From: a virus
IMG/VR virus record: IMGVR_UViG_3300024982_000051
Coordinates: 1-29,173 of that record
Reading direction: 5' to 3' (one strand)
DNA length: 29,173 bases
The number at the start of each line of letters is the position of its first letter. The stretch's first letter is position 1. Below the pieces are notes generated by a model. That model did not search any database. It worked only from the letters and a program-made list of their open reading frames with translations, and was not told the origin of the DNA. Below are positions 1 through 29,173 of the stretch, piece by piece. Made by a program: the position numbers and the translations under genes.

Positions 1-41
1 GGGGGGGGGGGGGACGGGGAATAACTAATGATCAAACCAAG
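1..41. other. Poly-G start of the window, no gene
   Basis: The window opens with 13 consecutive G followed by ACGGGG. Nothing in the rest of the window resembles it. A homopolymer exactly at the edge is most simply a contig-end or sequencing artefact. No coding or regulatory signal is visible before the stop codon of the first microprotein. Confidence 0.5.
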
Positions 42-170
42 TTAAATTGTTTTTATTTGGTTTCGAAACCAACTTGACGCGGAACTTGGCATGTAATAAA
101 TACCAATTCCGGTGACAACAATTAATAAAACTAACGCAAAAAATGACCACAAGAAAAATCTAAAAATCAT
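42..170 (-). CDS. Membrane microprotein, 42 aa
   Basis: This short frame starts MIFRFFLWSFF and runs through one strongly hydrophobic segment (about residues 3-26). It ends in a short polar, basic tail (WFRNQIKTI). A single-pass inner-membrane peptide is the natural reading. Its ATG lies upstream of the stop codon of the preceding microprotein, so the two overlap by 11 bases in different frames, which points to translational coupling. It is the last visible gene of the cro - LuxR-HTH - microprotein series. I do not recognise a family. A superinfection-exclusion or lysis-related peptide would fit the place but is a guess. The coding status rests on the overlap and the membrane segment only. 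Confidence 0.45.
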   Translation of the reverse strand: MIFRFFLWSFFALVLLIVVTGIGIYYMPSSASSWFRNQIKTI

Positions 171-306
171 GGAATAACTCTTCAAACTTTTTATTGATCC
201 AACTTGTAATAAAATCAAAAAACATGACTGGAATAAGCAGGGTGGTATTGAAAATCAGCTTGATTACTTCGAACCCGAGAATCAAAAGCCCTAAAAAATT
301 ACGCAT
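160..306 (-). CDS. Membrane microprotein, 48 aa
   Basis: The frame starts with the ATG inside ATGCGTAA, so it overlaps the stop codon of the LuxR-type gene upstream. This is a tight, coupled arrangement. The product begins MRNFLGLLILGFEVIKLIF and continues with further hydrophobic residues to about residue 34. It ends in a charged amphipathic tail (INKKFEELFHDF). It could span the membrane once or form a hairpin. The next microprotein overlaps its end. No family is recognised. The overlapping stop/start junctions on both sides are the main argument that it is real. Confidence 0.45.
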   Translation of the reverse strand: MRNFLGLLILGFEVIKLIFNTTLLIPVMFFDFITSWINKKFEELFHDF

Positions 307-691
307 CCATTACCCTGCGTGCATTTACCACTTGAACACGAACACGCGACCTGACATTTCTAGCCCGTAGTGATGAATCATCCAGGTGTGCGGCGTTAAA
401 AATCAGCACGGCAATCATGGATTTCAACGACACATTAATCATTCCCTTGGCTATCATTAACGCCACCGCATAACAGCGGTGATTAATAGCAGCCGTGTTG
501 ACGCTGATCGAATCCGAATGGACACCAAGCTTCTGATAAATGCTGTTCGAATGTGCCTGAACAGTTCTAAAACTCAGGTTTAACAACCTGGCTATACACT
601 TATCAGCGTGACCCTCAGCCATCAGCTTTACAACATGAGCTTCTCTGGGCGTCAAACTATCAGCGTTCAAAATTTCAGCCTTCAATTCCAT
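299..691 (-). CDS. LuxR-type HTH regulator, 130 aa
   Basis: Residues about 13-60 form a GerE/LuxR DNA-binding helix-turn-helix: LTPREAHVVKLMAEGH, then IARLLNLSFRTVQAHSNSIYQKLGV. These are the usual 'LTxRExEVL...G.s.keIA..L..S..TV..H...i..KLgv' signatures. There is no receiver or autoinducer domain in front of it, so it is a stand-alone HTH. The C-terminal 60 residues are weakly hydrophobic and unassigned. I prefer the ATG at 691 over the GTG one codon upstream; AAGGG lies at SD distance. It follows cro on the same strand after 73 bp, so it probably belongs to the leftward operon from the cro promoter. It may regulate host or late functions; its target is unknown. Confidence 0.75.
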   Translation of the reverse strand: MELKAEILNADSLTPREAHVVKLMAEGHADKCIARLLNLSFRTVQAHSNSIYQKLGVHSDSISVNTAAINHRCYAVALMIAKGMINVSLKSMIAVLIFNAAHLDDSSLRARNVRSRVRVQVVNARRVMDA

Positions 692-767
692 CACAGCACC
701 CTTATTTTTCCAGGTAAAAATACGTAGGTTGTTACACCGATGTTTTTAATCAATAAATCAACCATGA

Positions 768-1070
768 TTAATCAAGGCTTTTAGATTCAGGATTGGTTCT
801 TCTATCCCTAATTCGCCTGTCATGTGAGCTAACATCATTAGATGAATAACTAATCTTTGGAATTAAGTCATCTTTGCTAACTCGACCATTGACAGCTTTA
901 GAGATCAACTCAGCATAATTTGTTTCGCCGGTGTATTCAGTTCGCGGTGGTTGATTGTTATCGCACCACTTCATAACCGCATTTCCAGACACGCCGCAAA
1001 CCAAGCCTAGCTTTTTATAGCTGCCCAGCAATCGTTTTGCTTCAAGTAATTTTTCTTGGTATGTGCTCAT
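768..1070 (-). CDS. Cro-like repressor (YdaS-type HTH)
   Basis: This 100-residue protein has an N-terminal helix-turn-helix (about residues 5-43). It contains LGLVCGVSGNAVMKWCDNN, which matches the HTH of the divergent CI protein (LAKMFGVSGNGARKWLQGE). The two probably recognise the same operators. It lies divergent from cI with 76 bp between the start codons, the standard Cro position. The tail after residue 70 is polar and basic. No Shine-Dalgarno precedes the ATG. The predicted -10 box ends only 8 bases before it, so the message may be leaderless or nearly so. It begins the leftward operon that includes the LuxR-type gene. Confidence 0.8.
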   Translation of the reverse strand: MSTYQEKLLEAKRLLGSYKKLGLVCGVSGNAVMKWCDNNQPPRTEYTGETNYAELISKAVNGRVSKDDLIPKISYSSNDVSSHDRRIRDRRTNPESKSLD

Positions 1071-1153
1071 GGATAAAAAATATATAACTAAAAGTTACGA
1101 TTGTCAACAACTGAAAGTTATTTCCTTGTCGCGTAACATACAACCTATGGTTA
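1071..1153. promoter_or_regulatory. cro/cI operator-promoter switch, three operators
   Basis: Three copies of a 13-bp near-palindrome lie here: TAACTAAAAGTTA (1085-1097), CAACTGAAAGTTA (1108-1120) and CAACCTATGGTTA (1141-1153). On the minus strand a perfect -35 TTGACA (1102-1107) is followed after 17 bp by TATATT (1079-1084), giving the cro promoter. One operator sits directly upstream of the -35 box and one fills the spacer. The third covers the cI start codon and would allow autoregulation. On the plus strand TAACAT (1134-1139) is a candidate -10 for cI, with no good -35, as expected of an activated maintenance promoter. Centre-to-centre distances are 23 and 33 bp. Confidence 0.8.
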
Positions 1154-1848
1154 TTAATGACAGTGACAAACAAGAATTTTCTAATAGATTCAATGCCGTA
1201 TTGGATGCGGCAGGGATAACCAAATTTAATAAAGGGCGGCAGGGCATATTAGCTAAAATGTTTGGCGTAAGCGGTAATGGTGCGCGCAAATGGTTACAAG
1301 GGGAGTCAATCCCTCGCTATGAAAAACTATTGGTAATTATCGAACGATTTAAAGACACAGGGGTTACAGTTGAATGGCTTCTTTCTGGTAACCCCGACTT
1401 ATCCCCTTTTCAAAAGGCAGTTCTTGAAAATCAGGGATCTTATAAAATTAAAGACATGGAAATGCCCGCCTGGAAAATACCCATCATCAATTGGGTTAAA
1501 GCCGGTGAATTTACAGAATGCGTGGAAAGCTACTGGCAAGATGAAGCTGCGGAATGGGTCGGTACTACTACAAAACCAAAAACAAACACCTTTGCATTGC
1601 GCATAAAAGGCGACTCTATGGAGCCTTTATTTACTGAAGGGATGTTGATTATTATAGAACCCGAGTTCGAAGCCTTGCCCGGTGACTACATTATTGCTAA
1701 AAATGGCAATGAAGCTACTTTCAAACAGCTAATTAAAGACGGATCAGATTATTACCTTAAGCCACTGAATGAAAGATACCCTATAAAGCCGCTTGGTGAT
1801 TCGAAAATAATTGGCGTGGTGCGAGAAGCTGTACATAAATTCAGATAA
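1147..1848 (+). CDS. CI/LexA-like phage repressor with S24 peptidase
   Basis: This 233-residue protein joins an N-terminal HTH (about 25-55, GILAKMFGVSGNGARKWLQG) to a C-terminal LexA/CI peptidase domain. The self-cleavage bond is visible as VKAG (A119-G120). The catalytic serine is S157 in GDSMEP, and the lysine is about K193 in ATFKQL. It should hold the lysogenic state and cleave itself when stimulated by RecA. An upstream GTG at 1063 is in frame, but that stretch is the operator region. The ATG at 1147 is preferred: it is 8 bases after a -10-like TAACAT and has no SD, suggesting a leaderless message like that of lambda cI. It is divergent to cro and followed by a hairpin terminator. Confidence 0.9.
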   Translation: MVINDSDKQEFSNRFNAVLDAAGITKFNKGRQGILAKMFGVSGNGARKWLQGESIPRYEKLLVIIERFKDTGVTVEWLLSGNPDLSPFQKAVLENQGSYKIKDMEMPAWKIPIINWVKAGEFTECVESYWQDEAAEWVGTTTKPKTNTFALRIKGDSMEPLFTEGMLIIIEPEFEALPGDYIIAKNGNEATFKQLIKDGSDYYLKPLNERYPIKPLGDSKIIGVVREAVHKFR

Positions 1849-1850
1849 AA

Positions 1851-1876
1851 AGCAGACTAAAAAAGTCTGCTATTTT
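1851..1876. terminator. Bidirectional intrinsic terminator
   Basis: AGCAGACT (1851-1858) and AGTCTGCT (1864-1871) form a perfect 8-bp stem with an A5 loop. The sequence continues ATTTTC on the plus strand. On the minus strand it continues into a run of five T. It lies between the converging ends of cI (plus) and the basic small protein (minus), so it can serve both. Confidence 0.75.
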
Positions 1877-1887
1877 CAAAAAAAACC

Positions 1888-2097
1888 TTAATGACTACGC
1901 CTTAATAGCCTGCCTACCAATCTTAAAAATTTAAGCGGCAAAGAATAATATCCAACGCGCGATAAAGCCCTGCGCTTTATATTAACCGGCGCTTTTGTAA
2001 CACGGGTAACAGCATATATCCCCGTCGCCTTTTTTATCCTTCTCTTAGCCTTTGTCAATCCAACCGCCGACTTCCAGCTTGGTTTTCTAAATCGCAT
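1888..2097 (-). CDS. Small highly basic phage protein, 69 aa
   Basis: The product begins MRFRKPSWKSAVGLTKAKRR and is very rich in Arg and Lys, with no acidic residues at all. I believe I have seen the N-terminal pattern (RKPSWKS..G.TKAKR.I.KATGI) in unnamed small proteins of proteobacterial phages; no function is known to me. The charge suggests nucleic-acid or membrane-surface binding. The ATG at 2097 is preceded at good distance by GGGGGTG; a GTG two codons earlier is less likely. It lies 16 bp after the exported microprotein gene on the same strand and ends at the bidirectional terminator, so the two form a short operon. Confidence 0.6.
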   Translation of the reverse strand: MRFRKPSWKSAVGLTKAKRRIKKATGIYAVTRVTKAPVNIKRRALSRVGYYSLPLKFLRLVGRLLRRSH

Positions 2098-2113
2098 AAT
2101 CACCCCCTAAACA

Positions 2114-2245
2114 TCAATGGCAATGCCTTGTACCGGTTTTTCTGTCCATATGGCATCCATTCTTATCAGTCCTTCCTTGGTGCGCATCAGCACAAACTAG
2201 CCAAAACGATAAACACAACAACAACGCTAAATCTCCCCATTTCAT
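2114..2245 (-). CDS. Exported His/Cys microprotein (YHYH-like), 43 aa
   Basis: A clear GGAGG ribosome binding site stands 5 bases before the ATG. The product has a signal-peptide-like start (MKWGDLALLLCLSFWLVCADA). The mature part reads HQGRTDKNGCHMDRKTGTRH and ends in CH. This matches the small 'H.GRTD..GCH.....TG..HCH' proteins annotated as YHYH-domain proteins. Such histidine- and cysteine-rich motifs may bind metal; the role in a phage is unknown. It is divergent from the operator-controlled early promoter and followed by the basic small protein. Confidence 0.7.
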   Translation of the reverse strand: MKWGDLALLLCLSFWLVCADAHQGRTDKNGCHMDRKTGTRHCH

Positions 2246-2286
2246 AAACACCTCCACAAATAAAAATAAGCTTAGTGCGTAAAAAA

Positions 2287-2328
2287 TAACTTTTGGTTAT
2301 TGACAAAAATAACTTATGGTTATATATT
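2287..2328 (+). promoter_or_regulatory. CI/Cro-controlled early promoter with two operators
   Basis: TTGACA (2300-2305), a 17-bp spacer and TATATT (2323-2328) make a near-consensus sigma-70 promoter reading right. TAACTTTTGGTTA (2287-2299) abuts the -35 box and TAACTTATGGTTA (2310-2322) fills the spacer. Their reverse complements, TAACCAAAAGTTA and TAACCATAAGTTA, match the cro/cI operators. The layout operator - TTGACA - 4 bp - operator - TATATT is the same as at the cro promoter, including the 23-bp operator spacing. The repressor should shut this promoter in the lysogen. It drives the long plus-strand operon. Confidence 0.8.
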
Positions 2329-2355
2329 TCTATCTAACAAGCAGCCCTCCTTAAT

Positions 2356-2376
2356 CCATCGAAAGATGGCTCTTTT
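2356..2376 (+). terminator. Leader hairpin, possible attenuator
   Basis: CCATC (2356-2360), a GAAA tetraloop and GATGG (2365-2369) form a 5-bp stem followed by CTCTTTTT. The hairpin lies in the early transcript leader, between the promoter and the first gene. The stem is short, so termination would be partial at most. An attenuator or antitermination target is possible but unproven. Confidence 0.3.
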
Positions 2377-2410
2377 TGGGATCAACAAACAACTAACGAA
2401 GGTAAACAAA

Positions 2411-2623
2411 ATGACAACCCTAACCCACGAACAAAGATGCACTCAAACCGCTGCCTTTATTTATTACCTCGGTAAAGAATTCAAACTTGCCTGGAAAGAC
2501 ATCAACGCAGTCATAAGACTTGCCTTAGCCATGCTTGACCACGGAAGCAGCGCGGCAACGGCTTACGAAGCAGGCGCAAAAACAATTCGTATTATAGCCC
2601 GCCAAATCCCTTTATTAGATTAG
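2411..2623 (+). CDS. Small early phage protein, 70 aa
   Basis: This is the first gene of the early operon. The ATG at 2411 has AAGG 8 bases upstream; a longer frame reading back to 2300 would run through the promoter and is rejected. The product (MTTLTHEQRCTQTAAFIYYL...) is mostly alpha-helical by composition, soluble and without cysteine pairs or membrane segments. No family is recognised. Position suggests an early regulatory or host-takeover protein. Confidence 0.6.
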   Translation: MTTLTHEQRCTQTAAFIYYLGKEFKLAWKDINAVIRLALAMLDHGSSAATAYEAGAKTIRIIARQIPLLD

Positions 2624-2636
2624 CCAAACGGCTCCA

Positions 2637-2957
2637 GCGGGCGGTGAGCTATAGGAAAAAACACCCGCAGCCAACCCAGATACAAAACCTTAGAAATATC
2701 TGGGCGCATTGGCCGAATAACGCACGAGACGCGTTATGCAGCCGCACCTTGTCGCGGCTCCGGACTTGTAACCGGAACCATCACGAAACCGGCTAATGCG
2801 TAAGCTAATACGCGACGTTATAACCAGCCTGGCTAAACTCGGTACGCCCGATGATGCCAGCACGTAGCCAAGGAGGACCGCAATCCAGAGATGAGCACTG
2901 GAAGCCGGTTTCGTGATGGTGTTGTGGGAGTCCACCGGCTCCCGAAAAAGACCGGTG
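2637..2957 (+). ncRNA. Candidate large structured RNA with pseudoknot
   Basis: No credible gene occupies 2624-3028, and the stretch is visibly richer in G and C than its neighbours. It holds consecutive perfect stems: 2675-2682/2697-2704 (8 bp), 2717-2723/2731-2737 (7 bp), 2740-2745/2754-2759 (6 bp) and 2759-2763/2772-2776 (5 bp, sharing base 2759 with the previous stem). An 18-bp long-range stem (2777-2794 with 2903-2920) encloses three smaller hairpins: 2798-2802/2809-2813, 2830-2835/2865-2870 and 2884-2888/2898-2902. Immediately after, GGGAG/CTCCC (2926-2930/2939-2943) interleaves with CACCGG/CCGGTG (2933-2938/2952-2957), an H-type pseudoknot with loops of 2, 0 and 8 nt. I do not recognise a known RNA class. 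The plus strand is assumed because the early operon reads through it. A DNA role (origin, recombination site) is the alternative. Confidence 0.6.
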
Positions 2958-3028
2958 CAGTGTAGTAGATGACTTTAAGTAACAAACAACACCATCATCC
3001 AATTTTAACCAAAAAAGAGGTAATTAAC

Positions 3029-3193
3029 ATGGACACACAAAAAAGCATCGTAATATCCGAGAAAAAAATAGACGTTGCCTTACAAAACAGGGTAAGCCTG
3101 GCACGCATGAAGCAACGCGGAGCAAAAAAGAAATTCCAGCGCCTAAACTACAAACCCGAAAAACTTGAAAGAGTAGTTTCATGGACGCCCTAA
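3029..3193 (+). CDS. Small basic phage protein, 54 aa
   Basis: The ATG at 3029 follows an AAAGAGG ribosome binding site at 8 bases; an upstream in-frame ATG at 2969 lacks one. The product (MDTQKSIVISEKKIDVALQN...) is lysine- and arginine-rich in the middle (RMKQRGAKKKFQRLNYK). It has no membrane segment or known motif. The next gene starts inside its last codons in another frame, so the two are coupled. Confidence 0.55.
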   Translation: MDTQKSIVISEKKIDVALQNRVSLARMKQRGAKKKFQRLNYKPEKLERVVSWTP

Positions 3194-3495
3194 AGCCCAG
3201 CTGGGCTGCAACCCTAACCAAAAACCTGGAACGGCAATTAATGCGTGTGCAAATCCAGGCGGTTGATCGGATAAAAAAGGCAAACGGCTGTCAAATGGCC
3301 CAGGAATACGCAGCAAGAACCGCCGTAAACGCCCTATTTAACAATAACTCTGAACAAATGGCCGCATGGAAAGGCGCTAGAGAAGGCCTTAAGATCGTCG
3401 AAATTATAAAGACCTTAAATCTTATTCATTCAGACAGCAAAAATAACCAACAAAAACCATTCAATAGCTATGAAAATCACAAAAAACACAACTGA
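3181..3495 (+). CDS. Small helical phage protein, 104 aa
   Basis: It starts 13 bases before the end of the preceding gene. The product (MDALKPSWAATLTKNLERQL...) looks mostly helical and mildly basic. The last 20 residues are Asn/Lys-rich and overlap the start of the endolysin gene by 26 bases. The tail is therefore read in two frames. No known domain is recognised. The overlaps on both sides support coding within the early operon. Confidence 0.55.
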   Translation: MDALKPSWAATLTKNLERQLMRVQIQAVDRIKKANGCQMAQEYAARTAVNALFNNNSEQMAAWKGAREGLKIVEIIKTLNLIHSDSKNNQQKPFNSYENHKKHN

Positions 3496-4024
3496 TATAC
3501 AGGTTATGATCGGTGACATCATGGAAAAAGAGGGAGGCTATAACTGGCATCCTGACGACAAGGGAGGACCAACAAAATACGGCATAACCTTAAAAACGCT
3601 TAGCGACTGGAGAGGCAAAAAATGCAACTCCAGAGACGTTATAGCGCTCACTAAAAAAACCGCCTATGACATTTACGAACATAACTACTTCAAACAACCA
3701 AAAATCAACCTATTACCAGAACGAATCCAGCCTATCATTTTTGACATGGCCGTAAATCATGGCCCTGAAAGAGCCATAAAATTATTACAGGAAGTTTTAC
3801 TGGCACATGGCAAAAACATTGGCACAGCCGACGGAAAAATAGGCAGACTAACCCAAGACGCCGCAAAATGCGCAATGGAATCATTGGGCGATGACTTGAT
3901 CAATACCCTTGTTGCCCGACGTATTGCCTTTTATAAAAGCATTGTCGAACATGATCAAACACAAGCTGTTTTCTTAAACGGATGGCTAAACCGTGCCGAA
4001 TCTTTTCGCGTGGTAACAGTTTAA
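3470..4024 (+). CDS. Endolysin, GH108 lysozyme
   Basis: This 184-residue protein cleaves the glycan strands of peptidoglycan for host lysis. The glycosyl hydrolase 108 signature is clear near the N-terminus: EKEGGYNWHPDDKGGPTKYG, with E21 as the expected catalytic glutamate. The middle motif (IIFDMAVNHGPERAIKLLQ) and the C-terminal part (GTADGKIGRLT...) fit the associated peptidoglycan-binding_3 domain. The length is normal for this family. No signal peptide or SAR segment is seen, so it should need a holin. It sits unusually in the early operon, far from the holin at 23919-24269, with an early CI-type promoter upstream. Confidence 0.9.
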   Translation: MKITKNTTDIQVMIGDIMEKEGGYNWHPDDKGGPTKYGITLKTLSDWRGKKCNSRDVIALTKKTAYDIYEHNYFKQPKINLLPERIQPIIFDMAVNHGPERAIKLLQEVLLAHGKNIGTADGKIGRLTQDAAKCAMESLGDDLINTLVARRIAFYKSIVEHDQTQAVFLNGWLNRAESFRVVTV

Positions 4025-4431
4025 TGACTGAATTAATCGATTTAAATGAATGTGCAAAAATACTAGGCATAAAAAGAAATACTTTGACTTTTGTAGTTAA
4101 TAAATTGGTTAATTTTCCAAAACCGATTGTAATGCCAAAAAGCAGGAAAAAAGCTTTTTATGATAAAGCAGAAATACAAAGATGGAATGAATTAAATGAC
4201 GGACAAAAACTGATAAAACAGGCCTTTAATATTATTTATAAAAATAAAAAAGCCAAGTCGGCTAAAGAAGCAAATGAAAAGGCATTGTTTGAAACCCGTC
4301 TTTGTAATTTATTTTTAAGCGGCATGTTTGATCCACTTGAAAAAAGATTGGAATATGAAACTAAAAAATATAACGCTTTACAGCGCCCTCGATTGACTAA
4401 AACCGTGCATTTAAAATCAGCTTGGCAATAA
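4024..4431 (+). CDS. Putative DNA-binding HTH protein, 135 aa
   Basis: Its ATG overlaps the endolysin stop codon (TAATG). The N-terminus reads ELIDLNECAKILGIKRNTLT, followed by FPKPIVMPKSRKKAFYDKAE and IQRW. This is the pattern of AlpA/excisionase-like or Nu1-like winged HTH proteins, in which a partner strand follows a 'FPKP' turn. The rest is lysine-rich and helical. It is visibly AT-rich compared with the genes to its right. A role as excisionase, given the integrase downstream, or as regulator is plausible. A terminase small subunit is less likely because the large subunit is not nearby. Confidence 0.55.
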   Translation: MTELIDLNECAKILGIKRNTLTFVVNKLVNFPKPIVMPKSRKKAFYDKAEIQRWNELNDGQKLIKQAFNIIYKNKKAKSAKEANEKALFETRLCNLFLSGMFDPLEKRLEYETKKYNALQRPRLTKTVHLKSAWQ

Positions 4432-4646
4432 TGAATCTATCACCCGCCATCGTAACATTAGATCAACTGAAAGCCGCTACCGGTTACGACAGCGCTGCAG
4501 GTGTAGAAAAATGCTTACGCAAAAACGGAGTAAAATTTTTATATGGGAAAGCTGGAATCTACACAACCATTGATGCATTGAATGCAGCAATGGGATTAAA
4601 AGCAGATAATCCTAAAAAAAATGAACAGGATATTGATATATTATGA
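4431..4646 (+). CDS. DUF4224-like phage protein, 71 aa
   Basis: The ATG overlaps the previous stop (TAATG). The protein (MNLSPAIVTLDQLKAATGYDSAAGVEKCLRKNG...) follows the DUF4224 pattern: 'LT.d.L..lTGY......ikwL..nGi....g..G'. To my knowledge such genes in other phages often sit directly before a tyrosine integrase. Here the integrase is 3.1 kb away, with the cassette-like block in between. Function is unknown; a recombination directionality or accessory role is only an inference from that linkage. Confidence 0.6.
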   Translation: MNLSPAIVTLDQLKAATGYDSAAGVEKCLRKNGVKFLYGKAGIYTTIDALNAAMGLKADNPKKNEQDIDIL

Positions 4647-4717
4647 AGCTGAACGATAATTTTATTAAAAAAAATTATGCTCGATATAACAACTGGAGAA
4701 TAAAAAATGATTTCTGA
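4643..4717 (+). CDS. Possible leader microprotein, 24 aa
   Basis: An ATG overlaps the preceding TGA stop (ATGA) and opens a 24-codon frame (MKLNDNFIKKNYARYNNWRI...). It ends 11 bases inside the next gene. It could be a translated spacer that couples the two neighbours rather than a functional protein. There is no independent support. Confidence 0.25.
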   Translation: MKLNDNFIKKNYARYNNWRIKNDF

Positions 4718-4922
4718 CGTACTGCACGAAGCCGTGGCCGAGATGGATAGATACCTCGACAGCCCGGAATGGCGCGACACATACACCGGCCAAACACGCA
4801 AGGAATTAAAGGCTCTACGCACTATGATAGACGCGACTAGGCAGCGGCTTGATCTACCGCCGGCACCGGATCACAATATTTCCATAACTGTGCGTAACGG
4901 TGTCGTTGTGGTGAGAGCATAA
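4707..4922 (+). CDS. Small phage protein, 71 aa
   Basis: The ATG at 4707 has GGAG 9 bases upstream. The product begins MISDVLHEAVAEMDRYLDSP, continues with charged helical sequence and ends in a beta-like ISITVRNGVVVVRA. No family is recognised. Its stop codon lies inside the left recombination-box-like sequence GCATAAT of the first attC-like site, as also seen for the next genes. It could be the first gene of the cassette-like block or the last phage gene before it. Confidence 0.55.
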   Translation: MISDVLHEAVAEMDRYLDSPEWRDTYTGQTRKELKALRTMIDATRQRLDLPPAPDHNISITVRNGVVVVRA

Positions 4923-5008
4923 TGTTGTGTTAAGCAGAAATCCGAGCACGGATATTCAATAAACAAACTAACTTATGACGGCTTGTTAGCTTGAATGCAT
5001 AGTTGCGC
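4917..5008 (-). repeat. attC-like site 0, degenerate
   Basis: The left box GCATAAT covers the stop codon of the previous gene; the right box is GTTGCGC at 5002-5008. TTAAGC (left arm) pairs with GCTTGAA (right arm), leaving one extra G in the right arm, as in the better sites nearby. The inner arms pair poorly, and a small ATCCG/CGGAT hairpin lies in the centre. The polarity, judged from the extra base, is minus. It is called mainly because its position and boxes match the other four. Confidence 0.4.
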
Positions 5009-5033
5009 CATGGTGGCGCGCAAAGGACAGACG

Positions 5034-5561
5034 ATGGAAGCAAAGACCTACACGACGACTGACCGCGCCGCCATTGGCTGGCCATCTGGACCATGGGATG
5101 GCGAGCCGGACAAAGAGCAGTGGCCCGACGAGGCCACAGGTTTGCCGTGCTTGGCGGTGCGCCACCCGATAAGCGGGCATTGGTGCGGATACGTTGGCGT
5201 GGCCGATGGGCCCCCGATGCACGGCAATGAATATGAAGACATTGATGTTGAAGTGCATTGGGGATTGACGTTTGCCAATAAGTGCCAGCCAGGCAAAGAC
5301 GAGTCGCGCGGCGTGTGCCACATCCCGGCGCCAGGCGAGCCCAACCATGTGTGGTGGCTGGGTTTTGACTGCGCAAACCGTGACGACTACTCGCCGCAAG
5401 ATGCCAAGTACGCAGCAGAGCGCGGCTACCCATTCACGCCGCTGCCTGACCAGGAATATCGGACGCTGGCCTATATGCGCCAACAGTGCGCAGCACTTTT
5501 GAAACGTAGCCGCGACGTGTGGCAACACTGGGTTGGAAACGGCCGGCTCGTAAGGGCTTAA
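5034..5561 (+). CDS. Conserved phage protein with WWLGFD core, 175 aa
   Basis: I chose the ATG at 5034, which follows AAAGGA at 7 bases; an in-frame ATG at 4995 falls in the attC-like site. The core contains GHWCGYVGV, HWGLTFAN, HVWWLGFDCAN and YRTLAYMRQQCAAL. I recall this arrangement from an unnamed protein family common in phages and plasmids ('GYVGVP...HGGLTFA...WWFGFDcAH...Y..l.YV...c..LA.Q'). Its function is unknown to me. The gene is clearly GC-rich, unlike the AT-rich gene at 4024-4431, which suggests separate acquisition. The stop codon lies in the GCTTAAC box of the next attC-like site. Confidence 0.65.
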   Translation: MEAKTYTTTDRAAIGWPSGPWDGEPDKEQWPDEATGLPCLAVRHPISGHWCGYVGVADGPPMHGNEYEDIDVEVHWGLTFANKCQPGKDESRGVCHIPAPGEPNHVWWLGFDCANRDDYSPQDAKYAAERGYPFTPLPDQEYRTLAYMRQQCAALLKRSRDVWQHWVGNGRLVRA

Positions 5562-5699
5562 CAGCGGACTTTTTGGAGAACGAAGATGACGACGAAACAC
5601 ACACCATGGCCTTGGCACACAGCCGCCGCCGATTGACGCACAGCCAGCGGCTAACACGCGCAGTACGGGCGGCTTTTCCGCTTGAACACATAGTTATAC
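5556..5699 (-). repeat. attC-like site 1, diverged
   Basis: The left box GCTTAAC contains the stop codon of the previous gene; read on the minus strand it is GTTAAGC, a perfect GTTRRRY box. The right box is GTTATAC (5693-5699). The right arm GGGCGGCTTTTCCGCTTGAA strongly resembles that of site 3 (GGGCGGCTTGTCCCGTTGA). Only AGCGGA/TCCGCT is clearly paired with the left arm, and the left spacer is missing. It is probably a decayed or rearranged site, and at 144 bp the longest of the five. Confidence 0.45.
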
Positions 5700-5716
5700 A
5701 ACATTTTGCATAGGCT

Positions 5717-6163
5717 ATGAATAAAGATTTAATGTTTTCAAGCGACACCGATTTATGGGCTACGCCACAAGAGTTTTTTGACAAGCTTAATATGGCTTTT
5801 AAATTTACCCTTGATGTATGCGCTTTGCCGGATAACGCAAAGTGTAGTCAATATTACACCCCCGACAAAAACGGGCTGCAACAGGAATGGAAAGGAACAT
5901 GCTGGATGAACCCCCCTTATGGGCGCGGCATAGCCGCATGGGTTGAAAAAGCCTATAAAAGCGCAAAGGAAAGCGGTTGTACTGTTGTTTGTCTGTTGCC
6001 AGCGAGAGTTGATACACGATGGTGGCATGACTACTGTGCAAATGGCGAGGTGCATTTTTTAAAAGGCCGGTTAAAGTTTGGCAATGCAACAAATAGCGCC
6101 CCATTCCCGAGCGCGGTTGTTGTTTTTAGGCCGACGGTGCGAGATGCGCTTAATGGCGTATAA
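5717..6163 (+). CDS. dam: Phage DNA N6-adenine methyltransferase (Dam family)
   Basis: This 148-residue protein belongs to the compact phage N-6-adenine-methyltransferase family (DNA_N-6-adenine_Mtfase). The family start (DLWATPQEFFDKL) and the catalytic NPPYGR motif (residues 65-70) are both visible. A SAM-site-like acidic stretch (FTLDVCALPDNAKC) lies between them. It methylates adenine in DNA, probably to protect phage DNA from restriction or to alter regulation. The length is normal. Its last codons, GTATAA, are part of the left box of attC-like site 2. It follows site 1 after 17 bp. Confidence 0.85.
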   Translation: MNKDLMFSSDTDLWATPQEFFDKLNMAFKFTLDVCALPDNAKCSQYYTPDKNGLQQEWKGTCWMNPPYGRGIAAWVEKAYKSAKESGCTVVCLLPARVDTRWWHDYCANGEVHFLKGRLKFGNATNSAPFPSAVVVFRPTVRDALNGV

Positions 6164-6256
6164 CGCCATGCTCAGGAGCGCAGTGCCGCGCGACTGAACA
6201 TAAATTTAACGAAAACCGTGACGCGGCACTGCGTCGCCTGGAGCTATAAGTTATGC
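6158..6256 (-). repeat. attC-like site 2
   Basis: The outer boxes are GTATAAC (6158-6164) and GTTATGC (6250-6256), with 5-base spacers GCCAT and TATAA. The arms include a perfect 12-bp stem (CGCAGTGCCGCG with its complement at 6222-6233). Outside it, GCTCAGG pairs with CCTGGAGC, leaving one unpaired G. A 31-base centre completes the classic integron attC architecture. The unpaired G on the plus-strand 3' arm means the canonical attC top strand is the minus strand, opposite to the genes. The right box supplies the start codon of the next gene and the arm GGAG its ribosome binding site. Confidence 0.75.
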
Positions 6257-6474
6257 GTAAACTACACGTTGCAGCCAGTCCTTTGACTGGTGATATTTTT
6301 GTCGGAACCGTGCTTAAGGACGGTAGGACATGGGGAATGGGCAAGCAGGATGTAACCATTGAAGCATTGGTTGCTGTTGCAGAACACGCGCTAAAATTTG
6401 GAAAGCCTGTGGAAATAAGCAAGGCGGACGGAACGCCAGAGTACCGCATTACTGTTGAGAAATTAGGTGTATAA
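6253..6474 (+). CDS. DUF7446-like phage protein, 73 aa
   Basis: The product (MRKLHVAASPLTGDIFVGTV..., then DGRTWGMGKQDVTIEALVAV) matches the pattern of a small phage family I know as DUF7446: 'lhv..SPLTg.If.G.vlk.g.tW...kqDVT.eal.Avaehvl....pv.i...dGtp.Y.i.v'. Function is unknown. It is complete. Its ATG is inside the right box GTTATGC of attC-like site 2 with GGAG upstream. Its final Val-stop (GTATAA) is inside the left box of site 3. The whole gene therefore fits one cassette unit. Confidence 0.75.
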   Translation: MRKLHVAASPLTGDIFVGTVLKDGRTWGMGKQDVTIEALVAVAEHALKFGKPVEISKADGTPEYRITVEKLGV

Positions 6475-6564
6475 CGCCATGCTAACGGGCAAGCCGCCCG
6501 CGCAAGACTGAAAAAATACGAAACGCTCAAAGGGCGGCTTGTCCCGTTGAGCTATTCGTTATGC
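6469..6564 (-). repeat. attC-like site 3
   Basis: This is the clearest site. The boxes are GTATAAC (6469-6475) and GTTATGC (6558-6564), with 5-base spacers. The left arm is GCTAACGGGCAAGCCGCCC (6481-6499); the right arm lies at 6532-6552. They pair fully except for two extra bases in the right arm, a T and a G. That is the number and kind of extrahelical bases that define attC strand choice in integrons. Their side shows minus-strand polarity. The first 15 bases, GTATAACGCCATGCT, are identical to site 2. Confidence 0.8.
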
Positions 6565-6583
6565 TGGATTTGCTGGAGACTGA

Positions 6584-7339
6584 ATGAAGCAGATAGTGAG
6601 TTACGGAGCAGGAACCAACAGCACCGCAATGGTAATCGATATGGTAAACCAAGGCGAACGAATTGACGCAATTGTGTTTTCTGACACCGGCGGCGAGAGG
6701 CCGGAAACATACCTGCATTTAGCGGATTTTAATGCGTGGCTAATTGCGCGAGGCTACCCATCCATTGAGACGGTAAAAGGCTGTGCAAAAATCGGCGACA
6801 ATGTGATTGTCGAGACACTGGAAGAAGAGTGCCTGTTGCGTAACCAACTGCCCGGAATAATTTACGGCCGCGGCTCGTGCAGCGACAAATGGAAAAAACA
6901 GCCTTTTAAGCGCTGGCTGAAAGAGAAAGGCTGGAAGAATGTAACCCAATTTATCGGGTTTGACGCAGGAGAGCCGTATCGAGCAGAGCGCGGCGATATG
7001 TTTGACGAGGGTTACAAAAAACGGTATTGGCTAATTGAGCGCGGATTATTTAGAAAGGACTGCGTTGACATAATCAAAGCCGCTGGCATTGAACCGCCCG
7101 GGAAAAGCGCCTGTTTTTTTTGCCCGAGCAGTAAAAAACATGAAATTTTGGAATTGGCGAAAAATAACCCGGAATTGATGCGTAGAGCATTAGCGATGGA
7201 GCAAAAAGCCTATTTAACATCCATAAAAGGGCTGGGGCGCAGTTGGTCTTGGAGAGAATTAGTTGAATACGACAGCGCACAAAATGACTTATTTGAAACA
7301 TTCGTGGGTATCCCGTGCGACTGCTGGGACGGGGCATAA
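6584..7339 (+). CDS. PAPS-reductase-like (PP-loop) protein, 251 aa
   Basis: The start MKQIVSYGAGTNSTAM is a PP-loop-like ATP-binding segment of the adenine nucleotide alpha-hydrolase superfamily. FSDTGGERPETYLHL is the second typical motif. A cysteine pair in KSACFFCPSSKK resembles the C-x2-C of phage 'phosphoadenosine phosphosulfate reductase' proteins and DndC-like enzymes. Such proteins activate or transfer sulfur or modify nucleic acid; the exact reaction here is not known. A role in DNA or tRNA modification fits a phage better than sulfate assimilation. GGAG stands 8 bases before the ATG. The stop codon lies within the left box GCATAAC of site 4. Confidence 0.75.
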   Translation: MKQIVSYGAGTNSTAMVIDMVNQGERIDAIVFSDTGGERPETYLHLADFNAWLIARGYPSIETVKGCAKIGDNVIVETLEEECLLRNQLPGIIYGRGSCSDKWKKQPFKRWLKEKGWKNVTQFIGFDAGEPYRAERGDMFDEGYKKRYWLIERGLFRKDCVDIIKAAGIEPPGKSACFFCPSSKKHEILELAKNNPELMRRALAMEQKAYLTSIKGLGRSWSWRELVEYDSAQNDLFETFVGIPCDCWDGA

Positions 7340-7456
7340 CGCAAAATTAACCAGCCCGCCGATAACCGAACTTAAACGAAGCGAGGAACTATGAACCAAA
7401 ACGAAACTACGAAACCGCCACAGATCGGCGGGTCTGTGTTGAATGTTGAGTTAGAC
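7334..7456 (-). repeat. attC-like site 4
   Basis: The boxes are GCATAAC (7334-7340) and GTTAGAC (7450-7456, a perfect GTTRRRY), with 5-base spacers GCAAA and GTTGA. The left arm ATTAACCAGCCCGCCGAT (7346-7363) pairs with the arm at 7424-7444 when three single bases of the right arm are left out. The central part is about 60 bases. The polarity is again minus. Unlike the other sites it overlaps the next gene: the first 22 codons of the DUF551 gene lie inside it. Confidence 0.7.
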
Positions 7457-7693
7457 GGCTGGATTGATGTAGAAAAAACACAGCCGCCATTAATACCGGG
7501 GCAGGACTATTCGGCTAATATTTGGGGCTGGGATGGGATGCATATATTGGTTGTCTCATTTTTCATCGATTCCGATGGCTGGCATTGGGCGAATGCTTAT
7601 GGTGATGTTTGGGGCGATGCTGAATTTGATGATGACTACGACATTAAATATTGGCAACCGATAGAAATACCGTTGCCGCCTAACGCGAAATAG
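7391..7693 (+). CDS. DUF551-like protein, 100 aa
   Basis: From residue 23 on the protein reads DGWIDVEKTQPPL...HILVVSFF.......WHWANAYG and ends DIKYWQPIEIPLPP. This is the DUF551 layout ('W i.v.e..P......vlv........V THWmPLPepP'), common in phages and of unknown function. GAGG stands 5 bases before the ATG at 7391. A GTG at 7436 would start just before the domain and remains possible. The N-terminal 22 residues are encoded by the attC-like site and are probably not part of the domain. Confidence 0.7.
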   Translation: MNQNETTKPPQIGGSVLNVELDGWIDVEKTQPPLIPGQDYSANIWGWDGMHILVVSFFIDSDGWHWANAYGDVWGDAEFDDDYDIKYWQPIEIPLPPNAK

Positions 7694-7737
7694 ACACCTT
7701 TTTATGTGTATATCCCTATTCACACACCTAATACAAA

Positions 7738-8853
7738 ATGAAAAAACCAGGACGTAAACGATCAAGCAAAAATATACCGGCGCATATTAACGCCGATAAA
7801 TTGCCTGATCGTGTTTGGTTTAATGCTTCCGGCGCAGGGAAATGGATGCTTAATTATTATGATGAACTCCACCAGCGCAAAACAAAACGCATCTGTGGAC
7901 CTGAAGCAAAACTGGCTGAAATCTGGCAAGCCGTCGAAGCACAGCAAGAAAAAACCATAACCACCTTCACCACGCTATCTTTAGAATTCCAGCAAACCCA
8001 TGCATGGAATAAGCTAAGTCTATCAACCCAAGCCGATTATAAAGGCTGCCATCATGCCATCGTAACCCGGCCAACCAGTACCGGAAAATTGGGTGATGTA
8101 CCCTTAAAACAATGGACAGTCGGACTTATCCGAAAATACCGGGACAAACGTGCAGAAGAATCCGAAAGCAGGGCTAATAAAGACCTAAGCTATATCAAAC
8201 GCGTTTTTAGTTGGGCTTACGAATACGAAAAAGTACCATCAAACCCAGCAACTGGCATAAAAAAAATAAGCATCCAGCCAAGACAGCACTACGCAGAAGA
8301 CCGCGATTATCACTATTTACTTAATATTGCCAAACAATCAGGCTATTGGTACGTTGCCTATGCTATGGAGCTGGCCTATCTATGCCGGATGCGAATGTGT
8401 GAAGTGCTCGATCTCACAGACGCCAACGAACTCGAAAAAGGTTTGATTATTTATCGCCGGAAAGGCAGCAAAACCAACATCACCGAATGGCAACCACGCT
8501 TACGTGCAATTTGGGACGAATTAAAATCAAAACGCAATGCAATACTGGCAGAACGCAAACAACCTCACCCCATCAGAGCAGATCAGCGGCACCTATTCAT
8601 CAGCGAGCGCACCGGTGATAAAATAGTGATCAGCTCACTAAAAACAGCCATGCAACGCATAAAATCAGAAGCCAAAGCGCAAGCTGAAAAAGATGGTATT
8701 GACTTCCATGACTTCACCTTTCATGATTTGAAAAGAAAAGGCATTTCTGACACCACGGCTAATGAAAGAAAAGCATCAGCCGGCCATCGATCAGAAGCTA
8801 TGATGAAAGTTTATGACGTAAAACCAGATATTGTTAAACCAACCAAAAATTAA
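7738..8853 (+). CDS. int: Phage tyrosine integrase
   Basis: This 371-residue site-specific recombinase probably acts on the tRNA-His attP just downstream. It has a basic N-terminal arm-binding part (about 1-60), a SAM-like core-binding part (about 75-165) and the catalytic domain. Visible catalytic residues are R219 (CRMRMCEVL), H329 (FHDLKRKGIS), H350 (AGHRS) and the nucleophile Y359 (MKVYD). The usual HxxR arginine is a lysine (K332). As I recall, this occurs in a phage subfamily with 'HDLKaKG'. It lacks the extra helix and motifs of integron IntI, so it should not process the attC-like sites. No clear SD precedes it. Confidence 0.9.
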   Translation: MKKPGRKRSSKNIPAHINADKLPDRVWFNASGAGKWMLNYYDELHQRKTKRICGPEAKLAEIWQAVEAQQEKTITTFTTLSLEFQQTHAWNKLSLSTQADYKGCHHAIVTRPTSTGKLGDVPLKQWTVGLIRKYRDKRAEESESRANKDLSYIKRVFSWAYEYEKVPSNPATGIKKISIQPRQHYAEDRDYHYLLNIAKQSGYWYVAYAMELAYLCRMRMCEVLDLTDANELEKGLIIYRRKGSKTNITEWQPRLRAIWDELKSKRNAILAERKQPHPIRADQRHLFISERTGDKIVISSLKTAMQRIKSEAKAQAEKDGIDFHDFTFHDLKRKGISDTTANERKASAGHRSEAMMKVYDVKPDIVKPTKN

Positions 8854-8943
8854 AACATTTTAATGTGGACGTATAATGTACTAAATCGCAGAAATGCTAT
8901 TAAAATAAAAACAGCCTTAAAACGAATTTAATATTGATATTTT

Positions 8944-9153
8944 ATGAATACGACACTTTGGATACTTACTGGAATATTTGCCAACATGATTATTGGAGCC
9001 GGGGTATGGGCAGCGATAGATGATAAGGATCATCGCTTATATCAGTGGTATAACCAATGTCCTAGCATTGTAGCATGGATATTGCAACCGCTTATTCTAT
9101 CAGCATGGCTTGTCGGGTTGTGGTTTTGGTGGAAACGTCGCAATAAAGCATAA
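8944..9153 (+). CDS. Small two-pass membrane protein, 69 aa
   Basis: The product has two hydrophobic segments, about residues 3-24 (LWILTGIFANMIIGAGVWAA) and 42-62 (IVAWILQPLILSAWLVGLWF). They are separated by a polar loop (DDKDHRLYQWYNQCP) and followed by a basic end (KRRNKA) that would stay in the cytoplasm. No family can be named with certainty. It follows the integrase by 90 bp on the same strand. A superinfection or membrane accessory role is possible but unsupported. Confidence 0.6.
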   Translation: MNTTLWILTGIFANMIIGAGVWAAIDDKDHRLYQWYNQCPSIVAWILQPLILSAWLVGLWFWWKRRNKA

Positions 9154-9243
9154 GCAATACTGGCATACCCGCCACACATGAAGAAAGCAAATAAATTTAT
9201 AATCAGATGGTAACAGCCATCGTTAAAGCATTAAGGCCTAATA

Positions 9244-9399
9244 ATGAACCATAAACGGAAAAAATGTAAAAATGCAAGATCAGGATGCTTGATGTGCAAA
9301 CCTAATAAAATGAATGGATGGAATAAAGAAAAACTAGGTCATTACGGTTTTGGAAAACTGAGAAAACTAGATGCTGCCAAACAAAACGAAAAATATTAA
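9244..9399 (+). CDS. Small CxxC protein, 51 aa
   Basis: This frame starts MNHKRKKCKNARSGCLMCKP and continues NKMNGWNKEKLGHYGFGKLR. It resembles a widespread small protein type ('C.nArtGCl.CKp.Km.g......'), whose four-cysteine pattern is here reduced to three cysteines. AAGG precedes the ATG by 8 bases. It is the last gene before attP on this strand. The strongly basic, cysteine-bearing sequence suggests a small nucleic-acid- or metal-binding protein; function is unknown. Confidence 0.6.
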   Translation: MNHKRKKCKNARSGCLMCKPNKMNGWNKEKLGHYGFGKLRKLDAAKQNEKY

Positions 9400-9417
9400 A
9401 CGTTTATTTATCATTAA

Positions 9418-9638
9418 TTGCAACCATGTTTGCAACCAGCAAGCATTTTTTACAAGCTTAAAACATCATAACTCACTGATTTTATTGGGGTGAACGACGG
9501 GGCTCGAACCCGCGACAACCGGAATCACAATTCTAATTACAAACAATAAAAATCAATAGCTTATTACCATTTTATTGCAACCAGATAAACAGTTGACGCG
9601 CTTATGAATCAATGGCTTAAAAATCTATTGCAACCAGC
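9418..9638. other. attP: tRNA-His 3' half with integrase arm repeats
   Basis: The core at 9486-9532, read on the minus strand, is the 3' half of a tRNA-His. It starts in the anticodon loop (TTGTGAT, anticodon GTG), runs through the T-arm (GGGTTCGAGCCCC) and ends CACC-CCA. The 5' half is absent, so it is not a tRNA gene. Four direct copies of TTGCAACC(A)(G) flank it: 9418-9426, 9430-9440, 9575-9584 and 9628-9638, two on each side. They are good candidates for integrase arm sites. Integration would restore the host tRNA. Phage genes on both sides show that the site is unrecombined. Confidence 0.8.
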
Positions 9639-9645
9639 AAATAGC

Positions 9646-11070
9646 TTAAGTAATACCTGAAAAATAACCCTCATTGCCGTTTTTGATCACACCAAACGCA
9701 TGGCCGGTAATCTGATTTACATAAAATAAATGAGGGCTAACATCACCGGTATACCCAGACGCAGTGAAAGTTACATCGGCTATCAAAATACCTAATTTAT
9801 ATACCTGCATTGATAGCGTGAGCGGATCAGCATAGGGCAGGGCGTTAAACGCTTCGATATACGCTTCATATTTTCCATCAATTGGGGTGTCCGTGTAAAT
9901 GGTCAAGCCGCCGTGTGTTGTGTACCATTTTTTACCCAAGCCGCTAAGCAAATCAACGCCAACTATCGGCGTGTCGTTGTTAAACCCAATGGTATAGTCA
10001 GCAATATTAGCTATTAACGGCGTGTTTTCAATCACTTTTAGCGCGGTTTTTAAGCGCGATGTGCCAAACGTTGGGAAATAATAGGGATAATCAACCCCGT
10101 CTGAAAATAAATAAAATAATGCGCCCGGCCTTGGGTCGCTGTAATAGCCTATCACTGTTGGTACTCCTACGCCTGCGTGCAAATCTACGATTACCAAATC
10201 ATCGACTAAAAAAGTTTCAGCGCCGCCGCCCATATATTCAATTTTAGCGCCTCTGTATTCCTGTTGTTGTGTCCCATATACATCAAATCGGGGCAATATC
10301 GGTTCATTATTAAGCAATTTACTGTTGAATTTATCAACATTGTAATCACCAAATATGCCAATATCACATTGGTTTAATTCATAATCAATTCTGATAATAA
10401 TGGCTTTACGGTAATAGCCTTTATAGCGCTGTGCAGCTGGCAACATGCACGTATTGAACCAGGTTGCATGTACGGATGATGCCAAGGGATGCTGTAAAAC
10501 TGAAGTTGGCGCCGTGGGCGCTTCAGGAAGCCAGAATCCGGTTTTATCGTGTATCCCTTCAGTTGATCGATCTAAAATCTGATTGGTTGACGGGATACGT
10601 CTTATGTATCGATCTATTTCAATCGTTGCTATTTCCCCGGTCAGGTCCTCATTGTAGGCTACACACCATGCATAAGCTTCGAATTCACTAGGGCAATACT
10701 TTTCTAAATAAGTATTATCTTTTTCTAATGCAGTTAATTTTAGCTTATCTTCTCTTTCAGTCTTTTTTGCCAAATCAAGATCAATTCTTACCTTTGTTAC
10801 AGTAGCCGTTGCATGATTTATTTCTTCCATTCTTGCCAGTTGATCTTCTGGAGTCGTGCTAGCTAAAAAATCGGTTAAATAATTCAAATGGTATTTGAAT
10901 AAATCTTCAGCGTCCCGCCTTGCGTTTGCGTCCTGGATTATTTTAGCCGTTAATTCAGCAATCAATGCTGTGTTGGCGGTTATTTTTGCGTCTATGGCGG
11001 CATTATCAAACTTGACCATTATCTTGTAATAGCCAGCACCCAAACTTTCAACGATTGTAGCTTTGCCCAT
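9646..11070 (-). CDS. Tail-tip/fibre-region protein, 474 aa
   Basis: This is the last gene of the late operon. The start (MGKATIVESLGAGYYKIMVKF) is a beta-type domain. Residues about 28-150 are charged and helical, likely coiled coil (AIDAKITANTALIAELTAKI; VRIDLDLAKKTEREDKL). The C-terminal two thirds are beta-rich, with many aromatics (ALFYLFSDGVDYPYYFPTFG). By position after the tape measure and the other tail genes it should belong to the tail tip or a fibre; I cannot name a family. It is 3 bp behind the preceding gene, and no terminator is obvious after it. Confidence 0.65.
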   Translation of the reverse strand: MGKATIVESLGAGYYKIMVKFDNAAIDAKITANTALIAELTAKIIQDANARRDAEDLFKYHLNYLTDFLASTTPEDQLARMEEINHATATVTKVRIDLDLAKKTEREDKLKLTALEKDNTYLEKYCPSEFEAYAWCVAYNEDLTGEIATIEIDRYIRRIPSTNQILDRSTEGIHDKTGFWLPEAPTAPTSVLQHPLASSVHATWFNTCMLPAAQRYKGYYRKAIIIRIDYELNQCDIGIFGDYNVDKFNSKLLNNEPILPRFDVYGTQQQEYRGAKIEYMGGGAETFLVDDLVIVDLHAGVGVPTVIGYYSDPRPGALFYLFSDGVDYPYYFPTFGTSRLKTALKVIENTPLIANIADYTIGFNNDTPIVGVDLLSGLGKKWYTTHGGLTIYTDTPIDGKYEAYIEAFNALPYADPLTLSMQVYKLGILIADVTFTASGYTGDVSPHLFYVNQITGHAFGVIKNGNEGYFSGIT

Positions 11071-11072
11071 GC

Positions 11073-12191
11073 TTATGCCTCGGCAACTTCCATCGACGCA
11101 AAGCTGGTATCAACTATGTGCGTAATGCCTCCGACAACGAATGAATCCCCATTGATCGCTACGGTATCACCTGGACGTAAACGCGGGTCGATCTCGCAAC
11201 GATAGCGGCGTTTGCCACCGCTTAACGCGTAATAAGTTGGATTATGTAGCGTAATTGATTGAGCGGTATAGGGCACCATATCAGCATTGCCGGATAGTTG
11301 TGCAGACATACCTGACCGCCCGCCAGTTGATAAGTCCATTTGTTCGAACAGTACATCAACCATTAGATAAGTAGATTCTGAGCCGTTATTTAATACATAA
11401 ACCCGGAATATTCGTAAATGCCCAAGCGGGCGTAAGGTAATCTCATCAACATAAATGTCAGCACCTTTCAACACGACCGATAAATAAGACGTGCCTTCGC
11501 TGTTAATGCGCGTTTGAAATGAACTAATCGGTAATTCAAGGTCAGAAAGACCGTTTTCGGCTCCGGTGAGATAGCAACGATATTGTGTCGCCAGCCACAC
11601 AACCGGAATATCAACTAAAACCCTGTCTGCAAATACCGGAATTTGGCCGGTTAATGAAAGCGTTTTAACAACAGGCAATAATGCGCTTCCTAGCGCTATC
11701 GTCGCCAATTCGCCGCTAATTGCAATAGCGGCCTGAACAGGTGTGCCAATAAAAGCATAACTTGAATGATTAGCATGGCCGCCGGTAATAACCAGGGCGC
11801 CCTGTACACTTAGATCAGCAAAACCATTGGCTAATGTCGGCGTTTTCCCTAATACCGCTACATCACCACGGAAAGCAGCCTCAATAAAACCGTATGCTAA
11901 TGCTGGAACCTGGCCGGATAAATTAATATCGCCTTGAATAGGCAGTGCATGAACAGCATCATTACTGAATGAGGCGGTAAATCCAGTAACCGTAATTTGC
12001 CTGATAGCCGGGTGTAATTTAGCACCTGAACTAATTGACGGCGTTTGCCCCGTGACTAAAACCTGCCCGATTACTGCAATTTTTTGGTCGGAAAAATTAA
12101 AATCGGCGTTGCTGCGTGCAGGTGCCGAATAGATGGCCGCTGAATTAAAGTTGAAATCAACAGCAGATCGAGCGGGCGGCGTATAGCTCAT
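11073..12191 (-). CDS. Tail protein with about 22-residue beta repeats
   Basis: The N-terminal half (about residues 32-190) holds roughly seven tandem repeats of 22-23 residues, such as QGDINLSGQVPALAYGF and RGDVAVLGKTPTLANGF. Each has a short 'i.lsGq.P..a.g.' turn. The C-terminal half (WLATQYRCYLTG... to the end) is non-repetitive and beta-rich. It looks like the conserved tail-tip part, with GDSFVVGGITHIVDTSFASM near the end. The repeat array resembles extended virion stalk or decoration modules, but no function is proven. It overlaps the gene before it by 4 bases (ATGA). Confidence 0.65.
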   Translation of the reverse strand: MSYTPPARSAVDFNFNSAAIYSAPARSNADFNFSDQKIAVIGQVLVTGQTPSISSGAKLHPAIRQITVTGFTASFSNDAVHALPIQGDINLSGQVPALAYGFIEAAFRGDVAVLGKTPTLANGFADLSVQGALVITGGHANHSSYAFIGTPVQAAIAISGELATIALGSALLPVVKTLSLTGQIPVFADRVLVDIPVVWLATQYRCYLTGAENGLSDLELPISSFQTRINSEGTSYLSVVLKGADIYVDEITLRPLGHLRIFRVYVLNNGSESTYLMVDVLFEQMDLSTGGRSGMSAQLSGNADMVPYTAQSITLHNPTYYALSGGKRRYRCEIDPRLRPGDTVAINGDSFVVGGITHIVDTSFASMEVAEA

Positions 12192-12520
12192 AATTTATCG
12201 AGAATCAACGCATTCAATGAACCACTGATATTCGCAACGGCAAAATAAGCAGAGGCATCAGCGCTATTTAACCCTGTAAAAATAACTTGTCCATTTTTAT
12301 CAGTAAGCTGCCTGCCAATCAACTTGCCATTGATCCGGTAATATAAATAAACAACTGCATTGATTTGCGCTACAGAATCAAGATAAACATGAACCGTAAT
12401 ACTATCAGAAAGAACAGGCTGTAATGAAGCGGCGTTGGAAACATTATTTTTCCACCAGGAACAAGGTCGGTTTAGGTACAACTTGTATTCTTTTTGTGCA
12501 GCAGGCGTTACATGAGCCAT
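12188..12520 (-). CDS. Small tail-region protein, Ig-like fold likely
   Basis: This 110-residue protein starts MAHVTPAAQKEYKLYLNRPC. Its second half has the pattern INAVVYLYYRINGKLIGRQL followed by TDKNGQVIFTGLNSADASAY. That is the 'G......TD..G.v.f..l....Y' signature of carboxypeptidase-regulatory or CnaB-like beta sandwiches, often used as virion decoration. The assignment is by pattern only. It is tightly packed between two tail genes. Confidence 0.55.
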   Translation of the reverse strand: MAHVTPAAQKEYKLYLNRPCSWWKNNVSNAASLQPVLSDSITVHVYLDSVAQINAVVYLYYRINGKLIGRQLTDKNGQVIFTGLNSADASAYFAVANISGSLNALILDKL

Positions 12521-12523
12521 AAA

Positions 12524-13660
12524 TCACCGCGTATTGGAAACTTCTAAAAAAAGTTGTCCTGAGTTATAGCAGGTTAGAGCTAAAAAGGTTTTACCTGAAT
12601 AATCCCCAGTACCGTCGAACGTATCTAAATGAGTCAATGGCTTATTGTGTAGAGGGGATAAACACCCCGGCATTACTCCACGTCGCACAAATGCTGAAAA
12701 CTCATTGATATAAACTGGACTTATTAACAACCCCCCAGTAACTGGAGATGGATATGTTTCACCATTTGACCCACTCGTACTATTTGATGGTGCAAACGCG
12801 GCATCATTTGATTTCTGAATTGCTATAGATGTTCCTGTATTTGTATAACTTCGCGCTACATAATTACCTGTAAGATAAGAATTCATGCCTGACGCGCCTA
12901 CTCCTTCCGCTCCATTACCCGCAGCAAACCCCGCGATCGTTCCCGCCAAAAATGCCGTATTATAAATATCGCTGCCTGCAACATAGCTTGGGAAATCACC
13001 AAAAAAACTAATGTTTGCAGCCGTAACAGTCCCGGTGTAATCAACCCAAAAATAAAAATCTTTTTCAGTGGCAACAACAATCCAGGCTCGATTAGTCGCA
13101 CCATTTGACTTAGATAGATACAAGCCACCGGCTACTTGTGCAGCGGTCGGGAAGGCATTACCTGAAGTATCACTAATGCTTGACATGGTTTCATAGCCAA
13201 ATCCCCGTGCCGCTGTCGTGCCGGTATCGTCCACATACAAATAAAAGCCATTGCTACCTGTGCCCTGTTTATAAGCCGCAAGATTGGTTCCGCTGTATGG
13301 CTTTGTCCATCCTGACCCTGCCTTGGCTGCTGCTGGTAATCCCGTTGCAGGAGTTGCCGGTGTACCCGATACGGCATAGGTGAATGCTGTTGTGCTGATT
13401 ACGGTAATAGCAAATTCGCCGTTATATTCAGTCTGCGTGCAGCCTGAAATCGTGATCATATTGCCTTTATCAGCTAATCCATGAGCCGCTGATAGGGTTA
13501 CGGTTACTGTTGAGCCACTTCGTGTAATGCTGGACACCGTGCCCAGGCTATAACCATTTTTCAAAACAGCATCCAACACAGCAATCAAATTTCCAGCCGT
13601 ATTATTCAGCGTTAATGCAGAAGCCCCTGAATCTGTAGATCGATAAGTGCGGACTGTCAT
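12524..13660 (-). CDS. Tail/receptor-region structural protein, 378 aa
   Basis: The product (MTVRTYRSTDSGASALTLNN...) is Ser/Thr/Gly-rich and beta-rich with almost no charged clusters, typical of virion surface proteins. Residues about 60-110 (SSITRSGSTVTVTLSAAHGL, then TISGCTQTEYNGEFAITVIS) resemble Ig-like phage structural modules. It lies between the tape measure and the tail-tip proteins, 3 bp from the upstream gene. A tail-side or receptor-contact role is inferred from place and composition. Confidence 0.65.
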   Translation of the reverse strand: MTVRTYRSTDSGASALTLNNTAGNLIAVLDAVLKNGYSLGTVSSITRSGSTVTVTLSAAHGLADKGNMITISGCTQTEYNGEFAITVISTTAFTYAVSGTPATPATGLPAAAKAGSGWTKPYSGTNLAAYKQGTGSNGFYLYVDDTGTTAARGFGYETMSSISDTSGNAFPTAAQVAGGLYLSKSNGATNRAWIVVATEKDFYFWVDYTGTVTAANISFFGDFPSYVAGSDIYNTAFLAGTIAGFAAGNGAEGVGASGMNSYLTGNYVARSYTNTGTSIAIQKSNDAAFAPSNSTSGSNGETYPSPVTGGLLISPVYINEFSAFVRRGVMPGCLSPLHNKPLTHLDTFDGTGDYSGKTFLALTCYNSGQLFLEVSNTR

Positions 13661-13662
13661 AT

Positions 13663-14127
13663 TTACACCGTTTTAAACCAGCCGTTCGTGGGCGCATAAA
13701 CTATAAAATCTGATGCGGTACTGGAAACGGTTGCACTTCCGCTGGTCGTATCCAGATCAACATAAAATAACAGTTTACCGGTCGAACTATTATAGGTATT
13801 AGCCGTTGCTGGTTGAATGGCGATTAGGTATTTTGCCGTAATCGTCACCGCTGAACCAAAATTGGCATCCGCTGAATCATAATAAGTGGTCCCCGCGGTA
13901 GTCGTATTATCAATTGCCAAACCAGTAGCGGCAATAGGCGCACCATCGCCCGCCGTGATGACATTGGTTAGATCGGCTGTGGTACTGTGTGTAGCCGACG
14001 GGGTGTAGCCTGAGCCTGCCAGCACAAAAAGCATGTTGCCCGCGGTGGCATCATCCCATTGGCGATTAGCGTCAGCAATAATGGTTTTTTCAAGACTGTT
14101 ATATTTGGTAACTGTTCCGACGGTCAT
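13663..14127 (-). CDS. Small tail protein, 154 aa
   Basis: This is a beta-rich, Ala/Thr-rich protein without cysteine or membrane segments (MTVGTVTKYNSLEKTIIADA...). Its composition is like that of the adjacent 378-aa protein, and both begin MTV. This suggests related virion components, such as distal tail or decoration subunits. No specific family is recognised. It follows the 116-aa gene by 7 bp in the late operon. Confidence 0.6.
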   Translation of the reverse strand: MTVGTVTKYNSLEKTIIADANRQWDDATAGNMLFVLAGSGYTPSATHSTTADLTNVITAGDGAPIAATGLAIDNTTTAGTTYYDSADANFGSAVTITAKYLIAIQPATANTYNSSTGKLLFYVDLDTTSGSATVSSTASDFIVYAPTNGWFKTV

Positions 14128-14134
14128 ATTGCAC

Positions 14135-14485
14135 CTAATTAAGTTGTGATTTAACTAAAAAACTGATTTTAAAACCTTGCGATTCATCCACGCGTTCGAC
14201 AACGCCCAGGAAGCAGCCGGTTTTGCAGGATAAAACAACAAGGCTGTGTTGCTGCAAGGTTGCCAGAATGGCGGAACGATCCGCTAAACTAAGATTGCTG
14301 ACGCTGATTGAAAAAGTAGCATCGCTGGCACTGTAACCGTTATCAATGATCAGAGCGCCACCGTCCAGCGTTGCGGACCGTGAAACCCGCCTGGACAATA
14401 AAGTGAAATCGCTTTTGTCCAGATCGGCCTTAAGTAAATAATTACCGAAATAATCAAATAAATAGCTGCATAAACTAATCATCAT
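14135..14485 (-). CDS. Minor tail protein, 116 aa
   Basis: It directly follows the tape measure, overlapping by 4 bases (ATGA). This is the position of lambda gpM-like minor tail proteins. The sequence (MMISLCSYLFDYFGNYLLKA; SVSNLSLADRSAILATLQQH; CKTGCFLGVVERVDESQGFK) has a compact mixed character. The last segment resembles the 'g.f.g.i......g....i.f.vks' end of tail proteins. The family is uncertain; the role is assigned by synteny. Confidence 0.6.
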   Translation of the reverse strand: MMISLCSYLFDYFGNYLLKADLDKSDFTLLSRRVSRSATLDGGALIIDNGYSASDATFSISVSNLSLADRSAILATLQQHSLVVLSCKTGCFLGVVERVDESQGFKISFLVKSQLN

Positions 14486-17259
14486 AAGCCCATTAACAAA
14501 GACAACCCCTGCTCGGTTGCCTTGATTTGTGTGTATTTAAGGATTTTATCAAAAACCAGCTCCAGTTCCGGGGCAAGCGTACCAGCATCGATGCTAATCA
14601 GAGGCTCCCCGGATGAAAGCCTAAATGTTTGCGCTCGCATTTTTTCTATAATTGCATTATTCAAGTCAATTTGTGTTTGCAATTCTCTATCCAATCTGTT
14701 TTCCATCCTATTGGCAGCGTCTTTTATATCGGATTTGTCAAACGAGCTTGTTGATTGCGAAAATGTTCCCCATAGGCTGGAAACTTCCGGGGCCAGTGTA
14801 GCAACTACGTCAGAGATGGTTTGATAGGCTGATGTTATTCGGGCTGTATCTGCTTCAATATCGGCTACCTTTAAATCCACCATTGCCCGCACAGAGACTT
14901 CAAAGTTTTCATTCGATAGCTTGGTCATCGCTACCGTGAAATCATCGGCTTGTTTTTGCGTTTCCAGCATTACATCCTGAACTGTTTTCCATTCTTTGGA
15001 ACCCACTTTAGCTGCTGCCGCGCTATTTTTAGTTGATTCTGCAAGTTTGTCGGATGATTCAGCGGCGGTTTTCTGGCTGCTGTGGACTTGGTACAGACCA
15101 TCAGAAAAGCTGATTGATGTTTTATTTCCTTTATCAAACTCTGCCCACATTGCTGTTTCGGCTTCTTCCAGTGTTGCAAATTTAGCAACCACATCACTTG
15201 CGCTTTCCCCGACAACTCCAAGACCGGCGGCAACATCATTAACCATTTTGGCAAAATCAAAACCGCCTTTAGACGCAGCTGCTACTTCAGCATCATAATC
15301 ACGCACACCGGAACCCGCTGCTTCATATGCGCCTGTAGCTTCATTGAATACCAGCTTACCCTCATCAACCGCCCTGTTTAAATCGGTCATGCTGGAGACT
15401 GCTACGCCGGTTTTCTCGCTGATTTCCTGAAGTCGGTCTTTAATTGCCGCTTGAGTTTCAACCAGATGACCTGATGAATCTGCAACAGTCGCTTGACGGT
15501 CTTTGTAATCGTCCCAAGCCGATATATTGGTCGCTAGGCTAACCCCTATTGCCGTCAAAGATGCCACGACAACACCAAACGGCCCTAATACGCCAACGAC
15601 AGCGGTTGAAGCCGTACTGATAGCTCCGCTTAAAGCAATAAAAGTTTGTGCGGTCTGTATCCCAGCGATAGCTTGCAAAGCACCGCCTATAGTTTCCAAT
15701 GCCCCCGCGCCGCTGGTTAGCGTACTTTTCAGCGTTTCAAAAACTTGCGAAATGCCTAGTAAAGTTCCGGCTGTTCTCCTGCTGCTATCGTCCAAACCGT
15801 TAAAGGCGTCTATCCCTTCTAAAAAGCTTTGTAAAACTGGACCCCATACATCTACAATTCCAGACACAACGCGGGTCAACGATTCGAAAGAATCAACAAC
15901 AAATTGAATGGCATTAGCCAGACCTTCAGGCGTGGATAGATCAACGCCGCTGAATATATCACCTAACTCAAAGCCTAAATCCTGCAAAGCTGAAATCAGG
16001 CCGCTAAAATCAACCTGTGATAATGCCTCGGGCAAATTTTGTCCAATCTGGCGCAATAATGCGGCTATATCATCACCAAAGCCGTTAAAAGCGGTAAAGA
16101 CAGGCTCAAATGCGCCTTTATCAATAGACAATGAAAAACCCTGCATCACTGATTTTAAGCCGTCAAGAATTCCCGCCCAACTATCTTGTAACGGTTCCCC
16201 GACTTTTTGCAGTAAAACTTGTGTGCTATTGGCCAACTGCTGCGAAGAGTCGGCAACGCCACCGACCATATTGGTATAGTTTCGATTAAAATCCTGCACA
16301 CTGGTAGACATGGCCGATAACGTGCCATCAAATTTACCAGCGCTATCATTAGCCAGAATTAAGGCACCTTTAGCCGCTTCAGAACTGCTGAATAAGCCAT
16401 ACATTTTATCAGCACTGCCACCCGTGGCTTCTTTCAGCTTATCCATAACAGCAGGCAAGCCATTAGTCGTGACAGACAAACCGCCCAGGGCTTTAGCCAA
16501 ATCATCAGATGGGCTTAATAGCTCTTTGATCACTGCATTTAACAGCGTCATGGATTGATCGGCACCAACGCCCGCGCCGGTAATTGCGGCAATGGCCGCT
16601 CCCACAGTTTCAATCGGGATATTGGCAGCAGCTGCAGTCGATGACACCTTGCCTAGATTATCAGCAAGCGCTGTCATCGTGATATCGCCGTTTTGCACGG
16701 TCGTAAACATAGCAGCCATCACCCGCTCGGCATTGGCGGTATTGGTAGCACTATCGCTGGATACCAGACCATAAGCGTTCATGGTGCGAGTTAACAACGC
16801 TGTCGATGCTTCCAGCCCGGTAGCGCCTACCTGACTGCCTTGCTCGGCAACTGTCAGTATGTCCAGCGCTTTGGATGTACTGCCTAAGTTTGAAGTGGCG
16901 ATATAAATCGCCTGATTAATTTGATCGAAATTACTGACTGAATTAACGGCAAAATCCTGTATGGACGCTTTCAGCTTGTCTACATCGGCAGGCGTAGCGT
17001 TTACCAGCGAGCCAATTTCCTCAACCTTTTCACCAAACCGCGAGGCTTCATTGACTGCAACGGTTAAAAAAGCAGCTCCTAAAGCAATAACCGCACCCTC
17101 GGCAACCAGCGCTTTTTTAGCAAGATCAGCAAGCGGCTCAGTAACGCCAGAAACCTTGTTAATCGTGGTGTCAAGCCCACTGGCAACACTCGATAACCCG
17201 CCGCCTGTGTTATCGATAGCGCCAAATATAATCTCTACGGTACGTTGCAAATCAGCCAT
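14482..17259 (-). CDS. Tail tape measure protein (TP901-type)
   Basis: This 925-residue protein sets tail length. The start (LQRTVEIIFGAIDNTGGGLS) and the following block with KLKASIQDFAVNSVSNFDQI, QIN and TGLEASTALLTRTMNAYGL are typical of the TP901 phage tail tape measure core. Hydrophobic Gly/Ala-rich segments (ALVAEGAVIALGAAFLTVAV, then GAISTASTAVVGVLGPFGVV near 550) are likely to insert in the membrane during DNA ejection. The remainder is helical. Using the usual 1.5 angstrom per residue, the tail would be near 140 nm, a long siphovirus tail. Its ATG follows the stop of the small exported protein directly. Confidence 0.9.
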   Translation of the reverse strand: MADLQRTVEIIFGAIDNTGGGLSSVASGLDTTINKVSGVTEPLADLAKKALVAEGAVIALGAAFLTVAVNEASRFGEKVEEIGSLVNATPADVDKLKASIQDFAVNSVSNFDQINQAIYIATSNLGSTSKALDILTVAEQGSQVGATGLEASTALLTRTMNAYGLVSSDSATNTANAERVMAAMFTTVQNGDITMTALADNLGKVSSTAAAANIPIETVGAAIAAITGAGVGADQSMTLLNAVIKELLSPSDDLAKALGGLSVTTNGLPAVMDKLKEATGGSADKMYGLFSSSEAAKGALILANDSAGKFDGTLSAMSTSVQDFNRNYTNMVGGVADSSQQLANSTQVLLQKVGEPLQDSWAGILDGLKSVMQGFSLSIDKGAFEPVFTAFNGFGDDIAALLRQIGQNLPEALSQVDFSGLISALQDLGFELGDIFSGVDLSTPEGLANAIQFVVDSFESLTRVVSGIVDVWGPVLQSFLEGIDAFNGLDDSSRRTAGTLLGISQVFETLKSTLTSGAGALETIGGALQAIAGIQTAQTFIALSGAISTASTAVVGVLGPFGVVVASLTAIGVSLATNISAWDDYKDRQATVADSSGHLVETQAAIKDRLQEISEKTGVAVSSMTDLNRAVDEGKLVFNEATGAYEAAGSGVRDYDAEVAAASKGGFDFAKMVNDVAAGLGVVGESASDVVAKFATLEEAETAMWAEFDKGNKTSISFSDGLYQVHSSQKTAAESSDKLAESTKNSAAAAKVGSKEWKTVQDVMLETQKQADDFTVAMTKLSNENFEVSVRAMVDLKVADIEADTARITSAYQTISDVVATLAPEVSSLWGTFSQSTSSFDKSDIKDAANRMENRLDRELQTQIDLNNAIIEKMRAQTFRLSSGEPLISIDAGTLAPELELVFDKILKYTQIKATEQGLSLLMGL

Positions 17260-17475
17260 TTACTTGCTCTTATGGAATAGTTGATGGTTAACCGGTAAAC
17301 AGATTGCTTTTAAATTGTGATTCACACTCAAATCCATTAATTCATTGACTACCTTATTGCATTTTTCTTCAGTGCTGCTAATCGAAAATCCTTTTACTGG
17401 CTTAATAATGGATACTTCAATTTGATTATTCTGAACGGTAACATTTAATAAAATGAGTATCCAAATAAGTTTCAT
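17260..17475 (-). CDS. Small exported protein before the tape measure, 71 aa
   Basis: The start MKLIWILILLNVTVQNNQIE looks like a short membrane or signal segment. The rest (FSISSTEEKCNKVVNELMDL and AICLPV) fits small exported phage proteins of the form '...f.t.e.C........vka.CvP.'. Two cysteines could form one disulfide in the periplasm. The TAA stop is followed immediately by the ATG of the tape measure gene, so the pair is coupled. Its function is not known. Confidence 0.6.
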   Translation of the reverse strand: MKLIWILILLNVTVQNNQIEVSIIKPVKGFSISSTEEKCNKVVNELMDLSVNHNLKAICLPVNHQLFHKSK

Positions 17476-17508
17476 CTATGAATTATTTATAAGTTGGTTG
17501 GCTTTTTA

Positions 17509-17640
17509 TTAGCGGTTATTTTTATCTTTGTAATAAAACTCCCAAAGCAACACTTCAGTTTATCTCAATTCGCCACATGGGAACAATGAATGGCAAACCT
17601 CATAAAGCAGTTTTCCGCATAAATTACAAAAGTCTGCATT
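17509..17640 (-). pseudogene. Decayed duplicate of the tail-chaperone frameshift extension
   Basis: Read on the minus strand this stretch gives FCNLCGKLLYEVCHSLFPCG, ELR, a stop, then TEVLLWEFYYKDKNNR. It aligns without gaps to the intact extension at 18528-18659 (LCDLRGKLLYEVNPSLFPAG, ELSETEVMLWELYYKDKNNH), at a constant offset of 1019 bases. An in-frame TAA and the missing slippery site show it is non-functional. The two copies bracket the exported moron. Confidence 0.75.
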
Positions 17641-17665
17641 AGTGTCCTACTTTATAAACATTGAT

Positions 17666-18478
17666 TTAATTAAACCAATAGGTGTAAGTCGAACTCCAAC
17701 TATAGTCAACCCAATTCCATGCCTGACTTTCAACACCCCTGGCCGTAAGTAGGGCAATATCGTCTTTAGCAGATTGATCAGTAACTGTAGCAGCAGTACG
17801 AACCATCACCCACTGAAAACTACTATCATGAGTAAACTTTCGTAAACCAATTTTCTGAGTATTAGAATAGTAAACAACACCATTAGTTAGATGCGAAATC
17901 CCATTAATTTGATCCCAATAATTGCAGTCAGGTACATAGTAATTATCACAGCGCACACTAAATATATCTTGATCTGCCCAAAGCCTAGTAACAGTGTAAT
18001 CTGGACTGTACATTGCCTTAATTGTATCTATTGACGTTTGGTTTGGGGGGGGAACATATCCACAATCACCGCCAGTAACATCAGATGCTAAGTAACTGTT
18101 AGGTTGCCATAATGGAACAGTTAGACCAATATGTCGTTTAACAATCGTACTGTGTCCATCTGGGCACATGGACTTAAACTTGAACAAGTAATTACTGATA
18201 TAGGAGTAACCGATTTTGGTCTTGTTACTATGGAAATACCAGTTTTTAACAATACCTGTAGAACTCTGAATTACCTGAACAAATACCAGATGTTCAATAT
18301 CGTTATAGAAGTGGGTTACAACAGTTTTATCAGCACCACCGTAAAGCCCACGTAGGTAAGTTTGCAGATCTGTGTCAGTCTGATTTGTTGGGGTAATTTC
18401 CCATGCAGATGCTGTAAATGTGAATAGAAGTATTGCAACAGCGAACATTCTCGAGCTTATTTTGATAATAGTCTTCAT
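17666..18478 (-). CDS. Exported moron protein of the tail operon, 270 aa
   Basis: The product starts with a signal peptide (MKTIIKISSRMFAVAILLFT, cleavage probable after TASA). The mature part is Trp/Tyr-rich with about six cysteines (SMCPDGH, GGDCGYVPP, SVRCDNYYVPDCNYW). A secreted, disulfide-bonded periplasmic or surface protein is likely. No family is recognised. It carries a candidate promoter of its own upstream and interrupts the usual chaperone - tape measure order. It is flanked by two copies of the chaperone extension. These are all signs of a moron. I prefer the ATG at 18478; a TTG 6 codons earlier is possible. Confidence 0.65.
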   Translation of the reverse strand: MKTIIKISSRMFAVAILLFTFTASAWEITPTNQTDTDLQTYLRGLYGGADKTVVTHFYNDIEHLVFVQVIQSSTGIVKNWYFHSNKTKIGYSYISNYLFKFKSMCPDGHSTIVKRHIGLTVPLWQPNSYLASDVTGGDCGYVPPPNQTSIDTIKAMYSPDYTVTRLWADQDIFSVRCDNYYVPDCNYWDQINGISHLTNGVVYYSNTQKIGLRKFTHDSSFQWVMVRTAATVTDQSAKDDIALLTARGVESQAWNWVDYSWSSTYTYWFN

Positions 18479-18497
18479 AAAATACTTTTTTGTCAAT

Positions 18498-18527
18498 ATT
18501 ATGTGTGCGTATGATATACACTCACAA
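18498..18527 (-). promoter_or_regulatory. Candidate promoter of the moron
   Basis: On the minus strand TTGTGA (18522-18527) is followed after 18 bp by CATAAT (18498-18503), a five-of-six match to the -10 consensus. An imperfect inverted repeat, GTGTAT...ATACGCAC, fills the spacer and could bind a regulator. It starts right after the stop codon of the frameshift extension, as expected of an independently expressed moron. Confidence 0.4.
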
Positions 18528-19117
18528 TTAATGGTTGTTCTTGTCTTTGTAATAAAGCTCCCACAGCATTACCTCTGTTTCGCTAAGTTCACCCGCCGGA
18601 AATAACGACGGGTTAACTTCATAAAGCAATTTTCCACGCAAATCACAAAGCACCATGCGGCTGCGGAACGAATCATCACTCCACAGCCTGGCTACTTTTT
18701 TAAATCGGCTCCAAGGCCGGTTAGTTCGATGATTTTGTTGGTTAGCTGGTAAAACTCAATCGGGTAGTTTTCAGCCAGTTTAACGGCTATCGGCTTGTCG
18801 ATAACCGGATCAACTGAAGCAATCACCAATTGTTCTAGCCGCTTGGCCAGTTCAACCGACACATCGTCGCCAATGCCCAATGACGCGCGGATTTCGTCAA
18901 TCTGTGCGTTTTGATTGGCTAAGGCTTTGATGATGGTATCAATGCCTTTCTGCCGTGCGGATGCTTCCATTGTTTTAGCGAGCTCATCCCCTGTCAGGTT
19001 TCGCACTCGCCAAATCCAGGCATCATCATTGTCAAAAAAAGCTTTCAGCCCTGGTACATGAACTTCATCAATCCGTGGCTGAAACTTGGCCCGCATGAAC
19101 GCTTTTTCATCAAACAT
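18528..19117 (-). CDS. Tail assembly chaperone, -1 frameshift product (gpGT-like)
   Basis: If the ribosome slips back one base at A-AAA-AAG (18695-18701), translation continues from GTA GCC AGG. It runs through 55 further codons (VARLWSDDSFRSRMVLCDLR...WELYYKDKNNH) to a TAA at 18528-18530. The extension is open over its whole length. This is the lambda G/GT arrangement between the tail tube and tape measure genes: the extended form binds tube subunits and recruits them to the tape measure. A GGAG element lies a few bases upstream of the slippery site, similar to dnaX. The moron now separates this gene from the tape measure. Confidence 0.8.
18692..19117 (-). CDS. Tail assembly chaperone, short form (gpG-like)
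   Basis: The unshifted product has 141 residues (MFDEKAFMRAKFQPRIDEVH...), with a helical, charged body. It ends LTGLGADLKK directly at the slippery sequence. Its start overlaps the stop codon of the tail tube gene by one base. Size and position match the gpG-like chaperones that coat the tape measure during assembly. Recognition rests on synteny and the frameshift signal rather than on sequence motifs. Confidence 0.8.
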   Translation of the reverse strand: MFDEKAFMRAKFQPRIDEVHVPGLKAFFDNDDAWIWRVRNLTGDELAKTMEASARQKGIDTIIKALANQNAQIDEIRASLGIGDDVSVELAKRLEQLVIASVDPVIDKPIAVKLAENYPIEFYQLTNKIIELTGLGADLKK

Positions 19118-20100
19118 TAGCTGTTCCGGTTAACGCTGGCCGCTGCTGCTGAAATAGTGACATTTACCTTTGGGTGTTCAGCTGCTCCAAAGGTACGGCT
19201 AACGCCGATCTTGCCTTGAGTCAGCACATAGGGCGCTTTGTTGGCATCCTGATAGTATCTTATCCAGCGCGTGTCATTGGCTGCTGAAAGAATAGGATCG
19301 GTAATGCCATCTTTCAGAATCGCGGTGAATGAACCCTGACCGAGTGATTTTGAAGAACTGCCAACCACGCCGCCATAAACAACCGCTGAAGAGACTGAGT
19401 GAGTGGTCTCAGCCGGCACAAAATCATTAGCAAAAGCTTGTTTGCTAAAGATTGGCTCGGAGTATGATGCATAAACACCTTTAGGCAATACCCCGGTATG
19501 AATCAACGGCAAGGCTGCATCAAAAACAACATTACCATTAGCGTTATCAGTATCGAAAATAGGGTAATCATAACGCTCCAGGTGTGTACCGACCGCCTGA
19601 AATATCTGGTCTGCTGTAATCGGTGCAGCGGTATTGGAAATAACGCGAACCTGTGCTATTTCAATGCTGCCAACCGGGATTAAAGGCGGTCCGCCTGCTG
19701 CTGCGCGGGTTTCGGAAAACGCGGTTGTTGTCCCATCTGTTCCGGCGACAACAGCAATAGCGCCTGCTGAGGTGATAGTGATTGAACAAACCTTGGAAAC
19801 TGCAGTTGCCGGTCGGGTAATGGTTTTGTCGGTGCCTGCCGTTACTGCCGTTTTCACCCCGGCCAGATAACAGCTAAGCGCTGCCACATCTACGCCGTTA
19901 TTGATTGCCGATGCGGAAATTGTGACTTCACCACCAGTTATCACGCCATTGGGGCGCACATCAGGAGAATGTCCGGCTGAATCCGAGAAAATATCGGCTG
20001 AAGAAGTGAATACTTTGTGATCGCCTGAGTCGGTTAAGGCCGACATGGCAAAAGGCGTAACTCCGGATTCGTATTGTATTAAACTGTTTTCGTTGCTCAT
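19117..20100 (-). CDS. Major tail tube protein, 327 aa
   Basis: This Thr/Ala/Gly-rich, beta-rich protein (MSNENSLIQYESGVTPFAMS...) directly precedes the frameshifting chaperone, the place of lambda gpV-like tube proteins. The middle (AVSKVCSITITSAGAIAVVA) and the end (PKVNVTISAAAAS) have the alternating strands of tube subunits. The length is above that of a minimal tube subunit (about 150-250 residues), so an additional surface domain is likely. A 44-bp gap without features separates it from the terminator-like gene upstream. Confidence 0.65.
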   Translation of the reverse strand: MSNENSLIQYESGVTPFAMSALTDSGDHKVFTSSADIFSDSAGHSPDVRPNGVITGGEVTISASAINNGVDVAALSCYLAGVKTAVTAGTDKTITRPATAVSKVCSITITSAGAIAVVAGTDGTTTAFSETRAAAGGPPLIPVGSIEIAQVRVISNTAAPITADQIFQAVGTHLERYDYPIFDTDNANGNVVFDAALPLIHTGVLPKGVYASYSEPIFSKQAFANDFVPAETTHSVSSAVVYGGVVGSSSKSLGQGSFTAILKDGITDPILSAANDTRWIRYYQDANKAPYVLTQGKIGVSRTFGAAEHPKVNVTISAAAASVNRNS

Positions 20101-20144
20101 GGCGGCCTCGTAGTTGGGTTAATTGTTAATATTTTTGCTGATTA

Positions 20145-20585
20145 TCAGCTTGGCATCGTGTAAGGATCGCCGGGAATAATGTTATAGGTAATGGTGAAAA
20201 TTACCGTTAGCGTGGTGTAGTTGCCGCCATCTTGCGGGTAACTGGGTGTAGCGGATGACAAAACAATAGTGTCCACCACGCCGCCAAATGTCCGGTCCGT
20301 TGCCGTGCCTAAAAACGTGGTGATGACCGTGCCCAGCAAGGCATTTGCCGAAATGCTAGGGTTGGTAGCGCCATGTTTCCAGATGCACTCAACCGCAAGC
20401 GGGAAGGTTATCTTTTGTTCTCCGAAATACGGGGCGTGGGCTTGTTCTTCACCGTCCCAGATCGACACAAACTTGGCTTCACTTTCGCCAATAGACCGCT
20501 GTGCACGTAATACCGGCAAGGTGGATAAAGCCGCTGCACGCGTTGTAAAAGCGGCAATAACGCGTTCGCGGATGGTATTACTCAC
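20145..20585 (-). CDS. Tail terminator-like protein (gpU-like), 146 aa
   Basis: The start MSNTIRERVIAAFTTRAAAL and the alternating strands that follow (SIWDGEEQAHAPYF; ITFPLAVECIWKHG) are the pattern of phage minor tail protein U/tail terminator families. In these, 'IR..il......l' is followed by 'r.v...d......P.i.v'. It would cap the tail tube and join it to the head. It overlaps the upstream gpZ-like gene by 8 bases and precedes the tube protein, as expected. Confidence 0.65.
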   Translation of the reverse strand: MSNTIRERVIAAFTTRAAALSTLPVLRAQRSIGESEAKFVSIWDGEEQAHAPYFGEQKITFPLAVECIWKHGATNPSISANALLGTVITTFLGTATDRTFGGVVDTIVLSSATPSYPQDGGNYTTLTVIFTITYNIIPGDPYTMPS

Positions 20586-21162
20586 TGTTCAATCCTAATA
20601 AATAAGTCACTTGATGATCCAGTTCCCGCGCTAAGCGCTCGGCTGAAGTTTGCTCGACTTCTGCGCCCAGGCCGGGCGTATTTTCATAAACTGATGCCAA
20701 ATAGGGTCCTACTAGTTCGTTAATCGGTAAGCGCTTGGTTGTTTGGCGTTCGAACAGGCCAATATAACCGTTAGGCATACGGGCAAAAAAAGCGTGTTTA
20801 AAACGTACAGTCGGGCGGGTTTTCCAAACCTTGACCGATACGCCATTTCCTGTGGCTCGTGCTTGCGAATTGGCCGCGCTTGGATTCGTGCTGAACGCGG
20901 CTAATGGTATGCGCTTGCTACGCATTCGCATCATTGCGCCAAGTTCGTAATTCGTTGCCCGTTCCTTGGTAATATTGCTTTTAATCAGCGCTGATTTAAG
21001 CGTGACTGTTTCACCAATGCGCTTTGCGGTCAGTGTCACCGCACCGTCAAGCGTGCGGTTTAACGCGGTACGTAAGGCCCGCTCTGCGCCGTTGGTAATA
21101 TTGCCCAACAAATTGCGAATATCCTGCACCTGCCGTTCATTAATCTGTATCCTGGTGGACAT
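20578..21162 (-). CDS. Minor tail protein Z-like head-tail connector, 194 aa
   Basis: The start (QINERQVQDIRNLLGNITNG, AERALRTALNRTLDGAVTLT) matches the prophage minor tail protein Z family. So does the later segment RMRSKRIPLAAFSTNPSAAN followed by VKVWKTRPTVRFKHAFFARM and GLFERQ. The family completes the tail end near the head-tail junction. Its ATG overlaps the stop of the preceding small connector, giving a coupled pair. Confidence 0.75.
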   Translation of the reverse strand: MSTRIQINERQVQDIRNLLGNITNGAERALRTALNRTLDGAVTLTAKRIGETVTLKSALIKSNITKERATNYELGAMMRMRSKRIPLAAFSTNPSAANSQARATGNGVSVKVWKTRPTVRFKHAFFARMPNGYIGLFERQTTKRLPINELVGPYLASVYENTPGLGAEVEQTSAERLARELDHQVTYLLGLNSE

Positions 21163-21458
21163 TAATGCACCACCGACTTAATAACATAACCATCATCATC
21201 GAGGACCGCATCTACGGTTAATGTTTTGCCGTTGTGGATAAAAGTGTCATTTTTGGCTATGGCCGGCGTTTCTGCTTTCAGTGTTTCTATTGTTACTTGC
21301 TGTTCTGGAACATAGGCGTCTATTGCCCAGGTTTGCTGAACACCATAATTGACGATGGCTTTAATGCTTGTTGGACTGCCGCCAAATGCCGTATAGATCA
21401 CATCGTCGCCCAGGGTGTCGATGATAGATTTGTTGGGGAATTGGCTGGAAAAGGTCAT
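21162..21458 (-). CDS. Small head-tail attachment protein, 98 aa
   Basis: This short beta-rich protein (FGGSPTSIKAIVNYGVQQTW; KNDTFIHNGKTLTVDAVLDD; DGYVIKSVVH) has the layout of the lambda gpFII-like Phage_attach family. In these proteins a 'g.......gd.......y.v....dd.g......' end is typical. It probably sits at the head completion ring. Synteny is good: it precedes the gpZ-like gene and overlaps it by one base. Confidence 0.6.
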   Translation of the reverse strand: MTFSSQFPNKSIIDTLGDDVIYTAFGGSPTSIKAIVNYGVQQTWAIDAYVPEQQVTIETLKAETPAIAKNDTFIHNGKTLTVDAVLDDDGYVIKSVVH

Positions 21459-21463
21459 TTTAT

Positions 21464-23029
21464 TTAAATAGGAATGTGCAGGCCTGGAACAGGCGAAATA
21501 AATAAACCTGATGCATTACATTCCAGAATTGATATATTAGGCCGCTCGGATAAATTACCGCCATTCGCCTCAACTGCTGCCAAATACGCGGCTACTGTTG
21601 CATAGTCGGTTGCACCGACATTGGCTACTGCTGCCGGTAGTGTTGCATCTGAATCAGTGATATATAGGTTGTTAGATAGTGTAACGTCTTGCGATGCATC
21701 CCTTGTTACATACTTGGCAGCTATAACACCACTACCAACAATAATATTATTTTTTGCTAAGCAAGTTGCGTTATTAGTTGCGATATTTACACCAAAGTAT
21801 AGAGCGCTACCTGTATCAGTTGTGGCAAGATACGACTCATTGCTCTCTACATTGCATGATGTACATCCTTTAAGGTAAATATGCTTACCAGTGCAATTAT
21901 AGGTTTTGTTGCCAATGATTAAGCCTGTTGTTGTTGCCTTTAACAATACACCAAGGCTTGCGCCTTTAACAATGTTGCCTTGGAGTAGGGTTCCGGTATT
22001 ATTGCCGCCCATAACTCCATGACCGCCAGCGCCTTCAAACTTTGAACCACAATTAACGGTCACGCCCTTAATGACACAGGAATTAGATTTATTATCGTAA
22101 GCGGTCGCACCATCCGTCCCAACTAAAGCACCAATTCCGCCGAAAACGTCAATATTGATCGTTCCGCCGATGATACGGTTATTGTGCGCGGTAATTGTTG
22201 TACTAGCAGATTTCATCTCTACACCATAACCGCCGCCGTGACCTGCTGCAACAGAATCAGTCGTTAGTGTTACAAATGGATTGTAAACTAGGGCGTTATC
22301 ACTACTGATTATTTGAATAGCCGAATAGGTTGCGCCTGGAAATGCAGTAGCTAGGTTAGAGTTAATAACTGGATTAATAATCTGTATATTTGACCCTGCG
22401 GCTGTGGCTTTTAAATAAATTGCGGCGGTGTTGGTAGTCACAGCATTATTTATGCACTTTACATTCTTTAATAATATATCAGCTGGCCCCAGTGTTGGGG
22501 CATAGATAGCGGCAGGACTATCATTAATTGTGACTCCATCACCTCTGATCGTAACAGTAACCGTATTGGCTTGCGATAGGTAGACGCTGCGAGTCGATAC
22601 AGCATTAATAACAACACCGCCCAAATCTAAAGTGGCTGTTGCTGTTGGAGAAAATTTAATACCGATAGGCGGTAGGTACCCGCCATAACCTGATAATGTT
22701 ATTTTTCCAAAAGTCAGAGTTAATCCAGAAAAACTTCCAGATGTTTTGACGATTGAATCACCTGTAGATGATGAGGCAATAGTTGCTCCATAGGGATTAA
22801 CCGAGTCTATAGCTATACCTTTTGCTGTAACAATACATGCGACGCCGGCCGAGCTTTCTATCTCTGAGTCAACATATACGCCATCATCAAAAAGAATCGT
22901 ATCGCCGCTGCTTGCCGCTTCGAGAGCGCCTAAATTCGCACCTGCATCAAACATTGTGCGCTTGGCGAGCGCCAATGACAGCCCGCTATTGGCATTATTA
23001 CCATTTTTCGAGATGTAATAGGTCGTCAT
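21464..23029 (-). CDS. Parallel beta-helix virion protein, 521 aa
   Basis: The start MTTYYISKNGNNANSGLSLA is the 'YYVs..GnD.nsG.s' entrance of pectate-lyase-like, right-handed beta-helix proteins. The body has many rungs such as LLKNVKCINNAVTTNTAAIY, IIGGTINIDVFGG, TLLQGNIVKGASLGVLLKAT and TGLIIGNKTYNC. Beta-helix phage proteins often bind or cleave surface glycans. Here the gene sits in the head module, between decoration-type genes and head-tail connectors, rather than among tail spikes. A capsid-bound fibre or a spike attached near the connector is possible. No catalytic residues can be assigned by eye. Confidence 0.7.
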   Translation of the reverse strand: MTTYYISKNGNNANSGLSLALAKRTMFDAGANLGALEAASSGDTILFDDGVYVDSEIESSAGVACIVTAKGIAIDSVNPYGATIASSSTGDSIVKTSGSFSGLTLTFGKITLSGYGGYLPPIGIKFSPTATATLDLGGVVINAVSTRSVYLSQANTVTVTIRGDGVTINDSPAAIYAPTLGPADILLKNVKCINNAVTTNTAAIYLKATAAGSNIQIINPVINSNLATAFPGATYSAIQIISSDNALVYNPFVTLTTDSVAAGHGGGYGVEMKSASTTITAHNNRIIGGTINIDVFGGIGALVGTDGATAYDNKSNSCVIKGVTVNCGSKFEGAGGHGVMGGNNTGTLLQGNIVKGASLGVLLKATTTGLIIGNKTYNCTGKHIYLKGCTSCNVESNESYLATTDTGSALYFGVNIATNNATCLAKNNIIVGSGVIAAKYVTRDASQDVTLSNNLYITDSDATLPAAVANVGATDYATVAAYLAAVEANGGNLSERPNISILECNASGLFISPVPGLHIPI

Positions 23030-23229
23030 GATATTACCACAGACGCTAACTTACCGTTCGACCATGTGTAGGTTTTCGTGACACCGCCACCGACCACAGT
23101 TGCAAGCTTACCGTTTGCATAGGTAAACGTATAAGCAACACCTGAAATAGTGGCCGATGCCAGTGTTCCATCACTGTTATAAACAGGTGATACTACCGTT
23201 CCGATAGTCAAATCTACTGGATAACTCAT
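23026..23229 (-). CDS. Small YD-repeat-like virion protein, 67 aa
   Basis: The ATG at 23229 is preferred over an upstream in-frame start inside the previous gene. The product (MSYPVDLTIGTVVSPVYNSD...) holds two short 'Y.ya.GkLa.v' units, YTFTYANGKLATVVGGG and KTYTWSNGKLASVVIS. These resemble single RHS/YD-type beta repeats. A small capsid or fibre accessory protein is likely by place. It overlaps the start of the beta-helix gene by 4 bases. Confidence 0.55.
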   Translation of the reverse strand: MSYPVDLTIGTVVSPVYNSDGTLASATISGVAYTFTYANGKLATVVGGGVTKTYTWSNGKLASVVIS

Positions 23230-23230
23230 G

Positions 23231-23494
23231 TTAGTAGGCCACCGCCAGAACGTCACCCACAACACCGGTTACTCTGATCTTTGTTATTGGTGCGTTAACC
23301 GCCACAACACGCATAGTGGCAGTAGTTATATCGATTTGCGGGGTGAAATATTCAAGCCCGTCATTGGTTGAAAACTCAATTTTGCGCGTTGCATCAGAAG
23401 ATTTCAGAGTGACTGAAGCGGGATATTTAACGCCATTGCAATCAATCACCACGCTTGTTTCACCGGTTATTAATGTTCGTTTTATCTTGCTCAT
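23231..23494 (-). CDS. Small beta-rich virion protein, 87 aa
   Basis: It starts MSKIKRTLITGETSVVIDCN and ends IRVTGVVGDVLAVAY. It is an all-beta protein without membrane segments, with the look of a capsid decoration or fibre-base subunit. No family is recognised. One base separates its stop codon from the ATG of the next small gene, showing co-translation within the late operon. Confidence 0.55.
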   Translation of the reverse strand: MSKIKRTLITGETSVVIDCNGVKYPASVTLKSSDATRKIEFSTNDGLEYFTPQIDITTATMRVVAVNAPITKIRVTGVVGDVLAVAY

Positions 23495-23529
23495 GGATGT
23501 CCTACTTCAGTTAAAACCGTTATCGAAAT

Positions 23530-23922
23530 TTATTGATAACCGAGCGGATTGCCGCCCAGCGCGTTAAAGTCTTTTTCAAGTTTTTTTGTGCAGAGTCCAA
23601 GCATAGCGGGTATAGATTGAGTGATACCCATAGTATGTAACTCATCGCTGACAGGCACACCATGCACAAAAAAAATGGTGTTATGTACTGGAACAGTGCC
23701 AAAATTCCAGAACCCGGATAACTGAACGCACTTTAAGCAACGATCCAAATCAGGCGTGGATTTTGCGGCATAACCCTGGCAAACCTGATCAGATGCGAAT
23801 AAATGCGGTTTTTCATCGGCCATCGCTTCAAAAGAAGACAGCAAGATATAAACCAGGACAACCAGCAGCACTAATATGACTAATGTTTCAATAATGCGCC
23901 CCATTAATCTATACATATTCAT
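23530..23922 (-). CDS. Single-pass membrane protein next to holin, 130 aa
   Basis: An N-terminal membrane segment (IIETLVILVLLVVLVYILLS) is followed by about 95 soluble residues with four cysteines (VCQGYAAKSTPDLDRCLKCV; LGLC). The soluble part probably lies in the periplasm. The ATG overlaps the holin stop by 4 bases (ATGA). Because of this partner an antiholin or inner-membrane spanin-type function can be considered, but the long coiled coil usual in i-spanins is missing. No family is named. Confidence 0.55.
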   Translation of the reverse strand: MNMYRLMGRIIETLVILVLLVVLVYILLSSFEAMADEKPHLFASDQVCQGYAAKSTPDLDRCLKCVQLSGFWNFGTVPVHNTIFFVHGVPVSDELHTMGITQSIPAMLGLCTKKLEKDFNALGGNPLGYQ

Positions 23923-24269
23923 TTTTCTCCAAACTGGTTTTTTTCATCAAGCCATTTTCTAAATGCACGGTCAGCGGCCAATTCGAAAGCGAATATTGCC
24001 CGGCTGCCCATGTGCGCCGATACGCCGATAATGGCGGCTGATAACCCTTGAGGGATCGCCGCCGACTCACACAGTAAAAATGTGATCACTCCGACAAAAG
24101 CCGATATAACAATATCGCCAACGATCTCAACGATTGAAAAACGGGCAATAATGTTGCAACGCACTTTCCGTACATAGCTGGCAATACCGCCCCATGCTGA
24201 AAGAATGATGACCCATAACCAGGTAGCAAGCTCATAAGTAGCAGGGTCTTTATCAATCATTGGCAACAC
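23919..24269 (-). CDS. Holin, LydA/holin-III type
   Basis: This 116-residue membrane protein shows the pattern of phage LydA-like holins: WLWVIILSAWGGIASYVRKV at the first membrane segment and FSIVEIVGDIVISAFVGVIT at the second. Then come FLLCESAAIPQGLSAAIIGV and SAHMGSRAIFAFELA. It should form the membrane lesions that let the endolysin reach the cell wall. It lies in the head module, over 20 kb from the endolysin and on the other strand, so lysis genes are split between operons. Confidence 0.8.
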   Translation of the reverse strand: MLPMIDKDPATYELATWLWVIILSAWGGIASYVRKVRCNIIARFSIVEIVGDIVISAFVGVITFLLCESAAIPQGLSAAIIGVSAHMGSRAIFAFELAADRAFRKWLDEKNQFGEK

Positions 24270-24272
24270 GCT

Positions 24273-24941
24273 TTAAGCAATGGTTGAATGCATCAATATC
24301 CAGGCAGTACCATTGTTAATGAACTGCGCCAGATCGTTATTAGCATCCTGCGTGGCGAATGTTGCGCCGCCTGCGATGGTTTCAGATGCGTTAGGATCAA
24401 TCGTGATGGCCTGAGCTGTCGCATCGGTTTTCTTAACAAACAGCTTTGAACCTGTTGGAATAGCTGCAACGGCTGGTAAATTGATCGTTTGCGCGGCGGT
24501 GTTGGGGGCAAAAATAATTAAGTCCTTCCCGCCAAAATCACCAAGGTTTAACGTTTGTGCGCCGGTGGCGGCAAGCGTTAGCGTGCGCGGCCCTTCTTCA
24601 GCGAATTCTTCCAGATCAACTAATACGGTTGCTGTCGCTGCCAGCTCGGCTTGATCAGCAAAACCAATGAAATAGGTATTGATTGCAGCCGCATTAACAA
24701 CTTTAGCAGCTGAAGCATCCCAGAATAAGCGCTGGCCTTGAGTAACGGCCATGCTGGTATCTTTTGCCAGTTGGAATACGCCTTCTTTGGCAACAGAACC
24801 TACTGCCAAGCTGGCGATGGCTACTAAGGCAATACCCATTTGCTGTTTACCGATAACAACAGGCTGGCCGCTTACGACGGCTGAACCGGTGCCGTTTGTC
24901 CAGTCGATGACATCGCCTGGCTTTACATATTTGTTTGACAT
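24273..24941 (-). CDS. DUF2190 capsid protein with C-terminal extension, 222 aa
   Basis: Residues about 1-112 (KPGDVIDWTNGTGSAVVSGQ...GVFQLAKDTSMAVTQGQRLF; FWDASAAKVV) match DUF2190, a capsid decoration-type family found next to major capsid genes. The following 110 residues (RTLTLAATGAQTLNLGDFGG; AAQTINLPAVAAIPTGSKLF; TIDPNASETI) form a separate beta-rich module. Extended DUF2190 proteins of this kind may carry a surface-exposed domain. The gene follows the capsid fusion after a 59-bp gap that contains a strong palindrome. Confidence 0.75.
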   Translation of the reverse strand: MSNKYVKPGDVIDWTNGTGSAVVSGQPVVIGKQQMGIALVAIASLAVGSVAKEGVFQLAKDTSMAVTQGQRLFWDASAAKVVNAAAINTYFIGFADQAELAATATVLVDLEEFAEEGPRTLTLAATGAQTLNLGDFGGKDLIIFAPNTAAQTINLPAVAAIPTGSKLFVKKTDATAQAITIDPNASETIAGGATFATQDANNDLAQFINNGTAWILMHSTIA

Positions 24942-24969
24942 AATAATATTCTCTTAAAAGGGTTGTGGT

Positions 24970-24991
24970 AGAGACAGCCTAGGCTGTCTCT
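24970..24991. other. Perfect 22-bp palindrome between capsid and DUF2190 genes
   Basis: AGAGACAGCCT is followed directly by its exact complement AGGCTGTCTCT. As RNA it gives a stem of about 9 bp with a 4-base loop. No T-run follows on the minus strand (ACCACAACCC), so it is not a plain intrinsic terminator. An RNA-stabilising or processing hairpin that protects the abundant capsid message is a reasonable guess; a protein-binding site is another. Confidence 0.5.
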
Positions 24992-25000
24992 GTGTGGCTA

Positions 25001-27064
25001 TTAAGCGCCTGCGTTTTTGTAAGCGCCTTCATAGCCCACTGCACCAACACCGAAAGGCAATTCCACGCGATAACTGATACCGGCAGTATTAAAGTTTTCT
25101 TCCATTGCCAATCTTGGCTCGGTTTGACCATCCAGGAATCCGACTTCGATAACGGCAGCTTGTATAGGATCGGCAAATAGATACCACTCAGTTCCTGTGA
25201 TGCGGGGCGTATCAACTATTTCCTGAACCATTCCCCTGACTTTATTATCACGCTGTATTTTGTTTGGTGTATCAGGATCGTATGTAGAGTTAATAACGAC
25301 ACGAACATCGCCACCTTTACCTATTGGACCAACCCAAATGTTAGGTCTAACATCTAGGTACTCTTTCCCACTAACATCCATTTGCTTAGCCATTGCCACG
25401 CGCCCAGCTTCAAGACTATCAACCGATGGAACAGCACCAGTGCCTTGATAGTTGTTATGGTCAGTTGAAAACAGGGCATAACCGTCCTTCATGGTCGGAT
25501 TAGCTGCCAACAAGGCGAAAACCTTATTTTCGATGGTCCGCTTTGCTGCACGGCCCAGGTTAGTGGTCAAATCAGCAATAAAGCCAATATCATCATTGAT
25601 GATAACTTCGGGAGTGATGCTGATCACATTACCGCGACGTACAACTGTGATCCCTTCTTTTGCAGCATCAGGAATGTCTTTTCGTTTGTATTCACCTGCT
25701 TCATTTACGGTATCGATGTCACCAATGAATCCGGTGCGTAAACGCAACCACTCGCGAAAATCTGTCACTGTGCCTATTTTACAGAATTTTGACCAGGTAT
25801 CCGGGGTCGCCTGGAAGGCGGTCAAAACCTGTTTGTGCATGATATTTTCCATCAAAACCGGAAAATCACTGGTTGATTGCCCATAACCGGAAGCATAAGG
25901 ACGCATAGCTAAAGCCGCTTCAACAAGTTGCACGCGGCCCATGCCTTTAATACTTCTGCCGGCACGCTCTAAACAGGCCCTTGCAACTTCTTCAAGTCGG
26001 TAATTTCTGAATTCGTTTTGTGGATCGTGCTTGTCTTTACCGCTGCGGGCCATGATCGCTTGGCCCACACCACGCGCGAATTTCTCAATATCAGTTTCGC
26101 CGGTGTCGACACGATGCGCAAAGTTTCCGGCGGTAGGCTCCAGGCCTTCGCCCAGCTTTAAATGCAGTCTGTCAACAGCGGCTTGGACATTGATATTGCT
26201 ATCATCGAGGCATTGCGCCATTAGATCAGCAACACCATTCATTTTTGCAAACGGGGTGAATTTTGCACGAATGTCAGTACGCCGTTGAGTCTCATCGGCT
26301 AATACTTGGGTTCTGATTTCCGCTGCACTAGGTTGAGTTGTTGCCTGTGGTTGACTTACAGGTTCGTGCGTAATGACGGTTTGTGGTACGGACGCCGCCG
26401 GTTGTGCTGCCTGTTTATCTGGCATGGTAGTCTCCTGGGGAGGTTGAGTAAATATTCCAGCGGCTGCCGGAATGGTTTTATAGCGTTTATTCAAATCAAA
26501 ATGAGCGGAAACCGGCATGGCGTCGGTTATTGAATCGACCAGGCCTTCAGCAGCGGCTTCATCAGCGGTAAACCAGTGATCAACGCCATCGGTTAACCAG
26601 CTCATAACGGCATCAATAGTTTTGCCGGTTTTGTCTGCGTAACTGGTACTCATGGCTTGCGCGAATTTATCCAGTGTATCGGCCATATCGCGCATATCCT
26701 TGGAATTGCCGACTGAACCGCCCCACGGGGCATGAATCATCATCAAGGCATTGTCGGCCATCTCTACCTTATCGCCTGCCATAGCGATTAATGAAGCAAT
26801 GCTGACGGCAACACCGTCAATCGCTATAGTGGTGGTGGCCTTGTGGCGTTTGATGGCGTTATAGATTGCTATGCCATCGGATACCGAGCCGCCATAGCTG
26901 TTAATACGGACTGTCAATTGATCAACATCAAGCACGGACAAATCAGCAACAAATTGCCGGGCGGTGACTGAATCACCCATCCAGCTTTCGCCAATGTCGC
27001 CATAAATGTTAATTTCAGCCGATTTACTGCCCTTGGCTTTAATTTCGTACCATTGTTTAGGCAT
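25001..27064 (-). CDS. Prohead protease / major capsid fusion protein, 687 aa
   Basis: Residues about 15-180 are a ClpP-like S14 protease. Catalytic Ser88 lies in GVAVSIASLIAMAG, His111 in MMIHAPWGG, and an Asp is likely at 159 or 162 (LTDGVDHWFTADEA). A Gln/Pro/Ala-rich linker (about 212-245) leads to a helical scaffold-like part. The C-terminal 300 residues are an HK97-fold capsid protein of the Mu gpT-like type (VVRRGNVISITPEVIINDDI; ALFSTDHNNYQGTGAVPSVD). Such fusions are known in other siphoviruses: the protease and scaffold part is expected to be released during maturation. The ATG overlaps the portal stop by 8 bases. Confidence 0.9.
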   Translation of the reverse strand: MPKQWYEIKAKGSKSAEINIYGDIGESWMGDSVTARQFVADLSVLDVDQLTVRINSYGGSVSDGIAIYNAIKRHKATTTIAIDGVAVSIASLIAMAGDKVEMADNALMMIHAPWGGSVGNSKDMRDMADTLDKFAQAMSTSYADKTGKTIDAVMSWLTDGVDHWFTADEAAAEGLVDSITDAMPVSAHFDLNKRYKTIPAAAGIFTQPPQETTMPDKQAAQPAASVPQTVITHEPVSQPQATTQPSAAEIRTQVLADETQRRTDIRAKFTPFAKMNGVADLMAQCLDDSNINVQAAVDRLHLKLGEGLEPTAGNFAHRVDTGETDIEKFARGVGQAIMARSGKDKHDPQNEFRNYRLEEVARACLERAGRSIKGMGRVQLVEAALAMRPYASGYGQSTSDFPVLMENIMHKQVLTAFQATPDTWSKFCKIGTVTDFREWLRLRTGFIGDIDTVNEAGEYKRKDIPDAAKEGITVVRRGNVISITPEVIINDDIGFIADLTTNLGRAAKRTIENKVFALLAANPTMKDGYALFSTDHNNYQGTGAVPSVDSLEAGRVAMAKQMDVSGKEYLDVRPNIWVGPIGKGGDVRVVINSTYDPDTPNKIQRDNKVRGMVQEIVDTPRITGTEWYLFADPIQAAVIEVGFLDGQTEPRLAMEENFNTAGISYRVELPFGVGAVGYEGAYKNAGA

Positions 27065-28538
27065 TGTTTGCCCCTTGGTTTATTGGGTTATCGTTAGCCG
27101 GGTCACTGGAACTTACCAGACCGGCGGCTTTTAATTGTCTGCGCCAGCGGGCTTCCTGCTCTAGCACATCACGAGGATTACCACCGCGTTTGCGAATGAT
27201 TTCAGGTCCGGCGATATAGCCTGAACGCTCGCCTTCACTATTGCCTTTGATTTCTTTCAATGGGTCAATCCACGGCATGGACGGACCGATAAATAAAGCA
27301 TCATCCATTGATAAAGGGTCAATATCAGCCGGGATTTTTACCAGGCCATCAAGTACAGCCATTTTTACGAACATTTCCCAAACTGGCTGGATCATGCCGC
27401 TAATAAATTCATTGGTTAAAACGCTGTAATTTGACCATCCTTCTATAAGTTCCTGGCGTTGACTTGAATAACTGCCGTCATAATCGCGTGCTATGGTTGA
27501 ATAGTTAACACCAGCACCGGCGGCAACTGCTCTTAATTGGCCTTTGCGGTATTCGATTAATTGCGGGTTTGGCCTATTCGTATCGATCATGCCTATTTCT
27601 TCACCAGGCATAAGGTCATCAAAGACCATACCGGGAGAAAACCGCAATGATCGTGCCGAACCGTCAGCAGTGGGATCGTACATATCCGGTTGGCCTTTTT
27701 TGATAAAGGCGGCCATCGACGCGGCTATTTTTGCCGCAATGCGTTCGGATTCTTCGTAGTCTTTGACATCATCAAGTCGAGTCATCACTGCGGCAAAAAC
27801 TGACACGCCGCGTATTTGGCTAATACGCTCACGGATGCGTAAATGATTGATTCGATCAGCGCTAACAGGGCTTACATTCAACGCTGTAGTGCTGAATACA
27901 TTAATATCGCCTGGATGTTCGCGATAAAGATAATAATTTATAGGCTTGCCCCAGCCGTTACGCTGGATACCTTGAATAATTCTATTGCCTGGATCGTCAT
28001 AGATCAGCGGGCACATATCCGCTTCTAATAATTCCAGTGAGAATTTTACTTCGGTCCCGTGATCAAAAAACGGCACAATACCGGTCAGATTTTTTGATAA
28101 TACTTCGCCATCACGCACCCATGACCGGCATAACAAACGTTGCGCAGAAGGCCAATCCATTGTAAAAGTGCATTCCGGTTTTCTTATCCAGTTTTTCCAA
28201 TATCGTAATAATGCGTCGGCAAGTTCGTCATGAATTTCACCGCCAAAAGTACGGGGCTGAGGTTCGATACCGATACCATTCGCGCCAACCACATTATTTA
28301 CCAGGGCATTTAAAACACCCTTGGCTAGATCATGATTGCCATCAAGAAACCTTGCTTGATTGCGCAAGTTGGGACCGGCTTGAGCTACCCACTGATTTCC
28401 GCTACCTGAATCGCGGCTCTGTTTGCGCAAAACCGTGGGTTTAGCCGCTTCATAAGCGGCTAAAATGTTTCTTGCTTGCATACGGCGAACGGCACGCTCT
28501 GGAGAAATTGAAGCAATGGCAGAATCAAGCCAATTCAT
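27057..28538 (-). CDS. Portal protein, lambda type
   Basis: This 493-residue protein is a lambda gpB-like portal (Phage_portal_2). Visible family segments are MNWLDSAIASISPERAVRRM at the start, FLDGNHDLAKGVLNALVNNV, then SWVRDGEVLSKN and the ISQIRGVSVFAAVMTRLDDV clip region. INRPNPQ-type (IDTNRPNPQLIEY) and YSTIARDYDGSYSSQRQEL segments follow. It forms the dodecameric ring through which DNA is packaged and to which the tail attaches. The start overlaps the gpW stop (TGATG), and the end overlaps the capsid fusion gene. Length is normal. Confidence 0.9.
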   Translation of the reverse strand: MNWLDSAIASISPERAVRRMQARNILAAYEAAKPTVLRKQSRDSGSGNQWVAQAGPNLRNQARFLDGNHDLAKGVLNALVNNVVGANGIGIEPQPRTFGGEIHDELADALLRYWKNWIRKPECTFTMDWPSAQRLLCRSWVRDGEVLSKNLTGIVPFFDHGTEVKFSLELLEADMCPLIYDDPGNRIIQGIQRNGWGKPINYYLYREHPGDINVFSTTALNVSPVSADRINHLRIRERISQIRGVSVFAAVMTRLDDVKDYEESERIAAKIAASMAAFIKKGQPDMYDPTADGSARSLRFSPGMVFDDLMPGEEIGMIDTNRPNPQLIEYRKGQLRAVAAGAGVNYSTIARDYDGSYSSQRQELIEGWSNYSVLTNEFISGMIQPVWEMFVKMAVLDGLVKIPADIDPLSMDDALFIGPSMPWIDPLKEIKGNSEGERSGYIAGPEIIRKRGGNPRDVLEQEARWRRQLKAAGLVSSSDPANDNPINQGANNA

Positions 28539-28753
28539 CAGCTAAAATCAGGCGTTTGATAGCGGGGAGAAGTGCCGCCAGTGGCGATACGGGCTTCAGC
28601 ATTGACGCGTCTCTCCCAGTCACGGCGGCCTTGTTGCACTTCAATCAGATTTGCCCGAGTCAGAATACGCTCCCCGAAACGCACGCTTTGGCCTTCCAGG
28701 ATGGCGACCTCGGCAGCGATGTATTTATCGAGCATTTCGGATGCGGTTGTCAT
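28538..28753 (-). CDS. gpW-like head-tail joining protein, 71 aa
   Basis: The sequence (MTTASEMLDKYIAAEVAILE, GQSVRFGERILTRANLIEVQ, QGRRDWERRVN) matches the small gpW head completion family: a helix, the 'G.s....r.ltraDL.ei..gr..we' hairpin and a second helix. It stabilises the filled head and helps tail joining. Its position directly before the portal is as in lambda. The ATG overlaps the stop of a possible upstream microprotein. Confidence 0.85.
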   Translation of the reverse strand: MTTASEMLDKYIAAEVAILEGQSVRFGERILTRANLIEVQQGRRDWERRVNAEARIATGGTSPRYQTPDFS

Positions 28754-28845
28754 TTGGCAATGTCAGATAATGATAAAAGTACGGATACCAGGATAATTAG
28801 CGTTATACAGAATGCTGTGATTATCCCGTACATCGGTTTAAACAT
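28750..28845 (-). CDS. Possible membrane microprotein before gpW, 31 aa
   Basis: A 31-codon frame (MFKPMYGIITAFCITLIILV...) consists mainly of one hydrophobic helix and ends SLSDIAK. Its stop overlaps the gpW start (ATGA). It fills the only gap in this part of the operon. The SD is poor, and no family is known. It may be a membrane peptide or a coupling leader. Confidence 0.35.
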   Translation of the reverse strand: MFKPMYGIITAFCITLIILVSVLLSLSDIAK

Positions 28846-28861
28846 CGGGTATGTCTGTTAC

Positions 28862-29152
28862 TTAAACGGGTGCTTCGGGTGTCGGGTCAACTACGTCGGT
28901 ATTGATGGCATCAAGATTTTGCGCAATGGTGATCAGGCTTCCGACCGTGCCGTTTAACGTGTCGATTGAGGCTTGAACTTCAACTGGAACCGTATCAACA
29001 GCTTCTAATTGTGCCTGTAAGTCAGCGATGGTTTGCGCCTGGACAGACGAGACCGCCACGACTTCAGCTTGCACTTTGTTAAGAACGCTAACCGCGTTTT
29101 CGAGAATCGCGTTAGTTTCGTCGAGCTTGGCTTTTACTTCTTCAATTTTCAT
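28862..29152 (-). CDS. Coiled-coil protein, 96 aa
   Basis: The product (MKIEEVKAKLDETNAILENA...) is almost entirely amphipathic helix with Val/Leu heptads, followed by a short Pro-rich end (PTPEAPV). It has no cysteine or aromatic residues. AGGA precedes the ATG by about 9 bases. Similar coiled-coil proteins of unknown function lie between terminase and portal genes in several phages. The terminase genes themselves are expected beyond the right edge. Confidence 0.6.
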   Translation of the reverse strand: MKIEEVKAKLDETNAILENAVSVLNKVQAEVVAVSSVQAQTIADLQAQLEAVDTVPVEVQASIDTLNGTVGSLITIAQNLDAINTDVVDPTPEAPV

Positions 29153-29173
29153 TTGTAGAGTTCCTAATAAAGC

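Follow-up and report, generated by a model that had tools for sequence, protein, structure and literature searches.

Integrons are bacterial devices in which the cassette genes run in the direction of their attC sites and are expressed from a promoter at attI. The integron integrase, IntI, is specific for the bottom strand of attC, and the structural basis of this preference has been described (PMC8946536). Integrons and CALINs carried by phages have already been published, e.g., in Tetrasphaera phage TJE1 and Vibrio anguillarum phage p16, and some phage attC sites recombine with IntI1 (Qi et al. 2023, PMC9892861). The layout given in that paper is the typical one, in which genes and attC share a direction; antisense arrays are not described there.

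The stretch of DNA analyzed here, referred to as the window, is a 29,173-base virus record of a tailed phage, with genes for a portal, head protease, tape measure, endolysin, repressor, excisionase, and integrase. The closest relatives of the phage integrase in bacterial genomes are found in Methylococcaceae-type metagenome assemblies, e.g., Methylobacter and Crenothrix, and by these relatives the host is probably a methanotroph (a methane-eating bacterium). We found intI in 92 of 201 genomes of this probable host family. The sedentary chromosomal integrons of the family resemble the window in the sequence and structure of attC and in the attI sequence beside intI. They differ in that intI is present and the genes are mostly sense to attC, whereas the window lacks intI and its genes are antisense. 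We confirmed that this phage carries an antisense attC array, within the 3.1 kb that separate its excisionase and integrase genes (Table 1).

Table 1. Features of the array and its flanks in the window
Feature	Coordinates	Strand	Basis
Excisionase gene, left edge of array	4422..4646	plus	phrog_1266 excisionase, E=1.1e-11
Small leftmost ORF, followed by decayed attC	4707..4922	plus	phrog_29161, function unknown
Decayed attC	4917..5007	minus	End-to-end alignment with intact attC L005:9271-9367
Cassette gene, function unknown; stop TAA inside R'-like box GCTTAAC	4995..5561	plus	phrog_2164, E=2e-24
Decayed attC, mainly right (R''-L'') half retained	5555..5699	minus	Alignment with intact L005 attC
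Dam-type DNA adenine methyltransferase cassette; its TAA stop lies within R'	5717..6163	plus	PF05869, E=1.5e-31
attC, full architecture	6158..6256	minus	R1, E=1.1e-4
Cassette gene, DUF7446	6253..6474	plus	PF24233, E=2.1e-18
attC, full architecture	6469..6564	minus	R1, E=4.3e-8
Cassette gene, PAPS-reductase-like/SspD-like protein; stop TAA in R' box	6584..7339	plus	phrog_424, E=1.8e-36
attC, full architecture; centre with SD-like motif and ATG for next gene	7334..7456	minus	R1, E=2.3e-6
Cassette gene, start inside attC 7334-7456 (MNQNETTKPPQIGGSVLNVEL...)	7391..7693	plus	Frame stays open from attC onward
attI-like site, attI end of array	7678..7713	minus	Only window match of host attI model, E=4.2e-4
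Right flank: tyrosine integrase of the phage, distinct from integron integrases	7738..8853	plus	phrog_1 and phrog_14425; no TIGR02249 match in record

Rfam searches gave no match or a sub-threshold one only, so we built our models from host sites. We gathered attC sites from integrons on host-family chromosomes and aligned 35 of them, with no phage sequence included, to make the covariance model R1. In addition, we used a home-made attC scanner that combines a box score, spacers, and gapped pairing of the arms. The scanner ranked the three full-architecture sites above everything else in the window, with scores of 34.9 to 38.6; the top match in ten dinucleotide shuffles of the window scored 29.8. 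R1 gave significant matches at these three sites only, all on the minus strand (next best, E=1.5). The matches span the full length of the model, with complementary arms and with R boxes in the order R''-spacer-L''...L'-spacer-R'. With filters off, the minus strand outscored the plus strand at every full site (43.5, 36.0, and 28.7 versus 13.0, 5.1, and 16.4 bits).

The boxes of the three sites read GTATAAC/GCATAAC..GTTATGC/GTTAGAC, with spacers of 5/5, and the scanner placed extra bases on the right arm only. The extrahelical-base motif, TCAA..GGA opposite TT-AA..GG, is the same as in the host integron sites. An earlier note, made from the letters of the window, had claimed full attC architecture at these three places, extra bases always on one side, and a uniform minus polarity opposite to the plus-strand genes. 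All of this was recovered, at exactly those coordinates, by the scanner and by R1, a covariance model being one of the checks that the note had proposed. The classical rule that a gene runs in the attC direction thus does not hold in the window. The note had counted five stem-loops with attC boxes; three are intact, and the other two are decayed attC sites, neither of which is a significant R1 match. The left one (4915-5010) aligns with an intact attC of the relative L005 at a score of 85.6 (shuffles, 42.6; SD, 4.5) and the right one (5550-5705) with an intact attC of the same relative at 78.0 (shuffles, 51.6; SD, 4.8). With two of the five sites decayed, the array may be partly inactive. Chance hairpins were ruled out by the scanner scores against shuffles and by the R1 E values, and terminators were set aside given the anatomy of the sites and the cassette turnover described below.

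The DUF7446 gene has its start ATG in the R'' box of the preceding attC and its stop TAA in the R' box of the following one. The PAPS-reductase-like protein matches the PADLOC SspD model (E=1.3e-16), and a PDB search with it gave no match. The protein of the rightmost cassette is 62.5% identical in amino acids to that of L005:463-726(-), a gene near which no attC was detected. It is uncertain whether the small leftmost ORF is the final cassette of the array or a neighboring phage gene. Cassettes in related phages carry N6/N4 methylases, an RNA ligase, and a helicase; the cargo, which includes DNA-modification genes, may plausibly serve in counter-defense against the host.

Just short of the integrase gene, the array stops with a lone R box. 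We made a sequence model from 19 host attI sites located beside chromosomal intI, and its one match in the window, though short at 36 bases, falls at this end. A representative array-end sequence from related phages aligned with a host intI flank at best scores of 42 to 44, compared to shuffle maxima of 24 to 26; several other host loci gave no signal with it because hosts carry more than one attI type. The host attI model matches the array ends of L004 and L090 more strongly than the window site, and it did not report the array end of L003, though this is similar by eye. Also by eye, the window and L090 ends are like one host attI type and L004 is like the other. The parts of a complete integron are thus represented, by sequence homology, by an attI-like site beside the array, without intI. 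The earlier note had placed the array at 4917-7456 and called it a phage-borne CALIN-like cluster. The sites do lie in that range, and three attC sites in a record with no TIGR02249 match make a CALIN as the term is defined (at least two attC sites and no nearby intI). However, the attI-like site had been missed. The structure runs past 7456 to this site, whose homology to host chromosomal attI and whose anchoring of the array beside the phage integrase gene make the locus more than a CALIN. Judged by homology, the window carries an attI-plus-cassette platform without intI, set between excisionase and integrase.

The same spot is occupied differently in related phages. The excisionase gene overlaps the integrase gene in L001, stop on start, and lies directly next to it in L002. 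L010 and L011 hold other genes at this position without attC, and therefore the spot also receives insertions by other routes. Variable genes between excisionase and integrase are a feature of phage accessory ("moron") loci by the integrase, as in L010, L011, and the window; unlike the window, L010 and L011 have no attC or attI boundaries. L004, L139, and L068 hold further, different arrays, and in L090, a relative whose integrase gene is in the same position, six attC sites with antisense genes form a row. L090 and the window have the Dam cassette in common, at 84.6% nucleotide identity over window positions 5668-6167 and 91.8% amino acid identity of the protein, and the neighbors of this cassette differ between the two. 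In both, the match stops four bases past the R' cut, ending at TATAACGCC. Cassette-wise gain or loss between related phages, which the earlier note had named as the comparison to make, was thus found for this cassette, with an exact boundary on the R' side. It is the one clear case by which, in sequence comparison, the array appears mobile, gaining or losing cassettes one by one at exact boundaries. Of 180 interior alignment ends over the viral loci, 32 fall no more than 12 bases from an R' cut, where about 2% would be expected, an enrichment that is partly due to similarity between attC sites and is taken as supporting only.

The antisense layout is not isolated. A pattern scan that fixed attC polarity blind to the genes yielded at least 120 viral stretches. 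After deduplication, genes beside attC were 322 antisense versus 28 sense in viral contigs, with strands assigned by a home-made gene caller and with viral records that could include prophage or bacterial fragments. Chromosomal integrons scored identically gave 16 antisense versus 100 sense. By contig, 60 viral calls were antisense, 9 were sense, and 1 was a tie; the chromosomal calls were 25 sense, none antisense, and 1 tie. When only long, high-scoring genes were counted, the ratio of antisense to sense was 134:11 in viral and 8:43 in chromosomal contigs, two of the latter turning antisense. At the threshold used for these counts, the scanner found no match in 97 kb of shuffled viral sequence. 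A full-length IntI above the cut-off is encoded in 5 of about 99 viral records examined. An IntI-alignment census of the best 80 of 275 loci gave 49 scorable loci and 31 without a scorable array; 42 of the 49 were antisense and 7 were sense, in a set that overlaps the 322:28 set in some contigs. Most attC-bearing viral contigs examined thus have the antisense layout, some with their own IntI.

The window resembles the phages of Qi et al. (PMC9892861) in having an attC cluster in a phage genome, some of those with IntI, and in its DNA methyltransferase cargo. The attC sites of TJE1 and p16 are sense, with the R1 match on the gene strand, whereas those of the window are antisense; the published phage P12002L gave no R1 match up to E=1. 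In the antisense intI-bearing phage loci, attC is mostly directed away from intI, as is classical, and the genes are directed toward it. Treponema reverse integrons (PMC7691350) and intI-bearing phages are alike in that intI and the cassette genes share a direction. However, in Treponema the integrase is flipped, the cassettes remain sense to attC, and the cassette stop is in R'', while in the phages it is the genes that are reversed with respect to attC, running toward attI, and the window cassettes are likewise antisense.

Of 267 viral sites, 96 have the TAA of an antisense gene precisely within R', versus 3 of 108 chromosomal sites, and the stop of a sense gene falls in R'' at 6 of 267 versus 25 of 108. 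At 86 of 247 viral sites, an ATG inside attC begins a frame in the gene direction that stays open for at least 30 codons past the site, and 48 of these 86 have an SD-like motif; in the opposite direction, the count is 14 of 248, one with such a motif. The IntI-selected loci gave 24 versus 3 of 121 in the stop test and 33 of 120 versus 13 of 121 in the start test, a weaker contrast than for stops. A cassette unit here consists, in the gene direction, of attC first and ORF second, unlike ordinary cassettes. The R' box (YYYTAA|C) carries the stop, and the R'' arm or the attC centre often carries a start codon, which would then be used. One antisense gene of chromosomal integron L199 has a leader of the phage type, MNEDYGRAPVERRVI, together with an SD-like motif; this cassette fits exchange between phage and host pools.

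Taken together, we consider it likely that the locus is a phage-borne integron platform without an integrase gene of its own, with an attI-like site beside int and a minus-oriented cassette row. Read in the minus orientation, the attI-like site by int would be followed by the row with its three intact and two decayed attC sites, and incoming cassettes would enter at attI. No IntI was found in the window (TIGR02249 search of its record) or in L001 to L007; most likely, the cassettes would be moved by an IntI that the host or another phage provides in trans. The row has the same direction as the excisionase and integrase genes and would be transcribed with them, and the orientation of the cassette genes fits the use of the phage operon. 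We infer recombination, the supply of IntI in trans, co-transcription, translation from the start codons in attC, and a benefit to the phage.

An unlikely alternative is that the array is a CALIN of the ordinary kind, a fragment of an integron from the host chromosome that was acquired by illegitimate recombination and now inert, decaying baggage. Such an origin would account for the absence of IntI from the window, for two decayed sites among five, and for attC sites like those of the host. It does not account for genes reversed relative to attC, unlike host arrays, or for cargo of phage-type genes, and it sits poorly with related phages that have different arrays at the same place and one single cassette in common, and with a layout that recurs alongside intI in other phages. 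We think it very improbable that the hairpins have lost recombination and act solely in expression, as leaders or terminators between the genes of the operon. Many viral attC sites do have an ATG and an SD-like motif in the gene direction; yet the boxes, spacers, and extrahelical bases are needless for expression and match functional-type attC sites, an attI-like site is present, and cassettes vary between relatives.

It is scarcely credible that the polarity was misread and that the sites are plus-oriented attC sites in ordinary cassettes. The R boxes of the window are near-symmetric (GTATAAC/GTTATGC), so polarity rests on the arms and spacers. However, a model made from host sites with sense genes favors minus by a wide margin, the same code returns host arrays and the Vibrio phage array as sense, and the intI-bearing phages mostly keep the classical direction of attC, away from intI, with the genes pointing toward it.

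Beyond the platform in this window, we lean, less firmly, toward a widespread class of phage integrons built on inverted cassettes (an attC leader with start signals, an ORF, and an R' stop). These may occur with or without IntI, would be expressed from the phage operon, and would exchange counter-defense genes, partly separate from the bacterial pool since each kind of cassette would be backward in the platform of the other. Our search of an open library of papers, with few subscription papers and no preprints in it, turned up none that describes an antisense class of phage cassettes. The earlier note had regarded a whole run of antisense cassettes with only phage-type genes as new. Within the library searched, this stands for the antisense run, while phage CALINs themselves were already published (PMC9892861), and we provisionally regard the inverted, attI-anchored architecture as new.

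It is now testable which IntI moves the cassettes, and whether attC acts as a translation start. Also testable is whether the inverted orientation places the recombining strand on the lagging-strand template, a placement that raises integron recombination (PMC8946536). If true, a broad class of phage integrons with reversed cassettes would amount to a second cassette pool, used by phages. Such a class would account for the swapping of single DNA-modification genes among phages, and it would suggest that orientation keeps the phage and bacterial pools apart.

In several viral loci (L004:7050-7855, L139, L068 and others), an attC arm codes for recurring N-terminal leaders, such as APVERRV, PLERQV, PLELRVI and LTDGLG, to which unrelated cassette proteins are joined in frame.

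The window cassette gene at 7391-7693 has a homologue in the phage locus L005, at 463-726 on the minus strand, near which no attC site was detected. The similarity of these two genes stops at the R' box of the cassette, the attC box that holds the recombination cut. The pattern looks like that of a regular phage gene turned into a cassette. L005 also carries a duplicate of the 5' end of its integrase gene (7320-7410); this copy has the first array on one side and the complete gene on the other.

Features of the integrase region of L005
Feature	Position	Remark
Full integrase gene	start 8001	
Second attC site	9271-9367	past integrase gene

In the phage contigs L220, L221, L222 and L224, intI is accompanied by an extended series of inverted cassettes. 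A phage-type integrase gene directly follows intI; in L220 it has the opposite orientation. Within the window, a perfect inverted repeat with 18-base arms (ACCATCACGAAACCGGCT) occupies 2777-2794 and 2903-2920, the arms lying 108 bases apart.

In L199, a chromosomal integron from the host family, one antisense gene is present (1664-1989). Its frame opens within the attC site, with a Shine-Dalgarno-like motif and the leader MNEDYGRAPVERRVI, resembling the phage cassettes, and this gene is possibly a phage-type cassette taken up by a bacterium.
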